Positions 1 to 64,000 of a stretch of 64,000 nucleotides of DNA are shown one piece after another. The notes below the pieces were generated by a model. That model worked only from the letters and a program-made list of their open reading frames with translations, searched no databases and was not told where the DNA came from. A program made the position numbers and the translations under genes. Within the stretch, counting starts at the first letter, position 1. Each line of letters begins with the position of its first letter. Location of the stretch: positions 1,922,001 through 1,986,000 of the forward strand of contig NZ_AP027364.1 in assembly GCF_030295975.1 (NCBI RefSeq), given 5' to 3'. This DNA comes from Thalassotalea atypica (GTDB taxonomy: Bacteria > Pseudomonadota > Gammaproteobacteria > Enterobacterales > Alteromonadaceae).

Positions 1-880
<880 letters not shown>

Positions 881-911
881 TTATAGCATAGCCCTAAGAT
901 GTTTTAATAGG

Positions 912-1394
912 TTATAAATTACTTTTTAGCATAGAAAGTGGCATTTTCTGCCCACTTAAATAATCTTCAATACAATCAAGTACCATAGCGCTTCTTAGTT
1001 GGTCATTTTTCTCGATGATTTCATCGTAGCTAAACCAGTGGTTTGCTAGTATTTCATCGTCTTCCGGCGTGCCTGCTTGTTGCTCTTCAAGTTCAAAAAC
1101 AAAACAAAAACGCAGGAAGTAAAGTGACAAATCAGAGCGGTGAAAATAGTAAACACCCGATAAATAGTCCGGCTCAAGGCGTAAACCGGTTTCTTCTTTT
1201 AACTCTCGCTTAATCGCACAAACAAGGCTTTCGTTTGCTTCAATGTGTCCAGCGGGTTGATTAAAGACACGTTTGCCATGTTCAATCTCTTCAACAACAA
1301 GAAATTTCCCTTGGCAATGTACTATGGCTGCAACAGTGGTATTGGGCTTAAACTGCTTAGCACCGTGTGCTGATTCCGTTTGTTCTATTTGCAT
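912..1394 (-). CDS. nudJ: NUDIX hydrolase, NudJ-like phosphatase
   Basis: A 160-residue NUDIX protein. The NUDIX box is complete at residues 49-71: G49, E55, R63-E64, E67-E68 and G70 fit GX5EX7REUXEEXGU. E. coli NudJ hydrolyses nucleoside tri- and diphosphates and the thiamine precursor HMP-PP. The substrate here is assigned by similarity and by position between rluE and mnmA, the same order as in E. coli. The start lies 2 bp after the rluE stop, so the two are probably translationally coupled, and mnmA follows 124 bp further on. Substrate specificity cannot be read from the box alone. Confidence 0.88.
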   Translation of the reverse strand: MQIEQTESAHGAKQFKPNTTVAAIVHCQGKFLVVEEIEHGKRVFNQPAGHIEANESLVCAIKRELKEETGLRLEPDYLSGVYYFHRSDLSLYFLRFCFVFELEEQQAGTPEDDEILANHWFSYDEIIEKNDQLRSAMVLDCIEDYLSGQKMPLSMLKSNL

Positions 1395-1396
1395 CG

Positions 1397-2026
1397 TTAT
1401 ACTTCTTTAAAATGGCCAGAGGCTAGATCTGATAAAGTCCAATCACCTATTGCAGCTCTTATTAGTCTCAAGGTTGGAAAGCCTATATGTGCAGTCATGC
1501 GCCTTACTTGACGGTTTTTGCCTTCAGTTATAATGATTTCTAACCATGTTGTTGGAATACTGGCTCGTTCGCGAATAGGGGGATTACGTGGCCATACGTT
1601 GGGCTCATCCATTCGCTTGATTTTAGCTGGTAATGTCATGCCATCCTTTAGTTCAACGCCTTGTCGAAGCTTTTCTAGCGCTTGTTCCGTTGGTTCACCT
1701 TCCACTTGCACCCAATAAGTTTTGGGGGATTTAAATTTTGGACTGGCGATTTTATGTTGTAATTTGCCATCGTTTGTCAGTAACAGCAGTCCTTCGCTAT
1801 CTTTGTCTAATCGGCCTGCAGCATAAACATCTTTGACGGTGATAAAGTCGGCTAGAGTTTTACGTTGTTGATCATCAGTAAACTGACATAAAACATCAAA
1901 AGGCTTATTAAATAACACCACTTTTCTGTTTTGAGGGGTCACTGGAGGTTTTTTATTTTCTGGTCGTACCTTTCGGGCGTTTTTCGAGCCAACCCTAGTG
2001 TTTGGTCTGTTTCTGTATGACGTCAA
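1397..2026 (-). CDS. rluE: 23S rRNA pseudouridine synthase RluE
   Basis: A 209-residue RsuA/RluB/E/F-type pseudouridine synthase. The catalytic loop [17 protein letters not shown] places the nucleophilic Asp at residue 74. The first 30 residues are basic and probably disordered. The C-terminal segment [10 protein letters not shown] is typical of the family. RluE modifies U2457 of 23S rRNA in E. coli. There is no clear S4 domain ahead of the catalytic domain, which fits RluE rather than RluB or RsuA. It is the first gene of rluE-nudJ-mnmA and is divergent from icd over 165 bp, so the two share a promoter region. Confidence 0.92.
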
Positions 2027-2161
2027 GATAAAATTCCACGTTTTTATTTGATTGGTTTGTATTCAACTATTTTAATGTACTTTGAATTCCAGTAATATGC
2101 GCCGGCTAAAATAATTATTTAACAGGCTAAGTGAGCGACATAAATACTCACTTTTTTCTGA

Positions 2162-4420
<2,259 letters not shown>

Positions 4421-4468
4421 GCTTAGTGAACTAGCCAAAATGCGCTAACTTCATTGTGATTTAGTAAG

Positions 4469-4494
4469 AGCCCGAGCATCGCTTGGGCTTTTTT
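4469..4494 (+). terminator. Rho-independent terminator of icd
   Basis: A 9-bp stem AGCCCGAGC / GCTTGGGCT (one G-T pair) with an ATC loop is followed by six T's. It lies 49 bp after the icd stop codon and is oriented for icd. Confidence 0.9.
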
Positions 4495-4969
4495 GTCGCT
4501 AGAAAGCAATTATGGTTGACTGTATTTTTCATTACTCGCTAATTTCCTATCAATTAATCATATATTTCCTGATGAAGTAGTCACTTTTGTTAGATTTCAT
4601 AAGATCTTGATATCAATTGTCGAGCTACCTTCACTATAGACTCGAAAGTCGTGGCTAAAGGTCTTGAACAACTGAACTATTAAAATCAAAAGGGGTTATT
4701 TAAACTTAAGGTCACTTTATTCACCACTATAAAAAGCCATATGGCTTTATCAAATAAAGTGTTTGAGCGTAGCATAAATTATATATCTTAATTGTGCACT
4801 GGCGTTAGAGCACTAGTGCCTTCTGAACTGGTCAATCATTATTGATCTGAGTGCTGCTTTGATCAGGCGATTCTTGAATGCAAAGCAGTTTGTATCTTCA
4901 ATCGATGATTTAAATGTGCGAAAATCTCGCTTACTGTGTTAAAAAAATAATGTTCGGGTTGAGGTAATC
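4495..4969. other. Intergenic region with nested palindromes
   Basis: No gene with coding character was found here. The region holds a perfect 16-bp palindrome AAAGCCATATGGCTTT (4733-4748). It is nested inside a 9-bp inverted repeat, CACTTTATT (4713-4721) and AATAAAGTG (4753-4761). A separate 10-bp palindrome GCACTAGTGC lies at 4810-4819. There is no T-tract after the nested element, so it is not an ordinary terminator. It could be an operator, a structured leader or a small RNA. Nothing else is recognisable. Confidence 0.5.
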
Positions 4970-5323
4970 GTGCGGAAATCAGATAAAAAGAAAGATAACG
5001 AGATTAGACTGGCATTAACAGATGTTTGTAATAATGCGCTTGAAAATATTTCCGGTTTTCAGTGGTTAACTCATGTAGTCAATTACGATAATTTTCCGAG
5101 CAGCCTTAAAGTAATCTGTGTATTTGATAGCCAAGCAAGTCTTGCTCGTTGTATTTCACAAGATAAAACAAACTATATTTGCAACTTAGTGTCTTCGAAG
5201 TTGAGTGAGATAGGGATAAATGTAAAACACTTGAACAAGCAGATTACATTTGATAGCGAAGAGCAGTGTCAAAAACAAGACGGTGGCCGTTGGAACCATA
5301 GACTTAACTCGCTGCCCAGTTAA
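4970..5323 (+). CDS. Conserved small protein of unknown function
   Basis: 117 residues beginning at a GTG preceded by GAGG at 4961-4964. The only nearby upstream ATG (4949) hits a stop after five codons, so GTG is the likely start. The N-terminus is highly charged (RKSDKKKDNEIR). A mixed alpha/beta-looking core follows (ENISGFQWLTHVVNY, SLKVICVFDS), then a Gln/Asn-rich polar tail. I recall similar gammaproteobacterial proteins labelled Fis-family regulator, but I see no Fis-type helix-turn-helix and do not adopt that name. No membrane segment or signal peptide. Function unknown. Confidence 0.7.
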   Translation: MRKSDKKKDNEIRLALTDVCNNALENISGFQWLTHVVNYDNFPSSLKVICVFDSQASLARCISQDKTNYICNLVSSKLSEIGINVKHLNKQITFDSEEQCQKQDGGRWNHRLNSLPS

Positions 5324-5368
5324 GTTATTCAGTTATTTTCGAGTCATTGATTATATTAAGGGAATTAT

Positions 5369-5629
5369 ATGTCAGATGTTCAGTTTGCGCTTAGATGGGC
5401 TGTCATTGGTTTAGTGTTGGCGCTTAGCGCATTCATTTTCAATTTCACCATGTACCCAGCTTCATTACCGGCCTACGAGTTAATTGCAGGGCCCGCTATG
5501 CTCGCCTTAATGCCATTTAGTGAAGAAACACCTTTTTGGCCAAAATTGGCAATATTTTTGATTGGTCAATATCTGTTTTATGTGCTTGTTATTTTCGTTT
5601 TCAGAAAACTAGTTAATCTTCTGAAATAG
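5369..5629 (+). CDS. Small inner-membrane protein, unknown
   Basis: 86 residues with two or three hydrophobic segments: residues about 8-27 (WAVIGLVLALSAFIFNF), a weaker one near 38-50 (ELIAGPAMLALMPF) and 60-80 (LAIFLIGQYLFYVLVIFVF). A Lys/Arg-containing C-terminus (FRKLVNLLK) suggests a cytoplasmic tail. GGGAATT upstream can serve as the ribosome binding site. It starts 45 bp after the preceding small gene, so they may be co-transcribed. I do not recognise a family. Confidence 0.6.
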   Translation: MSDVQFALRWAVIGLVLALSAFIFNFTMYPASLPAYELIAGPAMLALMPFSEETPFWPKLAIFLIGQYLFYVLVIFVFRKLVNLLK

Positions 5630-5830
5630 TATTACTTTCTCAATACTTAATTTGATTGTGTTTAAGGACGCGGCTTCAAGGTCGCTAATTTTCTCGTCTG
5701 TTGTCGGCCATAAGATACGACTTAGTTTACCTCAAACTACAAGGCTTTCTCTACTATACTAAAAAGTTACTTATAACTATGGAATTTGGCGATTTATCGT
5801 CGATAAGTGGTTCATTTTATGCGACGAGTT

Positions 5831-5870
5831 GTAATGCACTTGTTGAATTGTAAAGCACTGTAAAGTGACT
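5831..5870 (+). promoter_or_regulatory. Triple GTAAAGCACT-type repeats upstream of the RND operon
   Basis: Three related direct repeats occur: GTAATGCACT (5831-5840), GTAAAGCACT (5850-5859) and GTAAAGTGACT (5860-5870). The last two form the dyad CACT-GTAA-AGTG (5856-5867). A TATAAT-like -10 hexamer lies at 5891-5896, about 45 bp before the first efflux gene. This looks like an operator just upstream of a promoter. The regulator is unknown and no local repressor gene is adjacent. The rest of the 311-bp gap (5630-5941) shows no gene. Confidence 0.4.
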
Positions 5871-5941
5871 TTTTTTAGACAAAGGGGGGCTATAATATTA
5901 ACCCTGAAAATTCCTTAAAATTAAATAGAAGTAACTTTGAT

Positions 5942-7426
5942 ATGACATTTAGTCACACAAATAAAATGACAAAGACTTACCTAAGTGTTTTGTTATTTAG
6001 TGTATTGTCAGGCTGTGCATCAAATTCTGCCATATCAACTCATGTGAAAGCGTTTGAAGCGCCAAAATCATGGGCGGCAGAGAGTGTCTTAATTAACGTT
6101 GATAACCAAGTCATGAACGATTGGCTTGGTATTGCAAAAGATAAACATTTACAGCAAGTCATTGACTTGGCTCTGGCTAACAATTTTAACCTAAAAGCGG
6201 CAGCCTATGAGGTAGAACTTGCGACTGAGCGCTTAGCCGTTTCTAAATCAACTGATTTTCCAGAGCTTTCTATGGCGTTGACCCAGCAACGATCGAAAAC
6301 CGTTAATGGAGACAGTGAGAATTATAATAACAATGCCGAGTTATCGCTCAACCTTTCTTATGAGTTGGATCTATGGGGCAAGCTGTCGGATGAGCAGCAG
6401 CAGGCTGAATTGTCGTTAGCCGCGGTTAAATCAAGTTATGAAAATCAACGAATAAACTTGATCACTGATGTGGTAAAGGCTTGGTTTAATTTACTCGAGT
6501 CAGAAACATTGTTATCGCTCTACCAAGAGCGGGCACAAAACTTAAAAAACAACCTTGAGATCATCAATGGTTCGTATCGCTTAGGGTTAAGCTCGGCACT
6601 TGATGTCTATTTGACTCAAAATGAAGTCAACTCTGAGTTGGCGCGTGTTGTCGAACAACAACAACGTGTGGTTGAAAATAAGCGTAGCTTACAAACCATT
6701 GTTGGTCGATACCCTTCAGGTAGTGAGCCTAGCCTACAGCATTCAAAAACGTGGCCGACAATAAAAGACGATATGTATGCAAACTTGCCTACGACTTTAA
6801 TGACTCAACGCGCCGATATAAGGGCGAGTTGGTTTGAATTGATGGCAGCAGATGCAGGACTTGCAGTTGCTCATAAACAACGTTTTCCTCAATTTACGTT
6901 GTCGGCATCAACAGGGGATTCATCTGACAAGTTGTCGAATTTGCTTAGTGGCGACGCATTAGCGTGGTCGTTGCTAGCTAATATAACTACGCCACTATTT
7001 AATGCCGGTAAATTAAAGTCACTTGAGCAGCAAGCAAGACTGCAGGTAAAGCAGAAAGAACAACGCTATTTAGAGCTTGTTTTTAGTGCGTTTGAAGATG
7101 TCGAAAATAAGCTGAGCAATCATAGTTCGTTAAATAAGCGCCTGACGTATTTCAAGCAAGCAGAGAAAAATGCCGTCGCAGCGCAGTCGTTGTCGTTTAA
7201 TCAATATCAAAAGGGGCTGGTCAGCTATACCACGGTATTAGAGTCTCAGCGTCGAGCATTTGATACGCAGACATCGGTTATTCAATTACAAAATCAAGTG
7301 ATTCAAAACCGCGTACTGATTTATGCGGCACTTGGTGGTGAAAAGCTAGAACAAACATTGAAAACTCCCCAAGCAAATAGTGGGTTAGCACAAGTCAAAA
7401 AATTTCATGACGTGGATTTTGAATAA
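5942..7426 (+). CDS. RND efflux outer-membrane lipoprotein (TolC/NodT-like)
   Basis: A 494-residue outer-membrane factor that forms the exit duct of a tripartite RND pump. A signal peptide ends in the lipobox L22-S23-G24-C25, so the mature protein should be lipid-anchored. Two tandem OEP-type helical repeats follow. Typical segments are LNLSYELDLWGKL, IDVYLTQNEV-like SALDVYLTQNE, and the later FNAGKLKSLEQQAR with GLVSYTTVLESQR. The stop codon overlaps the start of the adaptor gene by one base (TAATG). Gene order here is outer-membrane factor first, then adaptor and permease. Substrate unknown. Confidence 0.92.
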   Translation: MTFSHTNKMTKTYLSVLLFSVLSGCASNSAISTHVKAFEAPKSWAAESVLINVDNQVMNDWLGIAKDKHLQQVIDLALANNFNLKAAAYEVELATERLAVSKSTDFPELSMALTQQRSKTVNGDSENYNNNAELSLNLSYELDLWGKLSDEQQQAELSLAAVKSSYENQRINLITDVVKAWFNLLESETLLSLYQERAQNLKNNLEIINGSYRLGLSSALDVYLTQNEVNSELARVVEQQQRVVENKRSLQTIVGRYPSGSEPSLQHSKTWPTIKDDMYANLPTTLMTQRADIRASWFELMAADAGLAVAHKQRFPQFTLSASTGDSSDKLSNLLSGDALAWSLLANITTPLFNAGKLKSLEQQARLQVKQKEQRYLELVFSAFEDVENKLSNHSSLNKRLTYFKQAEKNAVAAQSLSFNQYQKGLVSYTTVLESQRRAFDTQTSVIQLQNQVIQNRVLIYAALGGEKLEQTLKTPQANSGLAQVKKFHDVDFE

Positions 7427-8703
7427 TGATTAAATATAAAAAACTATTACCCATATTCATCCTTGTTGGTTTTTTAACGCTAGCGTATGTCGTTAAAAAT
7501 AACCCGCCAAGTTCAACAAAGTTTAAACCAAGCTCTGCGCCACAATTGAGTGTCGAAGTGCAAACGTTAAAAAGTCAAAACTTACCTTTGAAAATAGCCA
7601 GTTATGGTACGGTAAAGCCAAGAACACAAAGTAATGTATTTCCTCAAGTTTCTGGTCAAATAACTAATATCAGTGTCAACTTTCGAGAGGGTGGATTCTT
7701 TGAAAAAGGCGAAGTGTTGATTCAACTGGATGATCGTGATTATCAAGCGGAAATTGAAATAGCCAAAGCAAATTTATTTAATGCTAAACAAGCTTTAAGC
7801 GAAGAAGAAGCGAGAGTAGAGCAAGCACAACAGGACTGGATCCGTTTAGGCAATAAAAAAAGTGCGCCTGATTTAGTATTACGAAAACCTCAACTGCTTG
7901 CTGCAAAAGCTAATGTCTTCTCCGCAGACGCAGGCTTAGTAAAGGCAAAACTCGCTTTAGAGCGAACCCAAATTATTGCACCTTTTACTGGGCGCATTCT
8001 TTCAAAAGAAGTTGATATTGGTCAAGTGGTGTCTTCTGGTACAAAGTTGGCAGAAATATACGCCGTTGACTACGTAGAAATAAGGCTGCCCATTAAAAAC
8101 AAAGATCTGGCTTTCCTGAATTTGCCAGAAAGTTCTCGCTATAACCAAGCACAAGGCACAGTGTTACCAAAGGTGGCAATTTATTCCGACTTAATTGACC
8201 GCCAAACATGGTTAGGAACTATTGTACGTACGGAAGGAGCCTTTGATGCAAACTCTCAACAATTGTTTGTTGTTGCGCAAATAGACGACCCTTATGGTCG
8301 AAACAATGTCAATGCCTTACCGATTAAAATAGGCCAATATGTTACCGCTGAAATTACGGGGAAAATTGTCGATGACGCTTTAATAATTCCAAATAAAGCG
8401 ATTTATCAAGGTAGCTATGTTTACTTAGTAGAGAATGGGCGATTGCTTCGCAAAGACATCGATATTGCATGGCAAAGCGATGAATTTGCCTTGATCAGCA
8501 ACGGATTGAAAGCTTCGGATAAACTGGTTTTGACCGCGCTAGGTCAAGTGAACTCTGGTACGCCTGTCAGTATTAGTAAGCTAGATGGAGAATTGGTTGT
8601 TGTGCAAACGAAAAAGGAAAACGAGCAGCGTCAGAGATCAGGCAGTGATAAAAAGCGTATGTCATCTAGCGCTAATAATAAATCAACGAACGGAGCAGAA
8701 TAA
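7426..8703 (+). CDS. RND efflux periplasmic adaptor (membrane fusion protein)
   Basis: A 425-residue HlyD/AcrA-type adaptor that links the inner-membrane permease to the outer-membrane duct. One N-terminal membrane anchor lies at residues about 8-24. A split lipoyl/barrel-sandwich domain follows (GTVKPRTQSNVFPQVSGQI before, and IIAPFTGRILSKEVDIGQVV after, a coiled-coil hairpin). Then come a beta-barrel and the membrane-proximal domain (ALIIPNKAIYQGSYVYLVE). The last 35 residues are highly charged and low in complexity (Lys, Glu, Ser, Asn), which is unusual for the family. One-base overlap with both neighbours indicates tight coupling. Confidence 0.92.
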   Translation: MIKYKKLLPIFILVGFLTLAYVVKNNPPSSTKFKPSSAPQLSVEVQTLKSQNLPLKIASYGTVKPRTQSNVFPQVSGQITNISVNFREGGFFEKGEVLIQLDDRDYQAEIEIAKANLFNAKQALSEEEARVEQAQQDWIRLGNKKSAPDLVLRKPQLLAAKANVFSADAGLVKAKLALERTQIIAPFTGRILSKEVDIGQVVSSGTKLAEIYAVDYVEIRLPIKNKDLAFLNLPESSRYNQAQGTVLPKVAIYSDLIDRQTWLGTIVRTEGAFDANSQQLFVVAQIDDPYGRNNVNALPIKIGQYVTAEITGKIVDDALIIPNKAIYQGSYVYLVENGRLLRKDIDIAWQSDEFALISNGLKASDKLVLTALGQVNSGTPVSISKLDGELVVVQTKKENEQRQRSGSDKKRMSSSANNKSTNGAE

Positions 8704-11700
8704 TGATAGCTTGGTTTGCTCGAAATCACGTTGCCGCCAATTTGTTGATGATCACCATTTTACTTATTGGCCTAATGTCACTCAATACACGTATTCCGTT
8801 AGAAGTATTTCCTTCATTTGAGTCAGATGTCATCAATGTTGCAATTTCGATGCGTGGCGGGACGCCAGAAGACGTTGAACAAGGTGTCACGATAAAAGTA
8901 GAAGAAGCGGTACAAGATCTTGAAGGCGTTAAAAAGATCACCAGTACATCGGTTGAAGGGACATCAGTTGTCTCGATAGAAGCGGATTCCGGTTTCGATG
9001 CTCGAGATTTATTGGCGGACATTAAGTCGAGAGTAGATGCGATAAATACCTTGCCGACTGATGCGGAGAAACCGAACATTGCAATCGCCGAACGAAAACG
9101 CGATGTCATAACCGTGTCTATTGCTTCTATTTATTCTGAAAAAGAAATCCGAGAATTTGCCGAGCAAGTGCGCGATGATTTGCTCAAGTTACCGCAAGTA
9201 ACGCAATTGGAACTGGACGCGGTGAGAAATTATGAAATTGGTATTCATATCTCGCAAGACAAACTTCGTGAATACAATTTAACCCTTGCTGATATCAGCA
9301 GTGCTGTAGGTAATAGCTCTTTGGATATGTCTGCAGGTAATGTTCGCACAGAAGGCGGTGATGTGTTAGTGCGCAGTAAAGGGCAAGCTTATCGAAAGGA
9401 TGAATTTGAAAAAATCGTTATCAAAACCTATCCAGATGGCACAATAGTGCAGGTCAAAGACATCGCCGAGGTAAATGATGGCTTTGAAGAGACACCGTTA
9501 AGGGCAAGGTTCAATGGCCAACAAGGGGCTATGATAGAAATTTACCGTATTGGCCAACAAAATGCGATAGAAGTGGCTGATGCAGTAAAAGCTTATATCC
9601 AAGAAAGGCAAAATGATTTACCTGAAGGCTTTGAATTAAGTTATTGGGATGATGACTCTGAAATAGTTAAAAGCCGTTTGGAAACCTTGATTTCAAACGC
9701 AATGCAAGGTGGTTTTTTGGTCTTATTGTTATTGACGTTATTTTTAAGACCTAGCATTGCATTTTGGGTGTTTATTGGTATTCCTATTAGCTTTATGGGC
9801 GCTTTTGTTGTTATGCCGTTTTTTGATATTTCGCTTAATATCATGAGTTTATTTGGTTTTATATTGGTGTTGGGGATCGTTGTTGATGACGCCATTGTCA
9901 CAGGTGAGAACATATATCGGCACACGCAATTTGCCAATTCTGGCCTAGAAGCCGCAGTAAAAGGGACACAAGAAGTCGCAACACCAGTAACATTTGGTAT
10001 CTTAACCACTATTGCAGCTTTTTTACCTTTGGCGTTCATTGAAGGTATGCGAGGGGCCTTGTTTGCTCAAATCCCAGTCGTTGTTATACCAGTCTTATTG
10101 TTCTCGTTAATTGAATCAAAATTTGTGCTGCCTTCGCATTTAAAGCGTCTTAAGTTACGCCATGAGAAGACACAATCGTCAAAATTGTCGCAGTGGCAAG
10201 AACGCTTTGCTGATGGTTTTGAAAATTCAATCATCAAATATTACCGTCCATTGCTGGAAAGGGCAGTCAACAATCGCTTGTCAACATTAACTCTCTTCAT
10301 AGGTACCTTTGTTTTAATTTTAGCTTTCATAACCAGTGGTTGGACAAAATTTACCTTCTTTCCTCGTATTCCTAGCGAAACGGCTAGAGCGACATTAACT
10401 ATGCCGGTAGGTACTAGTTTCGATGTAATTGACGGTTACGTTGAGAAAATGTCTAATGCTGCAGCGTTGCTTAAAGAAAAGTACACGAACGAAGCTGGCG
10501 ATAGTGTCATTGTCAATATTCTTGCAATTACTGGTGGTGGTCGATCAGATAACGAAGGTCGTGTCAGGTTTGAAATCATTCCTGCCGATAAAAATGACAC
10601 AGGAATCACCATCAGGCAATTAGTGAACGAATGGCGAGAGCTTATTGGTCCGTTACCAGGCGCCGAGGGTTTAACCTTTAGGGCAGAAATTGGACGCGGC
10701 GGTGACCCTATTGATGTGCAACTGGCTGCAAATGATTTGACCTTGCTTAAAACCGCAGCAGAAGAAGTTAAAACTTATATTGCGCAATACCCTACAGTAT
10801 TTGAAATTGCTGACAGTTTATCTAATGGTAAGGAAGAGCTACAAATTGAGCTTAATGAACAAGGGCATGCGATGGGGATGTCAAGCTCTTCCATCACAAG
10901 GCAGGTTCGAAATGCTTTTTTTGGCGCCGAAATCCAGCGTATTCAGCGCGGTCGAGACGATGTCAGGGTGATGCTACGATTTCCACTCAGTGAGCGAGTC
11001 TCTGTGTCGCATTTATCAGACATGCTGATCATTACCCCAACAGGTGGCCAAGTGCCTTTATCACATGTGGCGACATTAAAACCGGGTAAAAGCCCATCTA
11101 CTATTAAGCGTATCGATCGCTATCGTACGGTGAATATTACCGCAGATGTTGATAAAGAAAGCACCAACATGACTGTGCTGACGGCTGATTTGAAACCATT
11201 TATGGATGATCTTGTGTTGAAATACCCAAGTATCAGCTACACGCTAGAAGGGGAAGCGAAAGAGCAAGCTGAATCGTTTGGCAGTTTATATTGGGGCTTA
11301 ATCTTTGTCTTCTTCATTATTTATTGCTTGTTAGCGATCCCATTTGGCTCATACCTGCAGCCGCTCATCGTTATGTCAGTGATACCTTTTGGTGCTATTG
11401 GTGCGGTAGTTGGGCACTGGATCATGGGCATGGATTTAACGATCATGAGTATGCTTGGTTTGATGGCATTAATAGGGGTAGTGGTAAACGACAGCTTAGT
11501 ACTCGTAGATTTTATCAACAAACAACGCGCTAAAGGTGTTGAGTTGATGCAAGCCGTGGTCACTGCTGGTCAAGCTCGATTTAGACCGGTCATGTTGACT
11601 TCGATGACCACCTTTATCGGCTTGATGCCACTACTGTTTGAAAAGGCAACACAGGCCCAGTTTTTGATTCCTATGGCGGTATCTTTAAGTTTTGGTATTG

Positions 11701-11807
11701 TTTTTGCCACACTCATTACACTAGTACTAGTACCGGTAAACTACTTATTGGTGGAAGACGTAAAAAGTGTGTTCAAACAGCAGCCGACAGAACCACAAGC
11801 GGCTTAG
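8703..11807 (+). CDS. RND efflux permease (AcrB/ACR_tran family)
   Basis: A 1034-residue inner-membrane proton antiporter with the usual 12 membrane segments and two large periplasmic loops. The TM4 proton-relay Asp pair is present as D395-D396 in GIVVDDAIV. At the place of AcrB Lys940 in TM10, the sequence reads VVVNDSLVLVDF (N929-D930), so the Lys is replaced, as in a distinct subgroup of RND permeases. The start overlaps the adaptor stop. With its partners it should export a small hydrophobic or amphiphilic compound, which the sequence does not identify. Confidence 0.93.
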   Translation: MIAWFARNHVAANLLMITILLIGLMSLNTRIPLEVFPSFESDVINVAISMRGGTPEDVEQGVTIKVEEAVQDLEGVKKITSTSVEGTSVVSIEADSGFDARDLLADIKSRVDAINTLPTDAEKPNIAIAERKRDVITVSIASIYSEKEIREFAEQVRDDLLKLPQVTQLELDAVRNYEIGIHISQDKLREYNLTLADISSAVGNSSLDMSAGNVRTEGGDVLVRSKGQAYRKDEFEKIVIKTYPDGTIVQVKDIAEVNDGFEETPLRARFNGQQGAMIEIYRIGQQNAIEVADAVKAYIQERQNDLPEGFELSYWDDDSEIVKSRLETLISNAMQGGFLVLLLLTLFLRPSIAFWVFIGIPISFMGAFVVMPFFDISLNIMSLFGFILVLGIVVDDAIVTGENIYRHTQFANSGLEAAVKGTQEVATPVTFGILTTIAAFLPLAFIEGMRGALFAQIPVVVIPVLLFSLIESKFVLPSHLKRLKLRHEKTQSSKLSQWQERFADGFENSIIKYYRPLLERAVNNRLSTLTLFIGTFVLILAFITSGWTKFTFFPRIPSETARATLTMPVGTSFDVIDGYVEKMSNAAALLKEKYTNEAGDSVIVNILAITGGGRSDNEGRVRFEIIPADKNDTGITIRQLVNEWRELIGPLPGAEGLTFRAEIGRGGDPIDVQLAANDLTLLKTAAEEVKTYIAQYPTVFEIADSLSNGKEELQIELNEQGHAMGMSSSSITRQVRNAFFGAEIQRIQRGRDDVRVMLRFPLSERVSVSHLSDMLIITPTGGQVPLSHVATLKPGKSPSTIKRIDRYRTVNITADVDKESTNMTVLTADLKPFMDDLVLKYPSISYTLEGEAKEQAESFGSLYWGLIFVFFIIYCLLAIPFGSYLQPLIVMSVIPFGAIGAVVGHWIMGMDLTIMSMLGLMALIGVVVNDSLVLVDFINKQRAKGVELMQAVVTAGQARFRPVMLTSMTTFIGLMPLLFEKATQAQFLIPMAVSLSFGIVFATLITLVLVPVNYLLVEDVKSVFKQQPTEPQAA

Positions 11808-11919
11808 TCCAGCGAGATTCTTGCATGAGTGTTCAAAAACACTTTGTTCCTTGTGTAAGAATCGCTAAACTCTCAGGTAGTGATATTATTATTTATCCTT
11901 TACAACAAGGAGTTACCCA

Positions 11920-12270
11920 ATGCCTGAAGAAACTATTTTTTCAAAGATTATTCGCCAAGAAATTGATACACCATTGCTTTATCAAGACGATTTAGTCACT
12001 GCTTTTCGTGATATCGCGCCGCGTGTTGATACTCACATATTAATCATCCCAAATACGCTTATCCCTACGATTAATGAGGTGACAGAAGAAGATGAGCTTG
12101 CGCTAGGACGGATGATTACCGTCGCTAAAAAGTTAGCAGAGCAAGAGGGGATTGATGAAGACGGTTATCGGTTGATCATTAATTGTAATAAACATGGGGG
12201 GCAAGAAGTCTATCATATTCATATGCACCTCTTAGGTGGTCAACCGTTAGGCCCTATGCTTTCGATCTAA
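11920..12270 (+). CDS. hinT: HIT-family purine nucleoside phosphoramidase (HinT-like)
   Basis: 116 residues, the usual HinT length. The histidine triad H99-I-H101-M-H103-L-L is intact near the C-terminus; it hydrolyses AMP-lysine or AMP-N-type phosphoramidates. The N-terminus [13 protein letters not shown] is typical of the bacterial Hint branch. A good ribosome binding site (AAGGAG) precedes the ATG. It sits between the efflux operon and the TPP riboswitch with its own upstream gap of 112 bp, so it is probably a single-gene unit. Confidence 0.92.
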
Positions 12271-12315
12271 TTTCCTTTGTATTTTTAACGACTTTGCTGG
12301 TATTATGCTGCCGCG

Positions 12316-12411
12316 AACCAAGGGGTGCTGAATTGTTTGACCAATGATTTAGCTGAGATGCAACGCAAACCCTTAGAACCTGATCCAGATTGTACTGGCG
12401 TAGGAATGGTT
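12316..12411 (+). promoter_or_regulatory. TPP (THI-element) riboswitch
   Basis: The conserved thi-box parts occur in order: GGGGTGCT (12322-12329), GCTGAGATG (12352-12360), ACCCTTAGAACCTGATCCAG (12369-12388) and TACTGGCGTAGGAA (12393-12406). The closing P1 stem is AACCA (12316-12320) with TGGTT (12407-12411). These parts form the HMP- and pyrophosphate-binding helices of the class. The 60 bp from the aptamer to the receptor start has no obvious U-tract terminator, so control may be at translation, but the expression platform is not resolved. It controls the downstream thiamine-salvage operon. Confidence 0.95.
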
Positions 12412-12471
12412 TAGCGATTGTTTGGTTTAAATTTACATCGCCCCCCTACGCTAGCTTTATAAGAGAACATA

Positions 12472-14562
12472 ATGAAACTAGCAAAGTCGACCATAGCGTT
12501 AGCGATTAGCGCAACCATTTTACCATCTTCACTTTTAGCCGCCTCATTGGCACCGGCTGACTCAGAAAAGAACGCGATTGAAAGCATCACTGTTGTTGGT
12601 GATTTTAATCAAACAAATTTGCAAAAAACACCTGCTTCTATCTCGATTATTTCAGATCAAGACGCTGAGTTACGCAATGCACAGCATCTTGAAGAAGTAA
12701 TTGCTTTAGCGCCAAACGTCAATTTCGCCAGTGGCTCTCAACGGGCACGTTATTACCAAATTCGCGGCATTGGCGAGCGTAGTCAATTTAATGAGCCAAT
12801 TAACCCATCTGTTGGCGTGATGATTGATGGCATAGACTTTACTGGTATTGGCAGCGTTTCTTCAATGTTTGATGTCAGCCAAGCCGAAGTATTTCGAGGC
12901 CCTCAAGGTACACGTTTTGGCGCTAATGCGTTGGCTGGATTAATCAATATCACAACAAATGCACCGACCGATGAATTTGAAGGAAAGGTTAAGCTGACTG
13001 CCGGCAACTACGATAGCTATGGCGCTGGCCTTGCTTTATCAGGTCCTGCAACTGAAGCGGTTAATTATCGTTTTGCCGTTGAGCAATATAAAAGTGATGG
13101 TTTCATTGAAAATACGTATCTGGACGTGGAAGACACCAATAACCGTGATGAATTAACCGCACGGTTAAAGTTTGCAGTTGAAATTAATCCACTGTGGAAG
13201 TTGGACATTTCAACTTTTTACTTTGATTTTGATAACGGTTATGACGCATTTTCACTGGACAATACCCGAGAAACGTTATCAGACCAACCCGGCTTTGACA
13301 CGCAAGACACAAAGGCGATTGCGCTAAAATCACATTATATCGGCGTACCACATTTCGATCTTACCACGATAGTAACGTTCGCTGACAGTGAACTAGGCTA
13401 TGGTTATGACGAGGACTGGAGTTATGTAGGCCTTCACCCGTGGGAATATTCATCAACCGATCATTACTTTAGAGATAAAACTACCTCGACGGCAGAGTTC
13501 CGCTTTAACTCAAAAACGACGCTAGCATACGGCAGTGACGTTCAATGGACTGCTGGTCTATATTTTAAAAGTGATGATGAAGATTTAACTAGGCAATACA
13601 CCTATTTAGACAGTGACTTTTCATCAACATTCGAAACTGAAACAATGGCAGCATATGCACAAGTTGATAAGCGGTTGTCAGAGCGAGTTGTGTTAACCGC
13701 AGGTTTGCGCGTTGAAGACCGAAGTGCTGATTATAAAAACTCTGAACAATTAACTTTTGACCCGACTGACACCATGGTTGGGGGAAAAGCGGTTTTGTCA
13801 TTCCAGCAAAACCAAGACACCTTTTGGTATGGCTCAATTAATCGCGGTTATAAAGCTGGTGGTGTGAACACCGATGGTACATTACCAACTGAACTTCGTG
13901 AGTTTGAGCCGGAGTACTTATGGAATTACGAAATAGGTTATAAGGTTAATTTACTCGACAATAAGGCATACCTTAGAGCCGCTGCGTTCTATATGGACAG
14001 AAAAGACGTTCAGGTTAAAAGCGCTAAGGACATCTTACGCCCAGACGGTAGTTCAGAATTTATTATCTACTTGGGCAATGCGGCCGAAGGTGAAAACTAC
14101 GGGCTAGAGCTCGACGGTGCTTGGCAAATTAATGAGAACTTTGAGTTGTATGGCGCGCTTGGATTGTTAGAAACTGAATTGACTGACTATGTGAATGCTA
14201 ATGGTGAAGACTTCTCTGGCCGTGAACAAGCACATGCGCCGCAGTATACCTATAATGTTGGCGTGAATTATTATATAACATCAGCGTGGTTTTTTAATCT
14301 TTCAATCGACGGCAAAGACGAGTTTTATTTCTCAGACAGTCATGAACAGCAGTCTGATTCAGTGAACTTAGTGAATGCGTCCTTAACCTATAGCGCTAAT
14401 GATTGGCAAGTTAAAGCGTGGGCAAGAAACTTAACAGATGAAAACTACAAGACTCGTGGCTTCTACTTTGGTAACGATCCTCGAGATGGTTACACAGCGA
14501 AGTCATATCATCAATATGGTGAGCCAGCAGTGTTTGGTGTTTCATTAGATTACCAGTTTTAA
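12472..14562 (+). CDS. TonB-dependent receptor, TPP-riboswitch controlled (probable thiamine uptake)
   Basis: A 696-residue outer-membrane receptor. A signal peptide (residues 1 to about 23, ending LLAASLA) is followed by a TonB-box-like SITVVG. The plug domain contains TPASISIIS, YQIRGIGERSQF and VFRGPQGTRFGANALAGLINI, and a 22-strand barrel ends in the aromatic VSLDYQF. Location directly behind the TPP riboswitch and ahead of YkoF and PnuC-family genes supports thiamine or a thiamine precursor as ligand; that is an inference from context. Ligand-contacting residues are not known. The role matches the thiamine-regulated receptors described in other gammaproteobacteria. Confidence 0.9.
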   Translation: MKLAKSTIALAISATILPSSLLAASLAPADSEKNAIESITVVGDFNQTNLQKTPASISIISDQDAELRNAQHLEEVIALAPNVNFASGSQRARYYQIRGIGERSQFNEPINPSVGVMIDGIDFTGIGSVSSMFDVSQAEVFRGPQGTRFGANALAGLINITTNAPTDEFEGKVKLTAGNYDSYGAGLALSGPATEAVNYRFAVEQYKSDGFIENTYLDVEDTNNRDELTARLKFAVEINPLWKLDISTFYFDFDNGYDAFSLDNTRETLSDQPGFDTQDTKAIALKSHYIGVPHFDLTTIVTFADSELGYGYDEDWSYVGLHPWEYSSTDHYFRDKTTSTAEFRFNSKTTLAYGSDVQWTAGLYFKSDDEDLTRQYTYLDSDFSSTFETETMAAYAQVDKRLSERVVLTAGLRVEDRSADYKNSEQLTFDPTDTMVGGKAVLSFQQNQDTFWYGSINRGYKAGGVNTDGTLPTELREFEPEYLWNYEIGYKVNLLDNKAYLRAAAFYMDRKDVQVKSAKDILRPDGSSEFIIYLGNAAEGENYGLELDGAWQINENFELYGALGLLETELTDYVNANGEDFSGREQAHAPQYTYNVGVNYYITSAWFFNLSIDGKDEFYFSDSHEQQSDSVNLVNASLTYSANDWQVKAWARNLTDENYKTRGFYFGNDPRDGYTAKSYHQYGEPAVFGVSLDYQF

Positions 14563-14592
14563 CATTCGATGAAGTGCAATAGTTCAAAGACA

Positions 14593-14620
14593 AAGGCTTA
14601 GTTGTTTCTGTCTAAGCCTT
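14593..14620 (+). other. Intercistronic hairpin in the thiamine operon
   Basis: A 9-bp perfect stem AAGGCTTAG / CTAAGCCTT with a 10-base loop lies between the receptor gene and the YkoF gene. No T-tract follows, so it is more likely an mRNA stabiliser or processing site than a full terminator. It may set receptor expression above that of the downstream genes. Confidence 0.5.
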
Positions 14621-14663
14621 AATCTAAGCACAAAATATTTTAAAACGAATAAATGGGGCCACA

Positions 14664-14924
14664 ATGCAAGTATCGATTGATTTAAGCTTATATCCACTAG
14701 CTAAAACAGAATACAAAGATGAAATTTGGCAATTTATAGAACGCCTAAAAAAGATCAAAGAGATAAAAGTGGTGTCTAATGGAATGAGTACCCAAGTGTT
14801 TGGTGAATACGATTATGCCGTCACCAATGTGATGGCAGAAATTAAGCGTGTTCATCAAGCCGTGGGCAGCGCCGTATTTATAATTAAATTGATTGCCGCC
14901 GATCGTGACCGGGTGTATGAATAA
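14664..14924 (+). CDS. Single-domain YkoF-like thiamine/HMP-binding protein
   Basis: 86 residues with no signal peptide. The pattern VSIDLSLYPL...VVSNGMSTQVFGEYDYAVTNVMAEI resembles one YkoF domain, a ferredoxin-like fold that binds thiamine or hydroxymethylpyrimidine. B. subtilis YkoF has two such domains in tandem; here there is only one, so it may work as a dimer. GGGG 7-8 bp upstream is the ribosome binding site. It ends 2 bp before the transporter start, so they are coupled. It could hold thiamine in the cytoplasm after uptake. The family call is from pattern and context. Confidence 0.72.
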   Translation: MQVSIDLSLYPLAKTEYKDEIWQFIERLKKIKEIKVVSNGMSTQVFGEYDYAVTNVMAEIKRVHQAVGSAVFIIKLIAADRDRVYE

Positions 14925-14926
14925 TC

Positions 14927-15577
14927 GTGTTTAATGAAACATTAACGTATTTAATTGAACTGCCTTTGTGGGAGTTAATGGCTGTAGCTGCATCAATGGC
15001 TTATGTCATTTTTGCCGCTAAAGAGAGCGTATGGTGTTGGCCCGCAGCATTAGTTAGTACGGTGATCTATACCGTAATCTTTTATGATGTTTATTTGTGG
15101 ATGGATAGCCTATTACAAGTGTATTATTTGGTAATGGCGGGATATGGCTGGTATAGCTGGCAGAAGCTAAAACATCCAATGAGTGTGGACAATCAATCCA
15201 TGACTCAGAGCCAACAGGTCAAAGCGGTAATGATTTCAAGTTGGTCTTTTACCATTCACAGTAAAGTAATTGCAATGTTGGCAGCTATTTCGCTGGTTGT
15301 AGGTTATATAATGGCAACATTTACACCGACACATTTTCCGTATTTGGATGCTGCTACCACGGTTTATGCAGTATTTGCGACTTACTTAGTCACTCAAAAA
15401 GTTGTTGAAAATTGGCTGTATTGGGTGGTCATTGATCTTGTATCTATTTACCTTTATCTAGAGAAGGGGTTAACGCCAACAGCAGGGCTTTTTGTTGTCT
15501 ATGTGGTGATCGCGCTGATTGGCTATTTTAGTTGGCGAAGAAACCTTACTTTTCAGTCAAATCTTGCAAATGCATAA
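14927..15577 (+). CDS. pnuT: PnuC-family vitamin transporter, probably PnuT (thiamine)
   Basis: A 216-residue membrane protein with seven or so hydrophobic helices. PnuC-family hallmarks are visible: KESVWCWPAALVSTVIYTV in helix 2 and LLQVYYLVMAGYGWYSW in helix 3. Start is a GTG 2 bp after the YkoF stop. The family moves nicotinamide riboside (PnuC), riboflavin (PnuX) or thiamine (PnuT) by facilitated diffusion with trapping by phosphorylation. TPP-riboswitch control and a downstream kinase favour thiamine. The subfamily call rests on context, not on ligand residues. Confidence 0.85.
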   Translation: MFNETLTYLIELPLWELMAVAASMAYVIFAAKESVWCWPAALVSTVIYTVIFYDVYLWMDSLLQVYYLVMAGYGWYSWQKLKHPMSVDNQSMTQSQQVKAVMISSWSFTIHSKVIAMLAAISLVVGYIMATFTPTHFPYLDAATTVYAVFATYLVTQKVVENWLYWVVIDLVSIYLYLEKGLTPTAGLFVVYVVIALIGYFSWRRNLTFQSNLANA

Positions 15578-15651
15578 GCTTAATTAGTACGTTCTGTGGT
15601 CAAATTTAAAGAAGGCACGATGAATAAAGGTGACAATATTTCAGAGTATTT

Positions 15652-16548
15652 ATGAATAGTCCAATAACGAGCACGTTAGAGCAACTTCCATTTTCTCATT
15701 GGCAACCGGTTATAATAGGTGCGCCAGTTATAGAGTCGTTTGATACAGGTCTTAGCCATCAAGTGTTTAAGGTTAGCTTTGCAACTATAGAGCGGGGAGA
15801 GCAAAAAATCACGCCGCTTTTTGTCGCCAAACACGTTGCCAATAGAGAGACTCGCCACGCAGAATTTGATGCGCTGCAAAGAGCTTTCCAATGTGGCGTA
15901 AGTGTTAAACCAATTTATGTAGACGATAACTGGCTTATTACCGAATATTTTAATGGTGATTGTTTGGAGTCATTAGACCTTGATATTGAACAAAAATTAG
16001 AAATTGCGTTATCATTAGTGGCCAAGTTCCATCAGTCAGTCAAGCACGGCGCCACTTCAATTAATCTTCAGCAGGTCATAGACAAACTCATCAGCAAAAG
16101 TGGTTTGTCTCCTAAGCACCAGCAACTTCTCTCAACAGTAACAGTGGAACACCTACTTCCTCAACCTGATTGTGGAAACTTAGTTCATGGAGACGTTAAT
16201 TTTACCAATGTGCTAGTGAATCAAGCGGACAACACAGCGAAGCTAATTGACTTTGAAGCCGCGAGCTATGCCAGCATGGAATACGAATTAGGAATGATGA
16301 TGTCAGTGAACTTTATACACCCAGACACATTTTTTAGAGTGTTAAAACAAAGCAGTTATTTGTGTGCTTTATGCCCTAAAAAGGTAACGCGTAACGCTAT
16401 AATGTCATCTATTATCAATGTGTTATGGTATTTTACCCATGATCATGAAAATGGCACTCAAGTATTTAAAAATACGGCTTTTGCTCAGCTTGAACACCTC
16501 GATTTATTAACAAATGAGAAATATTTACTCATTAAGGAAATGAGATAA
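15652..16548 (+). CDS. APH-type kinase, probable thiamine kinase
   Basis: A 298-residue choline/aminoglycoside-kinase-fold protein. The catalytic loop HGDVNFTN (H179, D181, N186) and the metal-binding DFE (D200-F201-E202) are intact. A Lys in LFVAKHVANRETRHAEF probably contacts ATP. It is the last gene of the riboswitch-controlled operon, 74 bp behind the transporter. Phosphorylation would trap imported thiamine, as E. coli ThiK does, so a thiamine kinase is the simplest reading. It is not close enough in visible sequence to call thiK outright. Confidence 0.8.
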   Translation: MNSPITSTLEQLPFSHWQPVIIGAPVIESFDTGLSHQVFKVSFATIERGEQKITPLFVAKHVANRETRHAEFDALQRAFQCGVSVKPIYVDDNWLITEYFNGDCLESLDLDIEQKLEIALSLVAKFHQSVKHGATSINLQQVIDKLISKSGLSPKHQQLLSTVTVEHLLPQPDCGNLVHGDVNFTNVLVNQADNTAKLIDFEAASYASMEYELGMMMSVNFIHPDTFFRVLKQSSYLCALCPKKVTRNAIMSSIINVLWYFTHDHENGTQVFKNTAFAQLEHLDLLTNEKYLLIKEMR

Positions 16549-16633
16549 GACGCTGAAAAGTTACGATTAAAGGTAGTGCAGGTCTAGCCTTGCTACTTCA
16601 TAATTAAACTATGTTATCTAACGGTTAAATCAT

Positions 16634-17701
16634 GTGAATTGGAAAGAATTAATAGAGAATAGAAATCGCTTCTTCTGGGTGTTACACACCGCAGGATGGT
16701 TGGGTTTCGCTTTGATCCAATTTCTTGGCTCGCTACTTCATGATCTGCGAGATATTTTTGTCGTGGTCATTTTGTTGAATTCATATGCTGGCTGGATGTT
16801 GACCGTGCCATTACGTTACGTTTATCGACGTGCATGGAATCTGTCACCTCTAAAAATTGCGGGGGTTATTGTCTTAACGTCGTACGTCACCGCTGTGTTG
16901 TGGCAGGTGATACGTAATGTAAATTATTGGGAAATATACAAACACGGCTATAAACCTGATTTCTGGTTGTACTATACGCAGTCGAGTGTTTGGTCTTTCT
17001 ATATTATCTTAAGCTGGAGTGGCTTGTACTTTGGTATTAAGTATTATCAAATGCTGCAAAAAGAAAAGCAAAACGTGCTGCAAGCTAATACATTAGCGCA
17101 CCAAGCGCAGCTAAAAATGTTGCGCTACCAACTTAACCCTCACTTTTTGTTTAATACACTAAATGCTATTTCAACGTTAATTTTAGTCAAAGAGAATACG
17201 ACCGCTAACGCCATGGTCACCAAGCTCAGTGAGTTTTTACGTTATTCGTTAGATAAAGATCCAATGAAACGCGTTTCTTTAGAAAATGAAATGCAAGCCC
17301 TTAAGTTGTATTTGGATATTGAGAAAGTGAGATTTGAAGAGCGTCTTCAAGTCGTGGTTAATATCGCATCAGACTGTCAGCAAGCACTTGTGCCGAGTAT
17401 GATTTTGCAACCGTTAGCCGAGAACGCGATTAAACATGCAATTGCTGTACAAGAAAATGGTGGCACCATTACTATCTCTGTCAATAGATTCGGTAATGAT
17501 TTGTTACTCGAACTTGCTGATGACGGACCAGGAGCTGAAATCAAAAATGGCAACTTGTATAGAGAAAGCGGGGTTGGGCTAGTAAATACACGTGAACGGC
17601 TACAAGCGCTCTATAAAAATAATTATTCACTTGTCGTCTCCCAAAATAATCCGTCAGGTGTTAAAGTAAACATTAGAATTCCCTACGAATTAGGAAGTTA
17701 G
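16634..17701 (+). CDS. LytS/YehU-type sensor histidine kinase
   Basis: A 355-residue membrane sensor kinase. The start is GTG; the ATG two bases upstream is followed at once by TGA. Four hydrophobic segments occupy residues about 13-145. The His_kinase (PF06580-type) segment LRYQLNPHFLFNTLNAI has the phospho-acceptor H170. The HATPase part contains ILQPLAENAIKHAI and ELADDGPGAEI, with GVGLVNTRERL. The response-regulator gene starts one base after the stop, so the pair is co-expressed. The signal is unknown; there is no extra periplasmic sensor domain. Confidence 0.9.
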   Translation: MNWKELIENRNRFFWVLHTAGWLGFALIQFLGSLLHDLRDIFVVVILLNSYAGWMLTVPLRYVYRRAWNLSPLKIAGVIVLTSYVTAVLWQVIRNVNYWEIYKHGYKPDFWLYYTQSSVWSFYIILSWSGLYFGIKYYQMLQKEKQNVLQANTLAHQAQLKMLRYQLNPHFLFNTLNAISTLILVKENTTANAMVTKLSEFLRYSLDKDPMKRVSLENEMQALKLYLDIEKVRFEERLQVVVNIASDCQQALVPSMILQPLAENAIKHAIAVQENGGTITISVNRFGNDLLLELADDGPGAEIKNGNLYRESGVGLVNTRERLQALYKNNYSLVVSQNNPSGVKVNIRIPYELGS

Positions 17702-17702
17702 T

Positions 17703-18521
17703 ATGTCACTGTCAACGATAGTTGTTGATGATGAACCACTTGCCCGTAAAGGTTTAGCAATACGGCTAGCGGAGCACGATGATATCGATCTTATTGCACA
17801 ATGTGGCAATGGCAGAGAAGCCATTGAAGCAATCCGTGCTTATCAACCCGATTTGATGTTTTTAGACATTCAAATGCCCGGTCTAAATGGATTTGAAGTG
17901 CTCGACGAAATTGTCGCTCAAGGATTAAAGCTACCAATGGTAGTTTTTGTCACTGCATTTGATCAATATGCCATTAAAGCGTTTGATATTCATGCCGTCG
18001 ATTACCTAATGAAACCTGCTGATGAAGTCCGACTTGCCCAATCATTGGAAAAAGTACGTTTAGCCATTCAAGCGCAGACGGATGTTGATCATAAAAACAA
18101 GCTGGTACAGTTAGTCAGTAATGTCACGGGTAGTGATACTAATAAAATACTTGAAGAGCTCTCTAATAATGATGAGTTATCAATATCCAAATACTCTGAT
18201 GTATTACCAATCAAAGACGGCGGCGAGCTGAGTCGAGTGCCAGTAAATAGCATTTTGTGGATTGACGCTGCAGGTGACTATATGTGTGTTCATACTGATG
18301 AAAATACCCACATACTACGTAAAACAATGAAACAGCTAGAAGAGGTGTTGGATCCTCGACAGTTCATTCGTAGCCACCGCTCAACTATTGTCAACAAGCA
18401 ATATATCCAAAAATTCTGTAGCCAGTTAAACGGTGAGTATTACTTAGTAATGAGTAATGGTAAAGAGCTTAAAGTCAGTCGAAGCTATAAAGAAAAAGTT
18501 AAACAAGCAGTCACTAATTAA
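17703..18521 (+). CDS. LytTR-family response regulator
   Basis: 272 residues. An N-terminal receiver domain has the acidic pair in VVDDEPLARKGL, the phospho-acceptor D55 in LMFLDIQMPG, and a conserved Lys in YLMKPA. A linker leads to a C-terminal LytTR DNA-binding domain (ILWIDAAGDYMCVHT, FIRSHRSTIVNKQYI). It is the partner of the kinase just upstream. LytTR regulators bind paired direct repeats; none was identified nearby, so target genes are unknown. The gene ends 67 bp before the convergent phosphofructokinase. Confidence 0.92.
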   Translation: MSLSTIVVDDEPLARKGLAIRLAEHDDIDLIAQCGNGREAIEAIRAYQPDLMFLDIQMPGLNGFEVLDEIVAQGLKLPMVVFVTAFDQYAIKAFDIHAVDYLMKPADEVRLAQSLEKVRLAIQAQTDVDHKNKLVQLVSNVTGSDTNKILEELSNNDELSISKYSDVLPIKDGGELSRVPVNSILWIDAAGDYMCVHTDENTHILRKTMKQLEEVLDPRQFIRSHRSTIVNKQYIQKFCSQLNGEYYLVMSNGKELKVSRSYKEKVKQAVTN

Positions 18522-18588
18522 CAATTCTTTTTGTATTAACTACTGTTTGATGCTGCAGCGTAACCTTGTCTGATAGGTTGATGATGGT

Positions 18589-19602
18589 TTAATTTGATCG
18601 AGCCGTTAATGCCAGTATGTTTTGCTGGGCTGCTACTAGGTTTTCGTTAACAGTTTTACTGTGCTTTATCGTCTCACTAAGAGCCACTTCAACGATTTCA
18701 TTGTCACGTTCGCCCAGCATCAATAAGCTCTTACCAACTTTAATAGCTTGTACTGCCCCAACACCTAGTTTGGTAGCTAAAATTCTATCCTTAGCTACCG
18801 GAGAACCCCCTCGTTGGATATGACCAAGTACACAAGCTGCACAGTCAATATTAAATTGTTCTTTCAATTGTTCGGCCAAATGCATAGCACCACCAGGCCA
18901 AAGGTTTTCAGCAAGGACAACCAAATAACTATTGTCTTTACTTTTTTGCTCAGCATATATTTCTTCGGCGAGCTCAGCTAGCTTGTCTTCTGCTTGGCTT
19001 GGATGGAAATTTTCAAATGATATGATTTGTTCTGCGGCACAGGCGACGCCAACATTAAAAGCAATATGGCCACTGTTTCGGCCCATGAGCTCGACAATGA
19101 AAACACGGTCAAAGGCATTGGCTGTATCCCTTATTTTGTCTATGGCTTCAATGGCTGTGTTTATGGCCGTAGCAAACCCTATGGTATAATCTGTGCCGTC
19201 TAAGTCATTATCTATTGTCCCAGGCAAACCAATCACCTGACCACGCCATTGTTCAGCAATTGCTAATAAACCAGTAAAGGAGCCGTCACCCCCAATGACA
19301 ATTAATGCATCTATTTGCTCTTTGATAAGCGTGTTTATGGCTTGTTGAACACCTGTTTTTGTCCTTAGCTCGGGGCATCTAGCACTTTTTAATAAGGTAC
19401 CACCTTGTTGAATGATATTATTCACTGCTTCAATTTTAAGCTTAGCGATATCCGCATTTATCAAGCCGTTATAGCCATGATAAACACCTATACAGTCATA
19501 GTTGTAGCGATTGCAGGCCAATACAATAGCTCGTATGGCGGCATTCATTCCAGGCGCATCGCCACCACTTGTTAGTATGGCGATTTTTAACTTCTTATTC
19601 AT
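18589..19602 (-). CDS. pfkA: 6-phosphofructokinase
   Basis: An ATP-type phosphofructokinase that commits fructose-6-phosphate to glycolysis. Motifs include TSGGDAPGMNAAIRA near the start, GGDGSFTG (a Gly-Gly-Asp-Gly pattern typical of ATP-dependent enzymes rather than GGDD of PPi enzymes), LPGTIDNDLDGTD with the catalytic Asp, and ELMGRNSGHIA. The ATG at 19602 gives 337 residues and begins NKKLKIAIL; a GTG at 19617 would add five residues, but neither start has a strong Shine-Dalgarno sequence. It stands alone and converges with the two-component operon. It is notable beside a complete Entner-Doudoroff set. Confidence 0.93.
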   Translation of the reverse strand: MNKKLKIAILTSGGDAPGMNAAIRAIVLACNRYNYDCIGVYHGYNGLINADIAKLKIEAVNNIIQQGGTLLKSARCPELRTKTGVQQAINTLIKEQIDALIVIGGDGSFTGLLAIAEQWRGQVIGLPGTIDNDLDGTDYTIGFATAINTAIEAIDKIRDTANAFDRVFIVELMGRNSGHIAFNVGVACAAEQIISFENFHPSQAEDKLAELAEEIYAEQKSKDNSYLVVLAENLWPGGAMHLAEQLKEQFNIDCAACVLGHIQRGGSPVAKDRILATKLGVGAVQAIKVGKSLLMLGERDNEIVEVALSETIKHSKTVNENLVAAQQNILALTARSN

Positions 19603-19617
19603 AAGCACATTTAACAC

Positions 19618-19928
19618 TTTGTTAAAGATTATTAAATATCATTATCGTACTAGCGTTAATAATCAAGTAATGAATCAGTCGATATATAATTTTATTGAAC
19701 TAGGACAACTAATTCATTTCATTGTTCTTTCAGCAATTTTTTTGATCGTAGAGTTTATTCTTAGTTACCGTAGTGTACTCATAACAATTTTGTGACAGTT
19801 ACAGTTAATTACAGTGTTAACTCATGAATTTGGTTTAAAATAACCTAAAGGATCATCACTTTGATCAACTTGAAAATAGTGTACTTTCATTGTTTTTAAT
19901 TAATTAACAACCGAGACATGAAGTTGAT
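19618..19928. other. Intergenic region, divergent promoters
   Basis: About 310 bp between pfkA (minus) and the envelope operon (plus). It is A+T rich, and short GTTACAGTTAATTACAGT repeats lie near 19797-19814. No gene, terminator or clear operator was recognised. It presumably carries promoters for both directions. Confidence 0.4.
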
Positions 19929-20693
19929 ATGTTAAAAAGACTTGCTATACCGTTAGTGATTGCGTCGTTAAGTGCTTGTGTTGCGAGCCCTGATACAGCA
20001 CACAAAGCATCGCCGTTGCATGCTAATACAACGTCAGAGCAATCAATCAATGAGAAGAGTTTTACTCAGCTAAATAAGCGACTGACATTGATAGAGCAAA
20101 ATATCGTTGAGCAAATAGAATCGAAGTGCCAGATAAAGAATAGCTCAGATGAAAATGCCCAATTGTCGAACCTATTGACTGCACAGGCTAATGTTAAACA
20201 TGCTCCAGTAAAAAAAACACAACCTCAATCAGCCAAAGTCGTTGAGAAAATTGTCGTGGAGCAATGCAACCAAGAGCAGCCATTGATTGTTGGCGCGGTT
20301 GAACATGTCAGCTTTATCAAAGAACAGTTAAGCTTCGATGCACGCATAGATACTGGTGCAGCGACATCTTCTATCGGTGTCTATGAATTAACACCATTTG
20401 AACGGGACGGGGCTGATTGGGTTCGGTTTAAACTGGAAAACACTAAGGTCGCGATCGGCTTTGAATACCCAGTAATTGGCAAGGTTCAAATTAAACAACA
20501 AAGCAGCAAAAAATCTGTGACGCGGTTGGAAATAAAGATTGGCGTAGTGCTGGGTGACAAACAATATCGTCACCAAGTGTTCAATCTAGCAGATCGTAGC
20601 CACCTAGATTATCAAATTATGATCGGACGCTCTTTTTTAGAAAATAATGCGCTAGTCGATGTAAGCAAACAATTTTTACTAGGTAAGAAATAA
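19929..20693 (+). CDS. Retropepsin-like lipoprotein (RimK-associated ATP-dependent zinc protease family)
   Basis: 254 residues. The signal peptide ends in the lipobox L14-S15-A16-C17, so this is a probable outer-membrane or periplasmic lipoprotein. A low-complexity linker (residues 25-115) leads to a C-terminal domain of the family labelled ATP-dependent zinc protease. The aspartic-protease-like motif ARIDTGAATSSIG has D141; MIGRSFLENNALVDV closes the fold. The retropepsin-like Asp suggests an aspartic rather than zinc mechanism. It is the first gene of a five-gene operon, 1 bp ahead of the next start. Substrate unknown. Confidence 0.85.
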   Translation: MLKRLAIPLVIASLSACVASPDTAHKASPLHANTTSEQSINEKSFTQLNKRLTLIEQNIVEQIESKCQIKNSSDENAQLSNLLTAQANVKHAPVKKTQPQSAKVVEKIVVEQCNQEQPLIVGAVEHVSFIKEQLSFDARIDTGAATSSIGVYELTPFERDGADWVRFKLENTKVAIGFEYPVIGKVQIKQQSSKKSVTRLEIKIGVVLGDKQYRHQVFNLADRSHLDYQIMIGRSFLENNALVDVSKQFLLGKK

Positions 20694-20694
20694 C

Positions 20695-22194
20695 ATGATG
20701 TCACGTGCGCCTTTTTTCTTTTTAGTCATTGTTTTAGTATTTTTAGGCAGTATAAGCACCTATTTTCGTCATGTTGAGATTGGTATCCCTATAATTCCAG
20801 GCAAACAAATTGAAACATGGCAAGTAGAGGCGAAAATTGAATTTATTGGCACGTCAGCACCAATTAACGCAAAGCTAACGCTGCCCAAAGATGTAAACTT
20901 TGAGCTGGTCGATGAGTTCACGGCATCGCCAGCTTATGGCGTAAGTGTTATCAGAAATGAAAACCAAGCAGAAGTGAACTGGAATAAAAGGGCGGTTCAA
21001 GGGCGCCAAATATTATATTACCAAGGCACATACAAAAAAGTTTCAAACGTTGAAACTGCACCAGACTATAACACATTGCCCGTTGCAGATATTCTGGAAG
21101 AGCCGTACGAGAGTGCTGCTAATGCATTCTTCCAAACCGCTTATGCTAAATCTGGCAATGAAGAGTCTTTGATCACAGAAATCTTAAATAGATTAGACAC
21201 TAAGGATCAAGAAATTACGTTATTGAAGTCACAGTTTGGTAAAACGGAATTGTTCGTTCATTTTATGCATAAAGCACGAATACCAGCCAAACTTGTTAAA
21301 GGCTTAGTGCTGGAAGATGGCCGCCGAAATCAACAATTAGTGCCGTTAGTGAAAGTGTTCATCAATGAAAAGTGGCACACAATTAACGTAGAATCTCATG
21401 TAGTTGGTGAAGTTGAACAAGTATTGATTTGGCAGCAAGACTCACCAGCATTGCTTGATTTAGAAGGTGGTAGGCAGTCGAGAGTCAGCTTTTCTATTGC
21501 TCACAGCATGAAAGAAGCGTTGCAAGACTCCGTAGATTCGTCAAACAAAGACGACATTTTAGGGTTTAGTATGTACCAATTGCCTATTGAAGAGCAAAAT
21601 GTCTTTAAAGGGATATTGCTGTTACCAATAGGAGCACTAGTAGTAGTATTTTTAAGGGTGCTAGTTGGCTTAAAATGTAGCGGCACATTCATGCCAATAT
21701 TAATTGCTACGTCGTTTACCCAAACGAATTTACTCAATGGCTTAATGGGCTTTTTATTGATCGTTTCACTTGGTCTTATGATCCGCTCCTATTTGTCTCG
21801 CTTGAATCTATTGCTCGTCTCTAGAATATCCGCGGTGGTGATGGTCGTTATCGCGATTATTTTGATCTCAACAGTATTGGCATTTAGGTTAGGGATAACG
21901 GATGCATTAACCATTGCTTTTTTCCCTATGGTGATTATGGCATGGACAATCGAGCGTATGTCTATCCTTTGGGAAGAAGAAGGAGGCAGCGAAGTACTCA
22001 TACAAGGTGGCGGAAGCTTAATAGTTGCCATTATCGCTTACTTGATGATGGACAATATGTTGATCCGTCACTGGGCGTTTAACTTCCTCGGTGTTCACTT
22101 AATTATACTAGCAGCTATTTTAATGATGGGGCAATACACCGGCTATCGTCTATTAGAGCTTTATCGTTTTAGACCAATGGCACGAAAACATTAA
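20695..22194 (+). CDS. Inactive transglutaminase fused to seven-TM domain
   Basis: 499 residues. One N-terminal membrane segment (residues about 5-22) is followed by a roughly 240-residue periplasmic part with a transglutaminase-like fold. The segment where the catalytic Cys would be (LLKSQFGKTELFVHFMHKA) has none, so the domain is probably inactive; a His remains in KWHTINVE. From residue about 300 on there are seven hydrophobic helices. The family is known by annotation only (inactive transglutaminase family protein) and is usually encoded with the two neighbouring gene types. It could be a scaffold or sensor that presents a peptide to its partners. Confidence 0.82.
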   Translation: MMSRAPFFFLVIVLVFLGSISTYFRHVEIGIPIIPGKQIETWQVEAKIEFIGTSAPINAKLTLPKDVNFELVDEFTASPAYGVSVIRNENQAEVNWNKRAVQGRQILYYQGTYKKVSNVETAPDYNTLPVADILEEPYESAANAFFQTAYAKSGNEESLITEILNRLDTKDQEITLLKSQFGKTELFVHFMHKARIPAKLVKGLVLEDGRRNQQLVPLVKVFINEKWHTINVESHVVGEVEQVLIWQQDSPALLDLEGGRQSRVSFSIAHSMKEALQDSVDSSNKDDILGFSMYQLPIEEQNVFKGILLLPIGALVVVFLRVLVGLKCSGTFMPILIATSFTQTNLLNGLMGFLLIVSLGLMIRSYLSRLNLLLVSRISAVVMVVIAIILISTVLAFRLGITDALTIAFFPMVIMAWTIERMSILWEEEGGSEVLIQGGGSLIVAIIAYLMMDNMLIRHWAFNFLGVHLIILAAILMMGQYTGYRLLELYRFRPMARKH

Positions 22195-22195
22195 G

Positions 22196-23164
22196 ATGGG
22201 GATTTTTAACTTTGCCAACCCATTTGTGTTAGCAAACCGTGGCGTCATGGGGATGAATCAGCGAAATTTTTCCTATATTTCGCGCTATAACAAGCGAGAG
22301 CTTTACCCGAATGTAGATGACAAGTTAAAAACTAAGCATCTTGCGATAGGTAATGGAATAGCCGTGCCTGAGCTCATTGGCGTAGTCAGGTTTCAACATG
22401 ATGTGAAAAAGGTCTTTGATTTACTTAAAAGGCATCAAGGTTTTTGTATTAAGCCGGCAAAAGGTAGTGGCGGGAAAGGGATTTTGGTTATCTTGTCGAC
22501 AGATGAAAAGGGTTATAAGAAAGCCAGTGGAGATTATGTCAGTAAAGACGAAATTATCAGGCATATCTCGAATATTTTGGCGGGTCTGTTTAGCTTAGGC
22601 GGTGCGTCTGATGTCGCTGTGATTGAAGCATTAATCGAATTTGATCCTATTTTTGATGGTTTAAGTCATGAAGGTGTGCCAGATATAAGAATGATTGTCT
22701 TTCAAGGCTATCCTATGATGGCCATGCTAAGGCTTGCAACTCACGCTAGCGATGGCAAAGCCAATTTGCATCAAGGGGCTGTTGGGGTAGGCATTAATAT
22801 AGCGACAGGCAAAGCTAAACATGCCGTACAATTTGATAAACCCATTAAATTCCACCCTGATACCGAACAACCTTTGGATCAAGTACAGATTACCAATTGG
22901 GAGAGTTTACTCAGATTGTCAGCAAGTTGTTATGAAATGTCGGGCTTGGGTTATTTAGGTGTTGATATTGTATTAGACAAGACGTTAGGACCATTAGTTT
23001 TGGAATTGAATGCTAGGCCAGGATTAGCCATACAGATTGCTAATGGCATGGGCATGTTACCAAGGCTAAAGGCGATTGAAGCACTCGCTAAAGCGAGGGG
23101 CTTTAAAGCCCGACCTGATGTTAAGCAACGGGTAGATTATGCAAAAAGTCAGTTCAACGATTAG
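22196..23164 (+). CDS. RimK-like alpha-L-glutamate ligase (ATP-grasp)
   Basis: 322 residues, cytoplasmic by sequence. ATP-grasp elements are present: GFCIKPAKGSGGKGILV (nucleotide loop), the acidic pair in VIEALIEFDP, VPDIRMIVFQGYPMMAMLR, and the metal-binding VLELNARPGLAIQIANG. RimK enzymes add glutamates to a carboxylate; the acceptor is unknown here. The start is one base after the transglutaminase-like gene. The 3' end overlaps the start of the next gene by 26 bp. The recurring trio with the retropepsin-like and 7TM proteins implies a shared pathway. Confidence 0.86.
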   Translation: MGIFNFANPFVLANRGVMGMNQRNFSYISRYNKRELYPNVDDKLKTKHLAIGNGIAVPELIGVVRFQHDVKKVFDLLKRHQGFCIKPAKGSGGKGILVILSTDEKGYKKASGDYVSKDEIIRHISNILAGLFSLGGASDVAVIEALIEFDPIFDGLSHEGVPDIRMIVFQGYPMMAMLRLATHASDGKANLHQGAVGVGINIATGKAKHAVQFDKPIKFHPDTEQPLDQVQITNWESLLRLSASCYEMSGLGYLGVDIVLDKTLGPLVLELNARPGLAIQIANGMGMLPRLKAIEALAKARGFKARPDVKQRVDYAKSQFND

Positions 23165-25019
23165 CGCTATTTGCCGTCTATTTTTTATTATTGGGCTACT
23201 AGGTCACAACTTAGCTTATGCTGGCGGAGTGCAATCCGCTCAGAGGGATCTGTATGGACACGACATTGGAAAGCGTTGTGGTATTATCTTTGGGCAACTA
23301 AAAAGCGCAGCGAATCAGCCATCAAAGCTAGTGACTAGCAATAAATCGGCGACTTTCTTCGATACTATTCATTCCCTAGAACAAACGCTGATCCCAGCGC
23401 AAAACCTCCTATTTGAAAGCTATCTCATGGCTGATGTTTCGCCAGATAAAGACATTCAGAAACAAGCGCGTGCATGTCAGCTTAAGTTAAGTGCCGCAAT
23501 GGATCTCCTCATAGGAAGTGAGGCTATGTCATCACTATTAAAGCTTGCTAAACAAAGGGTAACCAATTCGTCTGAGCAACGAGTGTTGGATAGGTATCAA
23601 CAGCAGCATTTATCTTTAGCAAATGAAGACTATGCGGTAAATAAGCAACAGCTTAAAGAAGTCGCTGCTGCATTCCGTCAAGGGACAACGGCTAAGGTTA
23701 ATAAGCCATTTGAACTTTCATATGCCTGCCTTCAAAAATTGCCTAAAAAGCTAAAAACTGAATTTGATGAAACAGGACATTCATCACTAGCGATCAATAA
23801 GCGTCTGTATTTATCACTATTGAATAAACATCCTGTGTCTAATTGTCGTCAAGAGGTTTATCGACAATACCAAAGACGTCATGAACAAGGCAACCAAGCG
23901 CATTTAGCTGCACTTATCACGAAGAAAAATAGAGGTGCAAAATACTTGGGCTATCAGAATTTTGCTGAATATTCGTTGCGCAACACTCAGCTTGAATCTG
24001 TTGATAACGTCAACGCGTTATTGACTGAAATTGCCTCAAAATTACCATCATCTTCAGCGCCTTGGGATTATCGCTTTGACGCAAAGCAAGAGAAAATGGC
24101 CAATGGCCGTAACAATAAAAAATCAGCCGCGCAAACAATCACACCAGAAATAGCCCATCAAGGACTGTTTAAGTTGCTAAAGTCGGAGTTCGCTTTAACA
24201 ATTACTCAACTTGCTGTGCCCACTTGGCATAGTAGCGTTCAAGCATACGAACTCACGCAGAACGATAAACTGATAGGCGAGTTTTATTTAGATCTTTATA
24301 GCAGAGAAGGCAAATACAAAAAAAACCGTCATAGGGCGATACAACGAGGCGTTACAAATGTTCAGTTGCCTCGTAGCGCTTTGATCTTAAGTTTGCCGAA
24401 AAAAAATTGGCGACAAAAGCACTTAAAGTCGTTCTTCCATGAGTTTGGCCACTTACTGCATAACATGTTATCAACTCAGCCTTATCACGTTAATGCTGGG
24501 ATCAGTATTGAGAGTGATCTTATCGAAATGCCAGCAAAATGGTTTGAATGGCTTAGTTTTGACCCAGCAGTACAACAGCAAATGTTTGGTCAAGTCATCG
24601 TTGATAGTCAAGGCGCGGCGCAAGAAACGCCATTTAAGTTAAGACTCTATCGCGCGGCAATGGCCTTGGCATATTTTTCTGAGTCGCCAGAAGGAAATTC
24701 GCTGCAGCTTGAACAAATCAATCAAAGACTGTTCAGGCAGTATACGGGTTTTGACTATCCTAAGAGCGCCTCAAGCCAATACAGCTTTTCACATCTGGCG
24801 ACCTATGGCCCTCGATATTTTAGCTACATATTTTCTGAGCTTGTTGCGCGAAAACTACTGCGTGACTACAAGGCTAGGAAGTTTAAAGGAGCAGATTTTT
24901 TGACTAAAATAATAGCAAAGGGGGGAAGTAAAACAATGGCAGAAATGCTAAGTGATTTATATCATTCGCCCTTAACTATCAATCAATTCATTAACTGGGT
25001 AAGCCATGATGAGCTTTGA
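23139..25019 (+). CDS. Secreted M3-family metallopeptidase
   Basis: 626 residues with an N-terminal signal peptide (about residues 1-28, ending NLAYAGG). The zinc motif H434-E-F-G-H438 is intact, and the third ligand Glu probably lies in IESDLIEMPAKWFEW about 25 residues on. Length and the alpha-helical N-terminal half agree with thimet/oligopeptidase F-like M3 enzymes, which cut short peptides in a closed channel. Unlike cytosolic OpdA, this one should act in the periplasm. It overlaps the ligase gene upstream by 26 bp and the next gene downstream by 14 bp. Confidence 0.87.
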   Translation: MQKVSSTISAICRLFFIIGLLGHNLAYAGGVQSAQRDLYGHDIGKRCGIIFGQLKSAANQPSKLVTSNKSATFFDTIHSLEQTLIPAQNLLFESYLMADVSPDKDIQKQARACQLKLSAAMDLLIGSEAMSSLLKLAKQRVTNSSEQRVLDRYQQQHLSLANEDYAVNKQQLKEVAAAFRQGTTAKVNKPFELSYACLQKLPKKLKTEFDETGHSSLAINKRLYLSLLNKHPVSNCRQEVYRQYQRRHEQGNQAHLAALITKKNRGAKYLGYQNFAEYSLRNTQLESVDNVNALLTEIASKLPSSSAPWDYRFDAKQEKMANGRNNKKSAAQTITPEIAHQGLFKLLKSEFALTITQLAVPTWHSSVQAYELTQNDKLIGEFYLDLYSREGKYKKNRHRAIQRGVTNVQLPRSALILSLPKKNWRQKHLKSFFHEFGHLLHNMLSTQPYHVNAGISIESDLIEMPAKWFEWLSFDPAVQQQMFGQVIVDSQGAAQETPFKLRLYRAAMALAYFSESPEGNSLQLEQINQRLFRQYTGFDYPKSASSQYSFSHLATYGPRYFSYIFSELVARKLLRDYKARKFKGADFLTKIIAKGGSKTMAEMLSDLYHSPLTINQFINWVSHDEL

Positions 25020-27111
25020 CAATAGGTTGCTCTACATCGTTTTCATTTTTGTCATTTTGGGGCATTCGTATGCCGCACAGGCCAAAGAAAGCGAGTCATT
25101 ATCTTACCAAGATGTGGCCAATGGAATTCAACAAACGTTTGAGTCTCGGCTATTTGAATTGCCACCACGAATTCAAGGACATTATGGAATACGCCTATAT
25201 CGTATGACCGGTGATGAAAAGTATTTACCCAGTGCACTGTATGATTATTATGTGGTTGCTGATCGCATGCATGCGATTGTTGATGGTATTGATAATAAAT
25301 CTTTTATCAAAGAGCGCAGTGAGTACCTAACTGGCGCGATGAGTAAGGGTAAAAGGGGAAAAGCGCGCAGAAAAGCACTGAAAGCATTTCCTGAATTCAT
25401 TTTTTATGCGGATGAGTTATTGAGACATGCGGCAAGGTTGAACGCTTTTGGTGTTGAATTACCGGGAAAAATTAAACGCACCATTGCTCAGTACGACTAC
25501 TTACCTGCAATTACCGATAAAACTATGATCCAAGCTTGGGCGGCGCAAATTGCCAATTATGTATACTGGCTACATCAATTGGGCATTGCTGATCATAGAG
25601 TTGCATATAAAGAAGCTTTTCTAGCGGCATACCCCGATAAAGAAGATGATAAGTTATCTCGCTGGCATTTTAGAAACAAAGTTTACGGTTTGACCCATTT
25701 TATTTTCGCAGCCTCTGGGTTTTATCAGCACAACGTATCGTCTAATGAATTTGGTTGGATACTCGATTATTTTGATCAGAACAAGCGGCGCATACTAAAC
25801 GATGCTACAGATGATATTGTGGCAGAGGTAGGCATTAGTTTTTTATTGATGGATAAGAAGAGCCACCCTTTGGTTGAACTGACTAAACAACGGCTCGTGC
25901 GTGCCTATAATGTGGAAGCTGGCATGATACCGTCAGTATCAGGAAAGTTGATTTTGTCGTCCGGCGAGCACCGCAATGTATTAACTTATATGCTGATGAC
26001 TTGGCCAGAACAGTTAACCCCCGGACCGTTTTTTAACGAACTTGAATCAATGAATAAGTATGTCCCTGTTCAATTGCTTGATAATAAACAAAAAATTAAC
26101 AAAGCAAAAAATATCGAAAATAAGGAAACCTACCAGCAATCGGCAAATAAGATCAGAGCCGAGTACGATAGTAACTTTTTAAAGCTTAAAACATCTGCCC
26201 AAAATCATTATGCGGCAAGAATGTACCGGTTAACGGGAGATACGCATTATGCGAGTCAGGCGGTAAATGAAGTTTATCAAATCTCTGAACGGTTAGATGA
26301 TTACGCAAACAGCCTAGACAGTGCTACTTGGCGTGTTGAACAAGCAAGAGCAATGATTGATAGATTGCCAACAACAAAGCGCGGTAAGCGTCGCAAAAAT
26401 GCACTCGCTAACACGGGCGATAAACGCTTTGCGCTTTATTTAGTGTACCAATTGGCAAAATTAAACGAGTATGGACTTGAACATCCTGCTCATCAGCAAT
26501 TTATACGATACTTAAAACAAGCTGACTTACATGACTTATTGATGTCACCACAATTCATTAAAGCCTATGCGGCCCAAGTAGCGAACTACGTTTACTGGTT
26601 GAAAACCATGGATGTGGTTGATTGGACAGGGGAGCTAAAAATGGCCTTTGAGTCGGCTTACCCTGACGCTTACGATCAAAAATTAACGAAAAGCGAATTT
26701 AACAACAAGGTTTATGGTTTAACTCATATCATATTGGCCGATAGTAACTACTATCAAAACTTAGTGAGTGCGACGGAGCACCAATGGATTTTGGATTATT
26801 TTGAGCGGCATGAAGATAGAATCGTGAATAAGACTAAAGCAGACATACAAGCTGAAGTAGGCTTGAGTTTCTTACTGACCGAGCAGGGGCAACATAAAAC
26901 GTTAAAAGCCATGAAAGTATCAATTCAGAATGCGATTCACCCAACAAAGGATCGGGTACTGTCGTCAAAAGGGAATGATGATTTAAGCAAAGGCGAGCAT
27001 AGAAATGTACTGGCGTATGCCTTATTAAATTGGCCGGATAAATTATTCAAAGGGCCAATACTAAACGAACATCCCGAGTTGAAAAGACGATTACCTAGTC
27101 ATTACCAATAG
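25006..27111 (+). CDS. Secreted duplicated-domain protein (DUF3541-like)
   Basis: 701 residues with a signal peptide (about 1-25). It is built of two homologous halves, roughly residues 30-350 and 375-700. Shared blocks include RLYRMTGDEKYL / RMYRLTGDTHYA, AAQIANYVYWLHQL / AAQVANYVYWLKTM, KVYGLTHFIFA / KVYGLTHIILA, WILDYF / WILDYF and SSGEHRNVLTYML / SKGEHRNVLAYAL. I believe this matches DUF3541, but I am not certain. Alpha-helical, no membrane segment after the signal. Last gene of the operon; a bidirectional terminator follows. Function unknown. Confidence 0.75.
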   Translation: MMSFDNRLLYIVFIFVILGHSYAAQAKESESLSYQDVANGIQQTFESRLFELPPRIQGHYGIRLYRMTGDEKYLPSALYDYYVVADRMHAIVDGIDNKSFIKERSEYLTGAMSKGKRGKARRKALKAFPEFIFYADELLRHAARLNAFGVELPGKIKRTIAQYDYLPAITDKTMIQAWAAQIANYVYWLHQLGIADHRVAYKEAFLAAYPDKEDDKLSRWHFRNKVYGLTHFIFAASGFYQHNVSSNEFGWILDYFDQNKRRILNDATDDIVAEVGISFLLMDKKSHPLVELTKQRLVRAYNVEAGMIPSVSGKLILSSGEHRNVLTYMLMTWPEQLTPGPFFNELESMNKYVPVQLLDNKQKINKAKNIENKETYQQSANKIRAEYDSNFLKLKTSAQNHYAARMYRLTGDTHYASQAVNEVYQISERLDDYANSLDSATWRVEQARAMIDRLPTTKRGKRRKNALANTGDKRFALYLVYQLAKLNEYGLEHPAHQQFIRYLKQADLHDLLMSPQFIKAYAAQVANYVYWLKTMDVVDWTGELKMAFESAYPDAYDQKLTKSEFNNKVYGLTHIILADSNYYQNLVSATEHQWILDYFERHEDRIVNKTKADIQAEVGLSFLLTEQGQHKTLKAMKVSIQNAIHPTKDRVLSSKGNDDLSKGEHRNVLAYALLNWPDKLFKGPILNEHPELKRRLPSHYQ

Positions 27112-27134
27112 TGGTTCTATTTAATCAAGCATAA

Positions 27135-27167
27135 AAAAGCCAGTCTTATAGACTGGCTTTTGTTTTT
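27135..27167. terminator. Bidirectional terminator between the envelope operon and pykA
   Basis: An 11-bp stem AAAAGCCAGTC / GACTGGCTTTT with loop TTATA is flanked by A's on the left and T's on the right. It works in both directions and ends the plus-strand operon and the minus-strand pykA. Confidence 0.9.
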
Positions 27168-27187
27168 ATCTGATAGTAAGAGTCAAA

Positions 27188-28642
27188 CTAAGCTTTTAAC
27201 ATCTCTTTAGTAATCTTAAGAATTTTCACAGTATTTGATGCTCCGACGGTTTCCATTAAGTCACCGTGGGTGAATATCACTTTATCATTCACTTCAAGAT
27301 CTAGCTTTTGAATTACTTGCGCTAAGACGTCATTAGCTAAACTTTCATTGCTGCTAGTCGTTGAATCAAATGATACCGGGTAGACACCACGGTAAATTGC
27401 CATTTTGTTTAATGACTTTTCGTGGCGCGATAAAGAAAAAATCGGTAAGCCAGAGGTAATACGCGACATAATTTTAGCTGTTTGGCCCGATTCCGTAAGC
27501 GCAATTATTGCCTTAACCCCTTTTAAGTGGTTAGCTGCATACATTGCCGATAGAGCAACAGTTTCTGAGACTTCCTCAAACATGAGTTCGATACGGTGAC
27601 CAGAAGTGTTGACTGAGCGATGCTTTTCGGCGCCAAGACATACATTATCCATTGCCTGTACAGTTTCTACTGGGAACTGACCTGCAGCGGTTTCAGCAGA
27701 AAGCATTACCGCATCAGTACCATCAAGCACGGCGTTGGCTACATCCATAACTTCAGCACGTGTCGGCATTGGGCTTTCGATCATGGTTTCCATCATTTGC
27801 GTTGCTGTAATAACAACACGGTTTAATTGACGGCTTCGCGCAATGATATGTTTTTGCTTACCGACAAGCTCAGCATCGCCAATTTCAACACCCAAATCGC
27901 CACGAGCAACCATAACAACATCAGATGCTAAGATGATTTCATCAAGGACTTTATCGTCAGATACTGCTTCAGCACGTTCAATTTTTGAAACCAAACGAAC
28001 ATCCGCACCGGCTTCTTGAGCAAGCAAGCGAGCTTCGCGCATGTCAGCGGCATCACGTGGGAATGATACGGCTAGGAAATCTGCTTCAAGTTTTGCGGCT
28101 AATTTGATGTCTTCTTTATCTTTATCAGTTAACGCGGCTGCAGATAAACCACCACCTTGACGGTTAATCCCTTTGTTATTAGACAATGGACCACCAATAG
28201 TAACCTCAGTGAATACTGATTGGCCCTTAGTGCTCAACACTTTTAATTGAACTCTACCATCATCAAGTAACAAAATATCGCCTGTGCCAACATCTTGAGG
28301 AAGCTCTTTGTAATCTATTCCTACTTTGTCTTGATTACCTTCGCCTTTGGCAAGTGATGCATCTAATTCAAACTTATCGCCAATATTTAAGCGAATAGGT
28401 CCATCTTTGAACGTCGAAATTCGAATTTTAGGACCTTGTAAATCGCCCAAAATACCAACATAAATTCCTAATTCTTTTGCTATTTCTCTAACCATATTGG
28501 CACGGTTAATGTGATCTTCTGGAATACCATGCGAGAAATTTAAACGTACTACGTTTACGCCAGCTTCTAAGATCTGTTTTAGTACTTCTCTATCATCTGT
28601 TGCCGGGCCGAGTGTGGCAACAATCTTCGTTCTTCTTGGCAT
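27188..28642 (-). CDS. pykA: Pyruvate kinase (PykA type)
   Basis: 484 residues. It converts phosphoenolpyruvate and ADP to pyruvate and ATP. Motifs include [12 protein letters not shown] at the start, NFSHG, the metal/active site [21 protein letters not shown] and [12 protein letters not shown]. Length and N-terminus agree with PykA (AMP/sugar-phosphate activated) rather than PykF. It lies 66 bp downstream of hexR on the same strand, but a hairpin terminator stands between them. HexR is known to control pykA in Shewanella; no full HexR site is visible immediately upstream here. Confidence 0.96.
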
Positions 28643-28673
28643 CTTAGTCCTTCATATTTCTTTGGTAGTAATT

Positions 28674-28702
28674 AAAAAAGGCATACAAATTTTGTATGCC
28701 TT
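28674..28702 (-). terminator. Intrinsic terminator or attenuator between hexR and pykA
   Basis: On the minus strand a 12-base inverted repeat AAGGCATACAAA / TTTGTATGCCTT runs into six T's (28679-28674). It ends only about 31 bp before the pykA start codon, leaving little room for a separate pykA promoter. It may be a partial terminator that tunes pykA relative to hexR. Confidence 0.75.
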
Positions 28703-28708
28703 ACAATG

Positions 28709-29557
28709 CTATTCTTTGCGGTCAAAGCGCGAACTACGTAAGCTGTCTTTAACCTTTTTCAGGTTGTCTCTAAATTTAGTGCCACGACGTAAGGTAAAAC
28801 CAGTAGCTAAAATATCGATCAGGGTTAACTGCGCAATTCGTGATGACATCGGCATATATAAATCAGTATCTTCTGCAACATCTACAGATAATACTATGGA
28901 ACATTCCTTCGCCAGTGGTGTACCTTCAGAGGTGATACCAATAACTGTTGCATCATTTTCTTTGGCTAAACTAGCCACTTCAACTAGCGATTTAGTACGT
29001 CCGGTATGTGAAATTAAAATAACCACATCACCTTGTTGGCTATTAATAGCGCTCATGCGCTGCATTAATATGTCATCAAAATAAACAACAGGAACATTGA
29101 ATCTAAAGAATTTATTTTGTGCGTCATGGGCAACAACAGCGGATGCACCTAAACCAAAAAATGAAATTTTGTTTGCTTGGGTTAATAAGTCAACTGCGCG
29201 ACTAATGCCTTTAGTACTTAAACTTTTACGTGCTAATTCAAGACTGGCCATTGTTGATTCAAAAATTTTAGCTGTGTATTCGTCAGCCGTATCATCTTCA
29301 TCAACATGTCGATTTACATAAGGTGTACCGTTAGCCAAACTTTGCGCTAAATGTAATTTAAAATCAGGGTAACCTTTGGTGTCTAATCGGCGGCAAAACC
29401 TATTAACGGTGGGCTCACTGATATTAGCTTGTTTGGCGAGTGCGGCTATACTTGCATGAATAACAGTGCTTGGTGAAGCTAGAATAACTTCAGCAACTTT
29501 TCTTTCTGATTTACTGAAAGTGTCTAGTTCTGTCGTGATCTTTTCTAATATATTCAT
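28709..29557 (-). CDS. hexR: HexR, RpiR-family regulator of central carbon metabolism
   Basis: 282 residues. An N-terminal HTH_6 domain (residues about 1-77; IAALAKQANISEPTVNRFCRRL) is followed by a SIS sugar-phosphate-binding domain (ISFFGLGASAVVAHDAQNK, VVILISHTGRTKSLVEVA). HexR senses 2-keto-3-deoxy-6-phosphogluconate and controls Entner-Doudoroff, gap and pyk genes in gammaproteobacteria. Matching palindromes are seen upstream of zwf and gapA in this window. It is divergent from zwf across 283 bp and is followed by pykA. Confidence 0.95.
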   Translation of the reverse strand: MNILEKITTELDTFSKSERKVAEVILASPSTVIHASIAALAKQANISEPTVNRFCRRLDTKGYPDFKLHLAQSLANGTPYVNRHVDEDDTADEYTAKIFESTMASLELARKSLSTKGISRAVDLLTQANKISFFGLGASAVVAHDAQNKFFRFNVPVVYFDDILMQRMSAINSQQGDVVILISHTGRTKSLVEVASLAKENDATVIGITSEGTPLAKECSIVLSVDVAEDTDLYMPMSSRIAQLTLIDILATGFTLRRGTKFRDNLKKVKDSLRSSRFDRKE

Positions 29558-29741
29558 TTAATGTGATCCTAGATCTTTTTCTTAACTGTAATTTATTTTC
29601 TAGATAAATAACAGAAAAAATGAAATTTTCTTTCATATTGAACCGCAATATAAATCAAAATAGCAGTTAGTTGCAAATGTTTAATAAATAATCATGAAGA
29701 ATTCATAATAGAGTATAGAGATACCAGTGCCTTTGAATAAA

Positions 29742-29756
29742 TGTAGTAAAATTACA
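29742..29756. promoter_or_regulatory. HexR operator upstream of zwf (site 1)
   Basis: TGTAGTAAAATTACA fits the HexR consensus TGTARTNNNAYTACA exactly. It lies 84 bp before the zwf start and 185 bp before the hexR start, so it may serve both. The same 15 bases recur upstream of gapA. Confidence 0.85.
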
Positions 29757-29802
29757 AAAAGTTCTTTACTGATGTGTTAACAAGCGCTAAATTAACGGTA
29801 AA

Positions 29803-29817
29803 TGTAGCTTAGTTACA
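29803..29817. promoter_or_regulatory. Second, weaker HexR-like site at zwf
   Basis: TGTAGCTTAGTTACA keeps the outer TGTAG and TTACA of the HexR palindrome but differs at inner positions 6 and 10. It ends 23 bp before the zwf start codon. It could be a lower-affinity site next to site 1. Confidence 0.5.
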
Positions 29818-29840
29818 ATGAGCAAACTAGAGAATTACCT

Positions 29841-31310
29841 ATGAATCAAACTGAAATTCAGTCTAATGCGGAAATCGTCCTATTCGGTGCTTTAGGTGAC
29901 TTGTCGCGACGTAAATTGCTGCCAGCACTTTATCAGCTCGACATGGAAGGCCTACTTCATCAAGACAGCAGAGTCATTGGGGTAGCGCGTCAAGAACATA
30001 CCCAAGAAGAATTTACTGCTTTTGTTAAAGAAAACCTAACGACTTTCGTAGCTGAAGGGCTTAATGAAGAAGTGCTCGAGCGATTTATTGCTAGATTAGT
30101 CTATCAAAAGTTAGATTTTAAAGAGTTGGATAGTTACGGCACATTAGCTAAAACGCTTGAACAAGGAAATGATACTCGGGTTTATTATTATTCAACGCCA
30201 CCTGCCATATATGGTGATATGACTGAAGGTTTATTTAAAGCTGGTCTTATTAAACCAGCAGATCGTGTTGTTATGGAGAAACCTATTGGTCACTGTTTAG
30301 CTTCGTCTAAAGTGATTAACGACATGGTCTCTAGCCGTTTTAGCGAAAATCAAATCTATCGTATCGATCATTACTTAGGTAAAGAAACGGTGCTCAATTT
30401 ATTAGTCCTTAGATTTGCGAACTCATTGTTTACTAACAACTGGGATAGAAACCATATTGACCATGTACAAATCACGGTTGCTGAAAGTGTTGGTATCGAA
30501 GGCCGCTTTGGTTTTTATGATGATGCTGGCCAAATGCGCGACATGGTTCAAAACCACTTGTTGCAAATTTTATCTCTGCTTGCCATGGAGCCTCCGGCTG
30601 ATTTGAGTGCTGACAGTGTTCGTGATGAAAAACTCAAAGTGCTTAAAGCACTTATTCCTATTACTCGTCAGAATGTCAAAGATAAAACCGTTCGTGGTCA
30701 ATACACGGAAGGGTACCTAAAAGGTGGGCTTGTACCAGGTTACTTAGAAGAAGACGGCGCGATTGAAAAAAGTAGCACTGAGACTTTTGTTGCTATTAAG
30801 GCTGAAATTGATAACTGGCGCTGGACAGGTGTACCGTTCTACTTAAGAACCGGTAAACGTATGCCAGCGAAACACAGTGAAATTGTGGTGCAATTTAAAG
30901 AGCAACCTCACAACATTTTCAAAGACAGCTATGAAGACCTACCCGCTAACAAATTAACTATTCGCTTGCAGCCTGACGAAGGTGTCGAGTTACAAGTGAT
31001 GAATAAGGTGCCAGGAATTTCACAGCAAATGGCCATTAGCGAAAATAAGCTTGATTTAAGTTTTTCTGAATCTTATGGCAATGAACGTGTTATTGACGCC
31101 TATGAACGTCTAATGCTTGAAGTCATTAATGGTAATCAGTCGTTGTTTGTTCGTCGCGATGAAGTCGAAGCAGCTTGGGTATGGGCCGACAGTGTTATTG
31201 AAGCGTGGAAGGCAACTAATGATAAGCCTAAGCCTTATGCATCAGGCTCTTGGGGCCCTGTTTCTTCTATATCTTTGATCGCACGTGACGATCGTCAATG
31301 GGTAGAATAA
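29841..31310 (+). CDS. zwf: Glucose-6-phosphate 1-dehydrogenase
   Basis: 489 residues. It oxidises glucose-6-phosphate to 6-phosphogluconolactone with NAD(P)+. The nucleotide-binding motif ALGDLSRRKLLPALY is at residues about 16-30, and the active-site peptide RIDHYLGKE is present with its catalytic His in the usual place. The conserved TGKRMPAK-type segment (RTGKRMPAKHSEI) is also seen. First gene of zwf-pgl-edd-glk-eda; its stop overlaps the pgl start by one base (TAATG). HexR sites lie upstream. Confidence 0.97.
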   Translation: MNQTEIQSNAEIVLFGALGDLSRRKLLPALYQLDMEGLLHQDSRVIGVARQEHTQEEFTAFVKENLTTFVAEGLNEEVLERFIARLVYQKLDFKELDSYGTLAKTLEQGNDTRVYYYSTPPAIYGDMTEGLFKAGLIKPADRVVMEKPIGHCLASSKVINDMVSSRFSENQIYRIDHYLGKETVLNLLVLRFANSLFTNNWDRNHIDHVQITVAESVGIEGRFGFYDDAGQMRDMVQNHLLQILSLLAMEPPADLSADSVRDEKLKVLKALIPITRQNVKDKTVRGQYTEGYLKGGLVPGYLEEDGAIEKSSTETFVAIKAEIDNWRWTGVPFYLRTGKRMPAKHSEIVVQFKEQPHNIFKDSYEDLPANKLTIRLQPDEGVELQVMNKVPGISQQMAISENKLDLSFSESYGNERVIDAYERLMLEVINGNQSLFVRRDEVEAAWVWADSVIEAWKATNDKPKPYASGSWGPVSSISLIARDDRQWVE

Positions 31311-32002
31311 TGTACCAATTTAATCAATTTGAAAGCCGAGAAAATTTAGATAACGCGTTAGCAGACAAAGTTGAAGCTATTTTGCGTGAAGCAGTTAAAT
31401 TAAAAGGTAAAGCAAGTATTGCCGTTTCAGGTGGTTCAACCCCGAAAGGTTTTTTTGAAGCACTTTCTCAAAAAGATTTACCGTGGCGAGAAATTACGAT
31501 TACTTTGGCGGATGAACGTTGGGTAAATATAGACAGTGATGCAAGTAACACAAAATTAGTTCATGAAAACTTAATTCAGAATAAAGCGGTTGATGCTAAT
31601 TTTTTTCATATCAAACAAGGTGAAGCATTAAATGCTGAAACATTGGCTGATTTGAATTTGGCGGCAAACACAACAGTTTTACCTTTTGATGTGTTGATTT
31701 TAGGTATGGGGGAAGACGGCCATACCGCGTCTTTATTCCCTTGCAGTGATGAAGTTAATGCGGCACTTTCACAAGGTGCACCGGCACTTTTAAAAGTGAC
31801 ACCTAAAACGGCACCTCATGATCGAATTACCTTCAGTTTTTCAACGCTTGCACAGAGTAAAAATACAATTTTGCACATTTGCGGTGACGGAAAAAAAGCT
31901 GTATTGGACAAAGCCATTGATGGTGAAGAAACGTTAGCAATGCCTATTCGTGCATTCCTACACCATCCAACCTTACAAACCGATGTTTATTGGGCGGAGT
32001 AG
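31310..32002 (+). CDS. pgl: 6-phosphogluconolactonase
   Basis: 230 residues from the ATG at 31310, which overlaps the zwf stop (TAATG). An in-frame ATG at 31298 inside zwf would add MGRI and is less likely. The DevB/NagB-fold motifs SGGSTPKGFFEAL and LILGMGEDGHTASLFP are intact. It hydrolyses 6-phosphogluconolactone to 6-phosphogluconate. The next gene, edd, starts 4 bp after its stop, so the operon is tightly coupled. Confidence 0.95.
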   Translation: MYQFNQFESRENLDNALADKVEAILREAVKLKGKASIAVSGGSTPKGFFEALSQKDLPWREITITLADERWVNIDSDASNTKLVHENLIQNKAVDANFFHIKQGEALNAETLADLNLAANTTVLPFDVLILGMGEDGHTASLFPCSDEVNAALSQGAPALLKVTPKTAPHDRITFSFSTLAQSKNTILHICGDGKKAVLDKAIDGEETLAMPIRAFLHHPTLQTDVYWAE

Positions 32003-32006
32003 TATC

Positions 32007-33830
32007 ATGAATAAACAGATAGTAGCCATTACCGAACGTATTGTTGAGCGCAGTAAAACGACTCGCGCAAACTATTTAGCAAAAATTGAACGTGAAAAAT
32101 CAGAAACGGTACATCGTGCTAGCTTATCTTGTGGCAACCTAGCGCATGGATTTGCTGCGTGTGGCAAAGAAGACAAAGCAAAGTTACGTGGCTTAAACCA
32201 CTCAGATGTAGCAATTATATCAGCATATAACGACATGCTTTCTGCACATCAGCCGTATCAAACTTACCCTGATATCATCAAAGCAGCGGTAGCGGAAACC
32301 GGGGGTGTTGCGCAATTTGCTGGTGGCGTACCGGCCATGTGTGACGGGGTAACGCAAGGGCAACCTGGTATGGATTTAAGCCTGATGAGTCGTGACGTTA
32401 TTGCCATGGCATCAGCGGTTGGCTTATCGCACAATATGTTTGATGGCGCCTTAATGCTAGGCATTTGTGACAAAATTGTCCCAGGTTTATTAATTGCGAG
32501 TATGACATTTGGTCACTTGCCTACCGTATTCGTACCAGCTGGGCCTATGCCATCAGGTATTCCAAATAAAGAAAAAGCACGTGTTAGACAACAATTTGCC
32601 AAAGGAGAAATTGGTGAAGACAAGCTGTTAGAAGCTGAGTCTGCTTCTTATCACAGTGCAGGTACTTGTACCTTCTTCGGTACCGCCAATTCAAATCAAT
32701 TAGTTGTTGAAGTGATGGGTTTACACCTACCAGGTGCGTCTTTTGTTGCGCCAAATACAGAGCTACGTGAAGAGTTAACAAAGGCGGCGGCGCGCCAAGT
32801 CACCCGATTAACGCAACAATCTGGTAACTATATGCCAATTGGAAAGATGGTTGATGAGCGTTCGATCGTCAATGCGATTGTTGCTTTGTTAGCAACAGGC
32901 GGCTCGACCAATTTAACTATGCATATTATCGCGTTTGCTAAAGCGGCAGGCATTATCATTAACTTCCAAGACTTTAATGACCTATCTGATGCGGTACCAC
33001 TAATTACCCGTATCTACCCGAATGGACATGCTGATATCAACCACTTCCAACAAGCTGGTGGCATGGCATTATTATTCAAACAATTAATTGAAGCTGGTTT
33101 GGTACATGAAGATGTTGAGACGATTTGTGGTCGCGGTTTAACTCGCTACACCAAGCAGCCTGTGCTAGAAAACGGTCAGCTTACTTGGGTTGATGGTGCA
33201 ACAACGTCTGGTGATCCTGAAGTGATTGCAACAACAGACAAACCATTTAAAGCAGACGGCGGCTTAAAAGTACTTAAAGGTAATTTAGGTATTTCAGTGT
33301 TAAAAACATCTTCGCTGCGTGATGGTAGTTTTGTCATCAAGGCGCCAGCCGTTGTGTTTGAAGATCAACATGAACTTGACGTTGCTTTTAAAGCCGGTGA
33401 ATTAGATAAAGATTTTGTCGCTGTGGTTCGCTTTCAAGGCCCTAAAGCGCGCGGCATGCCTGAGCTGCATAAACTAACACCACCGCTTGGTGTGTTACAA
33501 GATAAAGGCTATAAAGTCGCACTAGTTACCGACGGCCGAATGTCAGGGGCATCAGGAAAAGTGCCTGCTGCTATTCATTTATGCCCAGAGGCGTTAGACG
33601 GTGGCTTAATCGCCAAGATTAATACAGGCGATATGATTTTACTCGATGGTGAAACAGGTGAATTAACCTTACTGGTTGATGACGCTGAGTTGGCTAAACG
33701 CGAGCTTTCACAGTTTCAAGTCAATGGACATCATCAAGGAATGGGTAGAGAGATTTTTGGCTTTATGCGTCGTAACTTAAGTTCAGCTGAGACTGGCGCT
33801 TGTTCATTGTTTTCGGATGAAGAGAAGTAG
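32007..33830 (+). CDS. edd: Phosphogluconate dehydratase
   Basis: 607 residues, close to the 603 of E. coli Edd. It dehydrates 6-phosphogluconate to 2-keto-3-deoxy-6-phosphogluconate. IlvD/Edd-family blocks are clear: ISAYNDMLSAHQPY, VPAMCDGVTQGQPGMDLSL with an Fe-S cluster Cys, SAGTCTFFGTANSN with a second Cys, and VTDGRMSGASGKVPAAIH near the end. The frame is open upstream to 31950, but the ATG at 32007, just after the pgl stop, matches family length and is chosen as start. Confidence 0.96.
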   Translation: MNKQIVAITERIVERSKTTRANYLAKIEREKSETVHRASLSCGNLAHGFAACGKEDKAKLRGLNHSDVAIISAYNDMLSAHQPYQTYPDIIKAAVAETGGVAQFAGGVPAMCDGVTQGQPGMDLSLMSRDVIAMASAVGLSHNMFDGALMLGICDKIVPGLLIASMTFGHLPTVFVPAGPMPSGIPNKEKARVRQQFAKGEIGEDKLLEAESASYHSAGTCTFFGTANSNQLVVEVMGLHLPGASFVAPNTELREELTKAAARQVTRLTQQSGNYMPIGKMVDERSIVNAIVALLATGGSTNLTMHIIAFAKAAGIIINFQDFNDLSDAVPLITRIYPNGHADINHFQQAGGMALLFKQLIEAGLVHEDVETICGRGLTRYTKQPVLENGQLTWVDGATTSGDPEVIATTDKPFKADGGLKVLKGNLGISVLKTSSLRDGSFVIKAPAVVFEDQHELDVAFKAGELDKDFVAVVRFQGPKARGMPELHKLTPPLGVLQDKGYKVALVTDGRMSGASGKVPAAIHLCPEALDGGLIAKINTGDMILLDGETGELTLLVDDAELAKRELSQFQVNGHHQGMGREIFGFMRRNLSSAETGACSLFSDEEK

Positions 33831-33838
33831 ACGAGCTA

Positions 33839-34816
33839 ATGACTATGGGAAATTCAATTAATCTTGTCGCAGATATCGGTGGTACTAATATTCGTATTGG
33901 GTTATCTGATTCAAGCGGAAATATCGACGCTTTGTCGGTATATCAATGCAATCAATACCCAAGTTTATCGGCGGTGATCAGCCAATACCTGTCTGAGCAA
34001 CAACTGGAACATCATGATATTCACGCGTGTTTAGCTATTGCGTGTCCTGTTGAAAATGATCTGATCACCATGACAAACCTGCCTTGGGAGTTTTCGCGAT
34101 CTCAACTTAAGCAAGAATTGCAGCTTAAGACATTGTTATTGATTAATGACTATACAGCGATTGCGCATGCCATTCCTTTATTGTCGGATAATCAAAAAGT
34201 CAAAATTGGACAAGGCGAAAAAGTTGCTGGAAAACCAATATCAATTTGTGGTCCAGGTACGGGACTTGGCGTAGCAAACCTTATTTCTGATAATGGTAAA
34301 TGGATCAGCTTAAGCGGTGAGGGCGGACATGTCGATTTCGCCCCAATCGATAGGCTAGAACTAGATATACTGCGTTATTTACATACCAAATACAGCCATG
34401 TCTCGTATGAGCAATTACTGTCTGGCTTAGGGATCGAGCAAATATATCAAGCCATTGCTTGGTCAAAACAACTTGATGTTCCGGTGGTGAGCGCCGAAGA
34501 GATTTCAAAGAAAGCGCTAACCAACGATTGTGAACTTTGTAGTGAAACATTAGCTCAGTTTTGCCGTATTTTAGGCAGCTTTGCAGGCAATTTGGCATTA
34601 ACCCTTGGTAGTTTTGGTGGCGTTTATATCGCTGGCGGCATCGTACCAAGATTTATCGATTACTTTAATAACAGTGAATTTAGAAAACGTTTTGAAGAAA
34701 AAGGGCGTCTGTCTGGTTTTAATCAAAATATTCCAACCTATGTTATTACCGAATCTCAACCGGGAATACTTGGTGCAGCTTCGTACCTTCTTCAATTCAA
34801 TAAAGAGGCTTTATGA
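33839..34816 (+). CDS. glk: Glucokinase
   Basis: 325 residues of the bacterial Glk (PF02685) family, which phosphorylates glucose with ATP. The phosphate loop ADIGGTNIRIGL, the sugar-binding LINDYTAIAHAIPLL with its catalytic Asp, GPGTGLGVANL, and GEGGHVDFAP are visible. It starts 8 bp after edd and ends with an ATGA overlap with eda. Glucokinase in the ED operon feeds free glucose straight to Zwf. An internal ATG two codons on would also be possible. Confidence 0.94.
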   Translation: MTMGNSINLVADIGGTNIRIGLSDSSGNIDALSVYQCNQYPSLSAVISQYLSEQQLEHHDIHACLAIACPVENDLITMTNLPWEFSRSQLKQELQLKTLLLINDYTAIAHAIPLLSDNQKVKIGQGEKVAGKPISICGPGTGLGVANLISDNGKWISLSGEGGHVDFAPIDRLELDILRYLHTKYSHVSYEQLLSGLGIEQIYQAIAWSKQLDVPVVSAEEISKKALTNDCELCSETLAQFCRILGSFAGNLALTLGSFGGVYIAGGIVPRFIDYFNNSEFRKRFEEKGRLSGFNQNIPTYVITESQPGILGAASYLLQFNKEAL

Positions 34817-35463
34817 CGGATTTAAAAAATTGGCAAATACCGCCACAGCAGTTATTTGCAATGGGACCTGTTGTTCCTGTTTTAGTTATTGAAAACGTTG
34901 AAGATGCAGTGCCTATTGCTGAAGCGTTGTTGGAAGCAGAAATTAAAGTACTGGAAGTGACGCTTCGCACGCCAGCAGCATTAGATGTGATAAAAACGAT
35001 TGCAGATAACGTACCTGAGGCCGTGATTGGCGCTGGAACAGTCACGAACGGTGATATGTTAAAGCGTGCTCGTGATGCAGGCTCTAAGTTTGCTATTAGC
35101 CCAGGATTGACCAAAGACTTGCTCAAAGCAGGAAGCGAGGGTGATATTGCATTGATCCCTGGTATTTCATCTATTTCTGAGTTGATGGACGGAATTGATT
35201 GTGGCTATGATCATTTTAAGTTCTTCCCTGCAGAAGCATCTGGCGGCGTAAAAGCTATTCAATCAATTGGTGGACCTTTTCCTGATATTAAGTTTTGCCC
35301 TACAGGTGGCATTAATATTAACAATATCAATAATTACTTGGCACTTAAAAACGTCGCTTGCTGTGGTGGTTCTTGGTTAGTGTCAGAGGCGATTGTTGCC
35401 GATAAAGATTGGAGCCAAATCACAAAATTAGCAAGAGAAGCGCTAGCTCACGTTGCTAAGTAG
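34813..35463 (+). CDS. eda: KDPG/KHG aldolase
   Basis: 216 residues. It cleaves 2-keto-3-deoxy-6-phosphogluconate to pyruvate and glyceraldehyde-3-phosphate. The class I aldolase Schiff-base Lys sits in HFKFFPAEASGG; GAGTVTNGDML and EVTLRTPAALDVI are also typical. The start overlaps the glk stop by 4 bp (ATGA), so translation is coupled. It is the last gene of the operon and a good terminator follows 20 bp after the stop. Confidence 0.96.
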   Translation: MTDLKNWQIPPQQLFAMGPVVPVLVIENVEDAVPIAEALLEAEIKVLEVTLRTPAALDVIKTIADNVPEAVIGAGTVTNGDMLKRARDAGSKFAISPGLTKDLLKAGSEGDIALIPGISSISELMDGIDCGYDHFKFFPAEASGGVKAIQSIGGPFPDIKFCPTGGININNINNYLALKNVACCGGSWLVSEAIVADKDWSQITKLAREALAHVAK

Positions 35464-35483
35464 TTTTCACCTAAATTAAAAAC

Positions 35484-35507
35484 AACCAGCTGCGGCTGGT
35501 TTTTTTA
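35484..35507 (+). terminator. Rho-independent terminator of zwf-eda operon
   Basis: A 7-bp stem AACCAGC / GCTGGTT with a TGCG loop is followed by seven T's. It lies about 20 bp after eda. Confidence 0.9.
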
Positions 35508-35601
35508 TCTTTCGTTTTATCTAAAGCCTGTTGTTTAGACATATGAGTGTCATCGGTAGGGTGCGGTTTAATCATACAATGGTTTAATAAAATTCAGGTA
35601 T

Positions 35602-35624
35602 AAAAAAGCCAGCATCAGCTGGCT
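35602..35624 (-). terminator. Rho-independent terminator of gapA
   Basis: Read on the minus strand, AGCCAGC / GCTGGCT with a 4-base loop runs into six T's. It stands 23 bp beyond the gapA stop codon. Confidence 0.9.
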
Positions 35625-35646
35625 CATATCGAATTTTTAGTTATTG

Positions 35647-36651
<1,005 letters not shown>

Positions 36652-36665
36652 CTAATAAAAAATAA

Positions 36666-36680
36666 TGTAGTAAAATTACA
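36666..36680. promoter_or_regulatory. HexR operator at gapA
   Basis: TGTAGTAAAATTACA, identical over all 15 bases to the main zwf site, lies 24 bp upstream of the gapA start and about 252 bp from gnd. A site this close to the gene would overlap the promoter or early transcript, which suits repression. Confidence 0.85.
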
Positions 36681-36797
36681 CCATTATTGAAAAAATACAA
36701 GCGTTATTTGTCTTTCTTACCAATAATCCATATGTAAATTATGAATAATTACAAAATTTAGTCACATATTCTTTAAAAAAATCACCTTATTTGAATG

Positions 36798-36814
36798 CGC
36801 TCCTTTTAGGAGCG
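36798..36814. other. Hairpin in the gapA-gnd intergenic region
   Basis: A 7-bp perfect stem CGCTCCT / AGGAGCG with a three-base loop lies about 119 bp upstream of gnd. There is no T-tract, so it may be part of the gnd leader or an operator. Confidence 0.4.
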
Positions 36815-36932
36815 TGGTAAACTGCCGCAAATTTATATGTGGTGTCGCCACTTGTACTGTATTTAACATGAAATACACCTGCACGCATGGCCTCGTTACA
36901 TCACTACTTACTGCTAACCTTGGAATTTAAAT

Positions 36933-38459
36933 ATGACACAAGAGAACGCTTTGTGTGACATCGGCTTTATTGGTTTAGGTGTAATGGGGAAGAACCTCGT
37001 TTTAAACTTGGCTGACAACGGCTTTAATATCGCCGCTTTTGATTTAGATAATGAAAAAGTTAAAGGTGTTATTGATCAAGATCGCGCTGAAAATGAAGGC
37101 GGTAAAGCCCGTGTTTTTGGTTGCTCGTCGTACACAGAGTTGCTTTCAAAACTTAAAGCGCCTCACTTAATCGTTTTGTCTGTTCCTGCAGGAGCACCGG
37201 TTGACCAGGTTTGTGGTAGTTTAATTGGCGCTGGTATTCAACCGGACGACATTGTCATTGATACAGGCAATAGCTTGTGGGTTGATACAGTAGCTCGTGA
37301 GGAGAAATACAAAAGCCAGTTTATATTATTTTCTTCTGCGGTCTCAGGCGGTGAAGTAGGCGCTAGATTTGGCCCTGCATTAATGCCAAGTGGCTCTCCG
37401 TATGCGTGGGCACGAATTAAACCAATTTGGGAAGCGATTTCCGCGAAAGTAGACCCTATTACAGGTAAACCTATAGAACGTACAGCGCCAGGTGAAACAA
37501 TTGAACATGGCGATCCGTGCGCAGCTTATATTGGTCCAGCAGGTGCTGGTCACTACGTAAAAATGGTTCATAACGGTATTGAATATGCAGATATGCAAAT
37601 TATTTGTGAAGCCTACCACGTACTTCGAAATGGCCTAGGGATGTCATGTGAAGAAGTTGCTGATACGTTTGAGCAGTGGAATCGAGGCCCATTAGATAGC
37701 TATTTGATGGAAATATCAGTTGAAGTATTACGTCAAACTGTGGGCGATAACAATGAACCTTTAGTTGATTTGATTTTGGATAAAGCGGGTCAAAAAGGTA
37801 CAGGGTTGTGGACAGCGGTTAGTAGTTTAGAGGTTGGGTGTCCAGCACCGACAATTTCTCAAGCTGTTTATGCACGCTCGTTATCCTCATTTAAAGAGAT
37901 TCGTCAACAGGCATCAACAATTTTGGAAGGTCCAGCACCATCGACCTTAACTGAACAAGAGAAAACTCAGTTTATTTCGCGATTACATGATGCTATTTAT
38001 TGTTCAAAAATTTGTGCCTATGCGCAAGGTTTTCAATTGATGAAGTTAGCAGAAAAAGAGCACAACTGGACACTGAATTTTGCCAACATTGCAAAGATTT
38101 GGCGAGCAGGGTGTATCATTCGTGCTGTCTTCTTGCAGTCAATAACTGAAGCCTTTACGCGCGATGCAGACTTGGAAAATTTATTATTGGATGAGTTTTT
38201 TGCTAAGCAGCTCAATTTACATCAACAAAATTGGCGACAATCTATTGCTGATGCCACACTGTTGGGTATTCCTGTTGGTGCATTGTCTTCAGCACTTTCT
38301 TACTTTGATTCAGTAAGAACAGCAGTATTGCCGGCTAACTTATTACAAGGACAGCGTGACTTTTTTGGTGCCCATACGTTTGAGCGTTTAGATCAAACAC
38401 CAGGTAAAAAATACCATGTTCAATGGTCTACCAAAGAACGAGATCTTGTTGAACTTTGA
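36933..38459 (+). CDS. gnd: 6-phosphogluconate dehydrogenase, decarboxylating
   Basis: 508 residues, the longer Gnd form. It converts 6-phosphogluconate to ribulose-5-phosphate and CO2 with NADP+. The Rossmann motif GLGVMGKNLVLNLADNG is near residue 11; SAVSGGEVGARFGPALMPSG and KMVHNGIEYADMQIICEAYH carry the substrate-binding and catalytic Lys residues; DKAGQKGTGLWTAV is also diagnostic. It opens the oxidative pentose branch that competes with Edd for the same substrate. Followed 28 bp later by msrB. Confidence 0.95.
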   Translation: MTQENALCDIGFIGLGVMGKNLVLNLADNGFNIAAFDLDNEKVKGVIDQDRAENEGGKARVFGCSSYTELLSKLKAPHLIVLSVPAGAPVDQVCGSLIGAGIQPDDIVIDTGNSLWVDTVAREEKYKSQFILFSSAVSGGEVGARFGPALMPSGSPYAWARIKPIWEAISAKVDPITGKPIERTAPGETIEHGDPCAAYIGPAGAGHYVKMVHNGIEYADMQIICEAYHVLRNGLGMSCEEVADTFEQWNRGPLDSYLMEISVEVLRQTVGDNNEPLVDLILDKAGQKGTGLWTAVSSLEVGCPAPTISQAVYARSLSSFKEIRQQASTILEGPAPSTLTEQEKTQFISRLHDAIYCSKICAYAQGFQLMKLAEKEHNWTLNFANIAKIWRAGCIIRAVFLQSITEAFTRDADLENLLLDEFFAKQLNLHQQNWRQSIADATLLGIPVGALSSALSYFDSVRTAVLPANLLQGQRDFFGAHTFERLDQTPGKKYHVQWSTKERDLVEL

Positions 38460-38487
38460 TGAATAAAGACACTTTAAGGTAATCAAT

Positions 38488-38862
38488 GTGAGTGATGATC
38501 AATATAAGGACAAATTGAGTGAAGATGCATATCGCGTATGCCGGCTAGCGGCGACAGAGCAACCTTTTACTGGTATTTATAACGATCATTGGCTTGATGG
38601 CACGTACGTTTGTGCGTGCTGTGAGCAGCAATTGTTTGAATCAAGTAAAAAATTTAATGCTGGTTGCGGTTGGCCAAGCTTTTTCCAATCCGTTGCTGAT
38701 AAAGTGAGTTACTTACCAGATAACTCACATAATATGGTAAGAACAGAAATACAATGTAGCCACTGCCAGTCTCATTTAGGCCATGTGTTTGATGATGGGC
38801 CTGAACCAACAGGTAAGCGCTATTGCGTGAACTCACTCAGTTTACAGTTTATCGAAACTTAA
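38488..38862 (+). CDS. msrB: Peptide-methionine (R)-S-oxide reductase MsrB
   Basis: 124 residues. Two zinc CxxC pairs are present (CACC and CSHC), and the catalytic Cys lies in KRYCVNSLSLQF near the end. GCGWPSFFQ and HLGHVFDDGP are standard MsrB blocks. It reduces methionine-R-sulfoxide in proteins. The start is GTG with TAAGG upstream; the ATG two bases earlier is stopped at once by TGA. It is 28 bp downstream of gnd, which makes NADPH for this type of repair, and may be co-transcribed with it. Confidence 0.94.
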   Translation: MSDDQYKDKLSEDAYRVCRLAATEQPFTGIYNDHWLDGTYVCACCEQQLFESSKKFNAGCGWPSFFQSVADKVSYLPDNSHNMVRTEIQCSHCQSHLGHVFDDGPEPTGKRYCVNSLSLQFIET

Positions 38863-38868
38863 TGCTCC

Positions 38869-39669
38869 TTATCTACGTGGGCTGACAAAACTCCCTGTTT
38901 TTATCTTTTCTAACGTGGACGCAGCTACACGGTCTAAAAACTCTTGGTTTAATTGATAACCCTTTGCCATTTGATTAAGGGAGCTCTTGCTAAATGTTTC
39001 ATCCTCGGGTGCATATAAACCTAATATCTTTAACCACACATATGCCTGCTTAAACTCTTTTTTATCAGTATAAATAGTGGTTAATGTTTTAAAAATTTCA
39101 GGATCTATTTTTTGTTCTGGTTTGTAGAGCTCTAACGCATGAAACAGCAATTCTAATGTTTTATTTAGGTCTTTTTTTACGTAATAAGTGGCCAGATTAT
39201 ACTGAGATTGAGGCGTTTCAAGTTGAGCGGTCCCCTCGAGGTTTAAAAACTTACCTAATGCTGCCTTGTCCAAATATCTTGACCAGTGATAATAAAGTAA
39301 TTCTGGATGTAGAGAGTTTATCGTTTGGGTGGACAATTCGTTAATTTTTTCTTTTGCTTTTAAATAATTATCTACGCGTACTGCCTTTTTATGTTTTAGT
39401 TTTATATGTTCAATTTTTGATGCATGGTCCATGCAATTGGCATAATCTTCATAGGCGAGTAGTAGATCAGCTTTTTGTTTATCTGCCCCAGTTTGATTGA
39501 GATTAAAGCGTGCAAATGCGGTATCTTTTCGCTCTTGTCGACACCAATTATCTTCAGAAAACTCTTCGCATATATCTGGATTATCGCTGCATAATTGCGC
39601 CAAGTCAGGACCACTGTCACAAGCAGACAAAAAAAGTAATAAGGCTAAAAAAGGGAATATATACTTCAT
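38869..39669 (-). CDS. Lipoprotein, DUF2989-like
   Basis: 266 residues. The signal peptide ends in lipobox L-S-A-C17 (FLSACDSGPD), so the protein should be lipid-anchored. The mature part has a Cys-rich start (CSDNPDICEEF, NWC) and then helical repeats reminiscent of TPR/Sel1 (ETPQSQYNLATYYVKKDLNKTLELL, IDPEIFKTLTTIYTDKKEFKQAYVWLKIL). This fits DUF2989 of Shewanella and Vibrio. It converges on msrB with only 6 bp between stops and no terminator in between. Function unknown. Confidence 0.8.
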   Translation of the reverse strand: MKYIFPFLALLLFLSACDSGPDLAQLCSDNPDICEEFSEDNWCRQERKDTAFARFNLNQTGADKQKADLLLAYEDYANCMDHASKIEHIKLKHKKAVRVDNYLKAKEKINELSTQTINSLHPELLYYHWSRYLDKAALGKFLNLEGTAQLETPQSQYNLATYYVKKDLNKTLELLFHALELYKPEQKIDPEIFKTLTTIYTDKKEFKQAYVWLKILGLYAPEDETFSKSSLNQMAKGYQLNQEFLDRVAASTLEKIKTGSFVSPRR

Positions 39670-39779
39670 TTATATTTATTTTCTGTATTTTAAAAAATGT
39701 AATAGGTGGCGAAAACTTTTATGTTGCATTACAATGTGCGCCGCATCAAGCTATTCGCTATTATCATAAAGTAAAACCA

Positions 39780-39793
39780 TACCACATGTGGTA
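39780..39793. promoter_or_regulatory. 14-bp palindrome upstream of the long GAPDH gene
   Basis: TACCACATGTGGTA is a perfect 14-bp palindrome 42 bp before the start codon. It does not fit HexR. It is placed like an operator, but its regulator is not identifiable from sequence. Confidence 0.45.
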
Positions 39794-39835
39794 ATAGTTT
39801 TTCGTTTATTTAACTGTAACAAAAAGGTTTATTAA

Positions 39836-41284
39836 ATGACTTCTCAATTAGAGGAACAATATCAATCAAGCTGGCAGGAACGCCAAACTTTTGCTGAAAA
39901 TATGCAACCTATTATAGGTCAATTATTTAGAAACAAAGGGATTGAAATCACAGTATACGGTCGTCCATTATTGAATGCGTCAGCCATTGACATCATCAAA
40001 GCGCATAAATCTGTTGCATTGCATGAAGATAGCAAATTGCGTTTACGTGAAAGTTTCCCGTTTGTTGAAGCATTAAGCAAAATGTCTTTATCTCCAGCAC
40101 GCATTGATGTCGGTAAACTTGCTTACCGTTACTTGTTCCAAGGTGGTGCTAACGATTTATCAATTGAACAGTATTTAGAGAAAGAATTAACAGACGTTGC
40201 TAAAGCAAGCGCTGCAAATGAACAACAAGACGTTGTGTTATACGGTTTTGGCCGTATTGGTCGTATTTTGGCTCGTTTACTTATCGAAAGCACAGGTCCA
40301 AGTTCAAAACTAAACCTACGCGCAATCGTTATTCGCCCAGGTAAAGACGGCGACTTAGAAAAACGTGCTAGCTTGTTACGTCGTGATTCAATTCACGGTG
40401 CATTTAATGGCAGTATTACTATTGATGAAGAAAATAAAGTCATCAAAGCAAACGGTGCTTTCATTAAAGTGATCTACGCAAGCTCTCCATCAGAAATCGA
40501 TTACACTGAATACGGTATCAATAACGCTTTAGTTGTTGACAACACAGGTATTTGGAGTGACGAAGACGGGTTAGGGCAGCACCTTCAATCAAAAGGTGTA
40601 GGTAAAGTTCTTTTAACTGCTCCTGCTAAAGGCGACATCAAAAACATCGTATACGGTGTTAACCAAGACATGATTCTTGCTGAAGACAAAATTGTATCTG
40701 CAGCAAGTTGTACAACCAATGCTATAACGCCAGTGTTAAAAGCGATTAACGATAAATTTGGTATTAAAAACGGCCACGTAGAAACGGTTCATTCTTATAC
40801 TAACGACCAAAACCTTATCGATAACTACCATAAGTCACCTCGTCGTGGACGCAGTGCACCATTAAACATGGTTATTACTTCTACTGGTGCTGCAAAAGCA
40901 GTAGCGAAAGCATTACCAGAGCTAAAAGGTTTGTTAACGGGTAACGCAATCCGCGTACCTACACCAAACGTTTCTATGGCTATCATGAATTTAAACCTTA
41001 AATCATCGACTGATCGTGACGGTTTAAATGATTACTTACGTCATATGTCATTGAATTCAGATTTACAAAATCAAATTGACTATACAGCGTCAACTGAAAT
41101 TGTATCTACTGACTTAGTTGGTTCTCGTTTTGCAGGTGTTGTAGATTCACAAGCAACAATTGTTGATGAAGACAGAGCTGTACTGTACGTATGGTATGAC
41201 AACGAGTTTGGTTACAGCTGTCAGGTTGTTCGTGTGATGAACGAAATGACAGGTATTAACGTACCAACGTTACCTGTTGAATAA
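39836..41284 (+). CDS. Glyceraldehyde-3-phosphate dehydrogenase, long form
   Basis: 482 residues. An N-terminal extension of about 125 residues precedes the Rossmann core, which begins VVLYGFGRIGRILARLL. The catalytic Cys is in SAASCTTNAITPVLK, and VWYDNEFGYSCQVVRVMNEM closes the protein. The extension and length match the roughly 480-residue GAPDH found in Vibrio and Shewanella beside a normal GapA. Direction (glycolytic or gluconeogenic) and NAD/NADP preference cannot be told. It has its own promoter region with a palindrome and ends in a strong terminator. Confidence 0.93.
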   Translation: MTSQLEEQYQSSWQERQTFAENMQPIIGQLFRNKGIEITVYGRPLLNASAIDIIKAHKSVALHEDSKLRLRESFPFVEALSKMSLSPARIDVGKLAYRYLFQGGANDLSIEQYLEKELTDVAKASAANEQQDVVLYGFGRIGRILARLLIESTGPSSKLNLRAIVIRPGKDGDLEKRASLLRRDSIHGAFNGSITIDEENKVIKANGAFIKVIYASSPSEIDYTEYGINNALVVDNTGIWSDEDGLGQHLQSKGVGKVLLTAPAKGDIKNIVYGVNQDMILAEDKIVSAASCTTNAITPVLKAINDKFGIKNGHVETVHSYTNDQNLIDNYHKSPRRGRSAPLNMVITSTGAAKAVAKALPELKGLLTGNAIRVPTPNVSMAIMNLNLKSSTDRDGLNDYLRHMSLNSDLQNQIDYTASTEIVSTDLVGSRFAGVVDSQATIVDEDRAVLYVWYDNEFGYSCQVVRVMNEMTGINVPTLPVE

Positions 41285-41306
41285 TAACGTTATTGTTAAT
41301 TATTAA

Positions 41307-41336
41307 TAAAAAAGGCGCTTAAAGCGCCTTTTTTTT
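41307..41336. terminator. Terminator after long GAPDH gene
   Basis: AAAGGCGCTT / AAGCGCCTTT is a near-perfect inverted repeat followed by eight or more T's and preceded by A's. It is strong for the plus strand and could also act on the other strand. Confidence 0.9.
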
Positions 41337-41402
41337 ATTAATGAAATCTGAATAGGAGCCGATAAAGAGGCACTGTAAGTTGACAGCTAATAAGAGGTAT
41401 CT

Positions 41403-41609
41403 ATGTCTATTACAATTGGAAGCACTGACTCAGTTCAAACAAACACTGAAACAGCACAAGGTGTTTTAACCGCAAAGAAAGCGCAAGGCCAGCAAGAATT
41501 AGAAGGTAAGATGGCATTAGATCTTATTCAATCGGCTACTGCTGCAATTACGCAACCTGTCCCTGCACCTACGGGTAATGCAGGACACACAATTAACATT
41601 AAAGTCTAA
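41403..41609 (+). CDS. Small conserved-looking protein, unknown
   Basis: 68 residues, no signal or membrane segment. AAGAGGT with suitable spacing precedes the ATG, which supports translation. The sequence is rich in Thr, Gln and Ala, with one predicted amphipathic helix around residues 22-48 (LTAKKAQGQQELEGKMAL). It looks faintly like YjfB-type putative motility proteins, but this is only an impression. It stands alone between the GAPDH terminator and tusE, ending 12 bp before the tusE stop. Confidence 0.55.
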   Translation: MSITIGSTDSVQTNTETAQGVLTAKKAQGQQELEGKMALDLIQSATAAITQPVPAPTGNAGHTINIKV

Positions 41610-41621
41610 TTTTTTAAGAAC

Positions 41622-41951
41622 CTAGATGCATCGTGCAGGTTTTGGCAGGCCTGCATATTTAGTGGCTTGTTTTGCTGGCCCTTCAGCAAATAGTCGGTAT
41701 AAATATCTACTGCTCGCTTTGTCTTCACCGAAAGATTCTTTCATCGCTTTTGTTAAAGCTCTTATTGCCGGTGAAGTGTTGTACGTCAGATAGAATTCTC
41801 GAACAAAGATAATCACTTCCCAATGGGATTCTGTAAGCTCTAATTCATCTTTTTTTGCTAACGCAATCGCTAGCTCTTTTGACCATAGCGTATGATCGGT
41901 CATGTATCCGTTTTTATCTAAAGGAATGTTGTCTAAAGGATTCATATTCAT
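41622..41951 (-). CDS. tusE: TusE, sulfur-relay protein (DsrC family)
   Basis: 109 residues ending AGLPKPARCI, with the reactive penultimate Cys108. The DsrC/TusE fold signature NGYMTDHTLWSKELA and SPAIRALTKAM are intact. TusE takes persulfide from TusBCD and passes it to MnmA for 2-thiouridine in tRNA. It is the last gene of tusDCB-tusE, 14 bp after tusB. In E. coli tusE lies apart from tusBCD but beside yccA; here all are together. Confidence 0.93.
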   Translation of the reverse strand: MNMNPLDNIPLDKNGYMTDHTLWSKELAIALAKKDELELTESHWEVIIFVREFYLTYNTSPAIRALTKAMKESFGEDKASSRYLYRLFAEGPAKQATKYAGLPKPARCI

Positions 41952-41965
41952 ATTTTACGTAAAGT

Positions 41966-42259
41966 TTATTGCCAAGTAATGGACTGCGCAGTTTCTAAAC
42001 TAAGCTTAATGAGCTCATAAAGCTCAATTGCTTGGTGTTCAGGCACTAATTTAACGCCTCTAGCGAGCGCGTGTTGCTGTAACACCAATAGGTTGCTATC
42101 AGGGATTACTGTCTGGAATTGTTGAAGCACAGGGTGCTGAAGATTGTAAACGCCATCGTCCAATAATATCACTATGTCTTCGCTGCCCAATACCGACAAA
42201 CAGTTGTTGATAGTATGGCTTTTAAATGCAGAGCAGCGAACTAAATGTAATGTTGTCAT
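41966..42259 (-). CDS. tusB: TusB, sulfur-relay subunit (DsrH family)
   Basis: 97 residues. The DsrH-like pattern TLHLVRCSAFKSHTINNCL and EDIVILLDDGVYNL is present. TusB forms a hexamer with TusC and TusD that carries sulfur from TusA to TusE. Its start codon overlaps the tusC stop by one base, so the subunits are made in step. Small and divergent, but position and pattern make the call sure. Confidence 0.9.
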   Translation of the reverse strand: MTTLHLVRCSAFKSHTINNCLSVLGSEDIVILLDDGVYNLQHPVLQQFQTVIPDSNLLVLQQHALARGVKLVPEHQAIELYELIKLSLETAQSITWQ

Positions 42260-42621
42260 TAGAATGTAAATACCGCTTTATGTTGTTTGATTTTTTCAGC
42301 CATCTCTTGTGGTGACAATGCACTCACGTTATCGATTGAAAACACTGGTCTTAGGCTTCTTTTAGCTAACGAGTCACTGCATACATAAATGTGTTCAATA
42401 TCGTAGAATTTAAATGCCGCATAGGTCTTCAAATAGTCTTTTGCGCTAATTTGATCAGGGCTTTGATTTTGAACAAGATGATAAACACCGTCGCCAATGA
42501 AAAACATCGACACTTGCTGTTCATAAGAGCCAAAAATTAAAGCTAAATCTTGCGCTTCTTTACCATGTGACGCATCAAAAGGGGCATGCTGATTGATGAT
42601 GGCAACTGAAGTTGATGTCAT
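42259..42621 (-). CDS. tusC: TusC, sulfur-relay subunit (DsrF family)
   Basis: 120 residues. The DsrE/F-fold pattern HGKEAQDLALIFGSYEQQVSMFFIGDGVYHLV is typical, as is the later FYDIEHIYVCSDSLAKR. TusC is the structural middle subunit of the TusBCD complex. It starts 13 bp after tusD ends and overlaps tusB by one base. Confidence 0.9.
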   Translation of the reverse strand: MTSTSVAIINQHAPFDASHGKEAQDLALIFGSYEQQVSMFFIGDGVYHLVQNQSPDQISAKDYLKTYAAFKFYDIEHIYVCSDSLAKRSLRPVFSIDNVSALSPQEMAEKIKQHKAVFTF

Positions 42622-42634
42622 TTGATTCTCTTGT

Positions 42635-43000
42635 TCATAATTGTATTACCCGATCACATGAATTGGTTAATTCAACTAATTCACCTAAGCCTGAAATGAT
42701 AAAGTCGCCACAGATGTTATTCTGCGCGGCATCGTCAGTCATTCCTCTTTTTTCAGCGGCAGTAATGCATAAATGTAAATTCAGCTTGTGCTCTTTGTTT
42801 AATGCACGCCATTGCGCCGGTGCTTGGTATTCATCAGCCGGAATAGAGGTCAATAAATTGGCATTGGTGACACCGTCTTGATAAAAGAATACACCGATCA
42901 ATTCATGAGGACTTTGAAGTAGTTCTCTAACAAAAGCGACAGCGGTTGCTGTGCGATTGGCATGAGCAGGGGATGTAACGACAACTGCAAATTTAGCCAC
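42635..43000 (-). CDS. tusD: TusD, sulfur-relay subunit (DsrE family)
   Basis: 121 residues with the essential persulfide Cys78 in NLHLCITAAEKRGM, at exactly the E. coli position. FAVVVTSPAHANRTATAV and IGVFFYQDGVTNAN are family blocks. TusD receives sulfur from TusA and hands it to TusE. It is the first gene of the relay; a terminator hairpin lies just 24 bp upstream, which separates it from yccA. Confidence 0.93.
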   Translation of the reverse strand: MAKFAVVVTSPAHANRTATAVAFVRELLQSPHELIGVFFYQDGVTNANLLTSIPADEYQAPAQWRALNKEHKLNLHLCITAAEKRGMTDDAAQNNICGDFIISGLGELVELTNSCDRVIQL

Positions 43001-43023
43001 TAATTGTTCCTAAAATTAGGCCA

Positions 43024-43050
43024 TAAAAAAAGCCCCGTTAAAACGAGGCT
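43024..43050 (-). terminator. Terminator or attenuator between yccA and tusD
   Basis: On the minus strand, AGCCTCGTT / AACGGGGCT (one T-G pair) with a two-base loop is followed by seven T's. It ends 24 bp before the tusD start, so the tus genes must be read through it or start in very little space. Confidence 0.82.
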
Positions 43051-43077
43051 TTATTGTAAACTATTTTTTGGTATTAA

Positions 43078-43746
43078 TTAATCGTCGCTACCAAATACAC
43101 CAAGTAGTTGCAGTAAGCTAACGAATAAGTTGTATACATTTAAGTATAGTGAAACCGTTGCACGGATGTAGTTACGTTCGCCACCGTGAATAATACGGCT
43201 AGTATCAAACAGAATTAAGCCTGACATCAATAAAACGATTGCAGCGCGGCCAGCTAAGTATAGCGCAGGCATTTGCAAGAAGATGTTAGCAATACCGGCA
43301 ACCAATACTACAATCAAGCCAACCATTAAAAAGCCACCCATGAAAGAGAAATCTTTTTTACTTGTTAACGCATATGCAGAAAGCGAGAAGAAAATTAACG
43401 CTGTGCCGCCTAATGCTTGCATGATAAGTGATGGTCCACTTGGCATTGCAGCATACATATTAAGTAATGGACCTAATGAAGCTCCCATTAAACCAGTGAA
43501 TGCAAAAATCCAAAATAGGCCACTTGCTTTATCAGCCTGTTTGTTTACCACGAATAATAAACCAAATGACACTAACATCATTACCAACGCTGCCATGTGC
43601 GATAAATTCATCGCCATCGAAATACCAGCAGTCACAGCACTAAATGCTAATGTCATACCAAGTAACATGTAGGTGTTTCTAAGCACCTTGTTGATTTCGA
43701 TTGCTGAGCTTTGACTAGCTGCACCAAGATTCATATTTGTTTGCAT
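43078..43746 (-). CDS. yccA: Bax inhibitor-1/YccA family membrane protein
   Basis: 222 residues with seven membrane segments from residue about 26 to the end. The polar N-terminus has Asn and Ser. The BI-1 signature YMLLGMTLAFSAVTAG and the closing SLYLNVYNLFVSLLQLLG with a last acidic SDD are present. E. coli YccA modulates FtsH proteolysis of membrane proteins; a similar role is possible but not shown. The tusE neighbourhood is also seen in E. coli. Confidence 0.9.
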   Translation of the reverse strand: MQTNMNLGAASQSSAIEINKVLRNTYMLLGMTLAFSAVTAGISMAMNLSHMAALVMMLVSFGLLFVVNKQADKASGLFWIFAFTGLMGASLGPLLNMYAAMPSGPSLIMQALGGTALIFFSLSAYALTSKKDFSFMGGFLMVGLIVVLVAGIANIFLQMPALYLAGRAAIVLLMSGLILFDTSRIIHGGERNYIRATVSLYLNVYNLFVSLLQLLGVFGSDD

Positions 43747-43872
43747 AAATTTTCCTCTAAGATCTTACTTATTATTATAAATAAGGGTCATTTAAACCAG
43801 TTTCAAGTAAATATATCACTCTGTGACATATTATGACATTTAAAATTGTAAAAAGTTGCGATTATATTCTTG

Positions 43873-44472
43873 TTACTCTTGTACCACCTGTGTTCGTCGA
43901 AAACAATCCTGTGAATGGTCATTGACCATGCCGCATGCTTGCATGTGCGCATAAATGGTGGTGGAACCAACAAATTTAAAACCGCGTTTTTTCAAATCTT
44001 TACTAAAAGCGTCAGACTCTGGTGTTGTAGCAGGGTAGTCAGCCAGCTCATTAATATCATTAACAATGGTTTGGTGATTAACAAAACCCCATTGGTATTT
44101 AGAGAAACTGCCAAACTCTTGTTGTATCTTAATAAATTGTTTTGCGTTATTCACCGCAGCTTCAATTTTTCCTCGATGACGAATGATGCCCGTGTCTTGC
44201 ACTAAAGCCTCTATATCACTATCAGAAAACGCCGCAACTTTGTTTATATCAAACTGTGCAAACGCATTACGGTATCCTTCTCTTCGTTTTAAAATGGTAT
44301 ACCAACTTAACCCCGCTTGCGCTGACTCAAGCGTCAGGAATTCAAACAAGGTTTGATCATCATGCACAGGCACTCCCCATTCTTTGTCATGATATTCAAC
44401 GTAATCGGGCTTTGACGTATCCAGCCAAGGGCATCGACACGGGGTGTCATTCTTAATGTTTTTGTCAGACAT
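43873..44472 (-). CDS. tag: DNA-3-methyladenine glycosylase I
   Basis: 199 residues. It removes 3-methyladenine from DNA. The Tag motifs CPWLDTSKPDYVEYHDKEWG and LFEFLTLESAQAGLSWYTIL (base-recognition Glu and Trp) are clear. Zinc ligands are likely the N-terminal Cys, His in YHDKEWG, and His/Cys in GMVNDHSQDCF. It is a single gene between the yccA promoter region and the tRNA gene. Confidence 0.94.
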   Translation of the reverse strand: MSDKNIKNDTPCRCPWLDTSKPDYVEYHDKEWGVPVHDDQTLFEFLTLESAQAGLSWYTILKRREGYRNAFAQFDINKVAAFSDSDIEALVQDTGIIRHRGKIEAAVNNAKQFIKIQQEFGSFSKYQWGFVNHQTIVNDINELADYPATTPESDAFSKDLKKRGFKFVGSTTIYAHMQACGMVNDHSQDCFRRTQVVQE

Positions 44473-44621
44473 TGTTTTTTTATTATCCTAAAGCGATTGA
44501 AACTGAGCCAATTTGATTAAAATATTACCAAACAAACTTTTTTTAATCATTTAATCTTTACAATGCAAAATTAACACTTTAATATTCGCCTCGTTCTGAA
44601 GCATCACTGCTTTAGAGTTCA

Positions 44622-44712
44622 GGTGAGATGGCTGAGTGGTCGAAAGCACCGGTCTTGAAAACCGGCAAGGGTTTGTAGCCCTTCTAGAGTTCAAATCTCT
44701 ATCTCACCGCCA
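44622..44712 (+). tRNA. tRNA-Ser (anticodon UGA), CCA encoded
   Basis: A 91-base tRNA including the encoded CCA. The acceptor arm GGTGAGA pairs with TCTCACC; the D arm is GGCTGAGTGGTCGAAAGC; the anticodon stem CCGGT/ACCGG encloses CTTGAAA with TGA in the middle. A long variable arm, as in class II tRNAs, is AAGGGTTTGTAGCCCTT. GTTCAAATC is the T loop. Serine identity follows from anticodon and variable arm. Confidence 0.96.
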
Positions 44713-44722
44713 TATTAAGAAA

Positions 44723-44753
44723 AGCCGCTAATCGAAAGATTAGCAGCTTTTTG
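44723..44753 (+). terminator. Terminator after tRNA-Ser
   Basis: GCTAATC-GAAA-GATTAGC, extended by GC pairs with a bulge, is followed by TTTTT. It starts 11 bp after the tRNA CCA end. Confidence 0.85.
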
Positions 44754-44911
44754 CTATTTGAATTCTAAAGATAATAGTAGGGCTTAATAATGTTAAGCAG
44801 TGGAGATAACCCCATCAACATAATCATGGAATGTTGATGCGGCATCAATTAAGACGAATCAATGTCGCCTCAATACCCAAAAAAAGCTTAGTTAGTGAAT
44901 GGCCGTAATCA
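44754..44911. other. Intergenic region with an inverted repeat
   Basis: A 9-bp inverted repeat CATCAACAT (44813-44821) and ATGTTGATG (44831-44839) lies between the tRNA terminator and the end of fghA. There is no T-tract close to it. No gene is seen. Confidence 0.35.
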
Positions 44912-45766
44912 CTATTTTTTTAGGTGTTCAGAGTGAAATCGCAGGTGCTCTTCAATAAATGACGAGATGAAATAATAGCTGTGGTCATAACCATCATGTA
45001 CGCGTAGATCTAGCGGATAATTACTAATACTTGCTGCGGCTATTAGCGATTCAGGTTTTAGCTGTTCAGTTAGAAAGTCGTCATTTCCTCCTTGGTCAAC
45101 TTTAGCCGGAATAAACTGTGTGGCTCGTCGCATCAATTCACTTGCGTCATGGTGGTGCCAGTTGGCTTTGTCTTTACCTAGGTAAGTGAAAAAAGCTTTT
45201 TGCCCCCATGGAGCATTCATAGGATTGCAAATCGGACTAAACGCTGACATTGAGCAATAGCGTTCAGGGTTTTGCATTGCAATGGTCAATGCGCCATGAC
45301 CGCCCATTGAATGTCCGCTAATGGCACGCTTATCTGAAACAGGAAACGTCTCTTCGATTATTTGAGGCAATTCATTAACCACATAATCGTACATATGATA
45401 ATGACGATTCCATGGTGCCTGAGTTGCATTAACATAAAACCCCGCGCCTTGTCCTAAATCGTAACCTTCATCATCTGCCACGTCTTCACCACGAGGACTG
45501 GTATCAGGTGCTACAATAGCAATACCAAGCTCGGCAGCAACGCGTTGTGCCGCTGCTTTTTGCATGAAATTTTCATCGCTGCAGGTGAGGCCAGAAAGCC
45601 AATACAACACAGGAACCTTGTCTCCGCTAGTTACCTGTGGCGGTAAATAAATCGCAAATCGCATTGTACAATTTAACGTTTTTGATTGATGGCTATATTG
45701 CTTGTGCCAGCCACCAAAACTTTTGTTCACACTTATATTTTCTAATAGAAAGTCAATTGTCATCAT
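44912..45766 (-). CDS. fghA: S-formylglutathione hydrolase
   Basis: 284 residues of the esterase D family. The catalytic Ser is in SGHSMGGHGAL; Asp and His of the triad are expected in the C-terminal half, with the His in DGYDHSYYF. VLYWLSGLTCSDENF is a strong family block. It hydrolyses S-formylglutathione to formate and glutathione, the second step of formaldehyde removal. It lies 62 bp downstream of adhC on the same strand and probably shares its transcript. Confidence 0.95.
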   Translation of the reverse strand: MMTIDFLLENISVNKSFGGWHKQYSHQSKTLNCTMRFAIYLPPQVTSGDKVPVLYWLSGLTCSDENFMQKAAAQRVAAELGIAIVAPDTSPRGEDVADDEGYDLGQGAGFYVNATQAPWNRHYHMYDYVVNELPQIIEETFPVSDKRAISGHSMGGHGALTIAMQNPERYCSMSAFSPICNPMNAPWGQKAFFTYLGKDKANWHHHDASELMRRATQFIPAKVDQGGNDDFLTEQLKPESLIAAASISNYPLDLRVHDGYDHSYYFISSFIEEHLRFHSEHLKK

Positions 45767-45828
45767 AAAACCTCAGGTTATTGCTCAACGTTTATAAGAA
45801 CTGTTGAGCAATAGGGTAACTATAGATA

Positions 45829-46977
<1,149 letters not shown>

Positions 46978-47029
46978 CTAATTAATGTTTATGTAGATAA
47001 CTTAAAAGTTATTCACTGTTGTTTTGTTC

Positions 47030-47055
47030 AATAATTAATATGCTCGTTAATTATT
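47030..47055. promoter_or_regulatory. A+T-rich palindrome upstream of frmA
   Basis: AATAATTAA (47030-47038) and TTAATTATT (47047-47055) form an interrupted dyad 71-96 bp before the frmA start. The size and half-site spacing suit a LysR-type site (T-N11-A), and a LysR gene lies 0.5 kb away. Binding is only inferred. Confidence 0.4.
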
Positions 47056-47084
47056 GTTATTTTTTTAATATGTTGGCGCATTAC

Positions 47085-47411
47085 CTAATGTGCATGTCCT
47101 TGAGATAAATTAATTAACACCACACCAACAGCAACAAATGCCATACCTGTCCATGTTGTAAAATCAAGGTGTTGGCGATAAACAATGGTTGATAGGAGAG
47201 TTACACTGACAATGGCTAATCCCGCCCATAATGCGTGGACAATGCCAACAGGCATGTCTTTCATTGCTTGCGCTAAAAACATGAAAGCGGCTAAGTGTCC
47301 TAATAGCACCATGGCGCTAGGTACGGGGCGAGTAAACCCTTCAGTTTCCTTTAAGGCAACGTGAGACATGGTTTCAGCGACCACACCAAAGAAAAGAAAT
47401 AACCAACTCAT
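47085..47411 (-). CDS. SMR-family (DMT) small multidrug transporter
   Basis: 108 residues with four membrane helices. The essential membrane Glu is in FFGVVAETMSHVALKE, and HALWAGLAIVSVTLLSTIVY is the typical helix 3. Members work as dimers that exchange protons for small cations; subfamilies carry quaternary amines, guanidinium or polyamines. The exact subfamily is not clear. It sits between the LysR gene and frmA, on the frmA strand, which suggests joint control with formaldehyde detoxification. Confidence 0.85.
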   Translation of the reverse strand: MSWLFLFFGVVAETMSHVALKETEGFTRPVPSAMVLLGHLAAFMFLAQAMKDMPVGIVHALWAGLAIVSVTLLSTIVYRQHLDFTTWTGMAFVAVGVVLINLSQGHAH

Positions 47412-47581
47412 GCATTCATCCTTTGTACGTCTATAAATATAGTATTAGCGTGTGTAATAGCACCAAAATAATTCATTTCTTTATTTACATTGGTGTCTGT
47501 TGATGAAAACTATTATAACTATCTCTTGTGTGATGATAATATGCTGGTTATACAAAAGACTTTTACACGTGGGTAATAATA

Positions 47582-48448
47582 ATGCAGTGGGAAGGTATTA
47601 GTGAGTTTGTTTACGTAGCAGAAAAGGAAAGCTTTACTCAAGCTTCAAAAAAGATGGCGATATCCACTGCACAGGTTAGCCGCCAGATAAGTGCGTTAGA
47701 ACAGCGACTGAATATAAAACTATTTTATCGGACTACGCGTAAAGTCTCGCTCACTGAAGAGGGGCGTATATTTTACCATCACTGTCGAAGTGTTCTCGAT
47801 GGACTAGAAGCAGCTGAGCGAGCAATAACGAATCTACAATCAAAACCTCAGGGCAAAATTAAGTTATCAGTTCCTGTGACCTATGGTGAACAACAAATCC
47901 TTCCGTTAATCAATGATTTTATGCAGCAATACAGTGATGTAGAGGTGAATGCAAACCTGAGCAACAGACAGATTGATCTCGTTGAAGAAGGTTATGATTT
48001 GGCGATCCGCCTTGGTACGTTAAATGATTCTACGATGATGGCAAAAAAACTAAGTAAAAGGACAAACTATGTTTGTGCTTCGCCAGCTTATCTTGATAAA
48101 TACGGCATACCTCATTCCTTATCAGAGCTAAATGATCACAGCTGCCTTTTAGGTACTTTAGATTACTGGCGCTTTAAAGCGGCAGGAGTAGACAAAAATA
48201 TACGGGTAACCGGGAGGCTTCGTTATAACAGTGGTTTTGGGCTAGTTGATGCTGCGCTGAAGGGGTTGGGTATCGTACAACTACCGGATTATTATGTTCA
48301 GAATCATATTCAAAGTGGTGAGTTAAAGACCTTGCTAGACAAATATCAAATGCCAGAAGAAGGTATTTGGGCGGTCTATCCTCAAAATCGTCATTTATCA
48401 CCGAAAATAAGGCTGTTGGTGGATTATTTATTTGAGCAATTATCTTAG
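47582..48448 (+). CDS. LysR-family transcriptional regulator
   Basis: 288 residues. The N-terminal winged helix-turn-helix has FVYVAEKESFTQASKKMAIS and AQVSRQISALEQRLNIKLF. The C-terminal effector domain (type 2 periplasmic-binding fold) starts near residue 92 (GKIKLSVPVTYGEQQILP). It is divergent from the SMR/frmA/fghA genes across 170 bp and is the probable regulator of that unit. The effector is unknown. Confidence 0.9.
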   Translation: MQWEGISEFVYVAEKESFTQASKKMAISTAQVSRQISALEQRLNIKLFYRTTRKVSLTEEGRIFYHHCRSVLDGLEAAERAITNLQSKPQGKIKLSVPVTYGEQQILPLINDFMQQYSDVEVNANLSNRQIDLVEEGYDLAIRLGTLNDSTMMAKKLSKRTNYVCASPAYLDKYGIPHSLSELNDHSCLLGTLDYWRFKAAGVDKNIRVTGRLRYNSGFGLVDAALKGLGIVQLPDYYVQNHIQSGELKTLLDKYQMPEEGIWAVYPQNRHLSPKIRLLVDYLFEQLS

Positions 48449-48636
48449 TTCTTAATAGTTTAGCCACTACTATATTACATTATACTTTATTGTTGAATTA
48501 CCCAAGTCCCTATAAAAAAGCAATTGGGTTAAGTCGTGTTGTGTACGGTACATAGGGATAAAATGTCGTGCGCAACTAATTTGGCCATTTTATTACTTAT
48601 AAACATTGGTTTAAACCGCTTGTCCTGTAATATACT

Positions 48637-49296
48637 ATGCTTCAATTTATCATCATAAAAGTTGGGCGTAGGTTGCAAGTCGGCGTAATTTTAAGAAAAT
48701 TGATATCGGAAAATAAAATCATTGACCCTGGTAGTCCAAGAGGCAAGTTACTAGCATCAGCTGCAAAGTTATTCAAAAAAAACGGTTATAACAAAACAAC
48801 CGTGCGAGACTTGGCTGCAGAGGTTGGCATACTTTCAGGCAGTATCTTTCATCACTTTAAAAATAAAGAGGAAATTTTATTTGCGGTGATGAGTGAGGTG
48901 GTTGTGGCCATGGATGCTGCACTCAAATCTGAAATTGAAGAAGCAGGCACTACATTAGATAAGCTGCGTAGTTTAATTTATATTGAATTACAGTTTATAC
49001 ACGGCAAAACATCCAATGCTACCGCTGTATTAATCCATGAATGGCGTGCGCTTAAACCTGAGCAACAGCAGCAAATACTCTCTTCGCAAGAAAATTACTT
49101 TAGCTTATGGGAAGAGGTATTGGAGCAGGCAAAGTCAGAGGGGATTTTGGAGGTTGAACCCGCCTATCTTAGGCATATGCTTCATGGCGCGTTGATATGG
49201 ACTTCTCACTGGTATCAAGCTGATGGCGAACTTTCTATTGATGACCTAACGGAACGATTTTTGACATTAGCTATAAAGAGTGATGTTGATCGCTAA
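48637..49296 (+). CDS. TetR-family transcriptional regulator
   Basis: 219 residues as drawn; the start is uncertain. The DNA-binding domain begins near residue 36 (GKLLASAAKLFKKNGYNKTTVRDLAAEVGILSG). The first 30 residues look unlike the family, and a TTG at 48700 would give a more usual N-terminus. The C-terminal part resembles acyl-CoA or lipid-responsive TetR proteins (AVLIHEWRALKPEQQQQIL). It ends 8 bp from the convergent AraC gene. It may control the catabolic genes to its right. Confidence 0.85.
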   Translation: MLQFIIIKVGRRLQVGVILRKLISENKIIDPGSPRGKLLASAAKLFKKNGYNKTTVRDLAAEVGILSGSIFHHFKNKEEILFAVMSEVVVAMDAALKSEIEEAGTTLDKLRSLIYIELQFIHGKTSNATAVLIHEWRALKPEQQQQILSSQENYFSLWEEVLEQAKSEGILEVEPAYLRHMLHGALIWTSHWYQADGELSIDDLTERFLTLAIKSDVDR

Positions 49297-49304
49297 TCTT
49301 TATT

Positions 49305-50324
49305 CTAGCTTGGCTTAGCGTACTTGGACGGTGTCATGCCCGTCCAGCGTGTAAAAGCGCGAGTAAACGACGCTATTTCACTAAAACCACACTTTTCTGC
49401 CACTTCATTAATGCTTTTCTCGGTATGTTCAAGATAAAACGTAGCTTTGCGCTGGCGAACGGTGTCTTTTATAGTCATATAGCTTTGATTTTCGTTGTTA
49501 AGCTTTCGTTGCAGTGTTCTTACTGACATTCCCAGTTGCATAGCAAGCTCCTGCTGTGTCGGGAATTGAGCATTGGGAGTATTGGCTAAAATATCTTTTA
49601 TCTGACGAATAACATCTAACGTTTCATGTTTATATTTTAAAAGAGACAGGGGCACTTTTAAGTATTGTTCAACTTGATGATAATTGCAGCGAATGGGTTG
49701 TTTAAGCAAACTTATGTCAAAGGCAATTTCACATTGCGGTTGATTGAAGGTAATAGGGCAGTCAAACATATATTGGTAGTCACTAATATTGACCGCATCA
49801 GCGCATGAAAAATAGGCATAAACTAACGGGATTTCTTTTTTGATCAATACAGACAACACGTCAGCGCAAACATAAATAAATAAACTACAAATCAAATTAT
49901 AAAAACGGGGATCTTTAACGCCGGGTAGAAATTGAATTCGGACTAATGAACCTTCAATTACCGTTTGCAACCCAACGGTTCCTTGGGATATTTCCAACAC
50001 TTGCGCTATTGATTTTAATGCTTGTTCTAAGTTCAAATCTAGACATGAAGATTTGACCATCAGTGCGACTGTTCCTCTGGGGATTTTTGTGATACCCGCA
50101 CCCAAAAACTCATCATTCGAATATTCGAGTAATGTTTCGTAGCTATTAAGTAAGTAGTTCTTAGAAACAATGCCCTGAGGCTCGTCTATTTCAGCTAAAG
50201 AAAGGCCCACTCTTTTAGCAAACTCTATTCTGTCTAACCCAATAGATTCGCCTATAAGGCTAAAATCACGCACAAATTTATTCGTAATAAATAACTGCTC
50301 TTTGCTACGCAATTTATTATTCAT
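49305..50324 (-). CDS. AraC-family regulator with Arabinose_bd-type N-terminal domain
   Basis: 339 residues. The N-terminal ligand domain (about 20-210; ELNLEQALKSIAQVL-like pattern in SSCLDLNLEQALKSI) resembles PF12625, as in OruR- and ArgR-like AraC proteins. The C-terminal HTH_18 has QQELAMQLGMSVRTLQRKL and KSINEVAEKCGFSEIASFTRAF. It is divergent from the SDR/TonB/GMC genes across 420 bp, which makes it the best candidate for their activator. The inducer is unknown. Confidence 0.9.
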   Translation of the reverse strand: MNNKLRSKEQLFITNKFVRDFSLIGESIGLDRIEFAKRVGLSLAEIDEPQGIVSKNYLLNSYETLLEYSNDEFLGAGITKIPRGTVALMVKSSCLDLNLEQALKSIAQVLEISQGTVGLQTVIEGSLVRIQFLPGVKDPRFYNLICSLFIYVCADVLSVLIKKEIPLVYAYFSCADAVNISDYQYMFDCPITFNQPQCEIAFDISLLKQPIRCNYHQVEQYLKVPLSLLKYKHETLDVIRQIKDILANTPNAQFPTQQELAMQLGMSVRTLQRKLNNENQSYMTIKDTVRQRKATFYLEHTEKSINEVAEKCGFSEIASFTRAFTRWTGMTPSKYAKPS

Positions 50325-50744
50325 ATTGAAGGTACTCCCAAACCAATTTCAATTTGCTTTAGTCTTATTTTGTCTTTTTACGCCAATAAATCTCTGATAT
50401 GGCATTTGTTGTCATGTAAAAGCAAGTTTGAAACTTGTAGATTTTAATAGTCACCAAGCATTTAGTTTAAAAAGAAAACAAAAAACAGGCTTTGTTTTAA
50501 TGCAACTTATTGCAGTTAGTATGTTGAATAAAGTCACTATAGGCAAACCATTTTCTTTAGATATAACCAGCGGTTAACTGACTATATTTGTTTTCTATTT
50601 ACTTTATTGGTTCAAAAAAGAAGTGTTTGAATGATTCATGACGACAACGTTTTTGTACTGAACGCCAATTGAATGGAAAAGATAGCTGGTTAAAAGGGGC
50701 TGACCCCATCAGCAAAAGCTGATGTAAAAATTAGGAGTGAACCT
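50325..50744. promoter_or_regulatory. Divergent promoter region of the catabolic cluster
   Basis: This 420-bp region lies between the araC-type gene and the first SDR gene. It is A+T rich and holds no gene. A 7-bp stem CATCAGC-AAAA-GCTGATG (50707-50724) ends 9 bp before the AGGAG ribosome binding site of the SDR gene. It is therefore part of its leader and could affect translation. Confidence 0.5.
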
Positions 50745-51569
50745 ATGAGAAAATTACATGACAAAGTGGCGTTAATTACTGGCTCTGGCCGCGGCATTGG
50801 TAAAGCACTAGCGTTAAAGCTTGCCAGTGAAGGGGCAAAAGTTGTTATTAATGATTTAGACAGCGTTCCAGCAGAAGAAGCCGTAGCAGAAATTATTGCT
50901 GCTGGTGGCCAAGCCATTGCTTATGTTGGCAGTGTGACGGAGCAATACTTTGCTGAGGAGTTCATTGTCGCGGCTGAAAAATCGTTTGGTACGCCTGATA
51001 TTTTGGTTAATAACGCAGGTTATACCTGGGATGCCATGCTTCACAAAGCAACAGATAAACAATTTGATGCCATGTATGACATTCATGTAAAGGCACCCTT
51101 TCAGCTTAACCGCGCATTCACACAAGCCGTGACTCCTGTTGCAAAATTAGAAGCAGACACTGGAAAGGAAGTTTTCCGAAAAATCATCAACATTTCTTCT
51201 GTTGCTGGCGAGTACGGTAATGTCGGCCAAGTTAACTACTCCTCAATGAAATCAGCTCTTGGCGGTATGACAAAAACGCTTTCAAAAGAGTTAGGACGCC
51301 ACAAAATTAATGTCAATTGTGTTGCTTTTGGTGTGATAGAAACACGACTCACTCAAGCAACAGATGAAAAGAAAACCATAGTGGTTGATGGTAATGAGGT
51401 GGGCATTGGCATTCCGGAAAAGGTCAGTGCGGGCTTTTCTAAAATGGTGCCTCTGGGACGAAGTGGTACTGCTCGCGAGGCTGCAGATGCCATTTACTTA
51501 TTTTGCACACCGGAATCTAATTATATCAGTGGTCAAACCGTCATTGTTGGCGGTGGATTAAGAATGTAA
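50745..51569 (+). CDS. Short-chain dehydrogenase/reductase (FabG-like)
   Basis: 274 residues, classical SDR. The cofactor motif is TGSGRGIG; NNAG is present; the active-site Ser is in IINISSVAG and the catalytic pair is Y-S-S-M-K. An Asp after the second strand (INDLDS) favours NAD+ over NADP+. An insert near residues 122-143 (AVTPVAKLEADTGKEVF) is longer than in FabG and resembles hydroxyacyl-CoA or alcohol dehydrogenases. It leads the plus-strand catabolic run, 248 bp before the TonB receptor. Substrate unknown. Confidence 0.88.
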   Translation: MRKLHDKVALITGSGRGIGKALALKLASEGAKVVINDLDSVPAEEAVAEIIAAGGQAIAYVGSVTEQYFAEEFIVAAEKSFGTPDILVNNAGYTWDAMLHKATDKQFDAMYDIHVKAPFQLNRAFTQAVTPVAKLEADTGKEVFRKIINISSVAGEYGNVGQVNYSSMKSALGGMTKTLSKELGRHKINVNCVAFGVIETRLTQATDEKKTIVVDGNEVGIGIPEKVSAGFSKMVPLGRSGTAREAADAIYLFCTPESNYISGQTVIVGGGLRM

Positions 51570-51817
51570 AAGCAAATGATGGCTTCTTCCTTTTGAAGCT
51601 ATGTAACGCACCTTAAATGTCTATCAGAATTTAAGAATAAGGCTATTGAGCGAATTATTCCTGAACACTCAATGACCGCAGGCTGCTATTTACAGGCAGT
51701 ACAAGATAAGTCAAAGAAACATAGGCAGGTATTTGTTTAGTAAATGCTTGTTGTGTGGCACGAAGAAAGTAATAAAAAACAAAATAATAAAACAATAAAA
51801 ATATAACAGGGGATAGC

Positions 51818-54208
51818 ATGAAAGGAAGAACAATGGCAAAAACGTTTTTAAGTGTATCTATTGCAAGTGCCTTAATGGCTGCACCAACTTATGCCGAAGA
51901 ATCAGGTCAAGTTGCAGTAGAAGACAAAGAAATAGAAGTGATTGAAGTTAGGGGTGGTCAAAGAGTGCAAACCTTGAGAGAAGTGCCCGCATCAGTATCT
52001 GTGTTAACAGGTGATTCACTAAAGCAAATGAAAATAAACAAATTAGGTGATGTATCGCAATCATTACCTAACGTCAGTATTTCTGAAAACGCAATCCAAG
52101 ACACTATTTCAATCCGTGGAGTTAACTCCGATCTGCAAGCGGGTGGCGAGCAGTCTGTCGGTATATTTGTCGACGGTGTATACCATGGTCGCGGTGTGCA
52201 ATCTCGTTTTTCTTTTATGGATGTTGATGCTATTGAGGTGCTACGTGGCCCACAAGGTAGTTTATTTGGCAAAAATACCATCGGCGGCGTTATCAGTATA
52301 TTACCGGCGCAACCTACTGATTATTTAGAAGCAAAATTAACTGCAGCCCACGAAATTGAATTCGATAAAACTGACTATTCTGGTTATGTATCTGGCGCGC
52401 TAAATGAGAGTGGTTCGTTAACGGGTCGCTTAGCTTTTCAAACATCTGAAACTAAAGAAGGTTGGGTAGAGAATTTAGCTACTTCCAAGAAGTTTCCTGT
52501 GCAAGAAGAAGACGCTTTTCGTGGTATTTTGAACTGGCAAATAAATGACCAATTCAAGCTTAACCTCAGAGTAGAACAAGGCGAGTTTGAGAATAACGGC
52601 GCCTCATATGAAAACCCACATCTGAATGATGACTTCCCGTTAACCGCACTTATTAGACAAATGGGTGCCGAAGATGACAACGATGGGAAGAACTTAATTT
52701 CCAATCAAAATTACCCAGGTCTTGGTCGCAACGGTAAAGACAAAGACTATTTTATGGCCGCTGATTATAACGAGAATGCCCTTAAAGCGGAATATAGAAC
52801 CGAAGAAGGCACAATTACGGCACTTCTTGCACAATCAAAGTATGATTTTGTCCGTACTCAAGATGCTGATTTAGGGCCTTTGCCATTAATGCAACTGAGC
52901 GAAACAGAAGATTATACGCAAGACAGCGCTGAGCTTAGGTTTGTTTCAAAAGATGATGAGAATTTTGAATATCTATTCGGCGCTTATTGGCAAAGTAGTG
53001 AATTGCGCGTAGATGCAGTCACTGATGTCGCGACCGCTCAAGGTACACCTGTTGCCATGCAATTGGCAGCGTTAAATTTTGCCCCTGAATATGCGGTGAC
53101 CAGTCGACTAAATGGATTGCATCAAGACACAGAAACATTAGCTATTTTTGGCCAAGTATCCGTCGGGTTTGCTGAAAACTTTAAACTAGATTTTGCGGCT
53201 CGTTATTCCGAAGAAGAGAAGACAGGTAAACAGTTTGTTGATGTCTACGGTGGCGCAGGTGATGGTGTGAAATCAGGTTCAGCTTTTTCAAGCCCCGCGG
53301 AATATTATGTTTGGAGCATTGCATTGTTAGAAGCTACCGTGCATGACACCCCGATTGAACGTGAAGAAAACCTATTTTCTCCTTCAGTGAGTCTTTCCTG
53401 GCAGCAATCTGATACCGCAAACTACTACGCTTCAGTTTCAAAAGGATTTAAAGGCGGTGGATTCAACTCATTTGCAATGTCAGCAGAAACGGGTGAGATA
53501 GAATACGAAAATGAAAAAGCAATCTCTTCTGAAATTGGTGCTAAGTTTGAATTTTTTGACGGAGATTTAATGCTCAATACCGCCATATTCTCTGTTGACT
53601 ATGAGGATATGCAAACAACCTTATTTACAGGTGGCACTACGTTTGTTGTTGATAATGCAGCAAAAGCGACGTCCAGAGGGCTTGAAGCAGAAATGAGGTG
53701 GGTACTTAATGATAATTTTCTTTTGGATGTTAACTTAGGTTATATCGATTTTGAATTTGAAGACTACACTAATGCAGGTTGTACAGGTCTTCAAATCGCA
53801 CAATCTGGGTTAAATGGTGCGGCATGTGCTTTGGCTGGTATTAATGATCTTAGCGGTAAAACCACGCAAGATGTTCCTGAGTTAACAATGTCTGCGAGCT
53901 TACAACATGAGTTTGCTTTCAACGAATATGAAGTGATTAGTCGCCTTGACCTTAATTACAGCGATGAATACTTTGCCACGGCTGACCTTGACCCATTGAC
54001 AAAGCAAGATGCGTTTACCTTGGTAAATTTCTCTGCCAGTTTGACTTCGGTTGAAAGTAACTGGCAGGCGGACTTAATTGTTAAGAATATTACTGACGAG
54101 TCGTATTACTACTACGCTGCTGATATGCCATTATTTGCGGGTTCACACTTCGCAAGCTACAGCATACCTCGAACGGTAACTGTGCAGCTTAGCTACTTGT
54201 TTGAGTAG
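51818..54208 (+). CDS. TonB-dependent receptor of the catabolic cluster
   Basis: 796 residues. The signal peptide (to about residue 28, ending APTYAEE) is followed by a TonB box-like IEVIEVRGGQR. The plug contains VPASVSVLTGDSL, ISIRGVNSDLQAGGEQSVG and VLRGPQGSLFGKNTIGGVIS, and the barrel ends VTVQLSYLFE. No regulatory FecR-type extension is present. Position between SDR and GMC genes suggests uptake of the compound that the cluster breaks down, not iron, but this is an inference. Start ATG has AGGGG upstream. A terminator follows. Confidence 0.9.
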   Translation: MKGRTMAKTFLSVSIASALMAAPTYAEESGQVAVEDKEIEVIEVRGGQRVQTLREVPASVSVLTGDSLKQMKINKLGDVSQSLPNVSISENAIQDTISIRGVNSDLQAGGEQSVGIFVDGVYHGRGVQSRFSFMDVDAIEVLRGPQGSLFGKNTIGGVISILPAQPTDYLEAKLTAAHEIEFDKTDYSGYVSGALNESGSLTGRLAFQTSETKEGWVENLATSKKFPVQEEDAFRGILNWQINDQFKLNLRVEQGEFENNGASYENPHLNDDFPLTALIRQMGAEDDNDGKNLISNQNYPGLGRNGKDKDYFMAADYNENALKAEYRTEEGTITALLAQSKYDFVRTQDADLGPLPLMQLSETEDYTQDSAELRFVSKDDENFEYLFGAYWQSSELRVDAVTDVATAQGTPVAMQLAALNFAPEYAVTSRLNGLHQDTETLAIFGQVSVGFAENFKLDFAARYSEEEKTGKQFVDVYGGAGDGVKSGSAFSSPAEYYVWSIALLEATVHDTPIEREENLFSPSVSLSWQQSDTANYYASVSKGFKGGGFNSFAMSAETGEIEYENEKAISSEIGAKFEFFDGDLMLNTAIFSVDYEDMQTTLFTGGTTFVVDNAAKATSRGLEAEMRWVLNDNFLLDVNLGYIDFEFEDYTNAGCTGLQIAQSGLNGAACALAGINDLSGKTTQDVPELTMSASLQHEFAFNEYEVISRLDLNYSDEYFATADLDPLTKQDAFTLVNFSASLTSVESNWQADLIVKNITDESYYYYAADMPLFAGSHFASYSIPRTVTVQLSYLFE

Positions 54209-54220
54209 CACGTAAAGGTG

Positions 54221-54247
54221 GGGGAGTACTTCATATTCCCCTTTTTT
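54221..54247 (+). terminator. Terminator after the TonB receptor gene
   Basis: A GGGGA / TCCCC stem with an 11-base loop is followed by six T's, 12 bp after the stop. The rest of the 326-bp gap to the GMC gene (54248-54534) shows no gene; the GMC run probably has its own promoter there. Confidence 0.75.
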
Positions 54248-54534
54248 ATTTTGAATTAAATTAGCTCAATGAAGCACTAATGCCTGAGGCGGTTTTGATA
54301 TTGCTCCTAGAACATTGTCCACTTTGTTGAGTCGTGTTTATGGGCTTTGTTTTGCGTATGTTGTAACAACAGCTATTCGCCCAATTAATGAAGCCATCTT
54401 ATTTGTTAAGTAACCCTATTCAAATTAGCGGTTAATGACCCGCTGAACCCACGATTTTAAAGTTGTGTAGCGAGCGTCACAGTTCATGAAAATAACAGGA
54501 ACTAGCTAATTATACAGCAGTGAGGGATGGAAAA

Positions 54535-56133
54535 ATGTTTGACTATATTATTGTTGGGGCTGGCAGTGCCGGTGGTGTACTCGCTAACCGTTTAAGTGAA
54601 GACCCAAATAATCAGGTCTGCCTTATTGAAGCAGGCAGTGCGGACAAATCATTTGCAGTCGATGTTCCTGGTGCATTTGGTGTTCACATGTTTTGGAAGA
54701 AGTTTAACTGGTCTTTTACCAGTCAGCCAGACGAAAACGCTAATCAGCGGGGTAGTTTTTGCCCACGAGGCAAAGGACTGGGTGGGAGCAGTATGATCAA
54801 TGGCATGGTATATACCCGAGGCCACAGCAGTGATTACGATGCTTGGGAAGCGCTGGGCAATAAAGGTTGGGGCTTTAACGATGTTCTACCTTATTTTAAG
54901 AAATCTGAGGATAATTCCCGAGGTAGGAGTGAGTATCACGGAAAAGGTGGCTTGCTAACGGTTTCTGATGTGCCTAAAAATTACTATCGAATTGAAAAAT
55001 TGTTTATCGATGCTGCTCATCAATCGGGGCTACCGTTAAATAATGATTTTAATAATAATCAGCTCGATGGTGTTGGGAATTATCAATTTACTATCCGTAA
55101 CGGTAAGCGTTCTGGTGTAGGGAAATGTTTCATAAGGCCAGCTATGCAACGTCGTAATTTAACCGTTATCAGCGAGGCCCGTGCAAGTAAGATATTGTTA
55201 GACGGAAAAAAAGCAACAGGTGTTACTTATGAGCAGCATGGTGAAACAAAAGAAGTTTATGCTTGTAAGGAAGTTATTCTCAGCGGCGGGGCATTTAACT
55301 CTCCTCAATTACTGATGTTATCAGGTATTGGAGATGCCAATCATTTATCACAAGTCGGCATTGAACCTCTTCATCACTTAGCAGGTGTAGGGCAAAATTT
55401 ACAAGAACACCCAGAAGTTCCAGTTGTTTATAAAAGCACACGTAAAGATGGTTATTCATTGTCAGCGTTAGTGCCCAGAATAAAAGAAGGGGTACAGTAC
55501 CTCTTTGGAAGAAATGGGCCTATACAAAATTCTGTCACTGCCGTTGGTGCATATTATAAATCAAGCGATGATGTTGAGGTTGCAGACGTTCAGGTACATT
55601 TTTTACCGCTGATGTTCGATGATGTGGGTCGAAATATCGAATACCTTATCGAGCATGGCTTTTCAGCTCATGTCAATGTAGCGCGCCCTAAAAGTCGCGG
55701 TAGTGTTCAATTGCTAAATAAGGATCCTAATTCAGATCCCCTAATTCAATTAAATTTACTATCTCACCCTGATGATATGAATGTATTGCTTAAAGCCGTA
55801 AAGAAAATGCGGACTATCATCAGTATGCCTGCGCTAGACAGTCATCGCGGCGAAGAAGTTTTTCCAGGCAAACATCGCCAAAGTGACGAAGAAATTATCG
55901 CAGGGATCAAAGAAAAAGTGGCTCATGTTTTCCACCCTGTTGGAACTTGTAAAATGGGGCAAGACGCTATGTCGGTGGTTGATAGTGAGTTGAAGGTACA
56001 TGGCATAGCGTCTTTACGTGTTGTTGATGCCTCAATCATGCCAACCCTGATATCTGCCAACACAAATGCACCGACGATAATGATTGCAGAAAAAGCAGCA
56101 GACATGATTTTATCAGCAGATAAGTGTGCGTAA
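54535..56133 (+). CDS. GMC-family FAD alcohol oxidoreductase
   Basis: 532 residues from the ATG at 54535; GAGGGATGG just upstream is the ribosome binding site, so the in-frame GTG at 54520 is less likely. The FAD-binding start DYIIVGAGSAGGVLANRL, GLGGSSMINGMVYTRG, and the C-terminal His motif HVFHPVGTCKMG with the paired Asn in ANTNAPTIM are intact. It resembles AlkJ/choline dehydrogenase-type enzymes that oxidise primary alcohols to aldehydes. The aldehyde dehydrogenase gene follows 212 bp later. Confidence 0.93.
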   Translation: MFDYIIVGAGSAGGVLANRLSEDPNNQVCLIEAGSADKSFAVDVPGAFGVHMFWKKFNWSFTSQPDENANQRGSFCPRGKGLGGSSMINGMVYTRGHSSDYDAWEALGNKGWGFNDVLPYFKKSEDNSRGRSEYHGKGGLLTVSDVPKNYYRIEKLFIDAAHQSGLPLNNDFNNNQLDGVGNYQFTIRNGKRSGVGKCFIRPAMQRRNLTVISEARASKILLDGKKATGVTYEQHGETKEVYACKEVILSGGAFNSPQLLMLSGIGDANHLSQVGIEPLHHLAGVGQNLQEHPEVPVVYKSTRKDGYSLSALVPRIKEGVQYLFGRNGPIQNSVTAVGAYYKSSDDVEVADVQVHFLPLMFDDVGRNIEYLIEHGFSAHVNVARPKSRGSVQLLNKDPNSDPLIQLNLLSHPDDMNVLLKAVKKMRTIISMPALDSHRGEEVFPGKHRQSDEEIIAGIKEKVAHVFHPVGTCKMGQDAMSVVDSELKVHGIASLRVVDASIMPTLISANTNAPTIMIAEKAADMILSADKCA

Positions 56134-56345
56134 TGACGAAGACCAATTTCGCAAAAACCTCGTTGATTCAGCATTCTCTGAAATCGATCAAAATATTGGG
56201 GCGATTTAAGTTCAGGTTAACAATATATAAATACCTAGAGGTTGAAGGTGAAGTTGTACTGCAGTGATATCTAAAATTAACAGACTCAGTTTCTAGGTGA
56301 AATTGAGCCCATTTATGTTGAAATTTCATACAAGAAGAGAGTATT

Positions 56346-57785
56346 GTGGAAGCTATTAAAATGACAAATATCGATAACATTCGAGCTGAAAATTCTCCCA
56401 ATAACCAAGTGACTAATCACAGTCTCGAACAAGTCGTCGAGATACAACGAGAGTATTTTAAAACTGGTAAAACAAAAAGTTATGAATTTAGACTGGCTCA
56501 GTTAAAAAAACTAAAACAAGCTATTGTCGACAGAACGGAGGAATTTGTTCAGGCATTGCACAAGGACTTAGGACGTCCGGAATTTGAAGCCTACTTTGAA
56601 TTGACTGTGCTATACGACGATGTCAAAGATGCCATTGCTAATTTAAAAAAATGGATGAAGCCAACGAAGGTGACCACCGGCCTCTTAGCACAACCGGGCC
56701 GAAGTAGAATTGAGCATACACCTTTAGGCAATGTCTTAATTCTGGTTCCTTATAATTATCCAGTGGCCTTGGCATTTCAACCGCTAATTGGCGCTATTGC
56801 CGCTGGCAATACCATCATCATTAAGCCTTCGTCACTAACTCCTGCTTGTTCGACAATTACTAGTGAGTTAATAAAGTCCATCTTTGACGAGCATTATGTT
56901 AATAGCGTTGAGGGCAGTACAGAGGTTACTACCGAATTATTAACACATAAGTTTGATCATATATTCTTTACGGGTAGCCCATCTGTTGGAAAAATTATTA
57001 TGGCCGCCGCTGCTAAGCATTTAACCCCTGTAACGTTAGAGTTAGGCGGCAAATCGCCAACGATAGTGAATAAAGACTGCAACCTAGAACAAGCCGTTAA
57101 ACGTATATTGTCTGGTAAATTTTTAAATGCGGGGCAAACTTGTATCGCCCCTGATCATGTTTATGTCCATCAAGACATAAAGCAAGAATTTCTAGCAAAA
57201 GCGAAAGAAATTGTTTTGAAGTGGTATGGCGACGACCCGCAAGAGAGTAATGACTGTGGTCGTATTATCAATGACCGACATTTTGAACGCATCAGCGCTC
57301 TTATTCCCAAAGATAGGGTGGTCGTTGGAGGGCAAGTAAATGCAGCACAAAAGTTTATCGCACCAACGATAGTGCAAGACGTTACTTTTGCTGACGATAT
57401 TATGCAAGAAGAGATCTTCGGGCCCGTGTTACCAGTTCTTGATTTTTCTGATTTGGAAGATGTTTGCCAGCAAATTGAAAAGCTACCTCAACACCCGTTG
57501 GCCATGTATCTATTCACCGCAGATAAAAAGTTTGAGCAGACCCTTATCAGCAATGTGCGCTGTGGTGGCGTAAACGTTAACAACACCTTGCTACATGCAG
57601 TTAACCCACATCTGCCTTTTGGTGGTGTCGGTCAAAGTGGTATAGGTGCATATCATGGCAAATGTTCATTTGAGTTATTTAGCCATAAGAAAAGTGTACT
57701 AAAGTCTGCGACATGGTTAGACATTCCACTTCGTTATGCGCCATACGGTAATAAAGTTAGTTTATTGAAAAAAATCATTCGTTAA
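56346..57785 (+). CDS. Aldehyde dehydrogenase (coniferyl-aldehyde-dehydrogenase-like)
   Basis: 479 residues from a GTG preceded by AAGAGAG; an ATG at 56361 is an alternative start. The ALDH motifs are LVPYNYPVALAFQPLIGA, FTGSPSVGKIIM, the Glu in LELGGKSPTIV and the nucleophilic Cys in NAGQTCIAPDHV. The short class with C-terminal PFGGVGQSGIGAYHGK resembles coniferyl aldehyde and fatty aldehyde dehydrogenases. It should oxidise the aldehyde made by the GMC enzyme. NAD or NADP use is not resolved. Confidence 0.92.
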   Translation: MEAIKMTNIDNIRAENSPNNQVTNHSLEQVVEIQREYFKTGKTKSYEFRLAQLKKLKQAIVDRTEEFVQALHKDLGRPEFEAYFELTVLYDDVKDAIANLKKWMKPTKVTTGLLAQPGRSRIEHTPLGNVLILVPYNYPVALAFQPLIGAIAAGNTIIIKPSSLTPACSTITSELIKSIFDEHYVNSVEGSTEVTTELLTHKFDHIFFTGSPSVGKIIMAAAAKHLTPVTLELGGKSPTIVNKDCNLEQAVKRILSGKFLNAGQTCIAPDHVYVHQDIKQEFLAKAKEIVLKWYGDDPQESNDCGRIINDRHFERISALIPKDRVVVGGQVNAAQKFIAPTIVQDVTFADDIMQEEIFGPVLPVLDFSDLEDVCQQIEKLPQHPLAMYLFTADKKFEQTLISNVRCGGVNVNNTLLHAVNPHLPFGGVGQSGIGAYHGKCSFELFSHKKSVLKSATWLDIPLRYAPYGNKVSLLKKIIR

Positions 57786-57869
57786 TCAGCTGCTTATTGA
57801 TAAATAGATAGCGTATACACCGATTCCGGCGGTGTGTTTAAAAAGCCGGTTATTTTGCAAGGTTACTAG

Positions 57870-58124
57870 ATGCGATACTTAAAAATAGCTATTTTATTGA
57901 TTTGGTCAATCATGTTATTTCACCTGTTCATTCTTGATCTGGGTTTAAATACTTATTGGCTAACTGTTTTAATTCTTACCGTCTTGGTGACACATATTGT
58001 TGAATACTTTGTGTTCATCTCAAGATTTAAAAAGGCTTCGCAATCGTTGGGCTATCATTTCATGCAAATGATGCTGTTTGGTGTGTTCCACTATTTAACC
58101 CTGAAAAAAATTCAAAAGGTATAG
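57870..58124 (+). CDS. Small membrane protein, possibly DUF1145-like
   Basis: 84 residues. Three hydrophobic stretches are seen: residues 6-27 (IAILLIWSIMLFHLF), 31-52 (YWLTVLILTVLVTHIVEYFVF) and a shorter one at 64-78. A His-rich pattern (LFHLF, THIVEYF, YHFMQMMLFGVFHYL) recalls DUF1145/YhhL-like proteins, but I am unsure. It lies between the aldehyde dehydrogenase and the crotonase genes in the same direction, 84 bp and 51 bp away, so it is likely in the operon. Function unknown. Confidence 0.65.
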   Translation: MRYLKIAILLIWSIMLFHLFILDLGLNTYWLTVLILTVLVTHIVEYFVFISRFKKASQSLGYHFMQMMLFGVFHYLTLKKIQKV

Positions 58125-58175
58125 TTGTGATTTCACTAGTCACTGCAAATATTACCATTTACTCTGGGAGATCAA

Positions 58176-58916
58176 ATGATTGAGTTTATTAATTACCAAG
58201 AACAAAACGGTGTTCTCACTATTAGTTTGAATAGAACAGATAAAAAGAATGCGCTTGATACCGATATGTATAACGAGCTTTGTCGGTTGTTTACGTATGC
58301 TAATCAAAGCGATCAAATTCGTTGCTTACTGATTCAAGGAGATGAGAATTGTTTTTGTGCAGGCAATGATCTTAAAGACTTTATAACTTCAGCGAATAAT
58401 AACGAAGAACTCGCTGCCTTTAGGTTTATTCAAGCGCTTTGTCAGTCTAAAAAGCCCTTGGTCGCAGCAGTCGCAGGGCCAGCTATTGGTATAGGCACTA
58501 CGATGTTGTTGCATTGTGACATGGTGCTAGCTGCCACAAACAGTAACTTTAGCTTACCTTTTAGTCATATTGGCATTTGTTTAGAAGCAGGAGCAAGTGT
58601 ATTGCTACCGCTAAAAGTAGGTAACAACCGAGCCTTTGAATTGGGTGTGTTAGGCAGTTCATTTGATGCAGAAAAAGCGTATCAGTATGGGATTGTTAAT
58701 CAGGTATGTCAGCCAAGTGAGTTACTGGCCACCGCAAGTCAACTTGCAATGAAAATTGCAAAAATGCCTGCTGATTCTGTTTGCACAAGTCGAAAGCTAC
58801 TACGAAATGCCACAGATAACTTACTTGAGGAGGTGGTGGAAAATGAGCGCAAAGAAGTGATGCGATTACTTAAAACGGATTATTGCCAATCTGCAGTAGC
58901 GAGTCTTCTGTCTTAA
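58176..58916 (+). CDS. Enoyl-CoA hydratase/isomerase (crotonase superfamily)
   Basis: 246 residues. The oxyanion-hole blocks are CAGNDLKDF and AVAGPAIGIGTTML. The segment FSHIGICLEAGASVLLPLKVG places one Glu after the loop, with PEXG(S/A)S-like spacing, as in delta3,delta2-enoyl-CoA isomerases; the first Glu of typical hydratases is absent. So it is probably an isomerase rather than a hydratase. It is the last plus-strand gene of the run and ends in a bidirectional terminator. Confidence 0.85.
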   Translation: MIEFINYQEQNGVLTISLNRTDKKNALDTDMYNELCRLFTYANQSDQIRCLLIQGDENCFCAGNDLKDFITSANNNEELAAFRFIQALCQSKKPLVAAVAGPAIGIGTTMLLHCDMVLAATNSNFSLPFSHIGICLEAGASVLLPLKVGNNRAFELGVLGSSFDAEKAYQYGIVNQVCQPSELLATASQLAMKIAKMPADSVCTSRKLLRNATDNLLEEVVENERKEVMRLLKTDYCQSAVASLLS

Positions 58917-58928
58917 TATTACACGCTA

Positions 58929-58963
58929 AAAAAAGCGACATAATCAGTAGTTATGTCGCTTTT
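58929..58963. terminator. Bidirectional terminator between the two catabolic runs
   Basis: AAAAGCGACATAA (58931-58943) pairs with TTATGTCGCTTTT (58951-58963) around a 7-base loop. It has A's on the left and T's on the right and serves both convergent operons. Confidence 0.9.
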
Positions 58964-58990
58964 ATAGAGCGCTCGATAAAGGATTATGAG

Positions 58991-60163
58991 CTATAGGCCC
59001 ATTTGGCGACTGGCCAAATCTCGCATTATTTCTTCTGAGCCGCCACCAATGGCCATGACACGTACTTCACGATAAATTCGCTCTGTTCTACATTCTCTAA
59101 TGAAACTGATACCGCCTAAAATTTGCATCGCTTCGCGAGCACAAAATTCCATGGTTTGCGTCGCCTGAACTTTTAATAACGCAATATCTGAAGCACGAGC
59201 ATTGCCCGTTTTCATTTGCCAAGCACAGTTATCCATATAGGCTTGTGATGCGTTAACTCGTCTTACCATTTCTGCAAATTTATGGGCGATTACTTGATGC
59301 TTACTTAATTGTTTACCAAAGGTTTTTCGTTCAACAGCCCAAAGGTAAGCTTCTTCAATGCATACGCGTGCAGCAGATATTGCCCCCGCCGCCAACGTTA
59401 AACGTTCGCTATTAAAATTACCTACAATGGCAGTAAAACCCTTGTTTTCAACGCCGATAATGTTTTCTACAGGTACTTTGACATTATCAAAATAGATAAT
59501 GGCGGTATCTGAGCACCACCAGCCTTGTTTTTCTTTTAATTGTGAACGACTAATACCGGGTAAATCACCGGGGATGAGCAGCAATGAAATTCCGCCTGCG
59601 CCGTCATCTCCTGTGCGTAAGGCAGTAGTAAAATAGTCTGCGCGCATACCTGCCGTAATGAAGGTCTTAGCGCCATTTACAATGTAGTAATCGCCTTCTC
59701 TGCGAGCTGTTGTTTGTAAATTTGCGACATCGCTACCACCAGAAGGCTCCGTTATGGCTAATGCTATTTTCTTTTCACCGTTTAGGACTTGCGGTACAAC
59801 CATAGCTTTTATGGCGTCACTTGCATACTTCACCACGGGTGGTAAACCAATTGAATGAACCATCAATGTTGCGATGATACCTCCGGCGCCACAACGAGCA
59901 AGTTCTTCATAGGCAACAAGCTTAAAGAAGATATCTATACCTTCACTAATACCACCATATGTTTCTGGATAGCCCATTTGTAATAAGCCAATTTCGGCTG
60001 CTTTTGGCCAGAGTTCATCCGGTATGTAGCCGTCTTCTTCCCATTGCTTGATGCTGGACATGATCTCGTTATCAACAAAGCGCCTGACTTGTTCACGCCA
60101 AGCGTCATGATCCTTATTTAAAAAAGGAGAAGGCAGACGGGTATCATCAAAGTTTAGAGGCAT
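58991..60163 (-). CDS. Acyl-CoA dehydrogenase
   Basis: 390 residues, standard medium-chain-type fold. FAD-binding ALAITEPSGGSDVANLQ and FITAGMRADYF are present, and QILGGISFIRECRTERIYREVR is the C-terminal FAD/dimer block. The catalytic base is probably the Glu that precedes the final helices (YREVRVMAIGGGSEEIM contains candidate Glu residues). It introduces the double bond in an acyl-CoA. The gene comes last in the minus-strand run with an SDR and a biotin carboxylase, which suggests a branched acyl-CoA such as isovaleryl- or citronellyl-CoA, but this is inferred from context. Confidence 0.92.
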   Translation of the reverse strand: MPLNFDDTRLPSPFLNKDHDAWREQVRRFVDNEIMSSIKQWEEDGYIPDELWPKAAEIGLLQMGYPETYGGISEGIDIFFKLVAYEELARCGAGGIIATLMVHSIGLPPVVKYASDAIKAMVVPQVLNGEKKIALAITEPSGGSDVANLQTTARREGDYYIVNGAKTFITAGMRADYFTTALRTGDDGAGGISLLLIPGDLPGISRSQLKEKQGWWCSDTAIIYFDNVKVPVENIIGVENKGFTAIVGNFNSERLTLAAGAISAARVCIEEAYLWAVERKTFGKQLSKHQVIAHKFAEMVRRVNASQAYMDNCAWQMKTGNARASDIALLKVQATQTMEFCAREAMQILGGISFIRECRTERIYREVRVMAIGGGSEEIMRDLASRQMGL

Positions 60164-60220
60164 AATTATTCCAAGTTAGTAGGCTAAGCTGAAATTTCAA
60201 CTTAGTCTTTATTCAGCCAA

Positions 60221-61045
60221 TTAATCGACATAAAGATCTTTGTGTAGCTCTGTACAATCGGGGTCGTGTTGATAATGCGTGAAATCAGTCGTGCCCTTAC
60301 TGCTAAGCAAAGCTTCATCCAGTAGCAGTTGACCTGTCAATTCAGTGCTCTTGCTGATTAGCATTTGATAAGCAGCATCCGCCATAATCTCCGGCGTGCG
60401 AGAATTTGCTAAGATTTCCTCTCCTACTTCAAATTCGACCGCCGCGGTCGCTATAGTGGTTTGTGGCCATAATGAGTTAACTGCAATTTCATAATCTTTA
60501 AATTCTTCAGCTAAGCCCAGTGTTAGTAAAGACATGCCATATTTGGTGATGGTATATGGGATGTAGGGTTTCAGCCACTTGGCACCTAAGTTTAATGGTG
60601 GAGATAAGTTGATGATATGGGCGTTGGTTGACGCTTTTAGATAAGGCAACGCAAGTGTTGAGCCTAACAGTACTGCTCTTGTATTGATCTGATAGATTAA
60701 ATCAAATCGTTTGATGTCAGTTTTTTCTGCTGGAGTTAATCGAATTGCGCCAGCATTATTAATAATTGCATCTATACCGCCAAACGTGTCAGCAGCAAGC
60801 TTTAATGCCTCGGTGAAGTTTTCTTCGTCACGAACGTCAAGTTTAACTGCTAATGCCTGTCCTCCTGCCTCGATAACTTCTTGAGCCACCGTATGTATCG
60901 TGCCAGGCAATTTAGGGTGAGGCTCGGTTGATTTGGCGGCGATCACAATATTTGCACCATCTTTAGCGCACTTTAGCGCTATTTCTCTGCCAATACCTCG
61001 ACTGGCTCCAGTAATAAAAATTGTTTTACCTTTTAAGTTATTCAT
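60221..61045 (-). CDS. SDR-family oxidoreductase (HSDL2-like; AtuG-like by position)
   Basis: 274 residues. TGASRGIG cofactor loop, NNAGA, a Ser in INLSPPLNLGAKW and the catalytic Y-T-I-T-K are present. The LSPPLN segment and the AAKSTEPHPKLPGTIHTVA insert are like the SDR part of HSDL2-type proteins, but no SCP2 domain follows. In Pseudomonas the atu cluster also has an SDR next to the carboxylase; similar placement here is suggestive. It lies 55 bp downstream of the carboxylase and 57 bp before the dehydrogenase gene. Confidence 0.88.
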   Translation of the reverse strand: MNNLKGKTIFITGASRGIGREIALKCAKDGANIVIAAKSTEPHPKLPGTIHTVAQEVIEAGGQALAVKLDVRDEENFTEALKLAADTFGGIDAIINNAGAIRLTPAEKTDIKRFDLIYQINTRAVLLGSTLALPYLKASTNAHIINLSPPLNLGAKWLKPYIPYTITKYGMSLLTLGLAEEFKDYEIAVNSLWPQTTIATAAVEFEVGEEILANSRTPEIMADAAYQMLISKSTELTGQLLLDEALLSSKGTTDFTHYQHDPDCTELHKDLYVD

Positions 61046-61100
61046 CGTATTTCTCTTTGGTCGTAAATGTAATAATTAAACCGCACTCAGCTAGCTATCA

Positions 61101-63092
61101 TTAATCATTGTTATCGTTCGTAATCGTTACTAATAACTGTTTGTTTTTAACTTGCTCACCTGAGCTCGTATGAATAGATGCTATAACGCCATCAACATCA
61201 GCTTTGATGGTGTGTTCCATTTTCATCGCCTCTAATACCAATATGTTTTCACCTTTAGTGATCTGTTGACCAGGTCCTACCATGACATCAACAATCGCAC
61301 CATCCATCGGCGCTTTTATGTTGCCATTGCCTGCTTTTTCTTCCGCGCAAACCGGTGCATGGGTAATATTTTCTAAACAGATGTTTCCGACGTCTGAATC
61401 GATAAACAATGCTTGTTCATGAAAAACAAATGGTAGGCTTTCAAGGACATTGTTATGAAGAAATTTCATTTGATTTTCTCTAATTTCAACACGTTCAATG
61501 ACAATATTATTGTTGTTTGAAATCACGGTGTAGGTAGGCGAACCGTTATCACCATCGACTATTAGTTTTAAAGAGTAATTATCACTACCATCAGTTAATG
61601 TGTATTGCCAAGGAGCAGAAAAGCCGTTGTGCCAACGTAATAATTCATGCGAAGGCGTAATTTTTTTACTGGTTTGTTCGTGCATCAATATTGTGGCAAT
61701 GGCTAGGTTTTTCAGCGGCAATTGAGCTTTGTGTAAACTCACATCATCTGAGAAATGCTGCTCTATAAATGCAGTAGTTGCTTCACCTTGTGCAAAGACC
61801 TTATGTTTTAATATGTTGATTAAAAAGCGCTTGTTATTGTTAACACCCATTAAAACAGTATCTTCAACTGCGCAAACTAGTTTGCGTCTTGCTTCAGCTC
61901 TGTTTTGACCAAAGGTGATTACTTTTGCCAGCATTGGGTCATAATGCGGGCTGATGGTTTGTCCCTTACGAATGCCGTGGTCAACGCGAATGCCATCTTG
62001 TTCAGGTAATTGCCACCCTAATATTTCACCCGTTTGCGGCATAAAATTGTTGCTTGGATCCTCAGCGTAAAGGCGTACTTCCATGGCGTGACCAGTCAAT
62101 TCTATTTGTTGTTGAGATAAAGGGAGGTCTTCACCAGCTGCTACTCTTAATTGCCATGCAACAAGATCTAAGCCCGTGATTAATTCAGTAACTGGGTGCT
62201 CAACTTGCAAACGCGTATTCATTTCTAGGAAATAAAAGTGCTCGTCATTGTCAACTAAAAACTCTACGGTACCTGCGCCTGAATATTGGCAAGCTTTCGC
62301 AGCATTAACGGCAGCGTTTCCCATTTTTTCTCGCAAATTCTCGTCAACAAAAGGGGAAGGGGCCTCTTCGACTACTTTTTGATGGCGGCGTTGAATCGAG
62401 CAATCGCGTTCACCTAAATAGACCGTATTACCAGCATTATCAGCAAACACTTGAATTTCAATATGGCGTGGCTCTATCACGGCGCGTTCTAATATGAGTT
62501 CGCCACTGCCAAAAGCTGATTGTGCTTCAGAGCGGGCGCTCTTGAGCGCTGCAGCCACTTCATCTGCTGAAAACACCAATCGCATACCACGACCACCACC
62601 ACCGGCGGAGGCTTTGATCATCAATGGAAAACCAATTTTATTGGCTTCTTTGAGTAAGCATTCGTCGCTTTGGTCATCACCTTGATAGCCAGGAATACAC
62701 GGTACATTCGCTGCAATCATGGCTAATTTCGATAACCGCTTACTGCCCATTAATTCGATAGCTTCTGCTGATGGGCCAATAAATGTAATATTGTGTTGTG
62801 CACATAACTTAGCAAAGTCAGCGTTTTCTGATAGAAAGCCATATCCAGGGTGAATGGCATCAGCCCCAGTTTGTTTAGCGGCATCAATGAGTTTTTGTGC
62901 AACCAAATAGGATTCACTAACTGCAGGAGCGCCGATTAGGACAGCCTGATCGGCAAGTTCAACATGTAAAGCTGATTCGTCTGCTTTACTGTAAACTGCA
63001 ACGGTTCTATAGCCCATTGCTTTGGCCGTTTTTATTACTCTAACGGCTATTTCACCACGGTTAGCAATTAAAATTTTTGAAAAATCTGTCAT
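61101..63092 (-). CDS. Biotin-dependent acyl-CoA carboxylase alpha subunit (LiuD/AtuF-like)
   Basis: 663 residues from the ATG at 63092 (TDFSKILIANRGEIAVR); the frame is open to 63122, but the extra residues are not typical. A biotin carboxylase domain (about 1-450) has KASAGGGGRGMR and FLEMNTRLQVEHPVTE. A middle BT-like region leads to a C-terminal biotinyl domain with EAMKMEHTI, whose Lys carries biotin. It fits the 3-methylcrotonyl- or geranyl-CoA carboxylase alpha subunit. The beta subunit is not in the window, but may lie just beyond the right edge. Confidence 0.92.
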   Translation of the reverse strand: MTDFSKILIANRGEIAVRVIKTAKAMGYRTVAVYSKADESALHVELADQAVLIGAPAVSESYLVAQKLIDAAKQTGADAIHPGYGFLSENADFAKLCAQHNITFIGPSAEAIELMGSKRLSKLAMIAANVPCIPGYQGDDQSDECLLKEANKIGFPLMIKASAGGGGRGMRLVFSADEVAAALKSARSEAQSAFGSGELILERAVIEPRHIEIQVFADNAGNTVYLGERDCSIQRRHQKVVEEAPSPFVDENLREKMGNAAVNAAKACQYSGAGTVEFLVDNDEHFYFLEMNTRLQVEHPVTELITGLDLVAWQLRVAAGEDLPLSQQQIELTGHAMEVRLYAEDPSNNFMPQTGEILGWQLPEQDGIRVDHGIRKGQTISPHYDPMLAKVITFGQNRAEARRKLVCAVEDTVLMGVNNNKRFLINILKHKVFAQGEATTAFIEQHFSDDVSLHKAQLPLKNLAIATILMHEQTSKKITPSHELLRWHNGFSAPWQYTLTDGSDNYSLKLIVDGDNGSPTYTVISNNNNIVIERVEIRENQMKFLHNNVLESLPFVFHEQALFIDSDVGNICLENITHAPVCAEEKAGNGNIKAPMDGAIVDVMVGPGQQITKGENILVLEAMKMEHTIKADVDGVIASIHTSSGEQVKNKQLLVTITNDNND

Positions 63093-63148
63093 AGGAATAC
63101 TCTTTTCTTTCTGGCCGCGCATTATTGGATGATTAGTTTCGTTTTCAT

Positions 63149-63967
63149 TTATCTGACCCAGTAGGCTGGGCGTTTTTCAATAAAAGCATTGGTACCTTCA
63201 ATACCTTCTTCACTTTGAATTGCCGATGAAAAGTCATCAGCAGCGTTATCGAGTAAGGTATCATTGTCTACTTTGCCAACGGCTAACATGAGTCGTTTAG
63301 TGGTACGATTGGCATGAAGTGCACAGCGCTGAATTTGTTTTATTTGCTGTGCTAAAATGCCTAACATTTCCTTAGTGCTGTTACTAACAAAATGGACTAC
63401 ACCTAAGTTTTTAGCTTCATTACCATTGAAACGTGATCCGGTTAACATCAAGCGTCTGGCTTGCATTAAACCAATTCTTTGTACAACAAATGGTGCAATT
63501 TGAGCTGGCGGTAAACCTAAACTGGTTTCTGGCAATCCAAATTGTGTATCACTGTCAGCAATGGCGATATCGCTAATACAAGCAAGTCCAAAACCGCCGC
63601 CAAGTACAATGCCTTCAAGTAGTGTGATTACCACTTGAGGGGCGGCATTAATTTGGCTGATCATTTTTCCAAACTCACGATTTAAAAGATAAAATGGATC
63701 TTTACCATCTCCATTGCTTGTTTTATGTGCCTTGCGCGCATTCGTCATATCTTTAAGGTCGCCGCCAGCGCAAAAGTTACCGTTAGCACCTTTTAATACC
63801 ACGGCTTTGATTTCGGTATTGCTTTCAATGGCAGTAAAAACTTCCATAAGTTGCGTGACCAATGCTAAATTCATAGCATTACGCACATCAGGACGATTCA
63901 AGGTGATATCGAGCACACCATTGTGCTCGTTTAGTATGAGATGCTCACAGTTAGGTAAGTTATTCAT
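63149..63967 (-). CDS. Enoyl-CoA hydratase (AtuE/LiuC-like)
   Basis: 272 residues, crotonase fold. Oxyanion-hole blocks are CAGGDLKDM and LEGIVLGGGFGLACISD. The active-site Glu is in FGLPETSLGLPPAQIAPFV. From memory, methylglutaconyl-CoA hydratases (LiuC) usually have EV(R/K)-GL-PA-I-PYV here, so this protein looks somewhat more like isohexenylglutaconyl-CoA hydratase (AtuE); I hold this loosely. It lies 56 bp upstream of the carboxylase gene and just after the end of another gene. Confidence 0.86.
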   Translation of the reverse strand: MNNLPNCEHLILNEHNGVLDITLNRPDVRNAMNLALVTQLMEVFTAIESNTEIKAVVLKGANGNFCAGGDLKDMTNARKAHKTSNGDGKDPFYLLNREFGKMISQINAAPQVVITLLEGIVLGGGFGLACISDIAIADSDTQFGLPETSLGLPPAQIAPFVVQRIGLMQARRLMLTGSRFNGNEAKNLGVVHFVSNSTKEMLGILAQQIKQIQRCALHANRTTKRLMLAVGKVDNDTLLDNAADDFSSAIQSEEGIEGTNAFIEKRPAYWVR

Positions 63968-63970
63968 TAC

Positions 63971-64000
63971 TTATTTTTTCCAGGGTGTGTGCCCATCATT
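63971..64000 (-). CDS. C-terminal tail of a further gene (cut by window edge)
   Basis: Minus-strand codons before a TAA at 63973-63971 read N-D-G-H-T-P-W-K-K. A second frame ends in a TAA that overlaps the start of the hydratase (TAATG) and would read M-M-G-T-H-P-G-K-N-K. The first seems a more natural protein end. By position it may be a carboxylase beta subunit or another acyl-CoA gene, but only about nine residues are visible. Confidence 0.4.
   Translation of the reverse strand, partial: NDGHTPWKK

Follow-up and report, generated by a model that had tools for sequence, protein, structure and literature searches.

The window analysed here is a stretch of 64,000 nucleotides from Thalassotalea atypica (contig NZ_AP027364.1), in which positions 19929–27111 hold five open reading frames, all on the plus strand; gaps of 1 bp separate the first three, and the two remaining junctions overlap by 26 bp and 14 bp in turn (Table 1). 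The frame coordinates and a hairpin search confirmed the five consecutive genes, their spacings and the single terminator reported in a preliminary description of the locus; the terminator stem is common to the operon and a convergent pyruvate kinase gene. A promoter scan of positions 18500–28500 returned 18 promoter-like sites against 25.5 in shuffled sequence, so that no internal promoter is supported and the first promoter cannot be placed either. No tRNA that might mark an insertion site lies within 17000–30000. RloB occurs in this genome alone among seven compared from the genus, and the pfk–pyk gap differs between this genome and its congeners; as the G+C content of the operon (0.37–0.43) is like that of its surroundings (0.35–0.43), recent foreign origin is argued from distribution alone.

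Table 1 Genes, domains and terminator of the five-gene locus, in window positions
Feature	Position	Strand	Support
rloA-type gene: lipoprotein by motif (LSAC, Cys17), retropepsin-like domain, DTGA active site (Asp141)	19929..20693	+	PF05618 97.5 bits
rloB-type gene: Cys-less transglutaminase-like domain fused to 7TM domain	20695..22194	+	PF14402 344 bits, PF14400 127.5 bits
rloC-type gene: ATP-grasp, glutamate-ligase-like	22196..23164	+	TIGR02291 470.1 bits (cut-off 314.2); PF14397 315.7 bits
Gene 4: secreted M3-fold metallopeptidase, HEFGH intact (residue 434), third ligand Glu463, His/Tyr columns 552-563	23139..25019	+	PF01432 149.4 bits (cut-off 27); signal peptide by eye
Gene 5: secreted protein, two DUF3541 domains, no Cys	25006..27111	+	PF12060 669.1 bits, 2 stretches; signal peptide by eye
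DUF3541 domain 1: alpha/alpha toroid (predicted), clustering with the lone copy of Shewanella and Paraferrimonas	25078..26091	+	pLDDT 94.9; tree support 97/94
DUF3541 domain 2: old paralogue, clustering with the second copies from Thalassotalea, Zooshikella and family f15	26101..27108	+	tree support 100/99
Terminator-like hairpin	27135..27161	.	12 pairs, 5 G-C, T tail; detected on both strands

Judged by sequence, the first three genes are an rloABC-type operon, with a PF05618 retropepsin, a PF14400/PF14402 protein and a PF14397/TIGR02291 ligase adjacent and in that order. The rloA-type protein matches solved chains 2pma, 9g59 and 9g58, and has both the DTG active site and the basic poly-glutamate-binding residues expected of RloA (Asp141, Arg139, Arg199 and Arg223), its arginines having been paired by eye with Lys46, Arg114 and Arg137 of the Pseudomonas aeruginosa protein. 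Asp141, Arg199 and Arg223 are conserved in 137 of 137 relatives, Arg139 in 96% and Cys17 in 92%. The sole cysteine of the rloB-type protein (residue 328) falls inside the 7TM match, bearing out the earlier reading of the transglutaminase domain as Cys-less. Scores did not reach the NCBIfam cut-offs for RloA1, RloA2 and RloA3 (280, 250 and 210 bits; best 83.5 bits, for RloA3) or RloB (302.8 against 900 bits), and the genes are therefore filed as rlo-type, outside those narrow models. PF05618 has a single match in this genome, hence there is no RloA redundancy of the P. aeruginosa kind here.

The preliminary description knew of no established role for such genes, a view now out of date: the rloABC operon of P. 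aeruginosa (PA14_41690-41710-41730) was described in 2025, and its phenotypes and structures, as well as cleavage of poly-glutamate, have been reported (PMC12239564). In that species RloA cleaves 8 or 10 consecutive glutamates and not 6 or fewer, deletion of rloB or rloC restores growth of a triple rloA mutant in salt-free medium, and in Pseudomonas the system affects osmotic tolerance, antibiotic sensitivity, biofilm and cell shape (PMC12239564). Our locus has the three gene types in common with it, arranged alike, together with the active site of RloA and the arginines that probably bind poly-Glu; in contrast to the three genes of P. aeruginosa, two secreted proteins are added here, and this genome has only one PF05618 protein. 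In RimB–RimK ribosome glutamylation, the same logic of a retropepsin with an ATP-grasp glutamate ligase can be recognised (PMC12239564), although RimB is described there as cytoplasmic, whereas here the protease carries a lipoprotein motif and its gene is separated from the ligase gene by that of a 7TM protein. Transglutaminase domains without a catalytic triad, with peptide binding suggested, appear in passages of a study of polymorphic toxins (PMC3482391), where they precede RHS repeats rather than being fused to seven transmembrane helices as here; neither ATP-grasp nor DUF3541 is mentioned in those passages. Disruption of hm2192 of Shewanella vesiculosa, an inactive transglutaminase likened to the rloB type by its description, changes the number and size of membrane vesicles (PMC12096838); the word 'operon' is absent from the text of that paper, complementation there did not extend to hm2192, and its single-crossover disruption may have been polar. 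With subscription journals thinly covered, literature searches on DUF3541 found no paper, and those on later rlo work, on the core annotations in combination and on M3 homologues that are inactive returned only PMC12239564 and PMC12096838 as relevant, plus PMC11957791, PMC3482391 and PMC11266112. 'Oligopeptidase' and 'metallopeptidase' do not occur in PMC12239564, nor do neurolysin, thimet, oligopeptidase or 'family M3' in the inactive-metallopeptidase review PMC11266112.

Genes 4 and 5 form an extension of the rlo operon that recurs but is confined to particular lineages. A sample of 295 genomes from the order contained 139 close-RloB loci (genes counted on the same strand and ≤7 kb from rloB; 8 of 147 RloB genomes, with a distant RloB and no BLAST match, left out), of which 21 had all five genes, 2 the M3 gene only and 116 neither that could be seen, 9 of these 116 being uninformative with rloC missing or <2.5 kb of sequence after it. 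The extra genes are thus not needed for core function, and recurrence of the same order in 20 other genomes of this sample is more than chance. Among 80 retained loci from named genomes with DUF3541, 62 had the five-gene order (59 Shewanella, 2 Paraferrimonas, 1 Thalassotalea), the Shewanella loci having been picked via DUF3541 and so being uninformative about Shewanella without it. In family f6 of the order sample, which we infer to be the family of Shewanella and which was not selected by DUF3541, 17 of 19 RloB loci had five genes, 1 the M3 gene only and 1 neither. The unit is kept in Shewanella, Paraferrimonas, family f15, one Thalassotalea and this genome.

DUF3541 also tracks the rlo genes at a distance. 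RloB was present in 51/51 DUF3541 genomes of the order sample, compared with 147/295 across that sample (P-values ignore kinship), even though DUF3541 did not adjoin rlo in 30 of the 51; it was likewise present in 8/8 further DUF3541 genomes, with RloA and RloC alongside in all, against 79/369 in the class sample. The check covered 5 of the 18 named DUF3541 loci without five genes (L106, L166, L167, L169 and L178). The co-occurrence of families across genomes on which the preliminary description staked its reading thus holds (21 of 139 loci with five genes; RloB in 59 of 59 DUF3541 genomes checked for it), as does its treatment of the five genes as one unit, which recurs, operon-like, in other genomes. 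A promoter motif shared by rloA and DUF3541 was rejected as evidence of co-regulation, which may itself still occur: in the 27 genomes with both rloA and an unlinked DUF3541, no gapped 5+5-base dyad reached 4 in both sets of upstream regions, and a direct repeat that we take to be VxrB-like was found in 0/27 rloA, 1/27 DUF3541 and 4/1080 background upstream regions. The VxrB motif itself does not appear in the available passages of PMC10460444 and PMC4441509.

Our main new point concerns gene 4, whose M3 zinc site is intact in some lineages and has been lost, with the predicted fold retained, in related proteins that include those of Shewanella and Paraferrimonas. Like OpdA, Dcp, thimet oligopeptidase and neurolysin, the protein of this genome has the M3 fold and a full zinc site (His434, Glu435, His438 and Glu463). 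Unlike the M3 oligopeptidases, it is secreted, is distinct from the two other M3 proteins of the genome (which we read as OpdA- and Dcp-like from their lengths and scores), and has Shewanella and Paraferrimonas counterparts without HExxH. All zinc-site residues are kept in 5/5 rows of the intact group, which comprises this genome, an uncultured Thalassotalea and family f15. Outside this group HExxH was absent from 79/79 related rows (58 Shewanella, 2 Paraferrimonas and 19 others, some from the same species; L106 and L157, a broken gene, left out), and two of the four zinc-site residues were kept in only one. HExxH was missing from every unbroken gene 4 of Shewanella and Paraferrimonas (60/60) and from both pieces of the L157 gene. 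Tyr column 560 was kept in 66 of the 79 rows, so not every active-site column has been lost. One Shewanella gene 4 protein was modelled (pLDDT 87.1) with a neurolysin-type fold (Z 23.7, rmsd 4.0 over 542 residues) and has a profile match to thimet oligopeptidase (E 8.9e-9). The proposal that a peptide or protein is trimmed outside the cell by the M3 peptidase consequently lacks support as a general rule. Loci with an M3 protein lacking HExxH also lack the second DUF3541, a co-variation with very few evolutionary events behind it.

The two DUF3541 domains of gene 5 were previously described as duplicated. Two copies do lie in one frame; they are old paralogues rather than the products of recent duplication, since second copies form one old clade with no Shewanella or Paraferrimonas member in the tree (L099, L103, L106, L139, L169 and L178 left out), and in L105 the two paralogues are separate neighbouring genes. 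The predicted fold is an alpha/alpha toroid spanning about residues 6–316, shared overall with LanC, GH88/GH105 and terpene cyclases, and the VIA comparison returned toroids of several kinds and no single family. The DUF3541 sequence had no match to the PDB up to E 1, Foldseek with the model gave no E-value <0.001, and catalytic residues could not be placed in the model. Asp246, Glu250, Glu297 and eight basic or His residues are nonetheless invariant in 43/43 DUF3541 rows.

We propose that the M3 and DUF3541 proteins extend the rlo operon by acting on its product, an explanation that, taken whole, we give an even chance of being right. RloC, a cytoplasmic ATP-grasp ligase, would make a glutamate-rich, amide-linked product, free or carrier-bound, which RloB would move or display across the inner membrane; the transglutaminase domain of RloB, being Cys-less, would bind this product and not cross-link it. 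The RloA lipoprotein would then cut the poly-glutamate stretch, so that the product does not weaken the envelope when the medium is dilute. The eight-Glu codon pattern has no match in this genome; a genome-encoded poly-Glu target was accordingly rejected, and such a target would need a ligase to make it. Downstream, the M3-fold and DUF3541 proteins would most likely serve as accessories in the periplasm, acting on this product of RloC and RloB by a putative chemistry. The M3 protein of this genome is probably a working oligopeptidase, clearing short pieces that RloA cannot cut, whereas in Shewanella and Paraferrimonas it may have turned into a non-catalytic binding protein, and the second DUF3541 was lost. 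DUF3541 would depend on the rlo product, binding or processing it. Of the cycle that the preliminary description inferred, running from ligation through presentation to trimming, biochemical support exists for the RloA step alone, and that in Pseudomonas.

The predicted toroid of DUF3541 invites other readings of what the operon makes. The RloC/RloB product could be a glycan with amide-linked amino acids, and DUF3541 an enzyme acting on its sugar part in the manner of the GH88/GH105 unsaturated glucuronyl hydrolases, glycosidases whose toroid fold carries a catalytic Asp pair. The Pfam name of the ligase family ('sugar-transfer associated ATP-grasp') points that way, as do the near full-length alignment of the DUF3541 model with GH88/GH105/GH15 toroids (Z 10.5–12.0; 10.5–11.7 for GH88/GH105) and the invariant acidic and basic residues; however, LanC, terpene cyclases, transcobalamin and thioester-protein domains score in the same Z range, as helical folds may without kinship, none of the five genes is a glycosyltransferase, and the known activity of RloA is on poly-Glu, not glycan (PMC12239564). 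We regard this reading as unlikely. Far less probable still is lanthionine-type cyclisation of a peptide, with DUF3541 as a LanC-like cyclase, even though LanC domains are the top VIA rows (Z 13.4, 268 residues, rmsd 4.5): other toroids lie within about 1–2 Z units of LanC, and there is no precursor peptide or dehydratase family among the five genes. The LanC zinc site consists of Cys/Cys/His, and this DUF3541 protein has no cysteine, so that the missing ligands largely refute a cyclase.

It could also be that the M3 and DUF3541 proteins form a separate periplasmic chaperone or quality-control module that merely shares the rlo promoter. The M3 protein of Shewanella evolves much faster than the proteins encoded beside it (median pairwise identities of 35.5% for M3, 77.4% for RloB and 79.6% for RloC), and no M3 gene was seen in 116 of 139 rlo loci; both would fit such independence, but DUF3541 came with RloB in all 59 genomes checked for both, even when unlinked, a tracking too close for a module riding by chance, and we consider this explanation improbable. 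Returning to action on the rlo product, a more far-reaching version, which we put forward tentatively and think somewhat doubtful, is that the extended operon amounts to a full pathway for exporting and turning over a glutamate polymer of non-ribosomal origin in the Gram-negative periplasm; along the Shewanella lineage its M3 oligopeptidase would have changed from an enzyme into a fast-evolving binding protein after loss of a second DUF3541 partner.

The secreted proteins that travel with rlo, DUF3541 wherever checked and the M3 protein in intact and dead forms, offer new handles on the rlo substrate, and comparison of lineages with intact and dead M3 proteins would reveal which step needs catalysis. 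Shewanella provides a host other than Pseudomonas with the full five-gene set, ready for study. If the glutamate-polymer pathway is true, DUF3541 would provide a first marker for organisms in which use of the polymer goes beyond the core system.

The extension of an rlo operon by genes for an M3-fold protein and a DUF3541 protein is recurrent. In an order sample of 295 genomes, RloB was found in 147 and DUF3541 in 51. Neighbourhoods were fetched for all 147 RloB genes, the window included, and eight distant forms without a BLAST match were set aside. Among the remaining 139 loci, the order rloA-rloB-rloC-M3-DUF3541 occurred in 21 (17 in f6, probably the family of Shewanella, three in family f15, and the window), M3 without DUF3541 in two (one in f6, one in family f20), and neither gene was seen in 116, of which nine end too near rloC, or are without it, for a verdict. 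Among the best 80 of 261 DUF3541 relatives in named genomes, the five-gene order was present in 59 Shewanella, two Paraferrimonas and one uncultured Thalassotalea (locus L105), the window's closest relative in both the M3 and the DUF3541 tree. It was absent within the stretch fetched from the other 18 loci, belonging to Vibrio, Photobacterium, another Vibrionaceae, Zooshikella and one planctomycete-labelled MAG.

The core of this operon is already known, judging by profile searches: genes 1–3 match PF05618, PF14400/PF14402 and PF14397/TIGR02291, the families of the gene set named rloABC in Pseudomonas aeruginosa in 2025 (PMC12239564). The window proteins fall short of NCBIfam's narrow RloA and RloB cut-offs, and we therefore term the genes rlo-type. 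An LSAC motif marks the window RloA as a lipoprotein. The protein retains the catalytic Asp as well as the Arg residues, with Asp141, Arg199 and Arg223 present in 137 of 137 relatives. P. aeruginosa has three redundant RloA-type proteases, described as required in salt-free medium (PMC12239564), whereas the T. atypica genome holds a single PF05618 match. Two loci viewed in family f2 carry two tandem retropepsin-type genes 5′ of rloB (L094 5308–7228; L095 5119–7187). Distant RloB-like open frames of ~804–823 residues in families f4 and f7 (L287–L294) match the 7TM profile at ~130 bits, with no BLAST match when window RloB was the query. RloB is in pieces in genome G105 (L079 9564–11068) and possibly in S. 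marina (L162 from 5851).

The preliminary description had given five consecutive plus-strand genes separated by 1-bp gaps or 14–26-bp overlaps, and ORF finding on the window reproduced the frames and their spacings exactly. The downstream hairpin is read as bidirectional because the pyruvate kinase gene converges on the operon. Promoter-like sites numbered 18 against 25.5 in shuffled sequence, fewer than in the shuffles, and the scan thus places no promoter either within or 5′ of the operon.

Features flanking the five-gene operon in the window
Feature	Position	Orientation	Place
Phosphofructokinase gene	18589–19617	Strand opposite to operon	5′ neighbour
Terminator-like hairpin, 12 pairs	27135–27161	Faces both directions	3′ of operon
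Pyruvate kinase gene	27188–28642	Runs towards operon	3′ neighbour

Transfer is the likely origin of the operon in T. atypica: of the seven genomes sampled from its genus no other has RloB, and the 147 genomes with RloB in the order sample include no second one from its family. Two congeners have a single ~290-residue lipoprotein-like gene (L310 2643–3503; L314 477–1352) in the pfk–pyk gap where the window (19617–27188) holds the operon. Base composition of the operon against its surroundings gave no sign of transfer.

The M3 protein exists in two states. The window protein has HEFGH at 434, Glu463 and the His/Tyr columns at 552–563, all kept in the five intact rows (window, L105 and L080–L082). 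Not one of the remaining 79 rows (58 named Shewanella, two Paraferrimonas and 19 further, some of the same species) has HExxH; among them, His434 is kept in one, Glu435 in three, His438 in one and Glu463 in one; a single row keeps two of these four zinc-site residues, and 66 keep Tyr560. The M3 gene of Shewanella sp. KJ10-1 is split in two pieces (L157 8139–9914), neither with HExxH. The dead proteins nevertheless keep a predicted M3 fold: an AlphaFold2 prediction for the S. subflava form (pLDDT 87.1) can be aligned to neurolysin across 542 residues (Z 23.7) and the family profile matches thimet oligopeptidase at E 8.9e-9, the alignment behind both holding 35 sequences, two of them intact, which may have aided both results. 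Searched singly with PF01432, five dead f6 proteins gave one match above the cut-off, three sub-threshold and one none. M3 is also the fastest-changing gene of the Shewanella operon, with a median pairwise identity of 35.5% against 57.8% for RloA, 63.6% for DUF3541, 77.4% for RloB and 79.6% for RloC (28 of 56 complete loci).

Loss of the zinc site goes with domain number in DUF3541. Two DUF3541 domains are present at every intact-M3 five-gene locus (window, L105 and three f15 loci), as separate genes in L105 and in one shared frame in the window, whereas each dead-M3 five-gene locus observed has a single one. In the DUF3541 tree an old clade (support 100/99) unites the second domains, and the lone copies of Shewanella and Paraferrimonas cluster with the first domain from the window (97/94). 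The simplest reading of these trees is that the Shewanella group would have lost both the second domain and M3 catalysis. The dead forms of Shewanella and Paraferrimonas make one clade (100/100) with the f20 form apart, so that the best tree implies two changes from intact to dead, one change being possible; the independent events behind the joint pattern are few, perhaps one.

DUF3541 itself tracks rlo. Within the order sample RloB accompanies DUF3541 in 51 of 51 genomes, and it was also present in eight of eight further DUF3541 genomes, each with adjoining RloA and RloC. Two of these eight are from the class sample, one of them (G661) having no more than a weak DUF3541 fragment at 37 bits; the other six were reached via named loci, including L105, where the operon is linked. 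The check took in five of the 18 named genomes without a linked operon. The class-sample background is 79 of 369 genomes for RloB and three of 369 for DUF3541 (T. atypica included). For the co-occurrence in the order sample, the chance probabilities are 1.9e-18 by genome and 1.8e-4 by genus, values that ignore relatedness and are a guide only. Since all DUF3541 genomes checked have RloB, DUF3541 looks like an rlo-dependent accessory even where unlinked, as in Vibrio. An unlinked copy in Vibrio pectenicida (L169 9884–10990) groups with Shewanella copies, apart from the tree's other Vibrio rows; Shewanella genome G120 (f6) has, besides its operon copy, an unlinked one (L099 8391–9581) that groups with Photobacterium. 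In a metagenome bin labelled Candidatus Anammoxibacter (Planctomycetota), two DUF3541 genes, one grouping with the window's, adjoin an opposite-strand intact M3 gene with a signal-like N-terminus by eye (L106 5872–11032), and rloABC lies on another contig (L300); these genes may reflect transfer or misbinning.

The DUF3541 model (pLDDT 94.9) is nearly all helix, and its VIA-align rows are mostly alpha/alpha toroids (LanC Z 13.4, terpene cyclases ~12, GH88/GH105 ~11). Z values of that size are common for helical models and Foldseek returned nothing with E <0.001, so the toroid denotes a fold class, not a family. Across 43 sequences 32 columns are invariant, eight of them with a basic residue or His and three with an acidic one, a set that would be compatible with an anionic ligand.

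According to the P. aeruginosa report, RloA cleaves runs of 8 or 10 Glu, not of ≤6, and deletion of rloB or rloC restores salt-free growth fully and other defects partly (PMC12239564). Disruption of hm2192, encoding the inactive transglutaminase of Shewanella vesiculosa, is reported to raise vesicle output 1.9-fold and broaden the size range (PMC12096838), though the mutation may be polar. Modelled on the Pseudomonas genetics, RloC would form a glutamate-rich product, RloB would move or display it, and the RloA lipoprotein would cut it. Because of their co-occurrence with rlo, their location (signal peptides by eye) and the pattern of residue loss, we propose that the M3-fold and DUF3541 proteins would act on this product in the periplasm.
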